Positions 1-64,000 of a stretch of DNA of 64,000 bases are shown here, in pieces. Origin of the DNA: Pyrinomonadaceae bacterium (GTDB lineage Bacteria > Acidobacteriota > Blastocatellia > Pyrinomonadales > Pyrinomonadaceae). Every line of letters begins with the position of its first letter. Position 1 is the first letter of the stretch. Where the stretch lies: positions 744,001-808,000 of the forward strand of contig JANQRU010000001.1 in assembly GCA_028284415.1 (NCBI GenBank), read 5' to 3'. A program made the translations under genes and the position numbers. The notes beneath the pieces were generated by a model that made no database searches, was not told where the DNA came from, and worked only from the letters and a program-made list of their open reading frames with translations.

Positions 1-446
1 TAACTTTTGGCTAATAAACGTCTGTGGTAATTTATCTGACCTAAGTGGTAATTCAAATGAGAAAGCATATAAGCAATGATCGTCGCTGTTTTTCTTTCCT
101 CACCACCAAATTCTTCGGGATAGTCTCTATGAAAATCTTCGTCTGACATATTATCAAAAACCTTCTTCAAAACCCCGATACAATTTTCTAACTCATTAAT
201 GATTTCATTGCGTGAAACATTTTTATCGGCAAACTCATTATCTCTTTCTCTAACATAACCAGTATTACCTAAAACTGCCCCGAAAAAATGATTTAAGTTC
301 CCGACAAGGTGAAGAGCTAAATTCCCGGCAGAATTTGGGATTTTTTCATTCACAATCCATAAATCTTCTTCATTTTCGTACTGCTTAATTTCTGCAATGA
401 CTTTTTGTAAATCTAAAGCATAGACTTGAAAAAATGCCTCATTCAT
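1..446 (-). CDS. DinB-like (DUF1572-type) protein, cut at or just before its stop
   Basis: Reading leftward from ATG at 446, 148 codons are open and the window ends inside the next codon (TA_, possibly the stop). The protein starts MNEAFFQVYALDLQ and ends HLGQINYHRRLLAKS. It is all-helical, with histidines in LALHLVGNLNHFFG and in SHLNYHLGQINYH, as in the metal-binding DinB/YfiT four-helix-bundle superfamily; DUF1572 is my best family guess. Members are often annotated as damage-induced or thiol-transferase-like, but the activity here is unknown. Its ATG directly follows the accD stop (TAAATG), so it is almost certainly translated from the accD message. The family call is moderate and the gene call is strong. 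Confidence 0.72.
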   Translation of the reverse strand, partial: MNEAFFQVYALDLQKVIAEIKQYENEEDLWIVNEKIPNSAGNLALHLVGNLNHFFGAVLGNTGYVRERDNEFADKNVSRNEIINELENCIGVLKKVFDNMSDEDFHRDYPEEFGGEERKTATIIAYMLSHLNYHLGQINYHRRLLAKS

Positions 447-1307
447 TTACTCAATTTCCTCATTCATCATAAAATCCAAAAGACGAATGATAGTATCTCT
501 CATTTCCCTTCTGTCAACGACCATATCTATCATTCCATGCTCTAATAAAAACTCAGAACGTTGAAACCCCTTGGGCAATTTTTGACGGATTGTTTGTTCT
601 ATAACTCTCGGTCCGGCAAAACCGATTAGGGCTTTTGGTTCACCGATATTTATATCTCCAAGCATTGCAAAGCTTGCCGTGACGCCTCCGGTGGTTGGAT
701 CTGTCAATACTGAGATAAAAGGTAAATTGGCTTCGTGAAGTTGAGCAAGTGCTGCAGAAATTTTTGCCATTTGCATTAGAGATAAGGTTCCCTCTTGCAT
801 ACGTGCTCCACCAGAGGCTGAGAAAATCACGACTGCCCCACGAGTTTTGATGGCTCGCTCAATCAATCGAGTGATTTTTTCCCCAACAGCTGACCCCATA
901 GAACCGCCGATAAACGACATATCCATCGCCCCGGCATAAACTTTATGTCCACCTACTTTTCCCTTGCCGGAAACTATTGCTTCAGGAAGACCGGATTTTT
1001 CTTGGGCGATTTTGATTCTGTCTTTGTAAGGCTTTGAATCAACAAATTCTAATGGATCACCTGAGACGACTTCTTCATCGAGCTTCTCATATGTGCCATC
1101 ATCAAAAAGACTATCTAAGCGCGTGCGTGCACCTATACGGAAGTGATAGTCACAATGAATACAAACTTGTAAGGATTCCTGTAGTTCCCTTTTGTAAAGT
1201 GCTGCTTCGCATTCAACACACTTAACAAAGATACCTTCAGTTTTTACCGTCTGTTCTTCTTCAGAGTGCTCTTCAATTTTAGGTTTATTTCTACGAAACC
1301 AAGCCAT
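447..1307 (-). CDS. accD: acetyl-CoA carboxylase carboxyltransferase subunit beta
   Basis: This is the 286-residue beta subunit of the carboxyltransferase that moves CO2 from biotin-BCCP to acetyl-CoA, the committed step of fatty acid synthesis in the cytoplasm. The N-terminal zinc ribbon is intact (C30, C33, C49, C52), followed by the crotonase-like core with FSASGGARMQEG and the glycine-rich DPTTGGVTASFAMLGD. Length is typical. The partner alpha subunit is not in the window. The gene is followed without a gap by the DinB-like gene. The short plus-strand reading frames inside it are shadows. Confidence 0.97.
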   Translation of the reverse strand: MAWFRRNKPKIEEHSEEEQTVKTEGIFVKCVECEAALYKRELQESLQVCIHCDYHFRIGARTRLDSLFDDGTYEKLDEEVVSGDPLEFVDSKPYKDRIKIAQEKSGLPEAIVSGKGKVGGHKVYAGAMDMSFIGGSMGSAVGEKITRLIERAIKTRGAVVIFSASGGARMQEGTLSLMQMAKISAALAQLHEANLPFISVLTDPTTGGVTASFAMLGDINIGEPKALIGFAGPRVIEQTIRQKLPKGFQRSEFLLEHGMIDMVVDRREMRDTIIRLLDFMMNEEIE

Positions 1308-1439
1308 AAATTTTGTATTTGAATTTTATGTTAATTATTACGATAGTTCACAAGATTAGCACAAGGGGGTTATGCGGAAAAGTTAAAACTTATCTAATTT
1401 ATTATCTTGAAAAATAATTTTTGTGGGTAAACCAAAAAT

Positions 1440-2201
1440 TCAGATTAAAATATCAAGCATTTCTTGATGAATAAAACCATTGCTGGCACAAATTGGCGGT
1501 TTGTAGATGCTATATTCCGAGCCATCATAATATGAAACCTGTCCACCTGCTTCTGTAACTAACAAAACGCCTGCGGCAACATCCCAAGGATTTAAGCCTT
1601 CTTCCCAAAACCCATCGAATCTTCCGCAAGCAACATACGCCAGATCAATAGCTGCCGAACCATCTCTTCTAACAGCTCTAGACCCCAAAAGCATTTTAGT
1701 AAAGTTTGAGGCAAAATTTTCTCTTAAAGATATATCGTATGGAAAACCTGTGACTAATAACGAATCCATTAAAACATCTGTTTTAGAAACACTTATGGGC
1801 TTACCATTTAAGCTTGCTCCCTGACCTTTTTCAGCTGAAAAAAGCTCGTCTCTGGTTGGATCAAAAGTTACTCCAATTACAATTTCTTCTTCATGTTCTA
1901 AAGCTATCGTTACACAAAAACAAGGATAACCATGAGCATAGTTTGTAGTTCCATCAAGCGGATCAATTATCCATTTCCATTTACTTTCGCCATCCAAAAT
2001 AGCCTCGCCTGATTCTTCAGCAAGAATAGAATGTTTTGGGTAATAAGATTTTATTTTCTCAACGATCAATTTTTCTGAAGCAAGATCGGCTTCGGTTACG
2101 AGGTTAATCTCACCTTTTTTATGTATATCTATATCCCGACCAAATTTTTCGAGTAATATCTGCCCTGCTTCGCGTGCAGTTTCGATTGCAAAATTTAACA
2201 T
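1440..2201 (-). CDS. suhB: inositol monophosphatase family protein (SuhB-like)
   Basis: A 253-residue Mg2+-dependent sugar or inositol phosphatase. The family signatures are present: AEESGE (residues 61-66), the metal-binding IIDPLDGTTNYAHG (79-91) and the C-terminal NPWDVAAGVLLVTEAGG. Length matches SuhB/IMPase (250-270). Substrate cannot be decided from sequence: inositol-1-phosphate, fructose-1,6-bisphosphate or 3'-phosphoadenosine phosphate are all possible in this superfamily. It lies 132 bp upstream of accD with no obvious terminator between them. No SuhB-specific rRNA-maturation role can be claimed. Confidence 0.9.
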   Translation of the reverse strand: MLNFAIETAREAGQILLEKFGRDIDIHKKGEINLVTEADLASEKLIVEKIKSYYPKHSILAEESGEAILDGESKWKWIIDPLDGTTNYAHGYPCFCVTIALEHEEEIVIGVTFDPTRDELFSAEKGQGASLNGKPISVSKTDVLMDSLLVTGFPYDISLRENFASNFTKMLLGSRAVRRDGSAAIDLAYVACGRFDGFWEEGLNPWDVAAGVLLVTEAGGQVSYYDGSEYSIYKPPICASNGFIHQEMLDILI

Positions 2202-2219
2202 ATCTTTAAAACTAAAAGT

Positions 2220-2259
2220 GGATTGACAAGCTGTTATCTTAAAGAAACTTTGCCAATCC
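2220..2259 (-). terminator. hairpin between the secreted-protein gene and suhB
   Basis: GGATTG (2220-2225) pairs with CAATCC (2254-2259). Read on the minus strand the hairpin is followed by CACTTTTAGT, a weak U-tract. It lies just after the stop of the gene at 2285, so a leaky terminator is the simplest reading. Confidence 0.45.
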
Positions 2260-2284
2260 GTCTATTTGTAAAATCTGAATAAAA

Positions 2285-2743
2285 TTATTTTCTGAAATAA
2301 ATATCAATATAATCCACAATCTTTTCACAAGGATTATTCATTTCCTGTAAACGCCAATATTTACGCTTACCCTTTATCAAAAAAGTCATATCGCCTTCAC
2401 GTACGCAGGGTTCTCCTTCATTGTTGTAACTTACATGCGTAATTATTTTTCCACGAAACTTAAAATTATATCTATTTACTTCGGTTATAATTCCATCTAT
2501 TTTCAAATAATCATCGTTCTTTCTCCCTTTTTGCGTGCCCTTTAGATAAAGAACTCCTTTTCTTTGTCTGACATAAGCTCGACCTAGATAATTCCAGCTT
2601 ATCCATTGTAAAGATAGAAAATGTCTTCCGATAAGTTTTCGTTTAGCATATTGGCTATTTATAGTTGTTTTTGGTTGAGCAAAAACTGTAAATCCAAACG
2701 CAACAAGGATCAATAAATTTGAAATAATTATTTTTTTTATCAT
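2285..2743 (-). CDS. secreted protein of unknown function
   Basis: 152 residues. The N-terminus has two lysines, a hydrophobic stretch and FAQ, so a type I signal peptide cleaved near residue 22 is likely. The mature part is basic and beta-rich, with two cysteines (EPCVREGD and NNPCEKIVD) that could form a disulfide. I recognise no family. It sits alone between the esterase and the suhB-like gene, all on the minus strand. Codon use resembles the neighbours, so there is no sign of recent transfer. Confidence 0.75.
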   Translation of the reverse strand: MIKKIIISNLLILVAFGFTVFAQPKTTINSQYAKRKLIGRHFLSLQWISWNYLGRAYVRQRKGVLYLKGTQKGRKNDDYLKIDGIITEVNRYNFKFRGKIITHVSYNNEGEPCVREGDMTFLIKGKRKYWRLQEMNNPCEKIVDYIDIYFRK

Positions 2744-2792
2744 TATTTACCTCCAATTATTGAACGCAAAGACAAGAAAGTTTTTGCCCTAA

Positions 2793-3689
2793 TCACTTGG
2801 TAAATTTACTACTTAACTCTAAAAACTCAACAATTTGCTTATCCCAGAATTTCCAATTGTGAACACCCGGTAAAAAACGAACTTCATGCGGGATTTTCTT
2901 TTTGAATAAAAGCTCAGCAAATTTTCGATTATCACCGATCAAAAAATCTTGATTTCCGCAGTCCATATAAATAAAAGGCAAATCCTTTGTTTGTTCAGAA
3001 GATTTTCCTTCAACTAATTTGTATAGATCATTTGCCTTTCTGTTTTCGCTATCCATTCCTCCAAATGCAGATTTTAAAGAATCATGAATTACTTTATTGT
3101 TTTTTACTACAAACAAAGGAATTTGAGCTGCACCTAAAGCACCGCTAAATGAGCCAGCCAAAATAAACTTCTCTGGATATTTAACTCCAAACTTCAAAGC
3201 TCCAAAACCGCCCATAGATAGTCCTGCAATAATGCGACTCTGCCGGTCTTTTTTTGCTCTAAATTTATTTTCAATTTCAGGTATAAGCTCTTTTACTATA
3301 TAGCTTTCGTATTTATGGTTTTGAACTTCTTGACTATCTGTGTACCAACCATTATTGCCTTCAGGCATAACAATTATGAATCCATATTTAGAAGAATGTT
3401 CAACGAGTTCTGTATTATTACTCCAATCAGTATTTTTCCCAGTCAATCCGTGTAAAAGGTAAATAACAGGATAAGACTTTGTTTTATTCGTATCTGTGTC
3501 ATATCCAATCGGAGTCAATACCCGATATGGCATCTCACGCCCCATGAGGCTTGAGTTCAACTTCAAATTCAGGAGCCTTTTTGAGTTCTTGGAAGCTTCT
3601 GATTTTTGTCCTAAAACCGACGAAGATAGCGAAACAAATAAGATCAGTGAGATTAATCCAACTATGAAATTTTGCTTTACAATTTTCAT
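2793..3689 (-). CDS. secreted alpha/beta-hydrolase esterase (esterase D / feruloyl-esterase-like)
   Basis: I chose the ATG at 3689, giving 298 residues. A longer frame reaches 3731 but overlaps the upstream zinc-ribbon gene and puts 14 residues before the signal peptide (MKIVKQNFIVGLISLILF...VLGQ). The fold is an esterase D/Fes-like serine hydrolase: VIYLLHGLTGKNTDW provides the oxyanion region, GLSMGG is the nucleophile elbow, and GVHNW holds the likely catalytic histidine. Substrates in this family include acyl-sugars and S-formylglutathione; the signal peptide argues for an extracytoplasmic ester. A related esterase domain is fused to the glucoamylase at 20210-23662. Confidence 0.85.
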   Translation of the reverse strand: MKIVKQNFIVGLISLILFVSLSSSVLGQKSEASKNSKRLLNLKLNSSLMGREMPYRVLTPIGYDTDTNKTKSYPVIYLLHGLTGKNTDWSNNTELVEHSSKYGFIIVMPEGNNGWYTDSQEVQNHKYESYIVKELIPEIENKFRAKKDRQSRIIAGLSMGGFGALKFGVKYPEKFILAGSFSGALGAAQIPLFVVKNNKVIHDSLKSAFGGMDSENRKANDLYKLVEGKSSEQTKDLPFIYMDCGNQDFLIGDNRKFAELLFKKKIPHEVRFLPGVHNWKFWDKQIVEFLELSSKFTK

Positions 3690-3706
3690 ATATTTAGTGT
3701 ATTCAC

Positions 3707-3994
3707 TTAACCAAAAAATCTCTTTAACCAACCGCTATCTTCTTCACTATCAACTACCTGTGCCAATTCTCCAGCATCCAGCCACACGCCGGAACATTTA
3801 TCACAAACGTCTATAGTTACATTTTCATATTCAGTTTCTAGAAGGTGTCCATCGCATTTTGGGCAATCCAATTTTATGTCAACCATCTTTTCGGATTCCA
3901 TTTTAGCTTTCATTTTATCTATGAGTTCTTGCTCTTTGCGACGAAAATACTCATTTTCCAAAGCTTGTCCACGTTCTTGTAATTTATCTGACAT
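3707..3994 (-). CDS. TFIIB-type zinc-ribbon protein
   Basis: 95 residues: an N-terminal charged coiled-coil-like segment (about 1-38) followed by a zf-TFIIB zinc ribbon with LDCPKCDGHLLE and VDVCDKCSGVWLDAGEL-like signatures (CPKC and CDKC pairs) and a short C-terminal tail ending in WLKRFFG. Such small proteins are common in bacteria and have no established role. It is transcribed divergently from tadA and is followed 17 bp later by the esterase start. Confidence 0.85.
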   Translation of the reverse strand: MSDKLQERGQALENEYFRRKEQELIDKMKAKMESEKMVDIKLDCPKCDGHLLETEYENVTIDVCDKCSGVWLDAGELAQVVDSEEDSGWLKRFFG

Positions 3995-4113
3995 TAAAAA
4001 AATCTCCTGTATTTTGTTTTTTTACTCTTGAACAAAAAATAACAAACTCTAAGTTCAGATTCAAAGCAACAGATTTATATTAGATAGACGAAAGTTGTTG
4101 TGTTCAATTCAGC

Positions 4114-4142
4114 TTGACACATTTGTTTTGGAAACCTATATT
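4114..4142 (+). promoter_or_regulatory. sigma70-type promoter for tadA
   Basis: TTGACA at 4114-4119, a 17-bp spacer and TATATT at 4137-4142. This is a near-consensus promoter in the divergent gap, 35 bp upstream of the tadA ATG. It may also drive the two tRNA-Ser genes behind tadA. Confidence 0.75.
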
Positions 4143-4176
4143 TTTTGTTTGCGTATTTCATCGTTAATCATACAAT

Positions 4177-4635
4177 GTGATGCAAAAAACTGATGAAAAC
4201 TTTATGGCTGTAGCTATTGATTCTGCTACCAAAGCCAGAGATTTAGATGAAGTTCCGATCGGGGCTTGTGTAGTTGATAATTCAGGCGAAATTTTAGCAA
4301 CCGGATTTAATAAAACTATTTATCATAATGATCCGACAGCACATGCGGAAATTGTTGCTGTAAGAAAAGCTTGTCAGTTAATCAAAAATTATAGATTAAC
4401 CGGGACAACTCTTTATACAACAATCGAACCATGTATAATGTGTGCAGGAGCTTTGATAAACGCTCGAATCAAAAGGCTTGTCTTTGGAGCGGAAGATAAA
4501 AGATTCGGAGCAGCTGGTTCTTTATTTCAGCTTTGTAACAATAGTTCTTTAAATCACCGAATTGAAATTACGTCAGGTGTGTTAGAGAATGAATGCAGAG
4601 ATTTAATGCAAGATTTTTTTCGTGCTAGACGATAA
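4177..4635 (+). CDS. tadA: tRNA-specific adenosine-34 deaminase
   Basis: 152 residues. It deaminates A34 to inosine in the anticodon of tRNA-Arg(ACG). The zinc site and proton shuttle are complete: H56-A-E58 and PC86xxC89, in TAHAEIVAV and TTIEPCIMCAGALINARIKRLVFGAED. The FGAEDKRFGAAGSLFQL region favours TadA over guanine deaminase. Length is standard. A strong promoter precedes it and two tRNA genes follow 25 bp after its stop, so deaminase and tRNAs may share a transcript. Confidence 0.93.
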   Translation: MMQKTDENFMAVAIDSATKARDLDEVPIGACVVDNSGEILATGFNKTIYHNDPTAHAEIVAVRKACQLIKNYRLTGTTLYTTIEPCIMCAGALINARIKRLVFGAEDKRFGAAGSLFQLCNNSSLNHRIEITSGVLENECRDLMQDFFRARR

Positions 4636-4660
4636 TCAGCAGTTGTGCGTTAAAGTTTCT

Positions 4661-4749
<89 letters not shown>

Positions 4750-4791
4750 TCTAAAAAAAGATATTTGATTTTTTCAACCAACTTTAAATAA

Positions 4792-4879
4792 GGAAAGGTG
4801 CAGGAGTGGCTGAACTGGCAGCATTGGAAATGCTGTGTACTCTAACCGGGTACCGTGGGTTCGAATCCCACCCTTTCCG
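4792..4879 (+). tRNA. tRNA-Ser(GGA)
   Basis: 88 nt. The acceptor GGAAAGG pairs with CCTTTCC (4872-4878), with discriminator G. Anticodon stem CAGCA/TGCTG closes the loop TTGGAAA, so the anticodon is GGA. It has a class II variable arm, and its last 25 or so bases match the preceding tRNA-Ser almost exactly. No CCA is encoded. Confidence 0.97.
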
Positions 4880-4884
4880 TTTAC

Positions 4885-4926
4885 AACCCTGTAAATTATA
4901 GTAAAGCTTGATTTACAGGGTTTTTG
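4885..4926 (+). terminator. intrinsic terminator after the tRNA-Ser pair
   Basis: A perfect 12-bp stem (4885-4896 with 4911-4922), loop of 14, and a T-run overlapping the right arm. It closes the tadA-tRNA unit. Confidence 0.85.
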
Positions 4927-4941
4927 CTATCACGAATAAAT

Positions 4942-5619
4942 ATGAACTATAAAATAATACAAGATGAAAAACTCTTAGAAGATTTTATTGAGTGGCTTCC
5001 TGATTTAGAAAACAATGAGATTTTTTATCTTTCACTTATGGCACGGAATAAATATGCCGAAGAGCTTAAGTATGCAAAATCGGGAAAATCCTTATTGAAA
5101 AGATTTACTGCTACAAAAGATCGTATTTACAATAAAATTAAACAGCTCGAATGCGAAGTTGGTTCGTATAAATTAAAAGATGTTCCCGCACCCCAAAATT
5201 CGCTCGCACTATATATAAGTATTAATCCCAGAGATATGCTAAAAGCTACTAAAAATGGGCTAATAAAATTTGCTCAGCTAATTACCCAAGAATATAACGG
5301 CTATAATCCGCATCAAGAAATAATGTCAGAGATACAAAAAGCTTACAGTAGAAAAATTTATCTTGATTTTGATTTCGATAACGTTTCAAAAGAAAGTGTT
5401 TTAGAAAAAGTCCGAGACATATTAAATATAGATTGCGTTAGAGTTCTCAACACACATTCGGGATTTCATCTTTTGATAGAAACCTCTAAAATCAAAAGCG
5501 AATACAAAAAAAGTTGGTATCAAAAAGTTTCTTCGATTGAAGGTTGTGATGTAAAAGGAGATAATTTAATTCCCGTTGTCGGATGTACACAAGGAGGTTT
5601 CACACCTTATTTTGACTAG
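4942..5619 (+). CDS. unrecognised protein with primase-like motifs
   Basis: 225 residues from ATG 4942; a start six codons earlier lies in the terminator T-run and is less likely. I do not recognise the family with certainty. Visible: a helical basic N-half, then KIYLDFDFD (138-146), a predicted beta-alpha stretch, NTHSGFHLLIE (170-180) and NLIPVVGCTQGGFTPYF (208-224). An hDhDh strand followed by S-G-x-H on a second strand is the pattern of archaeo-eukaryotic primase (AEP) motifs I and II; motif III is not clear. No helicase or nuclease domain is fused. It stands alone between tRNA-Ser(GGA) and the SRP RNA. The gene is real, the AEP link is a hypothesis. Confidence 0.7.
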   Translation: MNYKIIQDEKLLEDFIEWLPDLENNEIFYLSLMARNKYAEELKYAKSGKSLLKRFTATKDRIYNKIKQLECEVGSYKLKDVPAPQNSLALYISINPRDMLKATKNGLIKFAQLITQEYNGYNPHQEIMSEIQKAYSRKIYLDFDFDNVSKESVLEKVRDILNIDCVRVLNTHSGFHLLIETSKIKSEYKKSWYQKVSSIEGCDVKGDNLIPVVGCTQGGFTPYFD

Positions 5620-5677
5620 ATTTTTGCGGAAAAAAATTAGACACTCAAATAAATAAGTTTAAAGTGATTTTCTTGCT

Positions 5678-5706
5678 TTGAAAAATCTTTGCAAACGTCT
5701 TAATAT
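5678..5706 (+). promoter_or_regulatory. promoter of the SRP RNA
   Basis: TTGAAA (5678-5683), a 17-bp spacer, TAATAT (5701-5706), placing transcription start at about 5713-5714, exactly at the 5' end of the SRP RNA stem. Confidence 0.75.
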
Positions 5707-5713
5707 CAAATTT

Positions 5714-5813
5714 GGCTTCAGGCTCCGCACAAGGTCTGTGTTGTGAACTCCGCTAGGCGAGGAATCGAGCAACGGTAGCAATTACAATCTGTGTTGCGGT
5801 TAAGTCTGAAGCC
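5714..5813 (+). ncRNA. ffs: signal recognition particle RNA, small bacterial (4.5S) type
   Basis: About 100 nt. The terminal helix GGCTTCAG (5714-5721) pairs with CTGAAGCC (5806-5813), and CCGCA with TGCGG inside it. The domain IV core is recognisable: TGTGAACTCCGCTAGG, a GGAA tetraloop closed by GA/TC, then GAGCAACGGTAG. This matches the known consensus (gtgaacccygycagg-ccGGAAgg-gagcaacggta), with the tetraloop-closing pair changed on both sides. It binds Ffh. Position directly before dnaX is common for ffs. The rest of the 305-bp gap holds its promoter and that of dnaX. Confidence 0.9.
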
Positions 5814-5875
5814 TCTATTATTTTTAAATTTGAAAAATAGTTATATTCCCAATTTAACTTTTAGTAATCTCAAGC

Positions 5876-5904
5876 TTGAGGCTCTACATCAAAATAGATA
5901 AAAT
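5876..5904 (+). promoter_or_regulatory. promoter of dnaX
   Basis: TTGAGG (5876-5881), a 17-bp spacer, TAAAAT (5899-5904), 20 bp before the dnaX ATG. The leader would be only about 14 nt, and no strong Shine-Dalgarno is visible in it. Confidence 0.6.
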
Positions 5905-5924
5905 CTAGGCACTCAAAACGAAAA

Positions 5925-7799
5925 ATGTCTTATCAAGTAATTGCAAGAAAATGGCGACCTCAAATATTTGAGGAAGTTATCGGTCAAGAAGCTGTTACGC
6001 GAACTTTGCGTAATGCAATCGAGCATGACCGTTTGCATCACGCATATATTTTTTCGGGTGCAAGAGGCGTGGGGAAAACAACTACAGCAAGACTTTTAGC
6101 TAAAGCTCTTAATTGTCATCAAACAGACACACCTAATGCGACTCCTTGTGATACAAGCTCAGATAATGCTTGTGTTTCCTGCAAAGAAATTGCTGAGAGT
6201 CGTTCGCTTGATGTTTTAGAATTTGATGCAGCATCAAATACTCAAGTCGATAAAATCCGTGAAATAATCATTGAGAATATACAGATTTCCGCCGCACGTG
6301 ACCGCTTCAAAGTTTTTATCATTGATGAGGTGCACATGTTATCAAAATCCTCATTTAATGCACTTTTGAAAACTCTTGAAGAACCACCTGAAAATGTCGT
6401 CTTTATAATGGCTACGACAGAGCTTCATAAAGTTCCTGATACGATCCTTTCACGTGTTCAAGAATTTGAATTTAGAACTATTCCCCTACCGAAGATACTT
6501 AAAAGATTAAAAACTATTGCTCAAGCTGAGCATATAGATATTACTGATGAAGGATTAAAAGAAGTAGCACGTTCAGGCGAAGGTTCAATGCGTGATGCCC
6601 AAAGTAATTTTGATCAAGTCATAAGCTTTTCGGGCGAGAAGATTGATGTAGAAGACGTAATAAATGCTCTTGGAATAGCAAGTGCTGAGAATTTAACCAA
6701 AACAATCCAAGCTATCGCAGATAAAAAACCTCAAGAAGCATTGCAAGTTGTTGATGATTTGATTTCAAGAGGTCAAGATTTGCGTCATTTTTGTACTGAT
6801 CTTCTAACTTTTATCCGTGATCTATTGGTTTATAAAATGGCTGGTGAGGCGGAACATTTACTTGATACGGCAATTTTGAGTTTTGATGATCTGAAAAATC
6901 ATTCTGCACCTTTCCTAGAAGCTGATCTTATACGATTTTTTAACTCACTTGCGGAAACTGAAAGTAAACTTAGAGATGCTACCGAACCGAGATACTTACT
7001 TGAAATTGGTTTATTAAAACTAATTGAAATGAGAAGAGTTCAACCAATCGAACAGATTCTTGAGCGTCTTTCAACTTTAGAACAATCCTTAAATGCCAAC
7101 GAACAAACTCCTGCTTCTAAATTAGAACCTCAGACTCAATCGAGTAAGACGGAAGAAAAAAAAACTTTAGTTTCTGACAATCCTCCTGCGGACACCCCTT
7201 TTCCAGTAAAAGACAGGAATATACCTTTAGAAAATACTGAAAGCCCTGCACCGGAGAAAGCAGAGTCCAAGCATTTTGAAAATGGTAAAACTTCTAATGT
7301 TAATGATCTAGAGGAAAATGGGCATAAAGAAAAACCTATTGAAAAAAAGGTTAAGAAAAAACCTTCTATCATTGATATTGATGCGATGCCGGTAAAGCTT
7401 GAGCCGATTGATTCAGAAGAGCTTGAGCATATTGATGATAAATGGCTGGATAATGCGTTTGAGCGTGTTTTATTGAAAGAGGGTGATAATCTAAAAATCA
7501 TCCAAAATGCCGAATCAATCATACAAGAACTTTTTGCTAACAATGAATCTAACTTTGCTGCCTCAAATACCAATTCCAAACCACAAACAAACGGTACAGC
7601 AACTACTCCAGCCAAAGAAAACAGAGCCTTAAAGATAGTTTCTGAAATGCAAGAAGTTGAGGAAATAGACGAAACTATTCCTGAATTACCCGAAAATCCA
7701 ACCCAAGAAGACCTCTGGAATTTTGCCCAAAACCACCCAAGAGTTAAAAAAGCACTGCGTGTATTCAGAGGAAAACTTGTAAACGTTAAAAAAGAATAA
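5925..7799 (+). CDS. dnaX: DNA polymerase III subunit tau (and probably gamma)
   Basis: 624 residues. AAA+ clamp-loader ATPase: Walker A GARGVGKT (45-52), the zinc module with C64, C75, C83 and C86, Walker B IIDEVHML (132-139) and sensor region TTELHKVPDTILSR. Domain III ends near residue 370, followed by a charged, low-complexity linker (about 385-480) and a C-terminal tau region. Within the linker, codons 473-475 form an A AAA AAG heptamer with a -1 frame stop two codons later, so a truncated gamma form of 476 residues is plausible. The long minus-strand reading frame inside (7136-7615) is a shadow. Confidence 0.96.
   Translation: MSYQVIARKWRPQIFEEVIGQEAVTRTLRNAIEHDRLHHAYIFSGARGVGKTTTARLLAKALNCHQTDTPNATPCDTSSDNACVSCKEIAESRSLDVLEFDAASNTQVDKIREIIIENIQISAARDRFKVFIIDEVHMLSKSSFNALLKTLEEPPENVVFIMATTELHKVPDTILSRVQEFEFRTIPLPKILKRLKTIAQAEHIDITDEGLKEVARSGEGSMRDAQSNFDQVISFSGEKIDVEDVINALGIASAENLTKTIQAIADKKPQEALQVVDDLISRGQDLRHFCTDLLTFIRDLLVYKMAGEAEHLLDTAILSFDDLKNHSAPFLEADLIRFFNSLAETESKLRDATEPRYLLEIGLLKLIEMRRVQPIEQILERLSTLEQSLNANEQTPASKLEPQTQSSKTEEKKTLVSDNPPADTPFPVKDRNIPLENTESPAPEKAESKHFENGKTSNVNDLEENGHKEKPIEKKVKKKPSIIDIDAMPVKLEPIDSEELEHIDDKWLDNAFERVLLKEGDNLKIIQNAESIIQELFANNESNFAASNTNSKPQTNGTATTPAKENRALKIVSEMQEVEEIDETIPELPENPTQEDLWNFAQNHPRVKKALRVFRGKLVNVKKE
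7343..7354 (+). promoter_or_regulatory. candidate programmed -1 frameshift site in dnaX
   Basis: The heptamer AAAAAAG at 7343-7349 sits in the frame A AAA AAG, the same as the E. coli dnaX slip site. After a -1 shift the next codons are GGT TAA (stop 7352-7354). AAGGTT and AACCTT on either side of AAGAAAA can form a small hairpin overlapping the site. Confidence 0.5.
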
Positions 7800-7870
7800 T
7801 TTTTTGCAAAAAAACTAATATTTTTTGGGTATTTTGGGGAACTTAATTATTTACCTCTGCGTATAAATAA

Positions 7871-8101
7871 GTGGAGGTTAAAAAATCAGAAATGCGTGAA
7901 CCTATTATTGCAGGAATATTGAGTTTATTAATTCCCGGTTTGGGACAAATTTACAATGGAAGAATTGTTATCGGCTTAGTTTGGCTGATTTTGACAGGCT
8001 TTTCTTGGATCGGCTCAGCAGGTTTGCTCGGTTGGGTTGTCCATTTGATCGCAGCTTGGTGTGCTTACAGCTATGCAAAAGATAATCCAATAAGAGAATA
8101 A
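7871..8101 (+). CDS. small TM2-like membrane protein
   Basis: 76 residues, or 69 if the second ATG (7892, MREPIIAG) is used; the first start is a GTG. Two membrane segments: PIIAGILSLLIPGLGQIYNGR (with the SLLIPGLGQIYNG signature of TM2/DUF5683-like proteins) and VWLILTGFSWIGSAGLLGWVVHLIAAWCAYSYA. Function unknown. It lies between dnaX and psd and is closed by its own terminator. Confidence 0.82.
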   Translation: MEVKKSEMREPIIAGILSLLIPGLGQIYNGRIVIGLVWLILTGFSWIGSAGLLGWVVHLIAAWCAYSYAKDNPIRE

Positions 8102-8126
8102 ATTCTCCTCTTTCACATCCTCCTTT

Positions 8127-8156
8127 GCCCGATGTTTGTGACCATCGGGCTTTTTT
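8127..8156 (+). terminator. intrinsic terminator
   Basis: GCCCGATG (8127-8134) pairs perfectly with CATCGGGC (8143-8150), followed by six T. Confidence 0.9.
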
Positions 8157-8202
8157 CGTTTTTCAAAACCCTAAAATTAGCGTAAAATGATGTTTAGTTT
8201 TT

Positions 8203-8255
8203 AGATGTCAGATGTTGGATGTTAGCTAAAAACTATCAGCTAACATCTGACATCT
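8203..8255. repeat. 7-bp tandem repeat forming an inverted repeat
   Basis: Heptamers AGATGTC, AGATGTT and GGATGTT run from 8203 to 8223. The segment 8242-8255 (aacatctgacatct) is the reverse complement of 8203-8216, and GTTAGCT (8221-8227) pairs with AGCTAAC (8238-8244), so the block can fold into a hairpin followed by TTTTTAATTTTT. It is one of three heptamer-repeat loci in the window. Confidence 0.8.
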
Positions 8256-8269
8256 TTTTAATTTTTATT

Positions 8270-8872
8270 ATGGTAAAAGATGGTATTCCATTTGTAATAA
8301 TTCCGATAATTATCGCTCTGATTTTTGCATATTTTCAGATTTGGATAGCAGTGGCTATCTTTGTTTTGCTCGCGGCTTTTATGGCTTTCTTTTTTCGTGA
8401 TCCGCATCGCACTATTCCTACTGAGCCAAATTTAATCGTGTCAGCAGCAGATGGTAAGGTTACGAAGATTGAAGATAGAGAAGACGGAAAGTTTGTTAGC
8501 GTTTTTTTGTCACCACTTGATGTACATATCAATCGTTCTCCAATTGCCGGAAAGGTTAAAAATGTAAAACTTTTCAAAGGAAAAAAAGCACCTGCAACCA
8601 GCAATGAAGCTAGTAAAACAAACGAAAGAAATGCTTTGACTATCGAAGGCGAAAAAATGACTGTTGTTTGCACACAGATAGTTGGTATTCTCGCTCGCAG
8701 AATCGTCTGCTGGAGCAAAGTTGGGGAAAGTTTAGAAAGAGGTCAAAGATTTGGACTTATAAAATTTGGCTCAAGAACCGATCTTTTAATGCCCAAAAAT
8801 GTCGATATAAAAGTTAAAGTTGGAGACCGGGTTGTTGGCGGTGAAACTATAATTGGAAAACTCATAGAATAA
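8270..8872 (+). CDS. psd: phosphatidylserine decarboxylase (short, proenzyme type)
   Basis: 200 residues from ATG 8270. A frame open to 8219 would start inside the heptamer repeat, so I reject that start. It converts phosphatidylserine to phosphatidylethanolamine. One or two N-terminal membrane segments (about 6-42) precede FRDPHR, SAADGKV (58-64), SPLDVHINRSP (81-91) and FGSRTD (166-171). Cleavage between G167 and S168 should create the pyruvoyl group. The short length is typical of the archaeal-type/acidobacterial form. pssA follows 23 bp later. Confidence 0.92.
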   Translation: MVKDGIPFVIIPIIIALIFAYFQIWIAVAIFVLLAAFMAFFFRDPHRTIPTEPNLIVSAADGKVTKIEDREDGKFVSVFLSPLDVHINRSPIAGKVKNVKLFKGKKAPATSNEASKTNERNALTIEGEKMTVVCTQIVGILARRIVCWSKVGESLERGQRFGLIKFGSRTDLLMPKNVDIKVKVGDRVVGGETIIGKLIE

Positions 8873-8875
8873 ATC

Positions 8876-8884
8876 TGTTATAAT
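8876..8884 (+). promoter_or_regulatory. possible extended -10 promoter in front of pssA
   Basis: TGTTATAAT (extended -10) lies right after the psd stop, 11 bp before the pssA ATG. There is no good -35. It could give a nearly leaderless pssA message, but pssA may simply be read through from psd. Confidence 0.35.
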
Positions 8885-8895
8885 TAAAAGTCTTA

Positions 8896-9762
8896 ATGGA
8901 AAACGAAGAAAATAAACATGTTCATAAAGGAATAAAAAAAGGTCTGTACCTTATTCCAACTGCTTTTACAGCGGCAAATATAGGTATGGGTTTTTTGGCT
9001 ATCTTGTCTTCTGTTAGGGGATTTCAAATAGTTGCGGCAAGCCCTGAACAAGCGGCTATCTACTTTGATTATGCAGCTAAAGCAATTGGTCTAGCTATTC
9101 TTTTCGATACTCTTGATGGTCGCCTCGCACGTATGACAAAAACCTCAACAGAGTTAGGCGTCCAATTAGATTCTCTTGCAGACGCTTTAACATTTGGGAT
9201 AGCTCCAGTTGTCTTAGCTTACACATGGGGAATTGGTGCTGTTTTCGAAGAATCAACCTCAGTTCATAAAGTCGGTTTATTTGTATTGTTCATCTACCTA
9301 ATGTGTGGGGTTTTACGTTTAGCCAGATTCAATATCCAAGCAACTCGTCCAAGAGTTTTAAGAGAAGGCACACCAAAAGTTGATAAAAAGAATTTTGTCG
9401 GGTTACCAATTCCACCAGCCGCAGGACTAATCGCTGCAATAATTCATTTTATCCCGATGCCTTTAAATATATACAATACAGGTCTCGCCCGATTTTATGG
9501 GACGATCTTGATGGTCTTGTTGCCTGTCTTAGGTCTTCTAATGGTCAGCACTATTCGCTACACAAGCTTTAAAAATCTCGGCACTGGCAGAAACAATCTC
9601 TATTTGATTCTGATTCTAGGGACATTTGGTATGCTGGTCTGGCTTTACTCGCATTATGTTTTACTCATTTTGGCAGGCTTGTACGTCTCGCACGGACTTA
9701 TTTGGTATGTTGCAACCCTATTTAGACCCAGAAAAAGAGCCGAAGTAGAAGCAAGCAGCTGA
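8896..9762 (+). CDS. pssA: CDP-diacylglycerol-serine O-phosphatidyltransferase
   Basis: 288 residues. An integral membrane CDP-alcohol phosphatidyltransferase that makes phosphatidylserine, the substrate of the neighbouring Psd. The catalytic signature DG-x2-AR-x8-G-x3-D-x3-D is exact (D74, G75, A78, R79, G88, D92, D96). Several hydrophobic segments follow, ending in an arginine-rich tail. The pairing with psd 23 bp upstream supports serine as the alcohol rather than inositol or glycerol phosphate. Confidence 0.93.
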   Translation: MENEENKHVHKGIKKGLYLIPTAFTAANIGMGFLAILSSVRGFQIVAASPEQAAIYFDYAAKAIGLAILFDTLDGRLARMTKTSTELGVQLDSLADALTFGIAPVVLAYTWGIGAVFEESTSVHKVGLFVLFIYLMCGVLRLARFNIQATRPRVLREGTPKVDKKNFVGLPIPPAAGLIAAIIHFIPMPLNIYNTGLARFYGTILMVLLPVLGLLMVSTIRYTSFKNLGTGRNNLYLILILGTFGMLVWLYSHYVLLILAGLYVSHGLIWYVATLFRPRKRAEVEASS

Positions 9763-9797
9763 AAGAAGAATCTTTCCACTTATTTTCTGATTCAAAA

Positions 9798-10436
9798 ATG
9801 AACTCCGATAAAAAAAAGCACACAAAAGAAATTATCAAACGCCTTAAAAAAGAATATCCCGATGCACATTGTGCATTAAATCATACCAACGCTTTCGAAC
9901 TACTAATAGCCACAATCCTCTCTGCACAATGCACAGACGAACGTGTAAATAAAGTAACGGCTGACCTATTCCGAAAATACAACTCTCCCGAAAATTATGT
10001 AAATGTCCCCCAAGAAGAATTAGAACAAGATATACGCTCAACCGGCTTTTACAGAAACAAAGCAAAAAACATACAAGCAACCAGCCAAAAAATTATTGAC
10101 GATTTTAACGGTGAAATTCCAAAAGATATGGATAAGCTTTTGACACTTAACGGTGTAGCCAGAAAAACAGCCAATGTTGTCTTAGGAAATGCCTTCGGAA
10201 TTGCATCAGGAGTTGTAGTAGATACTCATGTCAAGAGGCTTTCAAACAGGTTAGGTTTAACTCAGGAATCCAACCCTGTAAAAATTGAAAATGATCTACA
10301 GGAGTTAGTTCCCAAGAAGGACTGGGTTATGTTTTCACATTGGCTGATTTGGCACGGAAGAGCCATATGCAAAGCTCGCAAGCCTAATTGTGAAAATTGT
10401 GTTTTAGAAGATATTTGCCCGAAAGTAGGAGTCTAG
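9798..10436 (+). CDS. nth: endonuclease III
   Basis: 212 residues. A bifunctional DNA glycosylase/AP lyase for oxidised pyrimidines in base-excision repair. The helix-hairpin-helix LNGVARKTA (117-125) holds the catalytic lysine K123; the catalytic aspartate is D142 in VVDTHVKRLSNRLG. The C-terminal [4Fe-4S] motif is complete with C-x6-C-x2-C-x5-C spacing (C191, C198, C201, C207). It follows pssA by 35 bp on the same strand. Confidence 0.96.
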   Translation: MNSDKKKHTKEIIKRLKKEYPDAHCALNHTNAFELLIATILSAQCTDERVNKVTADLFRKYNSPENYVNVPQEELEQDIRSTGFYRNKAKNIQATSQKIIDDFNGEIPKDMDKLLTLNGVARKTANVVLGNAFGIASGVVVDTHVKRLSNRLGLTQESNPVKIENDLQELVPKKDWVMFSHWLIWHGRAICKARKPNCENCVLEDICPKVGV

Positions 10437-10464
10437 ATTTTTTGTTACTAAAAAAACTATTAAT

Positions 10465-11337
10465 TTACCTGACCGCAAAACTTATTCTGTAGGTCGCGTT
10501 TCCTCTAGTTCCACCAACAGTGATCCTATATTTCCCATTCACAGGAAGCTGTCCGCTCCAACTTGTTCTTCCTGAAGCTAATCTTCTACCATTTGGAGCG
10601 ACAACATTAAACACTGCATTTGCTTCAATAGAACTGATGCTAACACTCATTAATTGTCCGCCACTAGCACCTAGAATATATGTATTTCTCTCACCTCTGA
10701 TTACTGCATTCGAGTAACTTGCGGAACTTCTGCCCTTACGAAATCTAACTACTGTTGTGAGTCCTCTTCCGCTAGATATAGGTTTTTCTACTTCTTTTGC
10801 TGAGACTGCAAAAGTTATGTTGTAGGTCGCATTACCTCGGGTTGGAGTCACAGATATTCGGTATTTGCCCGAGGATGGAAGAACACTATTATATCTTTTT
10901 ATTCCTTCACCATCTGACGCTGCACCTATCGTTCTACCATTCGGAGCAATTACTCGAAAAACAGCATTATTTTCGGTTGAATTAATTCTGACAGACATAT
11001 TCTGTCCTCTACTTGCTTCTAGAATATAGATATTTGAAGTTCCGCGTACTACAGCATTTGAATATGATCGAGACGTTCTACCTTTACCGAATCTTACAAC
11101 AGTTGTGATGTCTCTAGCTTGAGGAACCTCAGAATCTTCTTCGTCCTGTAATTCAGGTTCATCAATTGCTATTCCTAAATCAATTTCTTCTTCAGATTCT
11201 TGAGTAACTTCCTCGGTATCTCCATCTCCTCTGGCAGGAGTTGAGTCGTCTGATGCTTGTCGAAACAAATTACAACCTATGGAAACTACTAAGACTAAAA
11301 ATAGTATTATTAATAAATTAACTTTATTGGGGTACAT
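10465..11337 (-). CDS. lipoprotein with two tandem beta-sandwich repeats
   Basis: 290 residues. The signal sequence ends in a lipobox (VSIG-C22). Then come an acidic linker rich in E and D (about 30-75) and two homologous modules of about 85-100 residues, each starting TTVVRF.KGR(T/S)S.SYSNAV(V/I)RG and containing Y-I-L-(E/G)-A-S-(R/G)-G-Q-(N/L)-M-S-V, A-V-F-(R/N)-V-(I/V)-A-P-N-G-R and G-K-Y-R-I-(S/T)-V. The pattern resembles bacterial pre-peptidase C-terminal (PPC)-like domains. Probably a lipid-anchored surface or periplasmic protein. It is convergent with nth. Confidence 0.82.
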   Translation of the reverse strand: MYPNKVNLLIILFLVLVVSIGCNLFRQASDDSTPARGDGDTEEVTQESEEEIDLGIAIDEPELQDEEDSEVPQARDITTVVRFGKGRTSRSYSNAVVRGTSNIYILEASRGQNMSVRINSTENNAVFRVIAPNGRTIGAASDGEGIKRYNSVLPSSGKYRISVTPTRGNATYNITFAVSAKEVEKPISSGRGLTTVVRFRKGRSSASYSNAVIRGERNTYILGASGGQLMSVSISSIEANAVFNVVAPNGRRLASGRTSWSGQLPVNGKYRITVGGTRGNATYRISFAVR

Positions 11338-11389
11338 AATTGTAATTTTCTAATCGGTTTATCCAATGCAATTTTATAAAAGAACCCTA

Positions 11390-11971
11390 CTAAAATTCTA
11401 TTCCGCGTTGTGCATAGATGCCGGCATGAAATGGATGTTTGACCTCTTTCATTTCGGTTACAAGATCAGCCATTTCAATCAATTCATCCGGTGCATTACG
11501 ACCTGATAAAACAATATGTAATGCAGGTTGTTTTTCTCTGACTGCATTAATTTCATCTAAAACTTTATTTAAGTCAAGAAATTTATAGTCTAAGACGTAA
11601 ACAAGCTCATCAAATACAAGCAAATCATAGTCTTCGGAATGCATTTTCTCTAAGCATAAAGCCCAAGTTTCCTCTGAAGTTTTTATATCTTGCTCGGGGT
11701 TTTTTGTGTCCCAAGTAAACCCATCTCCCATCGTATGAACTTCGACACCTAATTTTTCAAGCGAAACATGCTCACCATAACGGTCATTTTTGGACTTCAT
11801 AAATTGAATCATACAACAATTCAAACCCTGACCTGCTGCTCGAACAAGTAAACCAATTGAGCATGTCGTCTTACCCTTGCCATCTCCCGTATTTACAATC
11901 AATAGCCCTTTGGTTTTCTCTTTGTAGTCATCACGCCGCCACTTATATTTTTTTTCCGTTGTTTCTGACAT
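11390..11971 (-). CDS. cobO: cob(I)yrinic acid a,c-diamide adenosyltransferase
   Basis: 193 residues. CobO/BtuR-type ATP:corrinoid adenosyltransferase: the P-loop GDGKGKTT (29-36) sits after a basic N-terminus, followed by RAAGQGL, IQFMKS and the Walker B-like YDLLVFDEL. It adenosylates cobalt in cobalamin synthesis or salvage. No other cobalamin genes are in the window and no cobalamin riboswitch is recognisable in its 100-bp leader, so salvage is as likely as synthesis. Confidence 0.92.
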   Translation of the reverse strand: MSETTEKKYKWRRDDYKEKTKGLLIVNTGDGKGKTTCSIGLLVRAAGQGLNCCMIQFMKSKNDRYGEHVSLEKLGVEVHTMGDGFTWDTKNPEQDIKTSEETWALCLEKMHSEDYDLLVFDELVYVLDYKFLDLNKVLDEINAVREKQPALHIVLSGRNAPDELIEMADLVTEMKEVKHPFHAGIYAQRGIEF

Positions 11972-11994
11972 TTTTTACCTTCCCTTTGTTCAAT

Positions 11995-12041
11995 AAATAA
12001 AAAACGGATTACATAAACAAAACTTCGTTTACGAAAATCCG
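11995..12041 (-). terminator. terminator of the rimP-nrnA operon
   Basis: CGGATT (12005-12010) pairs with AATCCG (12036-12041), with further GTAAAC/GTTTAT pairing inside. On the minus strand it is followed by a long T-rich tract (TTTTTTATTTATT). It separates nrnA from cobO. Confidence 0.8.
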
Positions 12042-12078
12042 CTGTTAAATTTCAAATAAATTTTATTTTCTTATACTC

Positions 12079-13083
12079 TTAAGCTAAGCTCAACTCAAAC
12101 TCTTCTTTTATTTGTATAGGCTTTTGTTTATCCATCTTTTTAATAGCTTCTACAATAGCAGAAACTAGTTCACTTTCTCTCTTATCCCAGTTTCCTTCAA
12201 CCCGGCAGCCAGCAGCATTTTTATGCCCGCCACCATCAAATGATTCAGCAATACTGGCAACATTTAAATCACCTTTTGAACGCAAGCTAACGCGATACGA
12301 ATTGGGTTCAACTTCACGCATATAAACTGAAGCGAAAACTTCTTTGGCGACCAGCGGCATATTCACAAAACCGTTGTTATCTCCATCAACTGCTCCTGTT
12401 TCTTCAACCATTTCGAGAGTTTGACGCATGAAAGCAACTTTTCCCGTTTCATCCCGTTTAACTGTAGCCATTACTTTTTGCATCAAGGCAACACGACTCC
12501 AAGAATAACTGTTGTAAACGACTTCCGAAATTGCAGATGGTTCAACACCAGCTTTTACAAGCTCAGATGCTACTTTCAATGTTCTGTCTGTTGTATTTGG
12601 AAAATGGAAAGAACCTGTGTCCGTTACAAGTGCTAAGTAAACGCATTCGGCTATTTCCTTTGTAACTCTTCCGCCAATAGCCTTACAAAGGTTATAAATC
12701 ATTTCACCGACTGCTGATGCAGTTGGATCAATCCAGTTTATAGTTCCGAAATGCTCACAGGTTGCATGATGATCAATGTTCACAACAAATTGCTCATCGA
12801 GCCTTGCTATGCCGGGGCGTTTAATGTCAGAACACTCCATCACAAAAACAGCGTCATATTCACGATCAATCTCAGAAACCTTTCTAATATCTCCGGCTCC
12901 TGGAAGTTGCAAATAAGAACTTGGAACATCATCGCGGGCAATGATCTCTGAATCCTTGTCCAAAGAACGCAAAAGCCAGTTTAATCCCAGCGAAGAACCG
13001 ATTCCATCCCCATCGGGTCTGACATGGGTTGTTATCGCAAATTTATTATTATTTTCAATTAACTCAACTACTTGACTTAACAT
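12079..13083 (-). CDS. nrnA: DHH-family oligoribonuclease / pAp phosphatase
   Basis: 334 residues. DHH-DHHA1 phosphoesterase: THVRPDGDGIGS (19-30), the diagnostic DHH triad at 104-106 and the DHHA1 GGGHKNAAG near residue 290. NrnA degrades nanoRNAs to mononucleotides and dephosphorylates 3'-phosphoadenosine 5'-phosphate. It is the last gene after rimP-nusA-infB-rbfA, a placement common in Firmicutes and several other phyla. A hairpin lies between rbfA and this gene. Confidence 0.92.
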   Translation of the reverse strand: MLSQVVELIENNNKFAITTHVRPDGDGIGSSLGLNWLLRSLDKDSEIIARDDVPSSYLQLPGAGDIRKVSEIDREYDAVFVMECSDIKRPGIARLDEQFVVNIDHHATCEHFGTINWIDPTASAVGEMIYNLCKAIGGRVTKEIAECVYLALVTDTGSFHFPNTTDRTLKVASELVKAGVEPSAISEVVYNSYSWSRVALMQKVMATVKRDETGKVAFMRQTLEMVEETGAVDGDNNGFVNMPLVAKEVFASVYMREVEPNSYRVSLRSKGDLNVASIAESFDGGGHKNAAGCRVEGNWDKRESELVSAIVEAIKKMDKQKPIQIKEEFELSLA

Positions 13084-13112
13084 CTTAAAAATCTGTAGTT
13101 CGAAGAAATAAA

Positions 13113-13152
13113 TTTATAGTCAGAATTTTAAAGATGAATTCATGACTATAAA
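13113..13152 (-). terminator. hairpin between rbfA and nrnA (attenuator or processing site)
   Basis: TTTATAGTCA (13113-13122) pairs with TGACTATAAA (13143-13152), and GAATT with AATTC just inside. The minus-strand tail is ATTTATTTCTTCG, only partly U-rich. The right arm overlaps the rbfA stop. It may lower nrnA expression relative to the upstream genes. Confidence 0.45.
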
Positions 13153-13520
13153 CTATTCTCTTCATTTCCTTTTTCAAAATTTTCTTTTGTAGATAAATTA
13201 TCTAAAATCTCTTCTATGCGAGTAGCATTTTCTTCTACTGTATCGCGTGCAAAATGTAACTGCGGTGCGTAACGTAAATCCAAATTCAGAGCGACTTGTT
13301 GACGAACATAAGTTGCAGCTCTTGAAAGAGCCTTCAAAGCATCATTTATTTCAGACTCATCTCCATCAACCAGCACATATACATTTGCATTTCTTAAATT
13401 TTCTGAAACAGTTACATCTGTCACGGTGACTGTTTGAAGCCTTGGGTCTTCCAACTCAAAACCAACTATTTCAGCAACCGCTTCTTTCAAGGTTTCAGCT
13501 AATCTTTCTGCTCGATGCAT
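13146..13520 (-). CDS. rbfA: 30S ribosome-binding factor A
   Basis: 124 residues. KH-like-fold factor for late maturation of 16S rRNA and cold adaptation. The N-terminal MHRAERLAETLKEAVAEIVGFELEDPRL and the following VTVTDVTVSENLRNANVYV are typical. The C-terminal tail beyond residue 105 is short and charged. It follows infB by 54 bp, the usual order. Confidence 0.93.
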   Translation of the reverse strand: MHRAERLAETLKEAVAEIVGFELEDPRLQTVTVTDVTVSENLRNANVYVLVDGDESEINDALKALSRAATYVRQQVALNLDLRYAPQLHFARDTVEENATRIEEILDNLSTKENFEKGNEENSL

Positions 13521-13574
13521 ACTTCTTTTAACTTATTAAAGAAATTACGAATTCAATCTATTTTCTCTTTTTTG

Positions 13575-16367
13575 TTATTCCAGTTCAGTTGGAGCAATTT
13601 CTTCAATAATGAAAGCTTCTATTTCATCGTTAACTTTAATGTCATTAAAATTAACTAGACTCATACCGCATTCAAATCCTTGTTTAACTTCATTTGTATC
13701 GTCCTTGAAGCGTTTCAGGGATGCGATGTCTCCTTCCCAAATCACAACACCATCACGTATAAGTCGGGCTTTTGCCTGACGACGTATGAGTCCATCGGTA
13801 ACGCGACAGCCAGCAATGGTTCCAACTTTAGAAACTTTATAAGTTTCCTGAACAAGAGCTTTACCAAGAATAACTTCTTTCTCAATCGCATCTAACATTC
13901 CGATCATTGCAGCCTTAATTTCTTCTTCAACTTTGTAAATGATCGAGTGTAAGCGAATATCAACTTCTTCTTGTTTGGCTGTTTCAACAGCTCTAACTCC
14001 CGGACGAACATTGAATCCAATGATTACGACAGCGGTTGAGTCTTGCTCTGATTGAGTAGCTGAAGCGAGAAGCACGTCAGATTCTGTAATTGCGCCAACC
14101 CCCGAACGTATCACTCTAACTTTTACTTTCTCAGTTGAAAGTTTTTCGAGAGTTGCTCTAAGCACTTCTACAGAACCTTGTACGTCTGCTTTTAGAATTA
14201 CGAGAAGTTCTTTAATGTCTGCGAGTCCGAGAGATTCAATACCACGTTTAGTGGTTTTGAGCATAGCAATTTGTCTGGCTTGTTGCTGACGTTGATTAGC
14301 AATTGTTTGAGCTTTATCTATGTTTGATACAGCTTGGAAAATGTCCCCTGCTTGTGGAACCCCTTGCAACCCTAAAACTTCAACAGGTGTTGCCGGTTCT
14401 ACGGTTTCGACCTTTTCACCGCGGTCAGAAAACATTGCACGAACTTTTCCATAAAACTGACCAACAATGAATGGATCACCGATATTTAACGTTCCTTGCT
14501 GAACCAAAATAGTTCCAACAGAACCACGACCCTTATCAAGTTTCGCCTCTAAAACAACACCGGAAGCTCGACGTGTTGGACTTGCCATGAGCTCCATGAT
14601 GTCTGATTGCAACAAGACAGTTTCAAGCAAAGTATCCAAATTGGTGTGATTTTTTGCAGAAACCTCTACCATCTCAACATCCCCACCCCAATCTACTGGT
14701 TGCAGACCATGCGTTGATAGCTCAGTTTTTACTTTATCAGGATTAGCTCCGGGCTTATCAATTTTATTGATAGCAACAATTAACGGAACATCAGCAGCTT
14801 TTGAATGTTCAATCGCTTCAACTGTTTGAGGCATCACACCATCATCAGCCGCCACGACTAAAATAACAATATCGGTAGCTTTTGCCCCCCTGGCACGCAT
14901 CATTGTAAATGCTTCGTGACCGGGTGTATCTAAGAAAACTAATCTACGTTTTTCGTCCGGATTATCTGGATTCGGTACATAAACTGAATACGCACCAATG
15001 TGCTGTGTAATCCCCCCTGCTTCACCCTCGGCAACATTATCCGAGCGGATGGAGTCTAGAAGCGACGTTTTACCGTGGTCAACGTGTCCCATTACAGTAA
15101 CAACCGGAGGTCGGGAAACTTCTATATCATCCGAATCAGCCGCTATCAGCTCTTCAAACTCTTGTTCGATGACCATTTCTTCAAATGGTACAAATTGAAC
15201 ATCGAAGCCAAACTTCTTACCCAATTCTTCAGCAACATCCTCACCAACCGGTTGGTTCAAAGTTGCGAAAATGCCTTTTTTGACCAACAGTTGAACAATA
15301 TCTCTCGGTGTAACGCCAATACCTTCCGCAAATTCCCGAATTGTCGCACCTTCGGTTAGTCGAACTTCTTTTAATGCCTCTTTGCTAACCTTTCCAACTT
15401 GATCAAAGATTCTTTCTTCAATCGAACGTTTGCGTGGTGCTTCAAATTCTTTCTCTTGGAATTTATCTCTATCACCATAATTCCTTCCACCTTTTCTGCC
15501 TCCGCGTCCGCGTCTATTAGCACTTGGTGGCGGAGTATATACAGTTTTTGGTGTTGAGGTCTCTCCCTCTGTAGCTTTAAGTTTACGTTTTTTAGAACCT
15601 TTGCGATCTCGCTTTTTAGCCTTGGTTCTTTCCGTTTGTAAATCTTCAGCTGTTGGCTTTGGAGTTACGATTCTCTCACCTTTTTTTATTCCAAGCTTGA
15701 GAGCCTCTTTAGTAAGTTTAAGCCTTTTTACACGTCTTCCTGATTTGGGTTCTTTCTCTTTATCTTTCTGTTCGTCAGTTTTTTCTTCTTTTTCCTCAGG
15801 TGTCTCTTCTTCTTTCTCTTCAACAACTTCTTTTTTCTTAAGCTTAAGTTTGCGAGTTCTGGTCTTTTTAGAAGCTTTTTCTTCTTTCTCAGGCTTCTCT
15901 TCTTCTTTTTCTTCTTCTTTTGCAGGAGGCTCTTCCTCTTCCTTTTCGGGAATCTCTTCTTTTGGCTCTTCTTCTTCTTTTGGTTTGGTTACTTTCTTTT
16001 TAAGTTTTAAGACTTTCTTTGTTTCTTTCTTGGCTGTTTCCTCTTTTTCTTCAAGAATTTTATCCTGCTTGTCGTCGGATTTATCAACTTTCTCTTTTTC
16101 GACCTCTTCAGCCGGAGCTTCTTCAGCAACAGGTTTTTCAACCTTTTTGATCTTTTTCTTTTTAATTACTTTAATCGCACGCTTTGGAGCTTTCTCAACT
16201 TTGGGAAAGTATTTATTTCGCACTTTATCCGCTAACTCTTTTGTGACAGAGTTCGACGGAACGCTCACATCGACCCCCTCTCGCCGCAGGTCTTCAATGA
16301 TGCGCTTCGTGTCTTGTTTTACTTCTCTAGCTAAGTCGTAAATACGAACTTTTTTGCTTACAGCCAT
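13575..16367 (-). CDS. infB: translation initiation factor IF-2
   Basis: 930 residues. Order of domains: an IF2N motif at 1-50 ([22 protein letters not shown]), a long K/E-rich low-complexity region (about 60-280), an RG-rich stretch ([16 protein letters not shown]), a second IF2N (about 345-395), the GTPase with [17 protein letters not shown] and NKID, then the beta-barrel and C-terminal fMet-tRNA-binding domains. It positions initiator tRNA on the 30S subunit. The long plus-strand serine-rich frame 15601-16341 is only the complement of the K/E-rich repeats. Confidence 0.98.
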
Positions 16368-16428
16368 ATAAATTTACAAATTTTAACTAATTACAAATGT
16401 TACAGATTATTTCCTTATGCTCTGTAAA

Positions 16429-18087
16429 TTATTCCTCTTCTGCTGCTGAATTTTCTTCTTCAACTTCCTGATCAGCTTCTTCTGATTCACCTGAATCCTC
16501 TGATGTAACTTCCTCAGCTTCTTCTTTTTCTTCAGCTTCAGTTACTTCCGATTCCTCATCAGTATTTTCAACTTCAGCTACCACCTCTTCAACTTCGGTT
16601 TCAGTTTCTGAAGTGTCACTCTCGTCATTGGAAATAGATTCAGTTTCTTCCGCACTTTCTTCAGCTTCCTCTAAGATTTCAACTTCAGCATTAGCCTCTC
16701 TATCTGCTGCGTCTGCTTCGTCAGTAGATTCCTGATCTGAAGATTCGGCTTCATCAAGAGTGGTTTCTTCCGCACCCTCTTCTTGAGCAGGAGTAGAATC
16801 TTTTAATTCAAGCACTTTTTGTGCAGAACCCAAGATTTCTTCAGCTTCATCTAAACTTACGTCAATGACTTCAACTAAATCATCAACAGAAGTGTTAGCA
16901 AGTGTTTCAATATCATCAATTCCCTTATCTGCCAAAGCATCTGCATGTGAAGCAGAAACTCCCTCAAGTGCTGTGATGGGAACAGCTTCGCCTGAAGCCA
17001 TCATCTCACCCATTTGTTTGGTGATCTCTTGTTTGAGAACTTCTTCGCTGACAATGTCTATGTCCCAACCTACTAACCTTGTAGCAAGGCGAACGTTTTG
17101 TCCTCGTTTACCAATAGCAAGTGACAATTGATCTTCAGTTACAATTACTTCCATTTTTCTTTCGTTAATATCAGTAATTCTAACTTGAGAAACTTTTGCA
17201 GGGCTTAGAGCATTAGCGGCAAAAACTGAAGGCTCATCTGACCATTCAATTATGTCAATTTTCTCACCGCGAAGTTCCTTAATGATGGCTTGGACTCTTG
17301 ACCCCTTCATCCCAACACAAGCTCCGACCGGATCGACATCTTTTTCGTTTGATGAAACAGCAATTTTTGCCCGATCGCCCGGCTCTCGAACAGCTGATTT
17401 TATTATAACCGTGTCGTCATATATCTCAGGAACTTCCATTTCAAATAAACGCTTCAGAAGTTCTGAGGAAGCACGTGATACTACAACCTGTTGCCCTTTT
17501 AAATCTTTGCTGACATCAGAGATTACTACTCTGATTCTGTCATTTATACTCCAGGATTCGCTTCTAACCTGTTCTCTTTTTGGCAAAACGGCTTCAAGAT
17601 TTGTACCTAAGTCAACAATCAAATCACCACGTTCAAATCTTTTAACCAAACCATTTATCAATTCACCTTTGCGATCGACATATTCTTCATAAACTTTTTC
17701 ACGAATAGCTTCACGCACTTTCTGGACAAGTATTTGTTTTGCGGTTTGTGCAGCAATTCGCCCAAGTTCCTCAGTTGGCAAAGGTAAAAGAAGCATATCT
17801 CCGATTTCAATTTCATCATCGCCGGTTAGCTCAAACGCTTCTTCAATGGATAATTCAGTTGTTGGACTTTCTACCTCTTCAACGACGGTTTTTTGGGCTG
17901 ATATTTCTACCAAACCCTCTTCATCATTCCAATCAACCTGTATGCCTTCTCCGCCTTTATATTCTTGCTTAAATTGCTTACGGGCAGCGGCTCTGACAGC
18001 CTCTTTCATCGCTTCTATAACCAATTCACGATCAAGACCGTACTCCTGTTTTAATGCATCTATGCTTTGCCCAATTGATGTAATCAT
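16429..18087 (-). CDS. nusA: transcription termination/antitermination factor NusA with a long acidic tail
   Basis: 552 residues. NusA N-terminal RNA polymerase-binding domain (1-130), S1 domain (about 130-200, RFERGDLIVDLG), then two KH domains (GACVGMKGSRVQAI and LAIGKRGQNVRLA). About 370-425 is a helix-hairpin-helix acidic-repeat-like segment (VSASHADALADKGIDDIETLA). The last 120 residues are almost pure E, D, A, S and T. NusA orthologues without a C-terminal extension are 340-400 residues, so the tail is unusual. Second gene of the rimP operon. Confidence 0.96.
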   Translation of the reverse strand: MITSIGQSIDALKQEYGLDRELVIEAMKEAVRAAARKQFKQEYKGGEGIQVDWNDEEGLVEISAQKTVVEEVESPTTELSIEEAFELTGDDEIEIGDMLLLPLPTEELGRIAAQTAKQILVQKVREAIREKVYEEYVDRKGELINGLVKRFERGDLIVDLGTNLEAVLPKREQVRSESWSINDRIRVVISDVSKDLKGQQVVVSRASSELLKRLFEMEVPEIYDDTVIIKSAVREPGDRAKIAVSSNEKDVDPVGACVGMKGSRVQAIIKELRGEKIDIIEWSDEPSVFAANALSPAKVSQVRITDINERKMEVIVTEDQLSLAIGKRGQNVRLATRLVGWDIDIVSEEVLKQEITKQMGEMMASGEAVPITALEGVSASHADALADKGIDDIETLANTSVDDLVEVIDVSLDEAEEILGSAQKVLELKDSTPAQEEGAEETTLDEAESSDQESTDEADAADREANAEVEILEEAEESAEETESISNDESDTSETETEVEEVVAEVENTDEESEVTEAEEKEEAEEVTSEDSGESEEADQEVEEENSAAEEE

Positions 18088-18119
18088 ATTTCGTAACTTA
18101 TAAGACTTTTACTTTCCAA

Positions 18120-18617
18120 TTACGGTTTTCGTTTTGCCTGTTTTAACTCTTTTTCAAAATCTACTCTTAAATTTGCTTTCTTAATAGCTTCAAAGGGTAT
18201 CTCAACCTCACCATTCGTTTTGTCATCAAGTAAAATATTATTTTCTTTTACACCTAATATTTTTCCTTTATAGTTCCTTTGGTTATTGATTAGATGAGTG
18301 GTTCTTACCTTTGCATTTTCGCCTTTGAATCTCTCAAAATCTTCTAACTTATAAAGACCTCTTTCGATACCAGGCGATGAAACCTCTAGAACATAACTCT
18401 TTTCGATAAGATTCTCAGCGTCCAAAGATTTTTCTAAATCTTGACTGACTGCAGAACAATCATCATGAGTTATTCCATTCTCTTTATCAATAAAAACGCG
18501 AACTGTTTGCTGCTTACCTGAGCCGACAAATTCTGTATGAACCAGCTCAAGATTATGATTTTCGACTACCTTTTCGGCAATTTCTTCTATTCTTTCTAAT
18601 ACTGAAAATCTATCCAC
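18120..18617 (-). CDS. rimP: ribosome maturation factor RimP
   Basis: 165 residues. Needed for 30S assembly. The N-terminal domain (ELVHTEFVGSGKQQTVRVFIDKENGITHDDCSAVSQDLEKSLDAE) and SYVLEVSSPGIERGLYKLEDFERFKGE are diagnostic. First gene of the operon, 32 bp before nusA. Its leader holds a terminator-like hairpin 20-45 nt before the start codon. Confidence 0.94.
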   Translation of the reverse strand: MDRFSVLERIEEIAEKVVENHNLELVHTEFVGSGKQQTVRVFIDKENGITHDDCSAVSQDLEKSLDAENLIEKSYVLEVSSPGIERGLYKLEDFERFKGENAKVRTTHLINNQRNYKGKILGVKENNILLDDKTNGEVEIPFEAIKKANLRVDFEKELKQAKRKP

Positions 18618-18633
18618 AACCTTATTTTTTCCA

Positions 18634-18660
18634 AAATAAAAAGTGGGTGCGAAAACCCAC
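18634..18660 (-). promoter_or_regulatory. terminator-like hairpin in the rimP-nusA leader
   Basis: On the minus strand GTGGGT, loop TTTCGC, ACCCAC, then TTTTTATTTT. It lies between the operon promoter (18694-18723) and the rimP ATG at 18617. A second GTGGG just upstream could pair with CCCAC instead, so competing structures are possible. It may be an attenuator, or may terminate the upstream gene at 18732. Confidence 0.6.
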
Positions 18661-18693
18661 GTTTTGCGTTCCCACGCCTAGTAGGAAACGAAC

Positions 18694-18723
18694 ATAATAC
18701 ACGAAAACACTTACTTAAGGCAA
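18694..18723 (-). promoter_or_regulatory. promoter of the rimP-nusA-infB operon
   Basis: On the minus strand TTGCCT (18723-18718), an 18-bp spacer, TATTAT (18699-18694). The leader would be about 70 nt. Confidence 0.6.
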
Positions 18724-18731
18724 GCGAATCC

Positions 18732-19136
18732 TTAAATATTTTCTTTTACTTTACCTAAAGATTTCTTAATATCCTCAAACTTAGCTTCGACTAATTTATA
18801 GCTGTCTTCACTGGGATCACCCATCAATTCTTCCGTCATTACCAGCATTTCTTTAGTTTCAGCTTTTAGGCGGTTTATGGATTTCTTTAATTCTCTCTGC
18901 GTATTACCTCCGCCCTTGCTTACCTTTCTGGCTTCTTTTACTCCCCAGTGAGTAATATTTACAAGGTCTCGTCCGAGTTCAATTATCCAACCTTGGTTGT
19001 TCAAATGCGAGCAAATATCTTTGTAACTTGGATAAAATCCTTCTTTTTTTACAAGATCTACAAAATCAACTCGCTCGGAGGTTTTTCCGTTGGTAACTTC
19101 GTAAAGCTTAACTAAGATTTTATGATAAACATCCAT
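18732..19136 (-). CDS. conserved hypothetical protein, winged-helix-like N-terminus
   Basis: 134 residues, no signal peptide. The first 75 residues (YHKILVKLYEVTNGKTSERVDF...HLNNQGWIIELGRDLVNITHWGVKEARK) read like a winged-helix fold with a wing around GRDLVNITHWG. The rest is a charged helical, probably coiled-coil tail. I know no assigned function. It sits directly upstream of the rimP promoter on the same strand. Confidence 0.72.
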   Translation of the reverse strand: MDVYHKILVKLYEVTNGKTSERVDFVDLVKKEGFYPSYKDICSHLNNQGWIIELGRDLVNITHWGVKEARKVSKGGGNTQRELKKSINRLKAETKEMLVMTEELMGDPSEDSYKLVEAKFEDIKKSLGKVKENI

Positions 19137-19196
19137 ATTTTATTTAGATTCCGTCTTTCTTTATCTATTTTTTTTGAACAAGACTACCTGAACAAA

Positions 19197-20174
19197 TCAT
19201 ACTTTCTCAAAACCTAATTTAGCAACACCCAAAATGCCTGCATCATCACCTAACCTTGCTTTTTCAATCTTAGCACGATTGGCAGGCTCGCAATAAGAAC
19301 GAATTTTTACTTGCTCTTTTAATGAATCAATAAATAGATCCCAACCGGCAGAAGCACCTCCGCCAATTACAATCGTTTCAGGATTCAAAGTATTTATTAA
19401 ACCTGCAAGCATCAACCCCAAATAATATCCCTGTCTTCTAAAAACTTCCTTAGCAATATCATCGCCTTCGTTAGCTATTTCATAAATATCTGCGGAGGTC
19501 AGGTCTTCTTTTTCAGATATTTTGGAAAATTCATTCTCTTCGCGTTCGATTAGCTCTCTGGCAATTCTGACTATTGCCGTAGCGGATGAGTATTGCTCTA
19601 CACATCCGAAACTACCACAACCACATGGATGACCTTCAGGCTCGACATTTATATGACCAATTTCAGCGGCAGTTCCATCTATTCCACGTAGGATTTTTCC
19701 CTCAATTATTATGCCACCGCCGACGCCTGTTCCTAACGTGACCATTATCGAATTGTTTACATTCTTTGATGCCCCAAGCCAACTTTCCCCAATTGCCGCA
19801 GCATTAGCATCATTTTCTAAAATTGCTTTGATCTGAAGTTTTTCTTCGAGAGCTTTTACCATTTCAAATCTATCCAGTTCGGGAAGATTCGGAGCCTTAA
19901 AAATTAATCCTTTTTCAAAATTAATAGTTCCCGGCACAGCTGCCGCAATGGCTATGACCTCACAATCCTCGACCGTTGCCATACATTCTTTTGCAGCTTT
20001 TGCCATTGACTCAACAATTTCTTGTGCATTTTCTGAGCGTGGGGTTTTGTATTTTACACGTGAAAGAATTTCGCCACTACTACTGACCGCCGCCATTCTT
20101 AAATTAGTACCACCTAAATCAGTTGCTAAAACGATTTTTTTCATCGGGTTTTTATTGTTTTGTTTATTTTGCAA
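19197..20174 (-). CDS. glk: ROK-family glucokinase
   Basis: 325 residues. ATP-dependent sugar kinase: phosphate-binding DLGGTNLRMA (19-28), LENDANAAAIGE, GTGVGGGIIIEGKILRG and the zinc-binding ROK motif CGCGSFGCVEQ. No DNA-binding domain, so it is an enzyme and not a regulator. Glucose released by the amylases and glucoamylase of this region is the obvious substrate, but other hexoses are possible. It follows the glucoamylase fusion by 35 bp on the same strand. Confidence 0.9.
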   Translation of the reverse strand: MQNKQNNKNPMKKIVLATDLGGTNLRMAAVSSSGEILSRVKYKTPRSENAQEIVESMAKAAKECMATVEDCEVIAIAAAVPGTINFEKGLIFKAPNLPELDRFEMVKALEEKLQIKAILENDANAAAIGESWLGASKNVNNSIMVTLGTGVGGGIIIEGKILRGIDGTAAEIGHINVEPEGHPCGCGSFGCVEQYSSATAIVRIARELIEREENEFSKISEKEDLTSADIYEIANEGDDIAKEVFRRQGYYLGLMLAGLINTLNPETIVIGGGASAGWDLFIDSLKEQVKIRSYCEPANRAKIEKARLGDDAGILGVAKLGFEKV

Positions 20175-20209
20175 TCAGCTTTAAATGCAAATTTCTGCAA
20201 TAGTTTAAC

Positions 20210-23200
20210 TCATTTCATCAAAGCCACAAAAGCATCGGCTAATCTATCTTTCCAACTTGTCCAATTATGTCCTGTTTGCCCTTCTACATATTTCACCTTG
20301 AAGCCTTTTTGTTTTAATAATCTAACAACTCTTCGTGAATCTTTTACGCCTTCAAAAACTCCATCATCCATATAGAAATTAAATTTTTCATCGCCTTTGA
20401 GTTTTTCTAATTCCTTAATGACTGTTTCGTTATCTACCCAAAATGAATTTGATTGTCCGCCAACATTGGCAAACATTTCGGGATACTTCAAAGCTGTCCA
20501 GATGCTTGTAATTCCGCCCAACGAAGCACCAAGTAAAGCACGATTTTCTCTGCCTGTTTTTATCGTTGAAAAGTATTTTCTTTCAACTGTTGGGACGACC
20601 TCTTTGGCAACAAACTCCGCCCAATCATCATTTGCCCAATACTCTTTCATACGATCCTTTGGATCAATAAAGACAAGCATAAAAGGCTCAACCTTATCTG
20701 CGGCAGTCAAACGCTCTAAAACATTTATTGCTTTTCCACGCTTGATGTAATCTGAACCATCCTGCAAATATAAAACAGGTAATTTCGGAGCAATTCCACG
20801 TTTGAAATACTCTGATGGAATGTAAATTTTGACTTTCCTCTTGCCGAATTTCTTGCTGTCAATTTCGAGTTCTGAAGGTTTCGTATCAAAAAGCGGAGAC
20901 TTTTCAATTTCTTTTGCCCATTTTGATGGTTCATAATTGGGCATTTCTAAAACCGAATTCTCACCGCCAACACCGTTGTCTATTTTGCTTGGATTCATTG
21001 GGTCTAGAATCCATTTATCATCAATAATTAATTTGTATTCAACACGAGCATTTTGGGGAAAACTAATTTCCTTTACAAAAAAATCTTTTTCAACTTCTTC
21101 AAATTCAAATTTTGGTTTCCAGCCTGTAAAGTCAGCCGCAAGCATCACTTTTTCGGCTTTGTCCGTATAATAAAAATACGCTTTGTTTCCGACAATTTTC
21201 GGTGATGCTTTTGAATTAGCAATCTGCCGACGAAGCTCAAATGGAAAGTCTTTTTTCATTTGAGCTTGACTGTCTTTTTCGGAAGTTGAGTCTAAAATTG
21301 GTTTAATTAATCCCGAAATAGGTCTTTTGTTTACTGGTAGTCCACTAATCGGTGTTGCATTAGCATTATCCGTCAATTTATTTTTCTTGCCCAAAACATA
21401 GCGCTCATAAACAACATCGGGTGTGTCGAGGTTTTTACCTTCTTGTAAATTAACAGCGAGACGTATGAATTGAGCCATTGACCAGGCAAGCGGAGTTGCC
21501 GAGCCTGTGCCTTCACCGAATTGTAAGTTTGGTGAAAACTGCGAATCTGCCTTTGGAACTTCCTTTTTATCCCATATCTGTTCGGGAATCATCAAACCTT
21601 CATTGGCAAACTTTTGCATTGCGTCAAGACGTTCTTGAGCTTTTACTCTTATGCTTCTAATCCGACGTTCTGCCATAGTTAAATTACGCGGCAACTTATT
21701 CCGATTCTCTTTCAAAAATGTTTTATGAACGCGATTGTACAAAGCCAATTCATATTGACCGCGTTCACCGCTTAAAAATGCCCAAAGTCTTCCCTTTCCT
21801 GTATATTTTCCATCCCAATTCCAACGCCGTCCGTCATCCATTTCGCCATAGCCATCGTTGTTGTAACGGTAAAACGCTTCGCCGTTTGGTGTGTTGACTT
21901 TGATAACTTCATCTATGACTTTGACGGATTTCATAATCAAAGGATCGTCGGCAGGTTTGATTCCAAGTCGGACTAATTCTAAAAACCCTGCGTCAACAAT
22001 TTCTCTTTCGTCAAAAACTCCCGCACCGTTGTTGAGTTCGATTTTGTCGCCCGCATCGGGATTTCCTTTTTGCGTGATTCGCAGATAATAATTCCCATCG
22101 CCATATTTACCTGTTTTTGTAACAGTCCATTTTTCGATGTTGGCTTCCCATTCGTCAGCCGTTTTGAGATATTTTTCGGCAGATTTGAAATCACCATTTT
22201 TCTTGGCAATTTCAGCCACACAAACTAATCCAGCGATTTCTGCCGCAATTGTCGAAGGTGAATATCCGCTTTCTTCTTCCCAACGCTCTTGTGGTGTTGC
22301 AGGTCCCGTTCGGACGATAAAATCAGCGGCTTTTTTGAGATGATTTTCATAAGTTTCTTTGTCGGTCTTGCCCAGTTGATAAGCCATTATCAGTGGATAC
22401 GCAACTTCATCGTGTTGGAGTGAACCCCAGAAAGGCTTTCCATCAAGCCAAGAATTCTGCGGAAAACTTCCGTCAGGTTTCTGTTGGACTTTCAAAAGAT
22501 AATCCAAAGCACGTTCCGCCGCTGCTTTATCTCCCAAAGCCATAAACGCCGTAAAAACCTGATAGAGATCACGCGACCAAACCAAATGATAACCGCCAAC
22601 ATTATCTTCGTTAGCATTTTTCCCGCCGCCCCAAGGCACACTCAAAGAAGCAATATTCGCCCCACGATAAGTCTTATCCTCATGAGCCTTCAAAACCATC
22701 GCCGCCATATTAAATTGTGCTTGGTATTTCGGATCAACTCTACGGAGGGTCTTCAAATAATCGCTCCAGCCTTTCTTATATTGTTCGCTAATTCTGCTAA
22801 ATCCTTCATTTAGAGATTCTTTGGCAGCTTTCAAAGCTTCATCAGTATCTTTACCAAATCCAAGAGCTAGAAAATATCTTGGACAACAGTATTCTTTTTC
22901 GACAGCAACCCGTGAAAGCAATCCAGTTTGGACAACATTTCCTTTCTCGGCTCTGCTATGTTCATTAAGCCTTCTTGGAAAAGTACCTGCTGGATTTTTT
23001 CTTAATTGTGTCAATCCATCACTTTTATCTAAAAAACCATTAACTGTAACAGAGAAATTCGTATTCTCTCCTCTTCTATCTAGTCCTCCTTTTGCAATCA
23101 AAGCAGAGGCTATATTTTTATCTTGTGACAAAAGTGCTTTGCCTTTCGTCCAAGCTGTATCATGCATCCCGCTATTCGAAAGAGAGGGGTCATATTGAAC

Positions 23201-23662
23201 ATATAATTGGTAGTCATTTTCCCTACGCTTGTAATGTCCATGAAAACTAATTTCAATCAAAACAACATCTCTTTTGGGGTCAGTTACATATTTTTTTCTT
23301 ATCTCATATTCACCGCTTTTAGCTTTATTAACTTGCGTAAAAGTTAGCGAGTCTTTATCTGGAATAATAGTAGAAATTGTGTCTTTAGACTCAGTTTCAA
23401 CAGTTCCTGTCTGAGCATGAACTATTATTAGCTCTAACTTGTGAACATTTCCGACAGCGACATTCGGGTAATAAACCTCCGTCAAAGCACCGCCTTGTAA
23501 TGTGAACCAAACTTTTGATTTTAATGAAGCTGATGTGCCAATGCCTTGTTTTCCAGCACTTGCCCATTGTGCATCTTTGCCGGGTGCACCTGGAGCTAAA
23601 CTTTGTCCAGATACCGAACTAACTAGAAAAATTAATAATGAAATTAAAACTGCTTTTTTCAT
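20210..23662 (-). CDS. secreted glucoamylase (GH15) fused to CBM48-like and esterase domains
   Basis: 1150 residues with a signal peptide (MKKAVLISLLIFLVSSVSGQ). About 25-290 is the GH15 N-terminal beta-sandwich (WFTLQGGALTEVYYPNV); about 300-740 is the (alpha/alpha)6 catalytic domain (HLVWSRDLYQVFTAFMALGD, PDGSFPQNSWLDG, EEESGYSPSTIAAEIAGLV). About 830-930 looks like a CBM48/AMPK glycogen-binding fold (AYFYYTDKAEKVMLAADFTGWKP). About 940-1150 is an enterochelin-esterase/esterase D fold with GASLGG and TGHNWTSW. GH15 enzymes release glucose from starch ends; the esterase substrate is unknown. It is followed by glk. The fusion order is uncommon. Confidence 0.88.
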   Translation of the reverse strand: MKKAVLISLLIFLVSSVSGQSLAPGAPGKDAQWASAGKQGIGTSASLKSKVWFTLQGGALTEVYYPNVAVGNVHKLELIIVHAQTGTVETESKDTISTIIPDKDSLTFTQVNKAKSGEYEIRKKYVTDPKRDVVLIEISFHGHYKRRENDYQLYVQYDPSLSNSGMHDTAWTKGKALLSQDKNIASALIAKGGLDRRGENTNFSVTVNGFLDKSDGLTQLRKNPAGTFPRRLNEHSRAEKGNVVQTGLLSRVAVEKEYCCPRYFLALGFGKDTDEALKAAKESLNEGFSRISEQYKKGWSDYLKTLRRVDPKYQAQFNMAAMVLKAHEDKTYRGANIASLSVPWGGGKNANEDNVGGYHLVWSRDLYQVFTAFMALGDKAAAERALDYLLKVQQKPDGSFPQNSWLDGKPFWGSLQHDEVAYPLIMAYQLGKTDKETYENHLKKAADFIVRTGPATPQERWEEESGYSPSTIAAEIAGLVCVAEIAKKNGDFKSAEKYLKTADEWEANIEKWTVTKTGKYGDGNYYLRITQKGNPDAGDKIELNNGAGVFDEREIVDAGFLELVRLGIKPADDPLIMKSVKVIDEVIKVNTPNGEAFYRYNNDGYGEMDDGRRWNWDGKYTGKGRLWAFLSGERGQYELALYNRVHKTFLKENRNKLPRNLTMAERRIRSIRVKAQERLDAMQKFANEGLMIPEQIWDKKEVPKADSQFSPNLQFGEGTGSATPLAWSMAQFIRLAVNLQEGKNLDTPDVVYERYVLGKKNKLTDNANATPISGLPVNKRPISGLIKPILDSTSEKDSQAQMKKDFPFELRRQIANSKASPKIVGNKAYFYYTDKAEKVMLAADFTGWKPKFEFEEVEKDFFVKEISFPQNARVEYKLIIDDKWILDPMNPSKIDNGVGGENSVLEMPNYEPSKWAKEIEKSPLFDTKPSELEIDSKKFGKRKVKIYIPSEYFKRGIAPKLPVLYLQDGSDYIKRGKAINVLERLTAADKVEPFMLVFIDPKDRMKEYWANDDWAEFVAKEVVPTVERKYFSTIKTGRENRALLGASLGGITSIWTALKYPEMFANVGGQSNSFWVDNETVIKELEKLKGDEKFNFYMDDGVFEGVKDSRRVVRLLKQKGFKVKYVEGQTGHNWTSWKDRLADAFVALMK

Positions 23663-23668
23663 ACTTAT

Positions 23669-25552
23669 TTAATCAATAACTTGTAATACTCTTTTGGCTT
23701 TTTCGATTGATTTGTCATTTCCAAGGAGAGTCAAAATATCGTTACGCTGTAAGATTGTCGCACCATTAGGAGAAATAAGTTTCTCGCCACGTCGAACTGC
23801 CACAACCAAAGCTCCCTGCATATGTAGTTCTGCAAGGCTTTTACCAATGCTTTTTCTCGAACGAACTCTAACTTCATCAATCCGCTCTTCCGTAGGTTCT
23901 TTGGCTGAGAGTAATTTAAATAAACTTGGTCTTAAAACCATATTTTCCAGAATCGCGACCGAAGCCTGCACAGGACTCATAGTTTCAATTCCGGCATCGC
24001 GGAAAGCTGAAATATTTGTCGTTGTATTCGCACGAGCAACGATACGCTTATCTCCAAAGTTTGAACGAATTACCTGACTAATGAGAATGTTCACTTTATC
24101 ACTCGAAGTGGTAATTATGACAACTTTTGCAGTCGGCACTCCTGCTTTTCTGAGAACCTCGACGTTAGTTGCGTCCGCTTTGTAAACATTTACACCTCTT
24201 AGTTCTTTTGCGGCGGCACAAGCATCTTCGTCCGTATCAATAATTGAAACCGACTCACCCTCAGCAACCAGATGTTCGGCAAGTAATCTTCCCGTTTCAT
24301 TTGCTCCGACAATAACTGTTAAACGTGGCATAACTCTAAAAAATCTGGACAACCATTCAGCGGCTGTTCCTTCAATCAAAACTGTTCCTAAAATTACGGC
24401 AAAAACCAATGTTACAAGGACTTTACCGTCGCTTTCATAGCCTTTTTCAATTAATTCTAAAGAGAAAAAAGTAGCAACCGATGCAGCTACAATTCCTCTT
24501 GGACCTAAGAAAGAGATAAATAGTTTTTCATTCCGCTTAAGTTCTGAACCAGCGGTCGATAGAAAAACTCTAATCGGGCGAACCAAAACCATTATGAGAA
24601 TAACAACAAGCGGTCCTTGCCAACCCAGAGCCGTAAGATCACTAAGGCGTAAGCTCGCCGCCAATAAAATGAATACTGCTGAGATAGCTATAGAAGCCAG
24701 ATCGCCCTTAAATTCTTCCACCTCGATCTTGTGTGGAATATCTAAAGAACCAACTGCAATTCCGGCGATTGCAGCGGCTAAAACTCCCGATTCATGAGCA
24801 AAAAGTTCAGCTACCGTATATGCAATCAAAGCACTTCCCAAAATACCTAAACGTGTAAATTTAGACGGCAAAAGATGAAACTTACCCGAGAGCAACCAAA
24901 TCAAAAGCCCGATAGAAATTCCTGTTACACCACCGGCAATAATTGTTTCAATCCCGTGTAAAAGAACTATTTGCCAATCACCTTCGTCAATAATTGCCGT
25001 AAAAATAATAGCCGCTAAAATCACTCCCAACGGGTCAGCGATAATTGATTCACTCTCAAGCGTTGATCGCACACGCCTATTAACTTTTATCTTTTGTAAG
25101 ATTGGTGTTATTACAGTTGGTCCGGTGATTGAAACTGTTGCACCAAATAGGAAAGAGATTTCCCAAGATATTCCTATTAGATAATGAGCTAAAATACCTG
25201 ACAGAAATGTTGTAATCAGAAGTCCAACTGTGACTAATCCCGTAACTGCTCTTGAGGTGTGCCGTAGATCATAGACATTTAAAAGCAAACCACCCTCAAA
25301 AACAATGATCGCCACAGCTATACGAACAATTAAATTTAATAAGTCTCTGTCTCTTAAAATATCGGGCTGAATCAGACCTATGATGTCAGGACCAAATAAT
25401 AATCCTGCAATGAGCAAAGGTCCTGTTGCTGGTAATCTTAAACGCTCAGCTAGAATTTGTGCAGAAGTGCCGATAAAAAGGACACAAACCAGCGTTGCTA
25501 AAACTGCAAGCACAGGCGAATGTTGACTTAACTCGATTAAATATGAACCCAT
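23669..25552 (-). CDS. CPA-family cation/proton antiporter with RCK domains
   Basis: 627 residues. About twelve membrane segments in the first 390 residues, including GPLLIAGLLFGPDIIG, FEGGLLLN, GATVSITGPTVITPIL and FLGPRGIVAA, as in NhaP-type CPA1 exchangers. Then a TrkA-N nucleotide-binding domain (VIVGANETGRLLAEHLVAEGESVSIIDTD, about 405-530) and a TrkA-C domain (about 540-627). Na+ or K+ against H+ cannot be told apart here. Six bases separate it from the glucoamylase gene, so the two may share a message. Confidence 0.9.
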   Translation of the reverse strand: MGSYLIELSQHSPVLAVLATLVCVLFIGTSAQILAERLRLPATGPLLIAGLLFGPDIIGLIQPDILRDRDLLNLIVRIAVAIIVFEGGLLLNVYDLRHTSRAVTGLVTVGLLITTFLSGILAHYLIGISWEISFLFGATVSITGPTVITPILQKIKVNRRVRSTLESESIIADPLGVILAAIIFTAIIDEGDWQIVLLHGIETIIAGGVTGISIGLLIWLLSGKFHLLPSKFTRLGILGSALIAYTVAELFAHESGVLAAAIAGIAVGSLDIPHKIEVEEFKGDLASIAISAVFILLAASLRLSDLTALGWQGPLVVILIMVLVRPIRVFLSTAGSELKRNEKLFISFLGPRGIVAASVATFFSLELIEKGYESDGKVLVTLVFAVILGTVLIEGTAAEWLSRFFRVMPRLTVIVGANETGRLLAEHLVAEGESVSIIDTDEDACAAAKELRGVNVYKADATNVEVLRKAGVPTAKVVIITTSSDKVNILISQVIRSNFGDKRIVARANTTTNISAFRDAGIETMSPVQASVAILENMVLRPSLFKLLSAKEPTEERIDEVRVRSRKSIGKSLAELHMQGALVVAVRRGEKLISPNGATILQRNDILTLLGNDKSIEKAKRVLQVID

Positions 25553-25558
25553 CCGGTT

Positions 25559-26230
25559 TTATTTTTTTATGCTAAACTTCCCATTTTTCCAAATCAGGTT
25601 GTAAAGCTTTTCTCCTTTCTCTGTTAAATCATTTTCGCCGTCTGAATCAATAACTTTTTTGGCAAAAACTGGCATTGTGTTTCCAAAACGAGGAATCTCG
25701 TATATTTTCATCTTGTTATATTCGGGAATAACTTTTGCGGAAATATCTGTCCAATTTCCGTTTTGGTAGTTCAAAAAATAATAGTCATCTTGAGCTTCAC
25801 CAAAAACATTGAGAGCAATAATATAGCTTTTGTCTGGACGTTTAAAAAGTGCCATCTTGAAAGTGCTTTGAGCTCCATCTCCACCACCTTCTAAATAGCC
25901 ATTTTTTGCATCTTCAACCGTTAGATAAGTTTTCAGATATTCTTGTTTATTTCCCTGACAACACTCGATTGTGAAATATTTGTCAGGTAAAAGCATAAAG
26001 TAATCTTTTACAGTTTTTGGTTTGTTTTGAGATGAGCTATCTTTTTCATTTTCAGAGATATTTTCTTGTTCCTGATCTGAAGTTTCACTTTCTAATTCAA
26101 CAGATTCGATGGTTTCTTTTTCTTCTTTTTCAAAGTCTTTTCTTGTATTTCGCTCTTTGTTGCTTACTTCAAAAACACAAGCTGTTAAAAGTAGTGAAAT
26201 TAAAATTATAGTTACTTTAATATTCAACAT
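25559..26230 (-). CDS. lipoprotein of unknown function
   Basis: 223 residues. The signal sequence ends LLTA-C18, a clear lipobox. About 20-75 is an E/S/K-rich low-complexity linker. The mature domain (about 75-223) contains YFTIECCQGN with two adjacent cysteines, ESVLDAK-like TVEDAKNGYLEGGGDGAQSTFKMALF and a C-terminal WKNGKFSIKK. I recognise no family. It ends 6 bp before the antiporter start and likely shares its transcript. Confidence 0.78.
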   Translation of the reverse strand: MLNIKVTIILISLLLTACVFEVSNKERNTRKDFEKEEKETIESVELESETSDQEQENISENEKDSSSQNKPKTVKDYFMLLPDKYFTIECCQGNKQEYLKTYLTVEDAKNGYLEGGGDGAQSTFKMALFKRPDKSYIIALNVFGEAQDDYYFLNYQNGNWTDISAKVIPEYNKMKIYEIPRFGNTMPVFAKKVIDSDGENDLTEKGEKLYNLIWKNGKFSIKK

Positions 26231-26322
26231 AAATGGTTATTTGGATTGATGTCTGTAAAAAATAAATGTTAATTTTAATTTATAAAACTAAAAAATAATA
26301 ATTGTTAATATAAATTCATTTA

Positions 26323-27492
26323 ATGACAGCAATGGGAAAAATACATTCAAGCAAATTACTTATCTCCCTGCTTCACATTGCATTTTTTCTAACTGGAATC
26401 TCGACAGTTTTAATCGGTCAAGTTTTACCCGTTTTATCCAGACGCCTTGGGATTGATGATTCACAAGCCGGACAGTTATTTATTTTTCAATTTTTTGGCT
26501 CTTTCCTTGGCGTATTTCTTTTTAATTTCACACTCAAAAAATTTGGATTCCTCAAAACAATAATTTTAGGATTATCAGTAAAAACATTTGCCGTCCTATT
26601 GATTAACTCCACTCAACTTGAGATTTGTTTTTTCGGCTTTTTCCTAAATGGTGTTGGCATCGGCACTACGCTTCCATCAATTAACATGTTGGTAGCTGAG
26701 TTAAATCCGCTGCGTCAAACTTCAGCACTTAACATACTGAATTTCTTTTGGGGGGTTGGTGCAATCATAAGTCAGCCTTTTATCAAATTAGTCGGAACTG
26801 AAAATAGCATCTTTTTGCCGACAGGCATAATCTCAAGTCTCTTTTTGCTTTCAACCATCGCCATATTCTTTAGCTCAAAGAAAATAAATATTGACGAACA
26901 AACTTATGAATCGGAAAACCAAAATTCACCGAGAATCTGGAATAATCCGGTCGCTTGGATGATCGCTCTATTTAATTTTTTACTCGTCGGAATGGAAAGC
27001 GGATTGGGCGGGTGGCTTACAACTTATTCATTAAGATTCCCCGACGGAGAGAATCAGATTTTCGCCGCAACCCCCATTTTCTTTTTGTTTTTTGTCATCG
27101 GCAGAGGATTTGCCCCAATAATTTCAAAATTTCTGGATGACAATAAATATATAACAGTCAGCCTCTTGGTACTTTTGACTGGTGTAATTTTAGCTCTTTT
27201 AGCTGACTCTTATTCTATGTTAGTTTTTAGTGCTGTCATTCTTGGTCTTGGAACTTCAGCAACGTTCCCGACAAATATGGCACGTTTCACAAAGTTTTTT
27301 GGCGAAAGTGCAACTAGAAACTCAACCCCTATCTTTGTCTTAGGAAGTATCGGAGGTGCTTCTATTAACTGGTTAATCGGTTATACTTCTGCAACTTTCA
27401 ATAGCCTTCGGAGTGGTATTTTCATACTCCTTTGCTGTTGCCTTCTACAGATATTTATTCAAATTTACCTCTCTAGAAAAATTGTCAAATAG
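26323..27492 (+). CDS. MFS transporter, fucose/glucose-permease-like
   Basis: 389 residues (386 from the second ATG). Twelve predicted membrane helices, with GVGIGTTLPSINMLVAELNP and FWGVGAIISQPFI resembling the FHS (FucP/GlcP) branch. In a starch locus glucose or another hexose would be a sensible substrate, but this is inference. It is the only plus-strand gene between 19 and 53 kb, and its stop codon abuts that of the convergent GH13 gene at 27493 with no gap for a terminator. Confidence 0.85.
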   Translation: MTAMGKIHSSKLLISLLHIAFFLTGISTVLIGQVLPVLSRRLGIDDSQAGQLFIFQFFGSFLGVFLFNFTLKKFGFLKTIILGLSVKTFAVLLINSTQLEICFFGFFLNGVGIGTTLPSINMLVAELNPLRQTSALNILNFFWGVGAIISQPFIKLVGTENSIFLPTGIISSLFLLSTIAIFFSSKKINIDEQTYESENQNSPRIWNNPVAWMIALFNFLLVGMESGLGGWLTTYSLRFPDGENQIFAATPIFFLFFVIGRGFAPIISKFLDDNKYITVSLLVLLTGVILALLADSYSMLVFSAVILGLGTSATFPTNMARFTKFFGESATRNSTPIFVLGSIGGASINWLIGYTSATFNSLRSGIFILLCCCLLQIFIQIYLSRKIVK

Positions 27493-28857
27493 TTATTTTT
27501 TCTTGAATATCCGATAACCAAAAGATTCAAGACTCAAAGTTGGTAAACTTACTGCTCCTTTCTTTGAATTTGGAGCTATTTCTTCAAAGTTTCCACCTAC
27601 TTCAATCGAACCAAAAAATGGAGAACTTGTCATATTTATCGCAACTAAAATCTCCTCGTTTCCTATTTTTCGCTTGAATGTCAGCACCCTCTCTTCATCT
27701 GAGTTTTTAACCCAAATTGTTTCACCGCGTCGGAGGGCGACTTCATTTTCACGCAGTTTGATCATCGCATCATAAAACTTTGGAAATTCTGGACGACGTT
27801 GTTTGATATCCCAATAAATCGGGAGTTTTTCAAATAAAGCCGGTGCACCTGATTCCGTCGTATCGCCGACTTCCATACCATTATAAACAAGCGGAATCCC
27901 ATCAATTAAAAAGACATAAGCTTGTCCTGCCAAAGCACCTTTTTCGCCAAAGCGTGCGATTGCCCGTCGTTCATCATGATTGTCTAAGAAACGCATATGT
28001 AGTGTGTTCTTCGGGAATTTTGCTCTTTCTAATTCCCAAACTTCGCGTATATGTTTCGCAGGCTTTTTACCATGTAAAACTTCATCCAAAGCTGTATGAC
28101 CTGACCATGAATAATCAGCATTAAAAGCATTAACGAGCAAATCGGGTTCGTGCCATTCGGCGAGCCAAAACGTATCTTTTTTGACTTTATCAACTTCGCG
28201 TCTTGCTTCTTCCCAAAATGAAGTTGGGACAAATCCTGCAACGTCGCAACGAAATCCGTCAACATCAAAATCTCTGACCCAAAACTTGAGCATTTCGATC
28301 ATATATTTACGAAGCTCTGGATTGTCGTAATTCAAATCTGCAACATCTGCCCAATCAGCTATTGGAGAAATTATTTCTCCTTTATCATTTTTCGTATAAA
28401 AACTCGGATTTTTCATCATGACAGAATCCCAAGCCGTATGATTCGCAACGATGTCTATGATAATTTTCATTCCGCGTTTGTGAGTTTCATCTACCAAACG
28501 TTTGAAATCAGCCTTCGTACCGTAACGTGGATTAACATCATAAAAATCCTTCACCGCATAAGGCGAGCCAATCGTGCCTTTTTTCTTCAATTCCCCAATC
28601 GGATGAATCGGCATCAACCACAAAATATCAACGCCCATCTTATCTAATCTATCCAAATCCGCCGTTATCGAATTAAAATCTCCCTTCGCCGAATACTGAC
28701 GAGGAAAAATCTGATAGACCGTTGCATCTTTTATCCAATCTTGAGAAGCTCGCGCAGTTTCCTTAGAAAAATCCCGTTTTGTTTCCTGAGCAAATGCACA
28801 AGAACACAAAAGCGAAATGACAAAAACGAATAATAAAAACTTTGAGTATTTTTTCAT
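27493..28857 (-). CDS. GH13 alpha-amylase family protein
   Basis: 454 residues. Signal peptide MKKYSKFLLFVFVISLLCSCAFAQ, which could be read as type I (AFA/Q) or as a lipobox (LLCSC). GH13 regions: DIVANH (135-140), DGFRCDVAGF with nucleophile D205, WLAEWHE with acid/base E234, and FLDNHDERR with D295. A small C-terminal beta domain follows. It probably hydrolyses maltodextrins outside the cytoplasm. It follows an MFS transporter gene by 2 bp. Confidence 0.93.
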   Translation of the reverse strand: MKKYSKFLLFVFVISLLCSCAFAQETKRDFSKETARASQDWIKDATVYQIFPRQYSAKGDFNSITADLDRLDKMGVDILWLMPIHPIGELKKKGTIGSPYAVKDFYDVNPRYGTKADFKRLVDETHKRGMKIIIDIVANHTAWDSVMMKNPSFYTKNDKGEIISPIADWADVADLNYDNPELRKYMIEMLKFWVRDFDVDGFRCDVAGFVPTSFWEEARREVDKVKKDTFWLAEWHEPDLLVNAFNADYSWSGHTALDEVLHGKKPAKHIREVWELERAKFPKNTLHMRFLDNHDERRAIARFGEKGALAGQAYVFLIDGIPLVYNGMEVGDTTESGAPALFEKLPIYWDIKQRRPEFPKFYDAMIKLRENEVALRRGETIWVKNSDEERVLTFKRKIGNEEILVAINMTSSPFFGSIEVGGNFEEIAPNSKKGAVSLPTLSLESFGYRIFKKK

Positions 28858-28859
28858 GA

Positions 28860-30371
28860 TTAATGTCCACCTCCACTAACTACTGCATCTTCGCCTTCGA
28901 GTTTGGCTTGTCCGACATCTTTGACAATAAAAACCGAAATTGCTGCAATTAATAAAGAAAAGCCTCCAATCATTACTACGAACAAAGAAAATCTAGTTTC
29001 ATCTTGTCCAAAAATAGCTTGATAGATTGGGGATAGAATAAAACTGCCAATTTGCTCAATAAACCAATTGAATCTGTCAAACAGATAAAACCAAACGTTT
29101 TTAATTAGTGCCCAATATCCAACGTCTGTTTCTAAAGATTTTAGTACTGTAAACTCTCCCCTAGCACCACTAACTAACGGGCTGATTCCAAAGTTTTGAA
29201 CAATTTGTGGAATAACAATAAACAAATTGAACACTCCCATATAAACCCCCATTCTTTCGGGCTTAATTGCTCCAGCTAATATCACATAAGGGATCGCTAA
29301 AATTGATGCCCAAGCTATGCCAACTCCAATCATTCCAATGATTAAAAAAGATGGACTGGTCGCAAAATATGTAGAAAGTAAGCCCAGTCCTCCTAGTGCA
29401 AGACAGATTGTATGAACGAGTTTTCTGTTTAATCTATCTGCCACCCAAGGAATGGCAAAGGCAATCATGAAACAAACTACGTTATAGGTTGCAAACATAA
29501 GTCCCGCCCATTCGTTTCCCTGTTTAAATAATTCGGGTGTTACTTTCTCATCAACCGCTCCAAAGGCAACTTTCCCAACTGTCAGAGCGTAATACTGCCA
29601 CATACAAGGTAAAGCAAACCATGTAAAAAATTGCACAACGGCGAGTTGCTTCATCGTTGCGGGCATATCTTTTATGGCTTCCCAAATTTCCGTAATTATT
29701 GAAACAACTACATTTCCCTCTTTCTTTTTCGCCTCAAAGGCTTCCATATCTTCGGGCGGATATTCGTGTGAAGTGAAAACCGTCCAAAGCACGGCGATTA
29801 GGAAAATTATCCCACCAACGATAAATGCAATGAGTGTTGAATAAGGAATCCCGCTTTGCATTACGCCGACGACTCCAACTGCTGTTAAGATAAATGGAAG
29901 TGCGTTAGCAAGAGTTTGACCGATACCGATAAAGAATGACTGCATTACGAAACCAAGCGTGCGTTGTTCTTCGGGCAAATTGTCAGCGACGAATGCACGG
30001 AACGGTTCCATCGTTATATTTATCGAAGCGTCAAGAATCCACAAAAGTCCCGCCGCCATCCAAAGTGCAGAAGAATTTGGCATCGCAATTAAGGCAAGAC
30101 TCGCAAAAATCGCACCGACAAGGAAATACGGACGGCGACGACCAAGCCGAGTCCAAGTTCTGTCAGACATCGCTCCGACAATTGGTTGCACGAGCAAACC
30201 CGTCATTGGACCAGCCAACCACAAATACGGAATCGAAGCCTCATCAGCACCGAGATATTTGTAAATCGGAGACATATTTGCAAGTTGCAATCCCCAACCA
30301 AACTGAATCCCCAAAAATCCGAAACTCATATTCCAGATTTGCCAAAATTTTAATCGTGGTTTCTTTTCCAT
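28860..30371 (-). CDS. MFS sugar transporter, SLC45/GPH-like
   Basis: 503 residues. Signature [43 protein letters not shown] (the GPH/SLC45 D-R-x3-GRRRP loop) and [23 protein letters not shown]. Related bacterial carriers in starch loci import maltose or maltodextrin. The GH13 genes on both sides support such a substrate. Spacing is 2 bp to the downstream amylase gene and 23 bp from the small membrane protein gene. Confidence 0.9.
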
Positions 30372-30394
30372 ATATTTTCCTCAGAGAAAATTAT

Positions 30395-30583
30395 TTATTT
30401 TTCTTTGTCCTGTTTTTCCTTAATCTTAAAAAGTATCCAAGTAACGGCAATTCCTAAATAGATCATTCCGCCACCTGTGATAATGGTGTAACCCAATGTA
30501 GAACTTTGGTTTGTGCTGGCTGTATAACCTAAAAAGATCATCAGCGTTGCAAATACAAAAAGTATAAAGAAAATTGCTCTCAT
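30395..30583 (-). CDS. small membrane protein
   Basis: 62 residues with two hydrophobic segments (AIFFILFVFATLMIFLGYTA and YTIITGGGMIYLGIAVTWILF) and a charged tail KIKEKQDKEK. No family recognised. It is set tightly between the SDR gene (11 bp) and the transporter gene, so it belongs to the same transcript and might assist the transporter; that is inference. Confidence 0.7.
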   Translation of the reverse strand: MRAIFFILFVFATLMIFLGYTASTNQSSTLGYTIITGGGMIYLGIAVTWILFKIKEKQDKEK

Positions 30584-30594
30584 CTGTTTTTCTT

Positions 30595-31314
30595 TTAACG
30601 CGAATAAATATTTATGTCTTCTAAAATTACGTTTCTGTCTAAAGAAAGCGAAAACGCCAAAGTTTTTGCCATGTTTTTTACATGAATAAAACCGTCTCTC
30701 GGCTTTTTATCCAGAGGCGTTTCGACATCAACCAATCCCGGGCAGAAATTGAAAACTCGGACGTTTGCATTTCTTTTTCTGACGTCATCCCGAACTGATT
30801 CAGCAAAGCCTAAAAGTCCGTATTTTGAAACGCAATAAGATGGAACATCAGCGTAACCGTTTTTTCCAGCCTGCGATGAAACATTTACGATGTCGCCAAA
30901 ATCCTGCTCAAACATTTTCGGCAAAAGCATCTTTGTAAGCCACATCGCTCCACGCAAATTTATGTCTAGAACTTTGTCCCAACCATCGTCGGTCAATTCC
31001 AAAACAGTTTCGGGAACGGCTAAACCGGAATTGTTTATCAAAACATCAACCGCACCGAATTTGTCCAAACAAAATTCAACAAGATTTTCCGTCTGCTCTT
31101 TTTCACGCAAATCGAAAGCAAAAGAATGAACTCTTTCGCCTCCGTATTTTTGATTCAATTCATTTGTAGCTTCGTCAATTACTTCTTTTCGACGTGAAGC
31201 AATAACCACATTTCCGAAACCCTTTTCAAGCAAAGTCTCAGTAAATGACCGCCCGATGCCTGTCGCTCCGCCTGTAATTAATGCAGTTTGATCTGCAAAT
31301 GATTTTTCTTTCAT
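30595..31314 (-). CDS. short-chain dehydrogenase/reductase
   Basis: 239 residues. Classical SDR: TGGATGIG (14-21), NNSG (94-97), S146, Y160 and K164 of the catalytic set. Adenine-binding pattern ASRRKE suggests NADP(H). Substrate unknown; being inside the alpha-glucan cluster it may act on a sugar or polyol. Its ATG abuts the stop of the upstream GH13 gene. Confidence 0.88.
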   Translation of the reverse strand: MKEKSFADQTALITGGATGIGRSFTETLLEKGFGNVVIASRRKEVIDEATNELNQKYGGERVHSFAFDLREKEQTENLVEFCLDKFGAVDVLINNSGLAVPETVLELTDDGWDKVLDINLRGAMWLTKMLLPKMFEQDFGDIVNVSSQAGKNGYADVPSYCVSKYGLLGFAESVRDDVRKRNANVRVFNFCPGLVDVETPLDKKPRDGFIHVKNMAKTLAFSLSLDRNVILEDINIYSR

Positions 31315-33210
31315 TTACTTAACCGTAAAAACTCCCGCCGTTCGTGTTGGCACTGTAAATTTGATCTTGCCATTTTCAACCTTTATGTCGCTGATTTTTC
31401 CGAGTCCGTCTTGCATCATGGCATTCATCGGAATTTGTTTAATCATCGAAGTATCAAAATGAACTTCGGCAGGTTTTTTATCGTTGTTGAAAACTACCAA
31501 AACTGCTTCTTTATCAGTTACGCGAACATAAGCATATTGCTGTGGTTCGTCTAACAAATCATAGGATTTTCCACGTCGAAGCGGTTCTAATTCCTTGCGT
31601 AATTTGCCTAAAGTAGCTAGATGATTCCAAACGTTATTTTCCTTCGCTGTTCGTTCTGAAGCCTTGAATGCATTTCGCGGGTCGCCCGGAAATCCACCCG
31701 GAAAATCTCTACGATTGTCTGGATCAGGTCCACCTGTCATAGCAATCTCGTCGCCGTAATAAAGAAGCGGTGTTCCGCGAGAAGTCATAATCAAAGTTTG
31801 GGCTAATTTTAAACCTTCAATGGTCGCTCCTTTTTCCCACATAAAGCGTTCCATATCGTGAACGCCAAGGAATGTCGTCAAAACTTCAGAATTTGGATAA
31901 AGCCAATCTCGTGCAAACATATTGTGAACGCCGCGAATATCGCCACCTTTTGCAAAGGCTTTTCTGATTTCATAGAAGAGTCCGAAATCGTAAAGTGTGT
32001 CAAGTTTTGTATCAATTCCATCGTGTCCTGTTCTTCCGCCTTGATAATACGCAAGCAAAACAGGATCGCTATCAAAAAGTTCGCCGAGAACGGTCAAATT
32101 CGGATACTCATCTTTGATTGCGGTCATCCATTTTTTCCAAAACCAACGTGGAACGTGCGGAAGCGTATCCATACGAATTGCATCGTAACCAACCGTTTCA
32201 AGCCACCAAATTGTGTGTTGAATTAAGTATTTTTCAACTTCGGGATCATTTTGATTAAAGTCGGGCAGAATATTTATAAACCAACCATCAATGTTTCGAG
32301 ATTGTGTTTGATAAGTCGCACGCGGATTCATCGCCGTCCATTTTTGCCAGTTATTGTTCGGATGTTTTTCAAGTGTTCCGTTCCACCAAGTCGGAGTCGG
32401 TGGGTCTTCTGCCCAAACGTGATATGGTCCTGTGTGATTCACAACTTGGTCTTGAATCATCTTAAAGCCCATTGCTTGAGCCTTACGGACTAATTCTTTG
32501 AGCTTCGCCATATCGCCGAGATGTTCATCCACCGCATACATATCAATCGCACCGTAGCCGTGAAAACCCGTCGTAAATGGCATTCCCGGATAGTTTTCCT
32601 TGTAATCTGGTTTGTCATTATTATCATAAACAGGCGTTGTCCAAATAGCCGTCACGCCGAGCGATTTAATGTAATCGAGATTATCAATCAAACCTTGCAA
32701 ATCACCGCCGTGATAGTGCCGTCCAAACTTTCGGTCATACAAACCTTTCGATTTCGGCGGGTCATTATTTGATTGGTCGCCATCTGCAAACCTGTCAGGC
32801 AAAAGGAAATAAATCACATCATCGGGCGAATAACCACGAAACTTTCCCGTTTTGTCCATTCGTTCTTTAATTTCAAATGGAACACTACTCGTACCTTTAT
32901 CCGTTACAACTCTGAAATTGTATTTTCCAACCTTTGCATCTTTCGGAACTTTCACATCAAAGAACAAATAATGACCGTTTTCACTCCAACGGAAATTATA
33001 AGTCTTAAAACCGCTTCCATCGGGCGACATAACCTTCGCACCTTGCAAGTTTTTCCCTTGCACCAAAACACGAACAGGATTGATTTTCATACCCGCCCAC
33101 CAATTCGGCGGATCGACTTTATCAACCTTTGGTGATTGAGCGTAAGCAGTAAGCAGTAAGCAGTTAGCGGTTAGCAGTATTGCAAAAATTAGTTGTAATT
33201 TATTTTTCAT
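31315..33210 (-). CDS. GH13 cyclomaltodextrinase/neopullulanase-like enzyme with N-terminal Ig-like domain
   Basis: 631 residues. The signal peptide (ending LLLTAYAQ) is partly encoded by heptamer repeats. N-terminal beta domain at 28-115 (PPNWWAGMKINPVRVLVQG). Catalytic barrel: DQVVNH (254-259), YDAIRMDTLPH with D348, LGELFD with E377, and FLGVHDMERF with D452; a C-terminal domain follows. This architecture matches SusA-type and other secreted cyclomaltodextrinases that open cyclodextrins and pullulan. Paralogue of the enzyme at 35979-37925. Confidence 0.94.
   Translation of the reverse strand: MKNKLQLIFAILLTANCLLLTAYAQSPKVDKVDPPNWWAGMKINPVRVLVQGKNLQGAKVMSPDGSGFKTYNFRWSENGHYLFFDVKVPKDAKVGKYNFRVVTDKGTSSVPFEIKERMDKTGKFRGYSPDDVIYFLLPDRFADGDQSNNDPPKSKGLYDRKFGRHYHGGDLQGLIDNLDYIKSLGVTAIWTTPVYDNNDKPDYKENYPGMPFTTGFHGYGAIDMYAVDEHLGDMAKLKELVRKAQAMGFKMIQDQVVNHTGPYHVWAEDPPTPTWWNGTLEKHPNNNWQKWTAMNPRATYQTQSRNIDGWFINILPDFNQNDPEVEKYLIQHTIWWLETVGYDAIRMDTLPHVPRWFWKKWMTAIKDEYPNLTVLGELFDSDPVLLAYYQGGRTGHDGIDTKLDTLYDFGLFYEIRKAFAKGGDIRGVHNMFARDWLYPNSEVLTTFLGVHDMERFMWEKGATIEGLKLAQTLIMTSRGTPLLYYGDEIAMTGGPDPDNRRDFPGGFPGDPRNAFKASERTAKENNVWNHLATLGKLRKELEPLRRGKSYDLLDEPQQYAYVRVTDKEAVLVVFNNDKKPAEVHFDTSMIKQIPMNAMMQDGLGKISDIKVENGKIKFTVPTRTAGVFTVK
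33143..33177 (-). repeat. five 7-bp tandem repeats within a signal-peptide coding region
   Basis: On the plus strand TAAGCAG three times, then TTAGCGG and TTAGCAG, five units in a row. On the coding strand they translate to the NCLLLTAY part of the GH13 signal peptide (7 units of 7 bp would equal one amino-acid period of 7). See also 8203-8255 and 34827-34889. Confidence 0.85.
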
Positions 33211-33288
33211 GATTTATTTTCTTTTCCCTTTTTCGTTTATCGAGTCTATGGTTACCTCATACTTATTTTTTATGTTCTTCAGTTTTCT

Positions 33289-34815
33289 TTAACTCGTTCT
33301 TCCATAAACCTCAGTAAATTCTTTTAATCGCTTCGCATTCTCATTAGAAAACGCATCCTTTTCACAACGCCACTGCCAATTTCCTGATTCGGATGCGGGT
33401 AAATTCATTCTTGCCTTATTCCCCAAACCTAAAACATCCTGCATTGGTGTGATTGCTGTATTGGCAACGGATTTCCAGACTTCACGAATAAAATCCCAAT
33501 GAATTTCTTCACCGTCTGAATCAAGATATTTCAAACAAAAATCGTGTTCCTTGCTGATTTCGGCTTGGTCGCGGGTTGAACTTTCATCAACCTGTGAGTT
33601 GAACCAACCTACGGTCGTATCGTTATCATGTGTTCCTGTATATGCAACACAATTTCCGATGTAATTGTGTGGTAGGTCTATGTTTTCCGTGTCGCCGCCG
33701 AAAGCGAATTGCAAAATACGCATTCCGGGGAATCTGAACTCATCACGAAGTTCTTCAACATCGGGGGTAATTACACCCAAGTCTTCAGCCATTACAGGCA
33801 ATTCACCAAGTTTCTGCTTCAAGGTTCGGAATAATTCCTTACCCGGCACATTTACCCAACGTCCATTTTCAGCTGTTTTGTCACCGCCGGGAACTTCCCA
33901 GCTAGCAGCAAACCCTCGAAAATGGTCAATTCTGACAATATCTACGGTTTTAAGTGTGAATTTAACTCTCCTGATCCACCACTTGAAACCATCAGCTTTC
34001 ATACTGTCCCAGTTGTAAATCGGATTTCCCCAGAGCTGTCCTGTTTTTGAAAAATAATCAGGTGGAACTCCCGCCACAACTTTGGGTGATAAATCTTCGT
34101 TCAGCTTGAATTCTTTTGGATTACACCAAACGTCTGCTGAATCAAGAGAGATAAAAATAGGCACATCTCCGACTATCTTGATACCTTTGCCATTGGCGTA
34201 GTTTTTGAGCCTTGTCCACTGCTTAAAAAACAGAAACTGATAAAACTTTTGTGCTTGTATTTCTTCTAAAAGTTTTTCGTGTACCTCAAGCAGAACCTCT
34301 TCTTCACGCATCCGCAGAGGCTTTTCCCATTCGAGCCAAAGTTTTTGGTCTTGGGTGGATTTAATTGCTCTAAACAAAGCATAATCATCAAGCCAATCTG
34401 CAACTTGTTGCGTAAAAGTCTCAAACGAACCCCGAAGATTAACACTAGTCGTCAAACGAAATCTTTCATAAGCCTTTTTGAGAAGTTCATTTTTCCAATC
34501 AATGACCACCCCAAAATCAACTTTATCCGTCGGAAATTCGGGTTTGTTATAAATCTCTTCTTCCGACAAAAGTTTTTCTTCAACCAGCATTTCGGGCGAG
34601 ATTAAATTGGTATTACCTGCAAAAGCCGAGAAACATTGATAAGGCGAATCGCCATAGCCCGTTGGTCCTAAAGGCAAAATCTGCCAATAAGTTTGCTTTG
34701 ATTTTTCCAGAAAATCTACAAAGTCATACGCAGATTTTCCTAAATCGCCAATGCCAAATTCGTTTGGCAAAGATGTAGGGTGCAATAAAATGCCACTAGC
34801 TCTTGGAAATTTCAT
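33289..34815 (-). CDS. malQ: 4-alpha-glucanotransferase
   Basis: 508 residues, no signal peptide. Starts RASGILLHPTSLPNEFGIGDLG, as in plant-DPE1/bacterial MalQ. GH77 catalytic sites: VDIVRIDHFRGF (nucleophile D, about 300), MAEDLGVITPDV (acid/base E, about 347) and YTGTHDNDTTVGW. It shuffles glucan chains between maltodextrins in the cytoplasm, giving glucose (for Glk) and longer chains (for the phosphorylase at 61454). The heptamer-repeat block precedes its start. Confidence 0.96.
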   Translation of the reverse strand: MKFPRASGILLHPTSLPNEFGIGDLGKSAYDFVDFLEKSKQTYWQILPLGPTGYGDSPYQCFSAFAGNTNLISPEMLVEEKLLSEEEIYNKPEFPTDKVDFGVVIDWKNELLKKAYERFRLTTSVNLRGSFETFTQQVADWLDDYALFRAIKSTQDQKLWLEWEKPLRMREEEVLLEVHEKLLEEIQAQKFYQFLFFKQWTRLKNYANGKGIKIVGDVPIFISLDSADVWCNPKEFKLNEDLSPKVVAGVPPDYFSKTGQLWGNPIYNWDSMKADGFKWWIRRVKFTLKTVDIVRIDHFRGFAASWEVPGGDKTAENGRWVNVPGKELFRTLKQKLGELPVMAEDLGVITPDVEELRDEFRFPGMRILQFAFGGDTENIDLPHNYIGNCVAYTGTHDNDTTVGWFNSQVDESSTRDQAEISKEHDFCLKYLDSDGEEIHWDFIREVWKSVANTAITPMQDVLGLGNKARMNLPASESGNWQWRCEKDAFSNENAKRLKEFTEVYGRTS

Positions 34816-34826
34816 AAAAGTTGTCC

Positions 34827-34889
34827 GTTGATAGTTGTCAGTTGTTAGTAGTTAATTTTTATGCAGCTAACGACGAACAATTAACTACT
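34827..34889. repeat. 7-bp tandem repeats and inverted repeat between malQ and the MBL gene
   Basis: GTTGATA, GTTGTCA, GTTGTTA and GTAGTTA (34827-34854) are four successive heptamers. AGTAGTTAATT (34847-34857) pairs perfectly with AATTAACTACT (34879-34889). The right arm contains the stop codon of the MBL gene (34885-34887). Confidence 0.8.
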
Positions 34890-35982
34890 GACCAAATTTC
34901 AAATTTTCGTAAATCTGTAATGCTTTTATCTTGTCTGTTTCGCCGTCTCTTTCTGCGGCTTCTTTCAATCGCTTCAAAGGCTCGCTCGGCGGCTCATCCG
35001 TCATATCAAAAGTTGCGTAATGCATCGGCACTAAGTATTTTGCTTTTGAATCTTTGAATGCCTTCCAAGCGTCTTCGGGATTATTATGATTTGCTTTCAT
35101 AAACCAACGCGGTGCGTAAGAACCGATTCCGATGATGAAATAATCAATTTCGGGGAAAACTTCCGCCATTTCCGCATAATGATTTCCGTAGCCCGAATCG
35201 CCGCCATGATAAAAAGTCTTGCCAGCACCTTCGATTATGTAACCGCCCCAAAGTCTTCTATTTGTATCTGTCAAACCGCGTCTTGACCAATGCCTAACTG
35301 GAATAAATGTGATTTTTATATCTTCATCATCAATCGCAAACTGCTGATACCAACCAGCCGTTCTGACACGATTTTCATTTCCTGACCATTCATTCAAAAC
35401 ATCTTCCGTTCCAATACCCGCAAGAAATTTCGCATTCGGAAACTTCTCCACAATCGCCCGAATTGTCGGTTCATCCAAATGATCGCGATGGTCGTGAGTT
35501 GTCAAAACATAATCAACTCGTTTCAGCTTTTCGATTGGTGTTGGTAACTCAAAATAGCGGCTGATGAAATTTGGATTTCCAAATACCGGATCAAGCAAAA
35601 TGACTTTCCCTTTCAAACGAATCAAAACCGAAGCGTGTCCAAGCCAAAGAATTCCGTCTTCATCACTATTCAAAAAATCAGTCGGGTCAAAAATTTTCAA
35701 AGGTGATTTATCATTTGCTTTTTCATCCGCCTGTGGGTTTCCGCCGAGTTGCCAACGCATCAAATTCACAAACGAAGGCACAAATGGATATTCCAAATTT
35801 ACAAATCTTCCCTTTTGATCAACAGGAACGCCTTTAAAATTTTCTTTGACAGTTTCTAGCTTTTCATCATTTGTATAGCTTTTAACAATCGCTTCATCAA
35901 ACTCGCCATAAATTACAAAACCAACCAAAACGAGGATGATTACTAAAATTCCAATTCCGAATCTGAAAAGCCACTTTTTCAT
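34885..35982 (-). CDS. membrane-anchored metallo-beta-lactamase-fold hydrolase (NAPE-PLD/UlaG-like)
   Basis: 365 residues. An N-terminal anchor (FGIGILVIILVLVGFVIYG) and then a metallo-beta-lactamase core with WLGHASVLIRLKG, TTHDHRDHLDE (H163, H165, D167, H168), and later FYHGGDSGYGNH and MHYATFDMT. This pattern is that of the RomA/NAPE-PLD subfamily. Its start overlaps the upstream GH13 stop by 4 bp (ATGA), so the two are translationally coupled; why a phosphodiesterase-like enzyme sits with amylases is not clear. Confidence 0.88.
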   Translation of the reverse strand: MKKWLFRFGIGILVIILVLVGFVIYGEFDEAIVKSYTNDEKLETVKENFKGVPVDQKGRFVNLEYPFVPSFVNLMRWQLGGNPQADEKANDKSPLKIFDPTDFLNSDEDGILWLGHASVLIRLKGKVILLDPVFGNPNFISRYFELPTPIEKLKRVDYVLTTHDHRDHLDEPTIRAIVEKFPNAKFLAGIGTEDVLNEWSGNENRVRTAGWYQQFAIDDEDIKITFIPVRHWSRRGLTDTNRRLWGGYIIEGAGKTFYHGGDSGYGNHYAEMAEVFPEIDYFIIGIGSYAPRWFMKANHNNPEDAWKAFKDSKAKYLVPMHYATFDMTDEPPSEPLKRLKEAAERDGETDKIKALQIYENLKFGQ

Positions 35983-37925
35983 TCTTGGTTTTTTGGCATA
36001 ACTAAGAGCTTAGTTTTTTTCAACGCAACTACTGAATTCTGACGAAGTGACAACTGAACTCTACCATCAATAAAGTTCCAACACTTAACACCATTAATTG
36101 GCAAATTTTGAATTTCGCGCCCTTTTATCGGTTTTTTCACCAAACCGTTTGTGTAACAAAGCTGTTTTTCGTCACCCAATTTGTCTTTTTCAATAAATAT
36201 AGTTTTGTTTTTACCATTATTGTTAAAAATGAAAAGGAAATCATTTTCACCTTTTTTTCTACGAAAAGCATAAACATTTTCATCGTAATAAACGTCAATT
36301 GTTTGCCCCTCTTTTATAGCAGGATTTTCTTTTCTAGCCTGTATCCATTTCTGCGTCCACTCAAACATCTCCTGCTCATCGGCAGTTCTTCCAGCTTTGG
36401 TAAATTTATTGACTTTATCTTCTGCCCAACCGCCTAGGAAATCTTTACGGTTGTCGGGGTCGTGTCCGCCTGTCATTAAAATTTCTTCGCCGTAATAGAG
36501 TTGTGGGATTCCGCGTGTTGCAAGCAGGAAAGCGGTGTGTAGTTTCGCACCTTCTTTGGTTGCTCCCTTTAAAGACATAAATCGATCTAGATCATGATTG
36601 CCTTGAACAGTTGAAACATTATTGATGTCTGGATAAAGTCCGTCATACATCAATACATCGCGTAAAGCTTTTGCAGGCTTTTTACCCGAAAAAACATCGT
36701 ATGAAGTCTGCCATAAATTGAAATCAAAAACGGCGGGAAGTTTAGTATCAATGCCGTCCCAACCTTTTTTTCCACCTTGAAAAAATGCTGTGTGGGCAGA
36801 ATCTCTCTTTAAGATTTCGCCAACCAGCCAAAGTTTCGGGTATTGTTTGTTGAGTGCAACCGACCAATCGCGGATAAATTCGCGTGGCATATATTGAATT
36901 GTATCTTGACGAATTCCATCAATTCCGGTCATCCCAACCCACCAAAGAGCATTTTGAATTTGGTATTTAACAACTTCTGGCTCATTGTGATTATTGTCAG
37001 GTAAAACATCCACAAACCAGCCGTTCAAAAGGTTATCTCGTTCTGACTCAGAACCGTTTGGCGATAATAATTCCGAATTATTGAATCTGTTGATCTTTTT
37101 TGGTGTTATCCAATTCTTCAAAGGTCGATTTTTCAGCCATGCATGGTTAATACTGACATGGTTTGCAACCTGATCTTGTATCACCTTCATCCCGTTTTGA
37201 TGGGCAACACGAACGAGTTCTTGCAAATCCTCCATCGTTCCGAAATGGTCTTCAACTGCATAATAATCGGTTGGATGATAGCCGTGATAATTAGAGTAAG
37301 GACACCAATTGTTAGGACAAGTAACCGGAAAATCCTGATTTTGATACCAAGGCGTAAGCCAAATCGCTGTTATTCCGAGCTCTTTCAAGTATGGAATCTT
37401 AGAAATAACACCTTTAATGTCTCCACCATGCCAGGCTCGCGGATTGTCTCTTCCGTAAGATATTGCAGGAGCATTTTTTTGAACATCATTTGATTTATCA
37501 CCATTCGCAAAACGGTCAGTCATTATCAAATAAATAATGTCATCATTTGTGATGCCTTGAAAGTTTGTGTTCTTATCAAGCTCGGGTGAAATTTCAAATG
37601 GAATCATTGATTTTCCATTGCTATTTGAAACTTCAAACTGATATTTTCCTACTTTTGCACCTTTTGAAATTTCGACATCAAAGAAAATGTATGTGCCATT
37701 TTCATTAACCCTTATATTTGAAACCTTTAGATTTTTATCTTGAGATTTAACCTTTGCGTTCTTGAAATTCCCACCGCGAACTAACAAACGAACAGGATTG
37801 ATAGTATGATTACCCCACCAATTTGGAGGCTCGACTTTTTCCACGCTTGGAGCTTGAGCAAATACGATCGAACTGATGAACAAAAAGATCAAAGTTCCTA
37901 AAAATATATGCTTTAATGGTTTCAT
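35979..37925 (-). CDS. GH13 secreted alpha-glucan hydrolase with N-terminal Ig-like domain
   Basis: 648 residues with a type I signal peptide (SSIVFAQ). N-terminal domain 30-115 (PPNWWGNHTINPVRLLVRGGN) is the same as in the enzyme at 31315. Catalytic sites: DQVANH (251-256), IDGIRQDTIQY with D341, LVGEIL with E370, QGNHDLDRF with D445. Compared with the paralogue, the nucleophile strand reads R-Q-D rather than R-M-D. Likely neopullulanase or cyclomaltodextrinase activity. It follows the TPR gene by 4 bp. Confidence 0.93.
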   Translation of the reverse strand: MKPLKHIFLGTLIFLFISSIVFAQAPSVEKVEPPNWWGNHTINPVRLLVRGGNFKNAKVKSQDKNLKVSNIRVNENGTYIFFDVEISKGAKVGKYQFEVSNSNGKSMIPFEISPELDKNTNFQGITNDDIIYLIMTDRFANGDKSNDVQKNAPAISYGRDNPRAWHGGDIKGVISKIPYLKELGITAIWLTPWYQNQDFPVTCPNNWCPYSNYHGYHPTDYYAVEDHFGTMEDLQELVRVAHQNGMKVIQDQVANHVSINHAWLKNRPLKNWITPKKINRFNNSELLSPNGSESERDNLLNGWFVDVLPDNNHNEPEVVKYQIQNALWWVGMTGIDGIRQDTIQYMPREFIRDWSVALNKQYPKLWLVGEILKRDSAHTAFFQGGKKGWDGIDTKLPAVFDFNLWQTSYDVFSGKKPAKALRDVLMYDGLYPDINNVSTVQGNHDLDRFMSLKGATKEGAKLHTAFLLATRGIPQLYYGEEILMTGGHDPDNRKDFLGGWAEDKVNKFTKAGRTADEQEMFEWTQKWIQARKENPAIKEGQTIDVYYDENVYAFRRKKGENDFLFIFNNNGKNKTIFIEKDKLGDEKQLCYTNGLVKKPIKGREIQNLPINGVKCWNFIDGRVQLSLRQNSVVALKKTKLLVMPKNQE

Positions 37926-37929
37926 AAAT

Positions 37930-39576
37930 TTACTTATTATTTTGCTTGATTGAATCAGGTATTTCTTTTGTTTCTGCGTCTGAAGTCGCCGATCCAGATG
38001 TAGGTTTCGTTAAAGCCTCTAAACGCTTAAACTCTGCGAATGCAACTTTTGCCTTATCTCTTTGTTTAGTTCGAGAATAAGCTAAAAATAGTTGATACTG
38101 AATACTTGGATCGGTGTTGTTGATGCTTATACCTTTTTCCAAAATAGGAATCGCCTCGGCAAATCTCTTTGTACGTACTAAAAGCCTGCCTAGGTCATAA
38201 TGTGCAGAGAGATTTTTTTGGTCTATTTTTATGGTTTTCCTGAGTATTTCCTCTGCTTTTTTATCTTCACCGCGTTGAAAAGCTAAAAATCCTAAATTTG
38301 CCAAAACGTCTGCATCATCAGGACTTTTCTTTAATACTTTTTCAAAAGCATTTATTGCTTTGTCATAATCACCTTCAGCTCTCGCCAAATAGCCCTGCAA
38401 ATAAATTACATTTTTATTGTTTGGATATTTTCTTTCTTCACGATCAAAAACCTTCCGGGCTTCAACATACTGTCTGATACGAACATAACTTACGCCTAAA
38501 CGTATCTGATATAACAAATTATCAGGTTTTAGTTCCGCCGCTTTTTTATAAAACTGTATAGAATTTGTGTATGCCTTATTCTTGGTTAATTCTTCGCCTA
38601 ACAAAAAGCTTGCCTCGTGATAATCGGGTTTTAATTCTAAAGCTTTGAGCCATAATCCAATGGCGTTTTCAGTTTCGTTCTTTTCGGATGCGATAAGTCC
38701 TAAGCGATAAAATATCTCAGCAGAATTTGGTTTTACCTTTAGTGTTTCTTGAAATGTGCCTCGTGCTTTATTAAGCTCACCTAAGTTGTATTGAGCTATT
38801 CCCAAATTATATAAAACTTCGTATCTGTTTGGGATTTGAGCATTTACTTTCTCAAAGAAATACTTAGCTTTTTTAAATTCATTGCCTTCAGCAAGCACCA
38901 ACCCAAGGGTAAAAAACAAACGGGCATCATTTGGTCTTTTCTGCTCCAGTAATTCGCTTAACTTTACAGCTTCTGCTTTTTCTCCTTGAGAAGCGTAAGC
39001 CACTGTTAATGAAACCAACAATCCCAAATCATCTGTTTTTGGAGTTTTATTAGTTTTAGTAATTCCAGTAAGTTTTTCTAACAATGGTAAGGCTTGTTTA
39101 TAGTCTTTTTTTGCCGAATAGAGAGAAGCCAAATTGTATGTGGCTTGCTTATGACTAGGACTTAACTTGATAACTTTTTCTAAAGTTTTAATTGCCTCTT
39201 CGCCACGTCTATTTTTTGCATAAAGAACGCCCAAATTTGCCAAAGCAGAAATGTCATTCGGTCTGACCTTTAAAACTTCTTTATATTCTTTTTCGGCTTC
39301 TAAGGGTTTATTTTGCTGGTCTAAAGAAACTCCAAGTAAAACCTTTGCACGATAGTCTTTGGGAAATTTAGCAAGATGAGTGCGGAGCATTGCTTCAGCT
39401 TCCGTGAACTTTCCTGTATTAAGAAGTGTAGATGCTTTCTGTAAAATCTGCCTTGATTGTGCAGGCACATCTGTCTGAAAAAGAAGCAAGAATGAAAAAA
39501 AGACACAGACCAAAATCAGACAGTAAAAAAACTGCTGAAATAGATTAGTCTGTGTCTTTTTTAATTTCATTCTCAA
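37930..39576 (-). CDS. TPR-repeat protein, secreted or membrane anchored
   Basis: 548 residues. A hydrophobic N-terminal segment (FYCLILVCVFFSFLLLFQTDVPAQ) acts as signal peptide or anchor. From about residue 45 to 520 it consists of consecutive 34-residue TPR units (A-x-x-x-L-G-x3 ... A-x2-x-Y patterns, for example DYKQALPLLEKL and PDDADVLANLGFLAFQRGE). In acidobacterial genomes such proteins often accompany TonB-dependent receptors. It lies in a five-gene run between the receptor and the amylases, and may bind partners or glycans; no function can be assigned. Confidence 0.88.
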   Translation of the reverse strand: MRMKLKKTQTNLFQQFFYCLILVCVFFSFLLLFQTDVPAQSRQILQKASTLLNTGKFTEAEAMLRTHLAKFPKDYRAKVLLGVSLDQQNKPLEAEKEYKEVLKVRPNDISALANLGVLYAKNRRGEEAIKTLEKVIKLSPSHKQATYNLASLYSAKKDYKQALPLLEKLTGITKTNKTPKTDDLGLLVSLTVAYASQGEKAEAVKLSELLEQKRPNDARLFFTLGLVLAEGNEFKKAKYFFEKVNAQIPNRYEVLYNLGIAQYNLGELNKARGTFQETLKVKPNSAEIFYRLGLIASEKNETENAIGLWLKALELKPDYHEASFLLGEELTKNKAYTNSIQFYKKAAELKPDNLLYQIRLGVSYVRIRQYVEARKVFDREERKYPNNKNVIYLQGYLARAEGDYDKAINAFEKVLKKSPDDADVLANLGFLAFQRGEDKKAEEILRKTIKIDQKNLSAHYDLGRLLVRTKRFAEAIPILEKGISINNTDPSIQYQLFLAYSRTKQRDKAKVAFAEFKRLEALTKPTSGSATSDAETKEIPDSIKQNNK

Positions 39577-39591
39577 AAAACCAAGATTGGA

Positions 39592-40224
39592 TTAATTGCT
39601 CATTGCTTTTCTAAATTTTTTTATGTCTCCAGGCTTTACAGTTACGGCTTTTTGAAAGATCGTTTGCCACCAAAGCTGTCCATCCTTGTTCGCGTTTCCT
39701 GACAAAAAACTAAGGCGAACTTGATACTCACCATCGGTTTCCACATCTCTCCACCAGAGCTTTTCTCTTTTAGTATTATCGACAAATCCGATTGTATAGC
39801 GGTCATCAAACCGTTCACCTGATGAAGCGACTCCAATATCAGAAGACGAAGGTAAACGGAGTGTTTGAATATTTGGTTTCTCTGTATATGAAAGAACAAC
39901 TTCTTTAACAAATTTGCCCTTATCAAATACGATTTGTAATTCTCCCTTTGGCAAACCTCTGTATAAAACCCTTATATCTTCATTGTTTTTACCTTCCTTT
40001 CTTAAAGCATCAGGTTTTTCCTGTCCCGGTTTTCTTTTTGCATTTATGAAAACGGTTTTAAGAGCAGTCGGCACATCCATTCCAACCTTAACTCCATAAA
40101 TGTTCATATCATGCTCTTTACCGCCAATGCTTGTTTTCTCATCGGCTTTTTCACCTTGAGAAAACGTTAAAATACTCAAACTTAAAATAATTGTTATTAC
40201 TGTTATTATTTTATTTAATCTCAA
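39592..40224 (-). CDS. secreted protein, member of a tandem paralogous pair (shorter copy)
   Basis: 210 residues with a signal peptide (IILSLSILTFSQ). Shares with the upstream gene SIGGKEHDMNIYGVKVGMDVPTAL, A.R.PGQEKPDALRKEGK, D-I-R-V-L-Y-x2-L-P-x-G-E-L-Q-I and RYDDRYTIGFVDN-type blocks. Family not recognised; the N-terminal region could be a repeated beta-hairpin domain with PDALRKEGK as a conserved loop. It lies 15 bp after the TPR gene start region and 43 bp before the longer copy. Confidence 0.8.
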   Translation of the reverse strand: MRLNKIITVITIILSLSILTFSQGEKADEKTSIGGKEHDMNIYGVKVGMDVPTALKTVFINAKRKPGQEKPDALRKEGKNNEDIRVLYRGLPKGELQIVFDKGKFVKEVVLSYTEKPNIQTLRLPSSSDIGVASSGERFDDRYTIGFVDNTKREKLWWRDVETDGEYQVRLSFLSGNANKDGQLWWQTIFQKAVTVKPGDIKKFRKAMSN

Positions 40225-40267
40225 CGCTTTTTACCTCATCTATAATTAAAATCTTGCAAATGAAAAC

Positions 40268-41077
40268 TTACTTAAACATTGCTTTTATGAATTTTTTCTC
40301 ATCTTTGGGGGAAACAGAAATAGTCTTTTGAACAATGCTGGGGACAAATCTTGCTCCAGCTTGAGTCAGTTTTTTACCGACAAAAGCAACTCTTATTTGA
40401 TAATCAAGTTCAGTTTTTTCATCTCTCCACCAAACTCTTTGTAGTCTTTGATTATCAACAAACCCGATCGTATATCGGTCATCGTAACGTGTACCGTCTA
40501 ACAAATCACCACGATTTCTATCAATGTTGCCAATTTTTCTTGCACTAAACCGATCAATGTCTCCTCGTTTGCTCGAACCAAATTCTTCAATTGAGGTATT
40601 CTCATCAATAATTCCTGGAGTCCCTCCGCTTTTATCATTTGCAGACGTTGAAAAAATAGTTCCTGCATTACTTCCAATTGAGGCTGAGAATGGAAGTCTC
40701 AGATCGTCCGTGATTGGCTGTTTTTTGTAAATAAGCAATATCTCTTTAACAAATTTCCCCTGAGCGAAAAGAATTTGTAACTCACCCATTGGCAAATCTT
40801 TATATAAAACCCTTATATCCTTTTTACTTTTGCCTTCTTTTCTTAAGGCATCGGGCTTTTCCTGCCCGGGATTTCTTTCGGCATTTATAAAAACAGCTTT
40901 TAGTGCAGTTGGCACGTCCATTCCAATCTCGACACCGTAGATATTAGTTTCATGTTCGGCACCGCCAATACTTTTTTTCTTTTCAGTATTCTCTTGAGCC
41001 AGAGCCACCGACACGCAAAACAAAACAAGCGTCAGACTTAAAAATTTGTACAAAAAATGATTTAAAACTCTCGTCAT
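40268..41077 (-). CDS. secreted protein, member of a tandem paralogous pair (longer copy)
   Basis: 269 residues with a signal peptide (VLFCVSVALAQ). Homologous to the 210-residue neighbour along nearly the whole length, but with an inserted stretch of about 55 residues (about 148-200, rich in G, S, N and D) between the beta-rich N-half and the conserved WWRDE.TE..YQIRV.F end. No family recognised. Follows the 336-residue TPR gene after 6 bp. Confidence 0.8.
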   Translation of the reverse strand: MTRVLNHFLYKFLSLTLVLFCVSVALAQENTEKKKSIGGAEHETNIYGVEIGMDVPTALKAVFINAERNPGQEKPDALRKEGKSKKDIRVLYKDLPMGELQILFAQGKFVKEILLIYKKQPITDDLRLPFSASIGSNAGTIFSTSANDKSGGTPGIIDENTSIEEFGSSKRGDIDRFSARKIGNIDRNRGDLLDGTRYDDRYTIGFVDNQRLQRVWWRDEKTELDYQIRVAFVGKKLTQAGARFVPSIVQKTISVSPKDEKKFIKAMFK

Positions 41078-41083
41078 ATTTAT

Positions 41084-42094
41084 CTAATTTTTTGAAACAC
41101 CTCTTCTTTGCTGATGTATTTTCTTTACAATTTCCATTTCCTGTTTGGCTTCTTCCTTCAATCCTAATCTTCTGTAAGCCAAAGCTAGCTGATAATGTGG
41201 CTCGGGATTCTTCGGAGCTAACTCGGTAGCTTTCTTCAAATGATTAACTGCCTCTTTATTCTTTTTCTGCTTAAGAAGTGCTTTACCAAGTGTGATTTGA
41301 GCTTCGTAAACGTTTTCATTTACCGCAATAACTTTTTGTAAAGCCTCTATTCCTTCTTGCGAGTTTTCTCCCTCAAGCTTTATTAATAAAACTCCAAGCC
41401 CTAAATTACCTTCAGGTGTATTCGGATTTATTTTGATCATTTCACGGTATTCATTTAAAGCCTCTTTTGACTTATCTAATTTCTCAAGAGAGGTCGCTAG
41501 AAAGAATCTTGCACGAATATTTTTAGGCTGTGCTTTTACTGCATTTTTAAATGAATTAACAGCTCCGACAATATTTCCGTTCCCATAATAAGCTCTACCC
41601 AAAGTTAAATTTGCATCAAAATGATTTGGCGATATTTTAATTGCCCTTTCTAACTTGCTGACAGCTTCAAGATTCTGACGATTATTTGCTGAGATCACAG
41701 CAGATAAAACCAAACAATCTGCTAAAAGTTTATTTTGTTTGTTGTTTGATAAAATTGTAATTGCTTTATTTAGATTAATATCAGCCAAATCAGATTTTCT
41801 TAAATTAAATAATGCAACCCCGTTACCGTATAAACTCAATGCATCTGTGGGATAAGTCGTGATAATTTTTTCAAATATCTGGTTGGCTTCTTGCCAGTTG
41901 CCCACTCTTAATGCAGCAAAGGCTTTTTGCCTCATTGCATTTAAATCTTGTGAATTATCTTCTGAATAGTAAAACCCACCAAAGTTAAAGGCTCTTTTCT
42001 CTTCAGCAAAGACGCTCTTCGCATTAAAAACAATTGAGCACAGTACGACCATCAACAAACACAATAATGTCTTTAAATTGCTTAACTTCATCAC
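41084..42094 (-). CDS. secreted TPR-repeat protein
   Basis: 336 residues with a signal peptide (MVVLCSIVFNAKSVFA). About eight TPR units from residue 55 to 330 (ALSLYGNGVALFNLRKSDLA, FDANLTLGRAYYGNGNI, PEPHYQLALAYRRLG). First gene downstream of the receptor gene, from which it is separated by a terminator-like hairpin. Probably a periplasmic scaffold; family function unknown. Confidence 0.87.
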   Translation of the reverse strand: MMKLSNLKTLLCLLMVVLCSIVFNAKSVFAEEKRAFNFGGFYYSEDNSQDLNAMRQKAFAALRVGNWQEANQIFEKIITTYPTDALSLYGNGVALFNLRKSDLADINLNKAITILSNNKQNKLLADCLVLSAVISANNRQNLEAVSKLERAIKISPNHFDANLTLGRAYYGNGNIVGAVNSFKNAVKAQPKNIRARFFLATSLEKLDKSKEALNEYREMIKINPNTPEGNLGLGVLLIKLEGENSQEGIEALQKVIAVNENVYEAQITLGKALLKQKKNKEAVNHLKKATELAPKNPEPHYQLALAYRRLGLKEEAKQEMEIVKKIHQQRRGVSKN

Positions 42095-42196
42095 TAAAAA
42101 TTAATCTTATATAGAGAAGATTTTACAAATTTTTAGATTTAAAAAACCAAATTTTCGTTGCTTAAAAAACAACATTAAACCAAACTAATTAAACAA

Positions 42197-42232
42197 TTAA
42201 GTGGCGTGCAATAAAAATTACGCGCCACTTAA
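42197..42232 (-). terminator. terminator-like hairpin after the TonB-dependent receptor gene
   Basis: TTAAGTGGCG (42197-42206) pairs with CGCCACTTAA (42223-42232), and two further pairs, one G:U, extend the stem. The minus-strand tail is TTGTTTAATT, so termination is probably partial. It lies between the receptor stop (42261) and the TPR gene. Confidence 0.55.
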
Positions 42233-42260
42233 TATCTTCTAATTTAGAGTTGGACGAAGA

Positions 42261-45200
42261 TTAGAAGATAATCCTCAATCCAAACTCCATTTGTCTCCTT
42301 CTCTGCTCTGAAAAATCTAATCCAAAGTTTCCATCTTCGATGTTTCCGTTTGGAACAGATCTGTTTACGTGATTAAGTACGTTGAAAGCAGAAATTCTGA
42401 CTTGTACATTAAATGCTTCACTAATTGCCCTAATCGGGAAATTCTTGAATAGTGATGCATCCCAAAATTCTTGAGTATCACCTCTGAATGAGTTTCTACC
42501 AAGATTACCAATCATTGGGCAACTACCATTTGCAACACCAGCAGTAAAACAACCCATGTCACCTGCAAATACTTGAACTGATGGCGGAGCAAATGCAGCT
42601 ACATTTAATTGGATACCTCTAGCTCTCTGAGCATCGGTTGGTGTTGGATCACCAATAATATCAGGTCTTCCACCTCTCCAATTTGGATTAAACACAGGAC
42701 CACTTTGAAGTGTGATTATGTTATTAAGCTGCCAACCACCGATTATTACATCAAGTGCTGTTGGTATGTCTCTTAGGAACTTTCTGCCTTTACCAAATGG
42801 TAAGTCATAAACATTAGCAAAAGTAAACCTATGAGTTACATCCAAATCAGATGGTCCTCTGTCTAAATCAAAGTTTAGTGGGTTATCAGGTCCGCAAGTT
42901 GATGGACCAGTACCACCTTGACAGAATCCACCTGGTGTATCATCGATTGCTTTGGAATATGTATAAGTTGCAAGTACTGACAAACCGTCCGAGAATCTCT
43001 TCTCAAGTTTAGTCTGTAATGCGTTATAGCTTGCACTTCCTAAATACTCACTGGCAATCACGGTACCAATGTTCGGCACCTCTCTTGATCCAGGACCGCC
43101 TTGGTTGTTTTGTGTACCAATATTTCTAACAATTAGAAGGTTTCTGGTTTGTGAACCAACATAACCAATCTCAGCCAACCAATTTCTAGCAAATTCATAT
43201 TGCAAGGTTAAATTGTACTGATGCACATATGCGTCTTTACGATTCGGATCATTGTAGATAATTGAGCCGCCGGTAGGAGCAGGAAATACTGTACCGGGAG
43301 CAGTTGCCTGACCTGTTCCTGGTGCAAATGGAATACCTTGTTCAAAAGGATTCCTTCCAAATGGATAATTTCCAGGACAATCACCAGGATTGTTAATGGG
43401 TGCACATTGGAAGTTTGCAGCACCTGTTCCAGGGTTTGCTGTTAATGGCTGAACACCACTAACATCTGTTGTGTAAACTAAACCATATCCGCCTCTTATT
43501 ACTAGTGACTTATCTTCCAACAACCCACTATAAGCAAATCCTAAACGCGGACCAAAGTTGTTTAAATCATTACTTGCTAAATCACGTCCGCCTGGTGCAT
43601 TTTCACCCGCAACAATTAAATTACCTGATGCAGGATCAAAATTAACTTGACGATCGAATCTTTCAGTCGGTGCTGTAAAGATATCATAACGCAATCCAAG
43701 ATTAAGTGTTAAATCTGGGCTAACTTTCCAGTCATTCTGAACGAAGAAAGCCAGTTCTGAACTTTGAACAGTGAATGGTCCGCCTGGGTCACCTCTACCG
43801 ACAAACCCCGGCTGATACCCTAAAAGTACGTTAGCAACGGCATTACCTGTATCATTTGGTCCGATTCCATTGTAGTTTCCAGCAACAAACCCACCAGCTG
43901 AAGTTCCGTATTGATACTGACCTTTAGTTCCACCATTACGTCCGCCATCAAAGTTTGTATTACGACGATTACGCATATCTGTACCAACTTTGAAGATTGA
44001 ATTACCTCTAACAATTGTCACAGTGTTTGCGATATTGTAATTATTAGAAAGGAAGAAGAAAGGTCCACCATCACCGACAAATTCTTGACTGAAGCTTGGA
44101 TCAACAATACCAATCAAAGAGATACCATCACATGTACCACAGGCATTTATGTTTGAACTACCCAATGCAGAATCAACTCCAGGGTTGAATCCTAAAGAGC
44201 CATTGATACCTGGATTGTTAATACCGATTTGAACTTTAGTCCATCCTGCACGAAAGTCATTGATAATTGTTGGTGTGAATACGTGTGTGTTACCTAATGT
44301 CAGCCCCCGTGAATTACCAAATTCGTCACCAGCACCAAAACCTGACGGCAGATCATTACCATTTGGTGATGTTCCGAGTGGGAAGTTGTTGTCTCTGATA
44401 CGTGAATTTTTTGACCAGCTCCAACGTCCGAATATTGAGTTATTGTCAGTTATTTTGTGGTCAATTTTAATATCGTAACTATCTACATTAGAACGCTCAG
44501 CACGATTTCTGCGGTAGTTATTCTGAAAACCTCCTTCCGTTGGAAGTGGATAGGCATTAATTAAATTATTACCGTACGTAGAAAAAGATCCACAAGCTGG
44601 ACAATTAGCCAAATCATTACCAGGAATTGGATTGCCGTTTGGGTCGAAAATTGTACCGACAGGAGCCATTACAGTTCCACCGCCAGCTAGGTTAAAAGTC
44701 TGCATGTTGCCTGGCTGTAATAATTCGCTGAAATCTCCAGCTCTCATACGTGCCGTAGGAACAGTTACAAATGGAAACTCACCACCGCCAAATGCTGGTG
44801 TTCCATTTCTTTGACCTGCAATTGAAACAAAGAAAAATGAGCGGTTTCTACCGTCATACCAGAAAGGGTCTTTACCATTGATTCCCGGACGTGGGAAGAA
44901 AATTGGACCGCCAACCGTACCTCCATAGTTATGAGTTACATAGTTTGGATTGTTACCGCTATTAGCTCCATTTTCATCAAATTGAGCAGCCCCTGCACTT
45001 AAGAATCGTCCTTGATAATTTTCAAAGATGGTTCCATGAATCTCGTTACCACCGGACTTAAATGTGGTTGAAATAATCGCACCAGCTGCACGACCTGACT
45101 CAGCAGAAGGTACACTTGTTTCTACTTTAAATTCTGCAATAGCGTCCGGATTTGGGAATACAGCAATTTGACCAAATTGTGACTCATTATTATCAACACC

Positions 45201-45875
45201 ATCTAAAGAAAAGTTGTTTTGAGTTACGCGAGCACCATTTGCAGATATAACGGAACCACCTGATTCTCTAAAACGGGTTGATTCTGTGGATGAACCAGGA
45301 CCTCCGTTAACAAAGTTTCCGCCACCACCAAGAACACCAACTGATGATGCTGATGGGCGTGTAACTCCGGGAGAAAGCCCGGCAAGCAAGGTAAAGTTTC
45401 TTTGCGGAATTGGCAAATCTACTACTTCACGTCCGGTGATGATGTCACCTCTTACGCTTGTTTCGCTTTCTACTAACGGAGCACTGTCAGCTGTTACATT
45501 TACAACATTGTCACCTACTCCAGCAACATCCGTAAATTGTACATTGATAGGAACTCTAGCATTGGTTTCAACCGTTACAGAAGCTAAAAGTACAGACTTG
45601 AATCCTGTAGCTTCTACTTTTACGCTGTAATTTCCCGGCTCTAAGTTTGGAACTGCAAACTCACCGACTTCATTACTTGTAACTTCTCTGGTAAAACCAT
45701 TTGCGTTGTTAGTTATAACAACTTTGGCATCAGGGACTAGTGCCCCCGTCTGATCTTTAACTGTACCAACGATGCTACCAGCATTTCTCTGAGCTACAGA
45801 GCTAATGCTCATAGCCAATATAACAAGCAGCAAAGATGAGTACAGAAAGATACTTTTTCTAAAGATTTTACTCAT
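42261..45875 (-). CDS. TonB-dependent receptor with N-terminal carboxypeptidase-regulatory domain (Oar-like)
   Basis: 1204 residues. Signal peptide to about residue 28; carboxypeptidase-regulatory beta-sandwich at 30-120 (GSIVGTVKDQTGALVPDAKVVITN); a plug region (IVNVTADSAPLVESETSVRGDIITGREVVDLPIPQRNF); then a long beta-barrel with many aromatic strands, ending RRRQMEFGLRIIF, a typical C-terminal outer-membrane signal ending in F. Such receptors are abundant in Acidobacteriota and import or sense substrates with TonB. An operator palindrome precedes the gene, and RBS AGAGAGG lies 11 nt before the ATG. No SusD homologue follows. Confidence 0.93.
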   Translation of the reverse strand: MSKIFRKSIFLYSSLLLVILAMSISSVAQRNAGSIVGTVKDQTGALVPDAKVVITNNANGFTREVTSNEVGEFAVPNLEPGNYSVKVEATGFKSVLLASVTVETNARVPINVQFTDVAGVGDNVVNVTADSAPLVESETSVRGDIITGREVVDLPIPQRNFTLLAGLSPGVTRPSASSVGVLGGGGNFVNGGPGSSTESTRFRESGGSVISANGARVTQNNFSLDGVDNNESQFGQIAVFPNPDAIAEFKVETSVPSAESGRAAGAIISTTFKSGGNEIHGTIFENYQGRFLSAGAAQFDENGANSGNNPNYVTHNYGGTVGGPIFFPRPGINGKDPFWYDGRNRSFFFVSIAGQRNGTPAFGGGEFPFVTVPTARMRAGDFSELLQPGNMQTFNLAGGGTVMAPVGTIFDPNGNPIPGNDLANCPACGSFSTYGNNLINAYPLPTEGGFQNNYRRNRAERSNVDSYDIKIDHKITDNNSIFGRWSWSKNSRIRDNNFPLGTSPNGNDLPSGFGAGDEFGNSRGLTLGNTHVFTPTIINDFRAGWTKVQIGINNPGINGSLGFNPGVDSALGSSNINACGTCDGISLIGIVDPSFSQEFVGDGGPFFFLSNNYNIANTVTIVRGNSIFKVGTDMRNRRNTNFDGGRNGGTKGQYQYGTSAGGFVAGNYNGIGPNDTGNAVANVLLGYQPGFVGRGDPGGPFTVQSSELAFFVQNDWKVSPDLTLNLGLRYDIFTAPTERFDRQVNFDPASGNLIVAGENAPGGRDLASNDLNNFGPRLGFAYSGLLEDKSLVIRGGYGLVYTTDVSGVQPLTANPGTGAANFQCAPINNPGDCPGNYPFGRNPFEQGIPFAPGTGQATAPGTVFPAPTGGSIIYNDPNRKDAYVHQYNLTLQYEFARNWLAEIGYVGSQTRNLLIVRNIGTQNNQGGPGSREVPNIGTVIASEYLGSASYNALQTKLEKRFSDGLSVLATYTYSKAIDDTPGGFCQGGTGPSTCGPDNPLNFDLDRGPSDLDVTHRFTFANVYDLPFGKGRKFLRDIPTALDVIIGGWQLNNIITLQSGPVFNPNWRGGRPDIIGDPTPTDAQRARGIQLNVAAFAPPSVQVFAGDMGCFTAGVANGSCPMIGNLGRNSFRGDTQEFWDASLFKNFPIRAISEAFNVQVRISAFNVLNHVNRSVPNGNIEDGNFGLDFSEQRRRQMEFGLRIIF

Positions 45876-45970
45876 ATTGTCAGACCTCTCTGGGCAATAT
45901 CTTAGAAATCGCCCCTGATTTTTTTTATATTATTGGGTTGAAGAATCAACTATCCCAACCGATACATTCT

Positions 45971-46000
45971 ATGACTGTACCCAAAATAAAGTATAGTCAT
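45971..46000. promoter_or_regulatory. inverted repeat in the receptor-gene leader
   Basis: ATGACTGTAC (45971-45980) and GTATAGTCAT (45991-46000) are inverted repeats with one G:T difference and a 10-bp spacer. They lie 96 bp upstream of the receptor start codon, downstream of the proposed promoter. Confidence 0.45.
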
Positions 46001-46081
46001 ACTCAACGTATCTGAGCCGTTAAATTACTTCCAAATAGCTTTTGAGTGAATTTAAGATATTTGATTATTCAAAAGTTGACG

Positions 46082-46120
46082 TATTAAAACTTTGTTTTTA
46101 GTCTAAACAAAGTTTTAATA
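46082..46120. promoter_or_regulatory. operator palindrome upstream of the TonB-dependent receptor
   Basis: Perfect 16-bp arms TATTAAAACTTTGTTT (46082-46097) and its complement AAACAAAGTTTTAATA (46105-46120), with a 7-bp spacer. The core AACTTTGTT-N9-AACAAAGTT recurs at 47386-47412 and 51809-51835. The half-sites TTTGTTT/AAACAAA resemble XylR-type ROK operators. The gap 45876-46169 (294 bp) holds this site, the promoter and the repeat at 45971. Confidence 0.75.
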
Positions 46121-46141
46121 CAAAGTTAACACTTATGTCAA
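46115..46141 (-). promoter_or_regulatory. possible promoter for the TonB-dependent receptor gene
   Basis: On the minus strand TTGACA (46141-46136), a short 15-bp spacer and TATTAA (46120-46115), overlapping the operator. The untranslated leader would be over 200 nt. Confidence 0.4.
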
Positions 46142-46169
46142 GAAAAAATATAACATTAACTATTTAATC

Positions 46170-47366
46170 TCAACTTGCCGACGCAAATTTATTTGCCAAA
46201 ACCAGACTAAAAGCTCCGGTTAAAGTTGCGTCAGCTTTTAATGAAGAAGCTGTAATAATTATGTCTGGAAGCCTTTTTCTCACACTTCTTTTTGCAGTTT
46301 TCTTTACAGTATCAGAAATCATTTCCCAAGCATTTGCCAACTCACCACTTATAACAATAGCTTGTGGACTTAAACCAATCACCAAGTTTGCGATTCCAAT
46401 CCCTAAGTATTGAGCAGTTTCTTGTAATACATCAAATGCTGCTTTTTCACCTTCCTTAGCTTTTTTTATAATGCTTTTCAGATCAATAGGTTTGTTTAAT
46501 TCTAAGTTTTTATTATTTTTTTTGTACCTTGAAATTATCGCTTTTTCAGAGGCAAAGGCTTCCCAACAAACTCTGCTACCGCAAGAACATTCAACTTGAG
46601 CCTCTGAACCGATTATCATATGCCCAAACTCGCCAGCAGCACCTTTTTCACCGCTGTAAACCTGTCCATCAAATATGATTCCGGTACCAATACCTTCCCC
46701 GACTAGCACGGTAATAAAATTTCTTACCTTTCTGATTACCTCTCGCCCAAACCACAGTTCAGCTAACGCTATAGAATTAGCATCATTATCAACAATAACT
46801 TTTAAGCCGGTGGATTTATTGATTTTTTCGCCGATGTTGTAGTCACTCCAATTGAAGTACGGAACATATATGATATTTCCATTGGAACGATTAGCTATCC
46901 CGGGAATGCTAATTCCGACTTCAAGTTCGTGTTCTGGATATTTTTTTGTTATAGACTTTATGACTTTAATAATCTTTTGAGCCATTTTGTCTATATCGTC
47001 GGTCGTATCGAAAGTTTGTTTTTCTATTATTTGCCCGGCAAGATCAACTACGGCAATCGTTGTAACTCTCGGATTCAGATCAACCCCAATTGCTACAGGA
47101 AATCCGGTTCTGATCCTTAGGAGTGTAGGTTTCCTTCCACCAGTTGAACTTCCAACACCTATGGTTTCTATCAAGCCAGACTTTTGTAATGACTCGATTA
47201 TTGAAGATACCGTTGAACGTTGAAGCTTAGTCTTTCGAGCAATCTCCGCACGAGAAATGGGAGCTTGGTCACGAACATAATTCAATACAATTTGTCGGTT
47301 AATATCCCTTATTGTATTTGGGCGTGCAATTTGAGCAGAAGCATCTTGTAAATGGATTTTTTTCAT
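46170..47366 (-). CDS. ROK-family transcriptional regulator (XylR/NagC-like)
   Basis: 398 residues from ATG 47366; the frame extends upstream only by a TTG start and 14 residues that overlap an operator-like site. N-terminal helix-turn-helix (DQAPISRAEIARKTKLQRSTVSSIIESLQKSGLIETIG, about 30-70), then the ROK sugar-binding/kinase-like domain with DNDANSIALAEL, GTGIIFDGQVYSGEKGAAGEFGHM and the zinc motif CSCGSRVCWE. Such proteins are usually repressors that bind a sugar effector. Adjacent to the receptor gene, which it probably controls. Confidence 0.9.
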   Translation of the reverse strand: MKKIHLQDASAQIARPNTIRDINRQIVLNYVRDQAPISRAEIARKTKLQRSTVSSIIESLQKSGLIETIGVGSSTGGRKPTLLRIRTGFPVAIGVDLNPRVTTIAVVDLAGQIIEKQTFDTTDDIDKMAQKIIKVIKSITKKYPEHELEVGISIPGIANRSNGNIIYVPYFNWSDYNIGEKINKSTGLKVIVDNDANSIALAELWFGREVIRKVRNFITVLVGEGIGTGIIFDGQVYSGEKGAAGEFGHMIIGSEAQVECSCGSRVCWEAFASEKAIISRYKKNNKNLELNKPIDLKSIIKKAKEGEKAAFDVLQETAQYLGIGIANLVIGLSPQAIVISGELANAWEMISDTVKKTAKRSVRKRLPDIIITASSLKADATLTGAFSLVLANKFASAS

Positions 47367-47385
47367 AGAGATACTGAATTCAAAA

Positions 47386-47412
47386 CACTTTGTTGTTAGA
47401 GAAAACAAACAT
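47386..47412. promoter_or_regulatory. operator-like site in front of the ROK regulator gene
   Basis: CACTTTGTT-N9-AACAAACAT, matching AACTTTRTT-N9-AACAAAGTT at 15 of 18 positions with the same spacing. It is 20 bp upstream of the ATG at 47366, and a TTGACA (minus strand 47433-47428) lies 15 bp farther upstream. Autoregulation is implied. Confidence 0.6.
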
Positions 47413-47466
47413 ATTAATAAACCTTTTTGTCAATATTTTCAATACTTTTTTGAAAAGCTTAAAGCC

Positions 47467-47506
47467 AAAAAAATTTGGAATACCCTTTTTTCAAAGAATA
47501 TTCCAA
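47467..47506 (-). terminator. terminator of the FG-GAP/ASPIC gene
   Basis: TTGGAATA (47475-47482) pairs with TATTCCAA (47499-47506). On the minus strand the hairpin is followed by A and seven T. It separates the gene ending at 47533 from the ROK regulator gene. Confidence 0.65.
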
Positions 47507-47532
47507 GCTACTGACTAAGACTTTTGATTGCT

Positions 47533-49332
47533 TTATTTGATAATGCCTTTTCCTTGTTTGATTTTTATAATTTGATTGATTTTGTCAACTTTTATATTTT
47601 CGGTTTCTCCATTTGCCCAAACAACTTTTAACTCATCAATTTTACTATTTTGTCCCAACCCAATATGAATCACTTGTTCATTTTGAGATGCGTATCCTGC
47701 ACCACTTTTGACGTCAAATCTTTGAGTCATAGTTCCTGTTTTTACGAACACCTTTGAACCAATTCCATCTAAAGGTGTTTTCTTATCCTTATTGCCAGAT
47801 AATTTTATTTTTATCCAATTATTTGCTTCCTGTGAAATGTTTTTCAAAAGCGTTGGTGACGAATCCATGTTGTTTATTACAGCGTCTAACTTTCCGTCAT
47901 TATCAAAATCTGCAATCGCTAAACCTCTTGCTTTTAAAGAAAGTGCTAATGCTGTATCTGGAGCCGCCTCAATTCTTCTGTAACGAATGCGATTAGAATT
48001 CTTTTCCTGCTTTTCATTTCTAAAAAGTAAAATTTGTTGAGCAAAACTTGTACCCCATTGAAATTTATCTACAACAGGATAAACATGCCCGTTTGCTACT
48101 AAAACATCCTTCCAACCATCATTGTCATAATCTACAAAAGAAGTTCCCCAGCCTAAAAATGGAATGGATGACTCACCAAGTCCAGCTTGAAAAGTTATGT
48201 CAGTAAAATTCCCATCGCCGTCATTCCTATATAAAGTGTTTGAGTCATCAGAAAAATTTGTTATATGAAAATCAACTAAACCATCATTGTCATAATCGCC
48301 AACAGCTAATCCCATACCAGCTTGCTCGCGTCCATTTTCATTCAGTGCAATTCCTGACGGATAACCAAACTCTTCAAATTTTCCTTTTCCATCATTTATG
48401 TATAGCTGTTTCGGAGTTGAATCATTTACAACCAATAAGTCCAAATCTTGATCGTCATCTATATCAATAAATACAGAAGAAAAACCATAGTATTTTTCTT
48501 CATCTGTTACACCAACCTTGTCTCCGACCTCTTCAAAAGTTCCATCGGCTTTCTGGCGAAATAACTTATCTTTTGCACCTTTCAAACCTCTTGGTCCACA
48601 CATTACAGGCTGTCCACGAAACTGACAGAAATTAGAAGCTGTTTTGCCTCCTTTTCCAACATCTTTTGGACTTTGCGGCAGACTTCTAAGATCAAAAGCA
48701 AGGTAAGCTGTAATGAATAGATCAAGCCTTCCATCTTTGTCATAATCACCAAATGTAGAGCCTGTGTGCCAACCTTTGACAGCTAAGCCGACTTTCTCTG
48801 CAACGTCTGTAAATGTTCCATCACCATTATTTTTGTAAAGGCGAGGAATTCCAAAATTGCTAACAAAAATGTCGGAGAAACCATCATTGTTGTAATCACC
48901 AACGCTTACACCCATTCCCCAACGTTCATTCTCAACGCCGGCTTTCTTCGTTACATCTTCAAATTTCCAATTGCCTAAATTGCGGAATAAAGCAGATTTC
49001 GGCTTTGCTTCTTTTCCTTTTTCGGCATTTATAGATGAGCCATTTAAAAGATATATGTCGGACAATCCATCATTATCAAAATCCAAAATGGCAACCGTGC
49101 AAGCGGTTGTTTCAAGAATATATTCCTTATCAAGACTTCCAGCTGTGCATTTGTAATTCTTTAAATCTGTTGAAGCAGAAACATCTTCAAAGATTTTTGG
49201 AGCTTTGGAATTTGTAATTCCGGTAGTTTGTCTAGAAGTATAAGATTTGGCTTCACCAGTTGAAACTCCACCCTGCGAAAAAACGATCAGGTTTACAGTC
49301 AAAATAAATAAAAGACTAATTAAACATTTCAT
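47533..49332 (-). CDS. secreted FG-GAP/VCBS repeat protein with ASPIC/UnbV C-terminus (CRTAC1-like)
   Basis: 599 residues with a signal peptide (VNLIVFSQ). From about 70 to 490 come repeated beta-propeller units with Ca-binding DxDxDG(x)D loops (DFDNDGLSDIYLLNG, DYNNDGFSDIFVSN, DYDKDGRLDLFIT, DFDNDGKLDAVI). The last 90 residues are an ASPIC/UnbV domain (GIGSKVFVKTGTMTQRFDVKSGAGYASQNEQVIHIGLGQ). Such proteins are common in Acidobacteriota and Planctomycetes and likely act in extracellular binding. It follows the cytochrome gene on the same strand after 118 bp. Confidence 0.92.
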   Translation of the reverse strand: MKCLISLLFILTVNLIVFSQGGVSTGEAKSYTSRQTTGITNSKAPKIFEDVSASTDLKNYKCTAGSLDKEYILETTACTVAILDFDNDGLSDIYLLNGSSINAEKGKEAKPKSALFRNLGNWKFEDVTKKAGVENERWGMGVSVGDYNNDGFSDIFVSNFGIPRLYKNNGDGTFTDVAEKVGLAVKGWHTGSTFGDYDKDGRLDLFITAYLAFDLRSLPQSPKDVGKGGKTASNFCQFRGQPVMCGPRGLKGAKDKLFRQKADGTFEEVGDKVGVTDEEKYYGFSSVFIDIDDDQDLDLLVVNDSTPKQLYINDGKGKFEEFGYPSGIALNENGREQAGMGLAVGDYDNDGLVDFHITNFSDDSNTLYRNDGDGNFTDITFQAGLGESSIPFLGWGTSFVDYDNDGWKDVLVANGHVYPVVDKFQWGTSFAQQILLFRNEKQEKNSNRIRYRRIEAAPDTALALSLKARGLAIADFDNDGKLDAVINNMDSSPTLLKNISQEANNWIKIKLSGNKDKKTPLDGIGSKVFVKTGTMTQRFDVKSGAGYASQNEQVIHIGLGQNSKIDELKVVWANGETENIKVDKINQIIKIKQGKGIIK

Positions 49333-49450
49333 AATTCAAAAATAACCAAAACTGTTTATTATTCTGGGGAATCTACAATAGAGTATTTGTAATTAAATAA
49401 TTGTTCAAATCAATTAGAAGCAAAATGTGGCTCAAATGTTTGATACATTT

Positions 49451-51742
49451 TTAGTCTGAGGTTTGTACTGATTCTAATTTCTTTGTCCAATCAATTTCAC
49501 TTATGGAAAGATAGTCTTGCTTTTCCCAAGAATCTTGGAATGGAAGTAGGTTGTGGGTATGATATGGCAAACTTTCATTGCCGATATCCCAATTTTTTTG
49601 TAAGAAATTATTAGCTATCGGTGCTGTTTGAGGGTCATCTTTTAAATCGCGGAAAAGTATGGCTTTTTCTCTCGCCTCCTTTCTCATCTTCAGTTTTTGA
49701 TAAATTAGCATCAAATTGTAATTAGCGGAGAGGTCTTCAGGGTCAATCTCGAGAATTTCCTCATAATATTTCTGAGCTACTTTTAGTTGCTCATCTCTTT
49801 TTTCCCTTGGAACAGATTCACTTTTTATCTTCGCTAACTCGCCAAGTTGCTGAAGAGTCATTCGATCATTGGGATACTTAGCTAAAACCTTTTTGAAATT
49901 TTCTTCAGCCTCTTCTAATTTACTAAATACACGCAAAATCCTTCCTTGTTGAAAAATTGCCCGATAATTTTCTGCATCAAGTTTAAGGGTTCTATCAATT
50001 AATTTGTCGGCGTCTTTGTAGGCACCTAGCTGCATAAGAGCAAGTGCTTTGTTGGTATATGCAACTGGACGATACTCATTCTTGAAATCTATAACTTCAT
50101 CAAAGGCATCCGCCGCCTGCGGAAATTGTTTTTGGTCAAGTAAAGCAATTCCATAATTATTCCAACGCCACCAATCAGGCATTGCTTTTTTTACAGGTGC
50201 TTTTTTGCGTGTTCTATCACCGACCAAGAAACTTTCGATAGTTTCAGCCATTGTAACTATCGGTAAATCAACTGATTTTCCTAGCACATAATCACTGTAA
50301 ACTCTTGTAAAGCGTCTGTATTTAACCTTGGCTGTTAGTTTTATTTCGCCTTCATAATTGATCGGAACTGTAAATTTGTATCTAGCTAAATCCGATTTAC
50401 CGGAATCAATTTTATTGTTGTAAGCAACGACCTTTGTTTCCCAAATATGGTGGACATCATTTAGAGAACCATCTCCCTTGACCAGATAAGTTAGATAATT
50501 GTGGGCTTTATTATCAAGCGAACCATCTTTTTTTATGTAGCCAGACTTGTAGAGAGTTTTGTTGTTCTTGTCTAAGACAGTAAATTCTATGAATGCTTCG
50601 TAAAAATCTCTTAACTCAGGTGGAAATGAATGACCGATATTTTTGTTGGTAATAATTACATCAGCCGTGAGAATGTCTCCTTTTTCAATGGTAAAGTTTT
50701 TCCTGTTTAGTGGAGCGATTAGTTTTTGTTTATCTTTTGTATTTTTTTGCTGGTGAAGTGCAAAAATATCTATGCCTACCTTGTCATCCTGCAAAAATTT
50801 AACAACTTCCTCAAATTGTTCCTTGTATCCATAAACCAAAGGAATAGCTGTGTTTGCCGCTGCGAAACGATGAGAAACTATGGTGTCATTTTTTACCGAC
50901 ACATCGTAATTTTTTGTTGGTACACGTTCCATATGACAAGAATTACAGGTTTGTTTATCTCTCGTATAAAATGGATGTGGAACTTCTTTTGAAAAGGATG
51001 ATTTTTGATACTCATCACCAACGGCAAAAGCTCTCAAGAATTTGTAGTCGTTTAGTTCTTTGGGAACTTGAGACTTATGACATGCGTTACAAAATTCCGG
51101 CTTCTTCAAGAGATCACGCATCATTGCACGTTTATGACCTTCAATGTCGTTTAGAATGTCATCATCGCTCGCTTCAACGATTTTAGTTCCATCTTCCTCT
51201 TCGATCAAAGCAGGTTGTCCCATCGTATATCCACCAATGCCGCGACCCGAGACAGATTCGATTGAGTGACAAACCATACAAGAAACACCTTCGTTATCAA
51301 ATGGTCTTTCATTAAATTTAGGTTTATCTGTTAAAGCTCCTGAAAAGAGTGCAGTCGGATTGTGGCAAGACTCGCAATGTCTTGTAAAAGCTATATTTTT
51401 TTGGTTTTGTAAATCTTGAACATTTTTTTGATAAAAAGGCTCAATAAATGATTTAGCATGTGCTGATTGTTCCCACTGTGGATGAACATCTGTGTGACAA
51501 GCTGCACAACGGGCTGAAGATGTAAAATCTTTTGCTGGAATAAACTTGCCATTGAAGGTAGTTGCATTACCCGGTGAAAAAGGTTTGTCTTCACCAAAAC
51601 GGAAATCGTAGGTTTCTGAAATCCACTCGTGGTAATTTTCGCGTGAAATATTTTCACTCTGGACAGCATTCATTACAAAAAAAGCTGCACCAAAAACAGT
51701 CCAAATCAAAATTACCGCATATTTGATTAAACGCTTTTTCAT
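49451..51742 (-). CDS. five-heme c-type cytochrome with C-terminal TPR domain
   Basis: 763 residues. N-terminal membrane anchor (KYAVILIWTVFGAAFFVMNAV). Five CxxCH heme sites: C79-H83, C123-H127, C155-H159, C218-H222 and C266-H270, all in the first 270 residues. About 290-500 is a beta-rich domain of unknown type, and about 540-720 consists of TPR units (PVAYTNKALALMQLGAYKDA, YRAIFQQGRILRVFSKLEEA). Known relatives with MtrA/NrfA-like or cytochrome_c554 modules pass electrons in the periplasm. Ordered before the FG-GAP gene; an operator-like site lies in its upstream region. Confidence 0.9.
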   Translation of the reverse strand: MKKRLIKYAVILIWTVFGAAFFVMNAVQSENISRENYHEWISETYDFRFGEDKPFSPGNATTFNGKFIPAKDFTSSARCAACHTDVHPQWEQSAHAKSFIEPFYQKNVQDLQNQKNIAFTRHCESCHNPTALFSGALTDKPKFNERPFDNEGVSCMVCHSIESVSGRGIGGYTMGQPALIEEEDGTKIVEASDDDILNDIEGHKRAMMRDLLKKPEFCNACHKSQVPKELNDYKFLRAFAVGDEYQKSSFSKEVPHPFYTRDKQTCNSCHMERVPTKNYDVSVKNDTIVSHRFAAANTAIPLVYGYKEQFEEVVKFLQDDKVGIDIFALHQQKNTKDKQKLIAPLNRKNFTIEKGDILTADVIITNKNIGHSFPPELRDFYEAFIEFTVLDKNNKTLYKSGYIKKDGSLDNKAHNYLTYLVKGDGSLNDVHHIWETKVVAYNNKIDSGKSDLARYKFTVPINYEGEIKLTAKVKYRRFTRVYSDYVLGKSVDLPIVTMAETIESFLVGDRTRKKAPVKKAMPDWWRWNNYGIALLDQKQFPQAADAFDEVIDFKNEYRPVAYTNKALALMQLGAYKDADKLIDRTLKLDAENYRAIFQQGRILRVFSKLEEAEENFKKVLAKYPNDRMTLQQLGELAKIKSESVPREKRDEQLKVAQKYYEEILEIDPEDLSANYNLMLIYQKLKMRKEAREKAILFRDLKDDPQTAPIANNFLQKNWDIGNESLPYHTHNLLPFQDSWEKQDYLSISEIDWTKKLESVQTSD

Positions 51743-51808
51743 TGTTAACCCAAAAAACTTATTAAGTGAGGGAAATTCCTTTGGAATATCTTAATTTTAA
51801 CTTTTGAA

Positions 51809-51835
51809 AACTTTATTCGCAAACTAAACAAAGTT
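51809..51835. promoter_or_regulatory. operator-like site upstream of the cytochrome/TPR gene
   Basis: AACTTTATT (51809-51817), N9, AACAAAGTT (51827-51835): identical in right half and spacing to the site before the TonB-dependent receptor, with one left-half difference. On the minus strand a TAAAAT hexamer follows at a distance that would place this site over the -35 region of the promoter for the gene starting at 51742. Confidence 0.6.
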
Positions 51836-51840
51836 AGATT

Positions 51841-53631
51841 TTATTTTATTTTGGATGTAATGCGTCCGATAGGATAAACTCCGATGCGTGAGTCATAGTA
51901 TGGTGAACGCTCATAGAAAAATCTTAGTCTGGCTCTGGGGTTGTTCGCAAACTTCTCATCTTTTAGTTTTTCTTGAAATTCTTTACGTAAGTCTTCATCC
52001 TTTGAAAGCATTTCAGTCGCAATATCTTCCATTATGTAGCTTTCTGAATATTCTTTCTGCTCAAAAATTGCATTGAAAAAACCCCAATACATTGCTGAAT
52101 CAGGAGAATTGGGTTCGAGCCAATGTATAGCAACTTTTGCATTTTTTTGATTCATTGGGACAATAACAGAATTCTTGGGAAATAAACGCTTTTCTTTAAT
52201 TGGAACTGTTTTGAAAGACATTGTAATCCTTCCTTCAAAAGGTCTATTTGCCCATTTCGGATTCTCAAAACGATAGCTTTCAATCTGAAATTCCTTTGGT
52301 TTGTCTATTCTTTTGTATTTGACCCCGTGAAAATCAAGACGATTAATTACATCTATCCATTGTGGCGGAATTATATAATATAGAGGAGGAGCAACTGACT
52401 TATCTATCCTTGCAAAATCATATTGTGGAATCTTTAAGTCAACGGGTTTTGTGCCATAAACAATTTGTTTTGCACCTGAAATTTTACTTTCTTTAAACCT
52501 GATTTCTAGTCCTTTGAAACTAAATGGTTTTGAAAAATTACCGATCCGTTGGCGTAGAGGAAATTCATCATTTGAATTGAACTCACTCCCTTTTTTTAAG
52601 GTTTCTTCATCTGCATTTTTGTTAGCCTTGAATAAGCTATCTTTATTATTGCCTATTTCTTCAATTGTATATCTAAGTAGGTCGTATGTACCTTTAACTC
52701 TTGATTTATAAGGTTTTACAGAATGAGCCTCAATCAATAAACCGTTTCTATTTCTCAAAGGGGTATAACCGGTTGCAAACCTAGGGGTTGCTATAAACGT
52801 AAATATCCCCTTGGATGGATTATTTCTATCAACAAACTGTAAGTATCTTGATAATAAATTGCCTTCTGCTTCCACTTTCGGAATAACATTTTTTTCGAAA
52901 TGTTTGTACATCCATTGTTTTAATGACTCAGAAATTTCTGCGTGATGTGCAAACTCATAAGTTATGTTATAACGAAAATCTGCTCCATCTGTGACATGAC
53001 AATCTATAAAAAAATCAGGATTCCATTCATTCCAAAGCTTTAACCAAGCTTGCATTTCCGGTGTATCAGCTTTCAAGTAATCCCGATTGAGATTGAGATT
53101 TGCAGAATTGGCACGAAAACCCATCTCTTCTGGTCCGTTTTGGTTTATGCGATTGTATTTTGAAAATAATTCGTGACCGTCAACATTAAAGATTGGAATA
53201 AACAAAATTATTGCATTTTCAAGTAGATCAGTTCTTGATTTGTAAATAGCAATATCCCTCAGCAATGCCAGTCCGGCATCTTTACCATCCGACTCTCCAG
53301 AATGTATCGCAGCTTGAATTAAAACTATTGCCTTACCACTTTTTTTTGCTTTATCAACTGTAAAGTTTTTATCTTTAGCTGCAATTAGTAAAGGTAAATC
53401 TCTCCCTTCACTACTTTTTCCAAAAGTTTTATAGACTATTGATTCAGATGCAGCGTCTAATCTTTTACTGTATGAGACGGTTTCGTCGTATTTTGGAGTC
53501 TTTTGATATTTACTGCTTTCAGCTAATGTTTGCCAATTTGTATTTCTTTTTGAATCACTTTGCCCAAACAAATTCTGGGACACTTGCAGTATCAATAGAT
53601 TAAGTATGATAAATAAGAAAGTTAGTCGCAT
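51841..53631 (-). CDS. M14-family zinc carboxypeptidase, secreted
   Basis: 596 residues with a signal peptide (MRLTFLFIILNLLILQVSQNLFGQ). Zinc-binding HxxE in IQAAIHSGESDGKDAG (about 110-125), substrate-binding NLNRDYLKADTPE and the third zinc ligand in FFIDCHVTDGADF; a glutamate in LLIEAHSVKPY probably belongs to the active site. A C-terminal region of about 250 residues has no clear family. It cleaves peptides from the C-terminus outside the cytoplasm. It is upstream of the cytochrome gene on the same strand. Confidence 0.88.
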   Translation of the reverse strand: MRLTFLFIILNLLILQVSQNLFGQSDSKRNTNWQTLAESSKYQKTPKYDETVSYSKRLDAASESIVYKTFGKSSEGRDLPLLIAAKDKNFTVDKAKKSGKAIVLIQAAIHSGESDGKDAGLALLRDIAIYKSRTDLLENAIILFIPIFNVDGHELFSKYNRINQNGPEEMGFRANSANLNLNRDYLKADTPEMQAWLKLWNEWNPDFFIDCHVTDGADFRYNITYEFAHHAEISESLKQWMYKHFEKNVIPKVEAEGNLLSRYLQFVDRNNPSKGIFTFIATPRFATGYTPLRNRNGLLIEAHSVKPYKSRVKGTYDLLRYTIEEIGNNKDSLFKANKNADEETLKKGSEFNSNDEFPLRQRIGNFSKPFSFKGLEIRFKESKISGAKQIVYGTKPVDLKIPQYDFARIDKSVAPPLYYIIPPQWIDVINRLDFHGVKYKRIDKPKEFQIESYRFENPKWANRPFEGRITMSFKTVPIKEKRLFPKNSVIVPMNQKNAKVAIHWLEPNSPDSAMYWGFFNAIFEQKEYSESYIMEDIATEMLSKDEDLRKEFQEKLKDEKFANNPRARLRFFYERSPYYDSRIGVYPIGRITSKIK

Positions 53632-53951
53632 TTTTTATTCAAATTTTAGTTAAATATTGAAGAAGTTTTCCTTTATTTTAGGAACAAAATACCATCTTAT
53701 TCTTTAGCTTTTTTGTAAACTATTAAAAAAAAGCTAGTTTTTTCATAAAATAAGTTCAAATTACGTAAGAATTATGGTATAAAAATAGAGACCAAAATAA
53801 AGCAGTTTTGATTTTTACACAGTCAACCTAAAATAGCCGTAAATTTTTGAATTTATTACTACTTTTTGTTGACATTGTGCTATATTTCGTGTAAAAGTTT
53901 CAAGAGGTTATATTTTGAAATAATAGATCTATCACGATACAGAGGAGAAAT
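53632..53951. other. 320-bp divergent intergenic region
   Basis: AT-rich gap between the M14 gene (minus) and the FecR-like gene (plus). I see no open frame with gene character and no tRNA or repeat. It should hold promoters for both directions; the only convincing one is at 53870-53898. A Shine-Dalgarno GAGGAGA precedes the ATG at 53952. Confidence 0.6.
53870..53898 (+). promoter_or_regulatory. promoter of the FecR-like gene pair
   Basis: TTGACA (53870-53875), a 17-bp spacer and TAAAAG (53893-53898). The leader would be about 47 nt and contains a GAGGAGA ribosome site. Confidence 0.6.
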
Positions 53952-54662
53952 ATGAACAGCAAAACATGGAAAAACAAAGCACTGTCGTTGTGCTTAGTAA
54001 TTGCTACGATAACAACATACTCAATGGTTGCTCTTGCAAACCCAAATAAAGTTGTTGGAGAAATTTTGGTTTCTGACACTACTTCTTCCGTCAAAGTTAA
54101 TGGGGAAGCTGCTCGAAACGGACACTCAATTTTTTCTTCCAGCACAATTGTCACACCTAAAAATACTGATGCTGTAATTAATCTCGGTAAAGTCGGAAAA
54201 GTAAAATTAAATTCTAATTCTACCGTTAAGCTTTCATTTGATTCAGAAAAATTGAACAGCACATTAGTTGATGGGAAATTAACTGTAATGAGCTCAAATT
54301 CAGATGCAGTAATTAACATTGGAAACACAAGTAAAATCAAGCTCGCACCAAAAACTGCTATTTCGATATCTTTTGATGGCGAAAAAATATCAGGTGAATT
54401 ACTTGCAGGCGAAGTTACAACTATCGCCACATCAAAAACAATCAACCTGAAAACACTTAATGGCAATATTTCCAAATTAAATACTGGTGATACAGTCAAA
54501 GCCACACAAGATGATGATGATGACGATGATGGCGGAAATGCTTGGCTTTTGTGGGTTCTAGTGTTCGGTGGGGCTGCTGCAGGTATCATAATCGCAGCGA
54601 CAACCGATAACAACAGAGTCGCACTAGGTGGCGGAACTACTGTTATTAGCCCACGCAACTAA
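53952..54662 (+). CDS. FecR-like surface protein with a C-terminal anchor, copy 1
   Basis: 236 residues with a signal peptide (about 1-30). Between 40 and 185 are repeated beta modules; DAVINLGKVGKVKLNSNSTVKLSF and DAVINIGNTSKIKLAPKTAISISF are clearly an internal duplication. Then a run of seven aspartates, a hydrophobic segment (WLLWVLVFGGAAAGIIIAATT) and the tail LGGGTTVISPRN. The FecR-domain assignment is by pattern only. Related to the next gene. The long minus-strand frame over this gene (53900-54658) is a shadow. Confidence 0.8.
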   Translation: MNSKTWKNKALSLCLVIATITTYSMVALANPNKVVGEILVSDTTSSVKVNGEAARNGHSIFSSSTIVTPKNTDAVINLGKVGKVKLNSNSTVKLSFDSEKLNSTLVDGKLTVMSSNSDAVINIGNTSKIKLAPKTAISISFDGEKISGELLAGEVTTIATSKTINLKTLNGNISKLNTGDTVKATQDDDDDDDGGNAWLLWVLVFGGAAAGIIIAATTDNNRVALGGGTTVISPRN

Positions 54663-54711
54663 TATCAACTATCAAATACCAGTATTTATACTTAGGAGGA
54701 TATATAATCAA

Positions 54712-55446
54712 ATGCTCGGCAAAAATATATTACATAAAATTACTACATCAATCACATTGTTTGCTGTGATGCTCGTTTATACGTCGGTATCGTTTGCAGC
54801 TCTAGGTGATACGGCTCAGATTACGGTTACAGGTCAAGTAACCGTAAATGGACAAAAAGCGGTTTCAAACTCAACTATAGTTTCTGGAAGTACCATCACA
54901 ACTGGAACAAATTCAAAAGCTAATATAAGTCTTGGCACAAAAGGTAAAGTTGAATTGCTACCCGAAACATCAATAACGTTGAAGTTTTCAGAAAATAGTG
55001 TTATCGCTATGATTACTTCGGGTAAAGTACGCGTAATGAATTCTGCAGGAATATCAACAACAGTAACATCAAAAAGTGCAACAGTTGTTGGGGATACTGG
55101 ACAAGCTAATTCATTCTCAGTAGATGTTGGTTGTGGAGATACTGCAAAATGTGCACAAACTTATGTTGAAACTACTACAGGCTTGGTAACACTAAGAAGC
55201 GGAAGCACAATCAAGCAAGTAGCAGCAGGAACAGATGCTTCTGCTGGAACATCACAAACAGGGTGCAAACCTTGCTATAGACCAGGATCCGCACCACCTA
55301 CACCAGTTGCTGGCATTGGTGGTGGGGCTCTAGCTGCAATCCTTATTGCAGCTGCCGGTGCCGGAGTTGCAGCTTTCTTGTTGAGTACAGAAAACGAAGT
55401 TGAACAAAATGGTGGTGGGGTTGTAATTAGCCCAGTAACACCATAA
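54712..55446 (+). CDS. FecR-like surface protein with a C-terminal anchor, copy 2
   Basis: 244 residues from ATG 54712, preceded by AGGAGGA at 54694-54700. An earlier frame start at 54628 would overlap the previous gene. Signal peptide to about 33 (VYTSVSFAA). A module KANISLGTKGKVELLPETSITLKF parallels the repeats of copy 1. It has a CGDTAKC pair and a CKPC pair that copy 1 lacks, then a G/A-rich hydrophobic segment (GGGALAAILIAAAGAGVAAFLL) and the tail NGGGVVISPVTP. It lies 49 bp after copy 1, so the two are probably cotranscribed. Confidence 0.8.
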   Translation: MLGKNILHKITTSITLFAVMLVYTSVSFAALGDTAQITVTGQVTVNGQKAVSNSTIVSGSTITTGTNSKANISLGTKGKVELLPETSITLKFSENSVIAMITSGKVRVMNSAGISTTVTSKSATVVGDTGQANSFSVDVGCGDTAKCAQTYVETTTGLVTLRSGSTIKQVAAGTDASAGTSQTGCKPCYRPGSAPPTPVAGIGGGALAAILIAAAGAGVAAFLLSTENEVEQNGGGVVISPVTP

Positions 55447-55472
55447 ATAATCAGTAAATTCAGATACACAAA

Positions 55473-55508
55473 AGCGGGTTATACTTTATTTAATAAGTAT
55501 AACCCGCT
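55473..55508. terminator. inverted repeat between the FecR-like gene and ugd
   Basis: AGCGGGTTATACTT (55473-55486) pairs perfectly with AAGTATAACCCGCT (55495-55508), loop 8. There is no U-tract on the plus strand and only four T on the minus, so a terminator is likely but not certain; an operator is the alternative. Confidence 0.55.
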
Positions 55509-55582
55509 AAGTTACGCCATAGATTGTTAAAAGTTTCACAATCTAAATTATTCAAATATTATTTACTTTAATTTTTTACATT

Positions 55583-56881
55583 ATGCATATAGCAGTTATA
55601 GGAACAGGATACGTTGGTTTGGTAACAGGTGCTTGCTTCGCTGAATTCGGAGTCGAAGTAACCTGTGTAGATGTTGATGAAAACAAAATAAATGGTTTAA
55701 ATAATGGGGTAATTCCTATATATGAACCAGGATTAGACAAAATAGTTGATAAAAATATCAAGGCTGATCGATTACACTTTACAACTGATATTAAATCTGC
55801 GGTCGAACAGGCTTTAGTGGTATTTTTAGCTGTTGGAACACCTCCGAAAGAAGACGGCTCTCCAGATATGAGTTTTTATGAACAAGCGGCTAAAGATGTT
55901 GCAGAAGCAATGAACGGTTACAAAGTTCTTGTGACCAAGTCAACTGTACCAGTTGGAACTGGAAAATGGCTAAGAGATTTTGTAAGCCAAAACCTTAAAA
56001 CCGACACCAATTTTGGAGTGGCTTCAAACCCAGAATTTTTGAGAGAGGGGGCGGCGATTGAAGACTTTATGCGTCCTAACAGAGTTGTAATTGGGAGTAA
56101 TGAAGAAGATGCAATTGCAATCATGAAGGACTTGTATCGACCTTTATACTTGATAGAGACCCCAATTGTAATTACCTCTTTAGAAGCTGCTGAATTAATC
56201 AAGTATGCAGCAAATGCTTTCTTAGCCACTAAAATTACTTTTATTAATGAAGTCGCTAATTTATGTGATGCGATAGGTTGTGATGTCCATGATGTAGCAC
56301 GCGGAATCGGAATGGATAATAGAATTGGTAGAAAATTCTTGCATCCGGGACCCGGATATGGAGGTTCATGTTTTCCCAAAGACACTAGAGCTTTAACAAC
56401 CGTTGCAGATCAGTTTGGTGTTGAAACAAGAATAGTTGACGCAGTAATTGAAGCTAATGAATTTCAACGTCTAGCCATGGTTCCAAAGATTCAAAAGTTA
56501 GTTGGGGATTTGAATGGTAAGCAAATTGGGGTTTTAGGATTATCATTCAAACCTGAAACTGATGATATGAGAGAATCACCTGCCACTGACATAATCAAAG
56601 AAATGCAGGCTCAAGGGGCTTCGATAAAAGCTTTTGATCCAGTAGCTATGGATGAAGCAAAACATAGTCTTCCTGATATTGAATATGCTGAAAACGAATA
56701 CGATGCGATTAAAGATGCTGACGCTTTAGTCATAATAACTGAATGGAATCAGTTTAGAGCTTTAGATATGAAGGAGGTCAAGAAGCTTCTTAAGTCACCC
56801 AAAGTTGCTGACTTACGTAACATATATGAACCTGAGGATATGCAAAAACTGGGATTTGAATATGTAGGAGTTGGAAGATAA
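55583..56881 (+). CDS. ugd: UDP-glucose 6-dehydrogenase
   Basis: 432 residues. NAD-dependent oxidation of UDP-glucose to UDP-glucuronate. N-terminal Rossmann GTGYVGLVTGACFAEFG, the middle region with STVPVGTGKW and NPEFLREG, the catalytic cysteine in GYGGSCFPKDTRAL and the C-terminal second Rossmann domain (GLSFKPETDDMRESPA). Length is typical (about 430-440). The epimerase that follows 94 bp later can use its product. Confidence 0.95.
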   Translation: MHIAVIGTGYVGLVTGACFAEFGVEVTCVDVDENKINGLNNGVIPIYEPGLDKIVDKNIKADRLHFTTDIKSAVEQALVVFLAVGTPPKEDGSPDMSFYEQAAKDVAEAMNGYKVLVTKSTVPVGTGKWLRDFVSQNLKTDTNFGVASNPEFLREGAAIEDFMRPNRVVIGSNEEDAIAIMKDLYRPLYLIETPIVITSLEAAELIKYAANAFLATKITFINEVANLCDAIGCDVHDVARGIGMDNRIGRKFLHPGPGYGGSCFPKDTRALTTVADQFGVETRIVDAVIEANEFQRLAMVPKIQKLVGDLNGKQIGVLGLSFKPETDDMRESPATDIIKEMQAQGASIKAFDPVAMDEAKHSLPDIEYAENEYDAIKDADALVIITEWNQFRALDMKEVKKLLKSPKVADLRNIYEPEDMQKLGFEYVGVGR

Positions 56882-56975
56882 AAGTTATTCAATTTTTATA
56901 AAGGGTAAGTTGTAAATAGTTTTGAAATTCACTATTATTTCAACTTACTTTTTTCATTTTATTCTTACAAAAATT

Positions 56976-57932
56976 ATGGCATTAACATCAAAAGTTTTAG
57001 TAACTGGTGGCGCAGGATTTATTGGTTCAAATCTTGCTGAGGAATTAATTAATCAAGGAGCGAAAGTAACAATTATCGACAATTTAGTCACTGGCTTTCG
57101 TGAAAATCTGGAAGAAATTGCAGGTGTTTTTGATTTCGTTGAAGGAGATTTGAACGATGAAAAAAGCCTTGAGAAAGCATTAGATAATGTTGAAATAGTA
57201 TTTCACCAAGCTGCACTACCAAGCGTTCCCCGCTCAGTTGATAATCCGGCAGAAACACATGAAGCATGTGTAAATGGAACTTTCAACCTTTTACTTAAAG
57301 CTAGAGAAAAAAATGTTAGAAGATTTATATATGCAGCTTCAAGTTCAGCTTATGGGAATCAAAAAACGTTGCCTAAGGTAGAAGCCATGCGACCAGAACC
57401 TTTATCTCCATATGCCGCCGCTAAACTAATGGGTGAGCATTATTGCTCAGTCTTTAATGAAGTTTATGGTATGGAAACGATTTCGTTACGATATTTTAAT
57501 GTTTTTGGACCACGACAAAACCCCTCATCTTTTTATTCAGGAGTTATTTCAAGATTTATTGATGCACTGATGGGTGGAAAAACACCAGTAATTTTTGGAG
57601 ATGGCGAACAGTCCAGAGATTTTACATATGTCGCCAATATTGTTGGTGCAAATGTAAAAGCAGCTCAAACCAATAAAGGTTTTGGCGAAGTGATGAATAC
57701 AGCGAACGGCGAAAGAATTACCTTGAATGAACTTTTGGAAACCTTAAAAAAAATCACTGGAAAAAAAGATGTAGAAGCAGAATACCGAGAAGAGAGAAAA
57801 GGTGATGTAAAACACTCTCAAGCCGATGTAACAAAAGCAAAAGAAATTTATGGTTATGAAAAACTAGTTGATTTGGAAGAAGGTTTACAAAAGACTATTG
57901 ACTGGTGGAAGCAAAGCCGATTTGCAAAATAG
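56976..57932 (+). CDS. NAD-dependent epimerase/dehydratase (extended SDR, UDP-sugar epimerase)
   Basis: 318 residues from ATG 56976 (MALTSKVLVTGGAGFIG); an 18-codon upstream extension has no ribosome site and is rejected. NAD-binding TGGAGFIG (10-17), the SSSAYG serine and YAAAK (Y-x3-K) of the catalytic triad, RYFNVFGPRQNP for sugar nucleotide binding. The WbpP/Gne-like length and the DSRNPSS-type sequence suit UDP-glucose/UDP-GlcNAc or UDP-glucuronate 4-epimerase; the substrate is not certain. With ugd it points to surface-polysaccharide synthesis. Confidence 0.9.
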   Translation: MALTSKVLVTGGAGFIGSNLAEELINQGAKVTIIDNLVTGFRENLEEIAGVFDFVEGDLNDEKSLEKALDNVEIVFHQAALPSVPRSVDNPAETHEACVNGTFNLLLKAREKNVRRFIYAASSSAYGNQKTLPKVEAMRPEPLSPYAAAKLMGEHYCSVFNEVYGMETISLRYFNVFGPRQNPSSFYSGVISRFIDALMGGKTPVIFGDGEQSRDFTYVANIVGANVKAAQTNKGFGEVMNTANGERITLNELLETLKKITGKKDVEAEYREERKGDVKHSQADVTKAKEIYGYEKLVDLEEGLQKTIDWWKQSRFAK

Positions 57933-57955
57933 CTTCATATAGAAAAGTTAAAAAA

Positions 57956-57993
57956 GGTCGGGTGTTAGAACACATAACATCCGACCTTTTTTT
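57956..57993. terminator. bidirectional terminator
   Basis: GGTCGGGTGTT (57956-57966) pairs with AACATCCGACC (57976-57986), one G:U, followed by seven T on the plus strand and preceded by five A that serve as a T-run on the minus strand. It serves the epimerase gene and the convergent M28 gene, whose stop overlaps it. Confidence 0.85.
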
Positions 57994-59593
57994 ATGGATT
58001 GATAGTTGAAGCTGGCATTTGCTCTTTGGAAAGTCTTGGAAGTAGGTCATCCCTCATAGCTAAATAATAAACAGCAGTTGCAACAATCGCGGCAGATGCT
58101 TTTACATCGTCTTCCACAATTCTCTCGTAAGTATCAAGATTTGTATGCCAAGTGTGTGTAAAGTATTCAATCGGGTCTAAAATAGTGCCAATTCCAGGCA
58201 ATCCAGCTTGATTAAATGAAGTGTGGTCAGAACCTCCAAGCCTTCTGCTCGCAGTATTACTAACTCCAACGAAATTCAAATCTGACAAAGAGGAAGTTGC
58301 ATTTCCTAACATCTTAGCTGCTTCGGCAGGACCAAATACCGATAGACCTCTGACTCTTCCAGTACCTGAATCAACGTTGAAATATCCTCCAAATTTTGAA
58401 TAAGCAGGCTTTGGATTTTCAAATGAACCAAAATGTTTTGCTACATAAGCTCTTGATCCTAAAAGCCCCTGTTCTTCTCCTGACCAAAGTGCAACTCGAA
58501 TTGTCCGTTTTGGTTTAACACCAATAGCTTTAATGATTCTTGCTGCTTCCATCATCACTGCACAACCAACACCATTATCAGTAGCTCCAGTAGCTGAATG
58601 CCATGCATCTAGGTGACCACCCAACATAATTACTTCGTCCGGCTTTTCGGTTCCCGTGATTTCACCAATTGTGTTATATGAAGTTTTGCCTTCAGGATAA
58701 ATACTGTTTTGGATATTGAATTCAAGCTCAACCTTATTACCATTATCCAAAAGTCTCCAAATACGTCCATAGTCTTCATTACGCATCACAACAGTTGGAA
58801 CTGTTGTGGTTGAATCAAAAGAACGGTTAGAAAATGCCCTAATTTGACCGTGCCTGCGACCTGCATCATTAATTCTTACTAACACACCATTATCAAGCAT
58901 AAACTTATCAATGCGAGCTAGAGCTTCTCTAAAAGTGAAACGTTGTCTTGGTCTCGGTCTTGGAGTGGTTTTCGGTGCGGGACCAATTTCTCTTGGCTTT
59001 AAGGTCTTTTTCAAAGCATCTGTATCCCTTCGTTTAGGAGGAGTATTGAGGTTAACTCCCTTAGCCCTTGGATTAGGGCGATTTACAAGGACAATTTTCC
59101 CTTTGATTTTATCTTTAATTCCATTTAAAAACTGATTTAATCCAGCTTGAGTTTGAATTTGAGGAGTAAGAGTAATTTGTACAGCTTCTCCTTTAACTGT
59201 TCCTTTTGTACTAGGTGTCCAAGCCAGAACTTCAAAGACTAGGGAGTCTTTTACTGGAGAGATGAGAAAACCTGAAGCCTTGTCATTCTCCCAACCAACA
59301 TTTCCCCAATCCCATGGATCCATATAAGTTTTGTCAAAGCCCCATTCGTCCATTTGCTTCATAGCCCATTTTCCTGCTTTTTCCAGCTTTGGTGAACCGG
59401 TAAGTCTTGGACCATAAACATCAGTAAAATGGTGAAGCGTTTTCATAATCTGCGAATTATTCATTGCCTCATTACGGATTTTTTTTAAGATGTCTTCTTT
59501 TGTTTCAGGACCTTGTGCAAAAACTGTTGGTGTTAATTGCAAAAACATCCCCAAAACCAGCAAAATTACTGAAACTCTTTTGAATTTAATCAT
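57992..59593 (-). CDS. secreted M28-family aminopeptidase
   Basis: 533 residues with a signal peptide ([10 protein letters not shown]). The middle part (about 120-280) resembles a protease-associated (PA) insertion. Zinc-binding motifs of M28: [21 protein letters not shown] (about 325-345), [16 protein letters not shown] and [11 protein letters not shown]. It should cut amino acids from the N-terminus of peptides outside the cytoplasm. An unusual stretch around 195-225 ([26 protein letters not shown]) is basic and proline-rich. The gene follows mtnA by 20 bp. Confidence 0.92.
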
Positions 59594-59613
59594 AATTTTT
59601 TCCTGCTTTTTTA

Positions 59614-60672
59614 TTAAGTGTCTTCTCGCATTTTACGCAGACTTTCAGTATAAGGTTTCCTTGCCACCCCTTTTTCGGTAATGATTGCATCAACAATTTC
59701 GTTTGGTGTTACATCAAATGCAAAATTGCCTACATCAATCCCCTCTGGTGCAAGTTGGATATCCTGGACATGTGTTACTTCTCGAACATCCCTTTCTTCA
59801 ATCGGAATATCATCACCGGTCGTACAATCAAAATCAACAGTTGACATTGGTGCGGCTACGTAAAAAGGAATGCCGTGTTGCTTAGCTAATACAGCGACCA
59901 TGTACGTCCCAATTTTGTTTGCCACATCGCCATTCGCAGCAATTCTATCTGAACCAACTACGATGGCTTGAATCATTCCTTTTTTCATCACATGACCACT
60001 TTGATTATCAGTGATTAAAGTTACAGGAATCTCATCTTGCAATAATTCCCAAGCTGTCAGCCTTGCACCTTGCAAATAAGGGCGAGTTTCATCGGCAAAA
60101 ACACGTACGTTTTTACCCTGATCCACAGCTCCGCGAATTACTCCTAAAGCTGTTCCCCAAACCCCGCCTGTTGCTAAAGCACCTGCATTACAATGAGTCA
60201 AAACATTTGAATCATTTTCTAATAATTCTCCGCCAAATTGTGCGATCAATCTTTGTGCCTCGATATCTTCTTCATGTATTACTTTCGATTCATCAATCAA
60301 AATTTGTTTGATTTCGCTAACCGATTTCCCTTCTTCTTTTGCCTTAGCAAAAACTCTCTTCATACGATCAATTGCCCAAAAAAGATTGATCGCCGTTGGG
60401 CGGGTTTTTGCTAAAACTTCGCAGATATAATCGAGTTCTTCTTCTAAATCATCAACATTTGTTCCAACAAAATTTTTGGCTCCGATGGCAATTCCGTATG
60501 CACACGAAACTCCGATTGCAGGTGCACCACGAACAACCATATCCCGAATCCCATCAGCAACATCGTTGTATGTTTTTAATTCAAGCCATTTTTCTTCTGT
60601 TGGAAGAAGGCGCTGATCCAACATCAAAACGCAGTCATCCATCCATTTAACAGGTATAATTCCTTTGTCCAT
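59614..60672 (-). CDS. mtnA: methylthioribose-1-phosphate isomerase
   Basis: 352 residues. Converts 5-methylthioribose 1-phosphate to methylthioribulose 1-phosphate in methionine salvage. Diagnostic blocks: VRGAPAIGVSCAYG, NAGALATGG around catalytic C161, DETRPYLQGARLTAWEL and GSDRIAANGDVANKIGTY with D242. Length is standard (about 345-355). None of the other methionine-salvage genes is nearby. It may equally act on 5-deoxyribose-type phosphates, as this family can. Confidence 0.95.
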   Translation of the reverse strand: MDKGIIPVKWMDDCVLMLDQRLLPTEEKWLELKTYNDVADGIRDMVVRGAPAIGVSCAYGIAIGAKNFVGTNVDDLEEELDYICEVLAKTRPTAINLFWAIDRMKRVFAKAKEEGKSVSEIKQILIDESKVIHEEDIEAQRLIAQFGGELLENDSNVLTHCNAGALATGGVWGTALGVIRGAVDQGKNVRVFADETRPYLQGARLTAWELLQDEIPVTLITDNQSGHVMKKGMIQAIVVGSDRIAANGDVANKIGTYMVAVLAKQHGIPFYVAAPMSTVDFDCTTGDDIPIEERDVREVTHVQDIQLAPEGIDVGNFAFDVTPNEIVDAIITEKGVARKPYTESLRKMREDT

Positions 60673-60788
60673 TAATTTTCCTCGTGTAAAAATAAGATTT
60701 TGAATTCGGTAAAATAATAACTCAAATTATTTTCAAAACATAACTCGGTATTTTTATTTTCAAGGAATGCTTTTCAGAACATATATTT

Positions 60789-61331
60789 ATGTATAAAAAA
60801 TTTTTAAGTAATCAAGTTATTATAAAAGTTGGTGATATTACAAAAGAAAAAACTGACGCAATTGTTAATGCTGCAAATTCAACCTTGCTCGGTGGGGGAG
60901 GTGTAGATGGTGCGATTCATCGCGTTGGCGGAAAAGATATTCTAGAAGAATGTAAAAAAATTCGAGAATCTGATTATCCTAATGGATTACCAACTGGAAA
61001 AGCTGTAATTACTTCCGGTGGCAAATTACTTGCGAAATATGTAATTCATACGGTTGGTCCGATATATGGACAGGAAAATGGCAAAGAGGCAGACTTACTC
61101 TTTGAAGCTTATATAAATTGTTTAACTTTAGCAGTTGATAATGATTTAGAAGGCATTTCTTTCCCTTCGATTTCAACCGGAGCTTTTTACTACCCAAAAC
61201 ACAAAGCCGCAGAAATTTCTTCTTTAGCAATTAAAGACTTTCTTCAAAAAAACACTTCACTTAAAGTCATAAATTTAGTATTCTTTTCCGATTCCGATGC
61301 TAAAATGTTTCTAAAACATAATGCATTTTAA
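60789..61331 (+). CDS. macrodomain protein (ADP-ribose hydrolase / O-acetyl-ADP-ribose deacetylase-like)
   Basis: 180 residues, a single macrodomain. GDITKEKTDAIVNAANSTLLGGGGVDGAIH (15-44) holds the ADP-ribose-binding N30 and the catalytic loop with D40, and ISTGAFYYPKHKAA is the second phosphate loop. This is the YmdB/MacroD type. It removes acetyl or ADP-ribosyl groups from ADP-ribose derivatives. It is divergent from mtnA. Confidence 0.94.
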   Translation: MYKKFLSNQVIIKVGDITKEKTDAIVNAANSTLLGGGGVDGAIHRVGGKDILEECKKIRESDYPNGLPTGKAVITSGGKLLAKYVIHTVGPIYGQENGKEADLLFEAYINCLTLAVDNDLEGISFPSISTGAFYYPKHKAAEISSLAIKDFLQKNTSLKVINLVFFSDSDAKMFLKHNAF

Positions 61332-61453
61332 TTTTATTGTTTCAGAGTTAGTCAAATTGTTAATAAATTGATTTGATACTTAGTGGTCAATGTTTTATAT
61401 TGCAAAATACTACCTACTATTATTCTTGCTTAAAAATCGGGCAAAATTTTATT

Positions 61454-63661
61454 ATGAAGGAGATAACCAACCAACCATATATTGATATGCAAACAGCAGT
61501 TAGTTTACAGTCCGAACAAAGTTTTAGAGAAAACTTTGGGTTTAGACTTAGCATTCCGCAAAACCTTCAATTTTTAGAAAAATTATCTTGGAATTTTTAT
61601 TGGTCTTGGAGTAAAGAAGGAACACAGTTGTTTCGTGACCTAGATTCGAGACTTTGGGAAAAATGCGAACAAAACCCCAGACAATTATTACGTAAAACTT
61701 CCGAACTCCGTTTGTGGCAAAAAGCAAATGAAGAAGATTATGTTTTAAGGCTCAATAATTTTGAAAAAGAATTTAATGAATATATGAGCCAAGAGCCTAA
61801 TAAATTTGGCAAGATAACACAAAAAAATCCTGTTGCTTATTTTTGTGCAGAATACGGAATTCACAATTCCCTTCCAATTTATTCTGGCGGTTTGGGAATT
61901 CTTGCAGGTGACCATCTTAAATCTGCGAGCGATATGAATGTACCTCTTGTGTCCATTGGTTTGATGTACAGATTTGGGTATTTTCGACAAAATATTGACC
62001 ATGATGGCTACCAAAAAGAATCTTACAGAGATGCTTTTGTTGAAAAATTAGCTCTGCGACCCGTTAATGATGAAAATGGCGAGCGCATCATTATAAGAAT
62101 GCACATTAGAGGGCGTGAAGTGATTGCCCAAGCCTGGCTTGCACAAATTGGGCGAATTTCCCTTTATTTGCTCGATACTAACTTGGAACAAAACGATGAA
62201 ATTGATCGTTTTATCACGGGACATCTGTACGGTGGTGATGAAGAAACCAGAGTTGTTCAAGAAAAACTCTTAGGAATCGGTGGAGTCAGATTGCTCAGAA
62301 AACTCGGCATTGATCCGAGCGTATATCACCTCAATGAAGGACATTCAGCTTTTCTAACGCTGGAATTAGCCAGAGAAATTTTAGAAAAAGACGAGAATTT
62401 AACTTTTAGTGATGTTGCATCAATCGTCAGAAACAAATGTGTGTTCACAACTCATACTCCGGTTGCCGCCGGAAATGATTCATTTTCTCCAGAATTAGTA
62501 GAAAGTTGTTTTGATGAAAATTATATTAATGCTCTAAGACTAGATAAGGATGAATTCTTCTCGCTCGGACGTTCCAATCCAGATGATAAAGATGAATGGT
62601 TCGGAATGACTCCTTTAGCTATAAGACTTTCTCGTTCAGCCAATGGTGTCAGTGAAAAACACGGTGAAGTATCTAGAGAACTTTGGCTTAAGATGTTTCC
62701 AGAGGACACAAAAGTTGAAGATGTTCCAATTACTCATATCACAAATGGCGTTCATCCTTTGACTTGGATTGCTCCAACATTCAAAACGCTTTATGAACAT
62801 CGAATTGATTCAAACTGGCACGAATTATTAAGTGATGGAGAAAAATGGGCGGAGGCGATTGAGAACCTTCCTGATGAAGAAGTCTGGAGAGCACATCAAT
62901 TACTTAAGCAGCTTCTTATTTCGTTTATAAGAGAAAAAACTCACGCTAAAAACATCGGTAGAAAAGAGACTATTCACGAAAATATAAGCACACGCAAATT
63001 ATTTGATAAAGATGTTTTGACAATCGGATTTGCAAGAAGAATTGCAGCTTACAAACGTTGGAATCTATTAATGACAGATTTAGACCGACTTTTGAAAATG
63101 GTTGATGATGATGAGCGTCCGGTTCAGTTTGTTTTTGCTGGTAAAGCCCACCCACAAGATCGAAAAGCTAAGAAAATACTTCAAAACTTAATGAGTATTA
63201 ATCACAAGTCTAACTGGCAAAAACGAGCTGTTTTCATTGAAGACTATGATCAGGAAATAGCCCGTTATCTCGTACAAGGTGTAGATGTCTGGATGAATGT
63301 TCCACGTCGTCCTCTAGAAGCATCAGGAACAAGTGGTCAGAAAGTTGCTATGAATGGCGGTTTGAATTTTTCTATTCTTGATGGCTGGTGGATTGAAGGT
63401 TTTAATAGCGTAAATGGCTTTGCCATAGGTGCTATCGGTACAGATGAAGAAGACAATGATGAAAGCGTAAACGATAAAAAAGATGCAGAATCATTTTACT
63501 CCGTTCTGGAAAACGAAATTATTCCAACTTATTACAGTAAGGATGAGAATGATTTACCAACAAAATGGATCGAACGTATGAAAAATGCACTCGCTACGCT
63601 TACTCCTCAATTCAGTAGTGATAGAATGTTAAAAGACTACATCGAGCAGATTTATTTATAA
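61454..63661 (+). CDS. alpha-glucan (glycogen/maltodextrin) phosphorylase, GT35
   Basis: 735 residues from ATG 61454; a TTG at 61373 opens the same frame but adds 27 poorly conserved residues. It releases glucose 1-phosphate from alpha-1,4-glucans using pyridoxal phosphate. Blocks: VAYFCAEYGIHNSLPIYSGGLGILAGDH, THTPVAAGNDSF, IGFARRIAAYKRWNLL and, for the PLP lysine, EASGTSGQKVAMNGGLNFS. The domain order fits the distant short family (TIGR02094) rather than classical GlgP. It continues the alpha-glucan theme of 19-47 kb but is separate from that cluster. Confidence 0.94.
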   Translation: MKEITNQPYIDMQTAVSLQSEQSFRENFGFRLSIPQNLQFLEKLSWNFYWSWSKEGTQLFRDLDSRLWEKCEQNPRQLLRKTSELRLWQKANEEDYVLRLNNFEKEFNEYMSQEPNKFGKITQKNPVAYFCAEYGIHNSLPIYSGGLGILAGDHLKSASDMNVPLVSIGLMYRFGYFRQNIDHDGYQKESYRDAFVEKLALRPVNDENGERIIIRMHIRGREVIAQAWLAQIGRISLYLLDTNLEQNDEIDRFITGHLYGGDEETRVVQEKLLGIGGVRLLRKLGIDPSVYHLNEGHSAFLTLELAREILEKDENLTFSDVASIVRNKCVFTTHTPVAAGNDSFSPELVESCFDENYINALRLDKDEFFSLGRSNPDDKDEWFGMTPLAIRLSRSANGVSEKHGEVSRELWLKMFPEDTKVEDVPITHITNGVHPLTWIAPTFKTLYEHRIDSNWHELLSDGEKWAEAIENLPDEEVWRAHQLLKQLLISFIREKTHAKNIGRKETIHENISTRKLFDKDVLTIGFARRIAAYKRWNLLMTDLDRLLKMVDDDERPVQFVFAGKAHPQDRKAKKILQNLMSINHKSNWQKRAVFIEDYDQEIARYLVQGVDVWMNVPRRPLEASGTSGQKVAMNGGLNFSILDGWWIEGFNSVNGFAIGAIGTDEEDNDESVNDKKDAESFYSVLENEIIPTYYSKDENDLPTKWIERMKNALATLTPQFSSDRMLKDYIEQIYL

Positions 63662-63703
63662 TCTGCTCATAACTTTTAACATCTATTTTTTATTACAAAA
63701 AAT

Positions 63704-64000
63704 ATGCAATCAGATGAATTTAGAACTGGCGTAATTAAACCCGTCGAATGTTTTAAGGAAGGTTGGAATGCAATAAAAGACCAATATCTGATTTTATTTG
63801 CCATAACTGTCGTTGGTATGGTGATTGGAAGTTTCACACTATACCTATTGCTTGGAGCGATGGTTTGTGGCATTTTTTATTGCTATCTACAAGCTATTGA
63901 CGGTAAGCCGGCGGAAATGGAAGTTTTATTTAAAAGCTTCAAATATTTCAAGCCAGGCTTATTGGTTATTTTTTTCTTTGTTGCACCGCTTTTTGTAGTG
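63704..64000 (+). CDS. integral membrane protein, N-terminal part (cut by window end)
   Basis: ATG at 63704, open to the window end (99 codons). It begins MQSDEFRTGVIKPVECFKEGWN. There are at least two membrane segments (YLILFAITVVGMVIGSFTLYLLLGAMVCGIFYCYL and GLLVIFFFVAPLFVV) separated by a short loop of about 25 residues. Such an arrangement occurs in DUF975-like/glycerophosphoryl-type membrane proteins, but the part present is too short for a family. It starts 42 bp after the phosphorylase stop. Confidence 0.7.
   Translation, partial: MQSDEFRTGVIKPVECFKEGWNAIKDQYLILFAITVVGMVIGSFTLYLLLGAMVCGIFYCYLQAIDGKPAEMEVLFKSFKYFKPGLLVIFFFVAPLFVV

Follow-up and report, generated by a model that had tools for sequence, protein, structure and literature searches.

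The dnaX gene at this locus raises the question of whether a shorter gamma protein is produced beside full-length tau and, if so, from which site and by which mechanism. Tau has an established role in the replisome, and in Escherichia coli gamma is obtained from the same gene by -1 programmed ribosomal frameshifting on A AAA AAG, accompanied by a Shine-Dalgarno sequence and a stem-loop. An earlier, sequence-only reading of this DNA had proposed an E. coli-like site in the linker between the clamp-loader core and the tail of tau. The general idea of a linker slip site giving gamma beside tau was supported by the present analysis, whereas the choice of site was not, the conserved element being a run of nine A (A9) upstream of it. 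In the window, that is, the whole stretch of 64,000 nucleotides that was analysed, the gene is laid out as follows.

5925 to 7799, + strand: dnaX coding sequence, stop codon included (tau, 624 amino acids), with Pfam and NCBIfam dnaX matches.
6645 to 7067, + strand: clamp-loader domain III, residues 241-381 (Pfam DNA_pol3_gamma3 match to 241-381).
7343 to 7354, + strand: A AAA AAG heptamer with GGT TAA in the -1 frame; present, not conserved, without stimulators and judged incidental.
7365 to 7796, + strand: tau-specific tail, conserved again from approximately residue 481.

Domain III marks the end of the conserved core common to gamma and tau. The letters of the proposed site were correctly described: codons 473-475 are GAA AAA AAG, so that the heptamer occupies 7343-7349 and has the same phase as in E. 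coli. Read in the -1 frame, the sequence is AAA AAA GGT TAA, with a stop at 7352-7354 that would end a product of 476 amino acids beside the confirmed 624 of tau. The A9 run, which that reading had missed, lies in the same linker about two thirds along dnaX, 30 residues past domain III and 187 nt upstream of the A AAA AAG at 7343. Its context is GAA AAA AAA ACT (codons 411-414), and nowhere else in the 64-kb window does A or T occur nine or more times in succession. An Rfam scan of 6500-8200 returned nothing relevant. Four features can be placed around the run.

7155 to 7170, + strand: conserved island G-A9-CTTTAG, codons 411-416, encoding E-K-K-T-L-V; clade consensus G-A9-CTY-T(A/G)(A/G).
7156 to 7164, + strand: A9 run, the proposed RNA polymerase slippage site; A9 in 56 of 60 clade genes.
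7168 to 7170, + strand: TAG stop for an 8-A or 11-A transcript, predicting gamma of 414 or 415 amino acids; at the same place in 50 of 56 A9 genes.
7175 to 7177, + strand: TGA stop for a 10-A transcript or a -1 ribosomal shift, predicting gamma of 417 amino acids with the end EKKNFSF.

Conservation of the run was determined with dnaX genes collected from 30 relatives and subsequently from 119 Pyrinomonadaceae genomes. A run of at least nine A was present at the equivalent place in all 60 alignable genes of one clade, representing ten genera (56 with A9, three with A10 and one with A11), and two further clade genes, from G071 and G090, are fragmentary and also carry A9, giving 62 of 62 readable genes. 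In the other 39 family members the longest A run of the linker did not exceed seven, so no run of the A9 type was present, and ten dnaX genes from other families of the class contained no A run of seven or more. A maximum likelihood tree of domains I-III from 109 genes grouped the 60 A9 genes as one clade (SH-aLRT 97), requiring one change of state. The A9 run was thus apparently gained once, in a single clade of the Pyrinomonadaceae and independently of Thermus. Since the genomes are related, counts within the clade are not independent; the chance of GAA AAA AAA was calculated as 10^-4.2 with one genome per genus, against 10^-53 uncorrected.

Conservation around the run is narrow. Mean residue agreement was 0.28 in the linker before the run and 0.26 after it, compared with 0.98 for EKKTL, and strong conservation at the DNA level was confined to two places, from about -1 to +6 relative to the run and at +12/+13, where the A10-frame stop falls. 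The exact motif GAAAAAAAAACTYTRA yielded 46 matches in the 119 genomes, 45 of which were located in dnaX by comparison of coordinates; the match in G049 falls in another gene. The near invariance of EKKTL would agree with a run kept only for its protein motif, or by common descent, without any slippage. However, the synonymous positions are invariant as well: the Lys-Lys pair at the run was always AAA AAA, whereas AAA AAA accounted for 26 of the 64 Lys-Lys pairs found elsewhere in these genes. None of the 60 clade genes encoded EKKTL with AAG, GAG or ACC, and the dnaX genes of the clade span 37-62% GC.

The two remaining reading frames are closed shortly after the run. In the frame entered by an A8 or A11 transcript, 50 of 56 A9 genes had a stop as the second codon past the run, compared with a background of 2.6%; 24.6 of 56 were expected from the residues and the codon usage of each gene (z 7.6, uncorrected for relatedness). 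In the frame of an A10 transcript, equivalent to a -1 shift, all 56 A9 genes had a stop 2-13 codons after the run, mostly at four. Both stops were close (within two codons in the A8 frame and eight in the A10 frame) in 48 of 56 A9 genes, compared with 2.7% in the background. Stops so far above background in both other frames also speak against conservation of the protein motif alone, as do two genes, those of G003 and G077, that are split at the run, and retention of A9 for EKKTL or by descent is considered highly improbable.

The A9 run at 7156-7164 is therefore very probably a selected slippage site, at which RNA polymerase would slip to give gamma beside tau. What was observed is the run, the degree to which it is conserved, a nearby stop in each of the other two frames and one transition between states on the tree; from these we infer slippage itself, its mainly transcriptional nature and any gamma:tau ratio. 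Under the proposed mechanism, RNA polymerase would slip on A9 to yield dnaX mRNAs with 8, 9, 10, 11 or more A. Those with 9 or 12 A would encode tau of 624-625 amino acids, and the remainder would meet a stop within one to four codons, in either of the other frames, to produce gamma of 414-417 amino acids that retains clamp-loader domains I-III and lacks the tau tail. By run length, the predicted products are tau of 624 amino acids for A9, and gamma of 414 (...EKKL) for A8, 417 (...EKKNFSF) for A10 and 415 amino acids (...EKKKL) for A11. The gamma of 476 amino acids expected from the heptamer is not what the conserved element predicts. An aside in the sequence-only reading had named transcriptional slippage on an A run, which is the mechanism favoured here, although it was attached to the seven A at 7343 and not to the conserved A9.

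An alternative is that gamma arises at the same run because ribosomes shift by -1 on the A AAA AAA within it, RNA polymerase not being chiefly responsible. This heptamer stands in the required phase, and the -1 stop follows 2-13 codons on in 56 of 56 A9 genes. Ribosomal frameshifting leaves unexplained why nine A are kept when seven would suffice, the +1-frame stop found in 50 of 56 genes, and the genes with A10 and A11. A +1-frame stop is of no use to a -1 ribosomal shift, and its conservation consequently points to insertions and deletions of either sign in the mRNA; it is what two-way slippage on the DNA template would select. No conserved stimulator, whether Shine-Dalgarno sequence or hairpin, accompanies the run: upstream, Shine-Dalgarno-like motifs occurred in only none to two of the 60 clade genes and none was conserved, and downstream, folding of the clade genes revealed no ribosomal stimulator (mean z -0.45). 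In addition, according to PMC5009743, shifting in E. coli occurs far less readily on A_AAA_AAA than on A_AAA_AAG. Ribosomal frameshifting as the main route is accordingly regarded as unlikely, while some -1 shifting on the in-phase A AAA AAA of GAA AAA AAA, besides slippage by RNA polymerase, is possible.

The second alternative is that A AAA AAG at 7343-7349 serves for -1 frameshifting as in E. coli, which would give gamma of 476 amino acids. The heptamer, its phase and an immediate -1 stop are all there. Conservation in relatives had been put forward as the check on this site, and an in-phase A AAA AAG was found in only four of the 60 A9-clade genes when counted within 110 codons after A9. 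The four fall at alignment columns 588, 577, 546 and 479 and, being at different columns, are therefore not homologous. Four occurrences exceed the 0.76 expected from codon shuffling (3 of 300 shuffles were as high), an expectation affected by the dispersal of natural Lys-Lys clusters when codons are shuffled. When the codons of the linker were shuffled, any in-phase A AAA AAG appeared in 10-18% of trials, and in 1.6-3.2% such a heptamer was followed, no more than one codon later, by a stop in the -1 frame. The predicted fold does contain the AAGGUU/AACCUU stem said to overlap the slip site, yet the stability of this region did not exceed that of shuffled sequence (z 0.02 including the 7343 site and 0.37 downstream of it). 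The reported lack of an upstream Shine-Dalgarno stimulator was borne out, the nearest candidate, AGAGGA, starting approximately 33 nt upstream of 7343 and so not at the right distance. This genome carries tRNA-Lys(CUU) at G000:C8 ~104433 in addition to tRNA-Lys(UUU), and hence does not rely on a single tRNA-Lys(UUU). Such an additional tRNA-Lys(CUU) is believed to make slippage on AAG less favourable. The locus shares with E. coli dnaX its purpose, gamma beside tau, and happens to possess the heptamer at 7343; it differs in that Shine-Dalgarno sequence, hairpin and conservation are absent there and the conserved site lies elsewhere. The A7 site is most likely incidental, and production of gamma from it is very unlikely. 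Other slippery heptamers of the linker, for example CCC TTT T at codon 424, were not conserved.

Transcriptional slippage in the dnaX gene of Thermus thermophilus was reportedly described by Larsen et al. in 2000. According to PMC5009743 and PMC1088944, that gene has A9 in a single ORF, with stops in both other frames and slippage by RNA polymerase. The anatomy of the present gene is that of a Thermus-type dnaX, the run, both stops and nucleotide conservation without stimulators all having been found: in each case a sense-strand A9 follows the clamp-loader core of a single-ORF dnaX, both other frames are closed nearby and no stimulators are seen. Two tRNA-Lys species are likewise reported for Thermus and were found here, and PMC5009743 suggests them as a possible reason why Thermus uses RNA polymerase slippage. 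The two genes differ in the position of the run, which lies seven-eighths along the gene in T. thermophilus and about two thirds along it here, and in phylum, this genome belonging to the Acidobacteriota, where slippage is proposed from comparison of sequences.

Run-length variants within the clade resemble a further known arrangement. In G046 and G041 the run is A10, yet the dnaX reading frame continues through it and both alternative frames are closed. Those of G003 (A10) and G077 (A11) are two-ORF dnaX genes, in which the unaltered template encodes gamma, and tau requires a change in run length. Two-ORF dnaX genes with ten A, in which tau needs recoding, were described by Antonov et al. 2013 (PMC3711429) from 12 genera, in a data set with only three Acidobacteria genomes. 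The genes of G003 and G077 are like these in ending the template frame in gamma, and differ from them in that both layouts occur here inside one otherwise A9 clade. They may be real two-ORF layouts of this kind, or homopolymer errors in draft assemblies, from which all the run-length variants of the clade come. Differences in run length between genomes would also be expected of a phase-variable homopolymer, toggling tau by replication slippage to A10 in G003 and A11 in G077. Against this, exactly A9 was retained in 56 of 60 genes, outright loss of tau would probably be very costly, and the A11 of G077, near-identical sisters of which have A9, may be explained by assembly error. Phase variation is thus judged highly improbable, the least likely of the explanations considered.

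The tail of tau also differs between the clade and its relatives. Two non-A9 relatives tested showed a weak tail match, below the curated cut-off, to DUF3646, the DnaX C-terminal family, and no such match was obtained in three A9-clade tails tested. Local profile comparison found only the last 36 or so residues in common between A9-clade and non-A9 tails. It seems that the tail changed on the branch on which A9 was gained.

A wider sample of 80 dnaX loci was drawn from named genomes and is not random. In-frame runs of A8-A10, mostly with both other frames closed nearby, were observed in relatives of Geobacter and Desulfuromonas, in Fibrobacter, Balneolia, Chitinophagaceae, Neomarinimicrobiota and others. 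Among the Geobacter/Desulfuromonas relatives (A9 in L080, L082, L083, L084 and L088; A10 in L087) the run is situated about 42-53 codons before the stop, and both other frames close early in five of the six, the A9 loci. The run has the appearance of a slippage site acquired independently, at a place closer to that in Thermus. Fibrobacter loci L100, L102, L104, L106 and L110 have an in-frame A10 at about codon 397, with the other frames closing within 4-6 codons. Loci L108, L123 and L130 (Balneolia, Chitinophagaceae) and L116 and L131 (Neomarinimicrobiota) carry A9 in frame around codon 388-390, both other frames being closed nearby, and are likely to represent further gains. The presence of A runs in dnaX of several phyla suggests repeated gains. 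It is tentatively put forward, at somewhat less than even confidence, that dnaX genes of different bacterial phyla have acquired poly(A) slippage on many independent occasions, that gamma may be made in this way more often than by ribosomal frameshifting of the E. coli kind, and that the Pyrinomonadaceae gain, on a branch that lost the recognisable DUF3646-like tau domain, may accompany a rebuilt tau.

Slippage that truncates a protein is noted in PMC1088944 to be hard to prove by comparison, because no new coding sequence is added. Here some 60 genomes, together with a well-defined sister group, allowed the case to be made from sequence alone and the gain to be placed on one branch. A limited literature search found no paper on dnaX recoding in Acidobacteria or Pyrinomonadaceae, and what appears to be new is a cleanly placed gain of an already known mechanism. 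As A9, A10, A11 and both layouts (gamma by slippage and tau by slippage) occur in one clade, they form a natural test series, which could be used to examine how the proportion of gamma to tau is set and why bacteria go on making gamma.

Two minor observations were made during the survey. A non-A9 dnaX gene, L195 (G030:C7:23600-25836), ends at 386 amino acids and matches residues 1-317 only, possibly indicating a frameshift or a truncated gene. Locus L230 (G000:C4:146300-153500) is a dense tRNA array, with 24 genes packed into 4.5 kb of a single strand; many of them duplicate tRNAs encoded elsewhere in the genome, and the array perhaps belongs to a phage or other mobile element.
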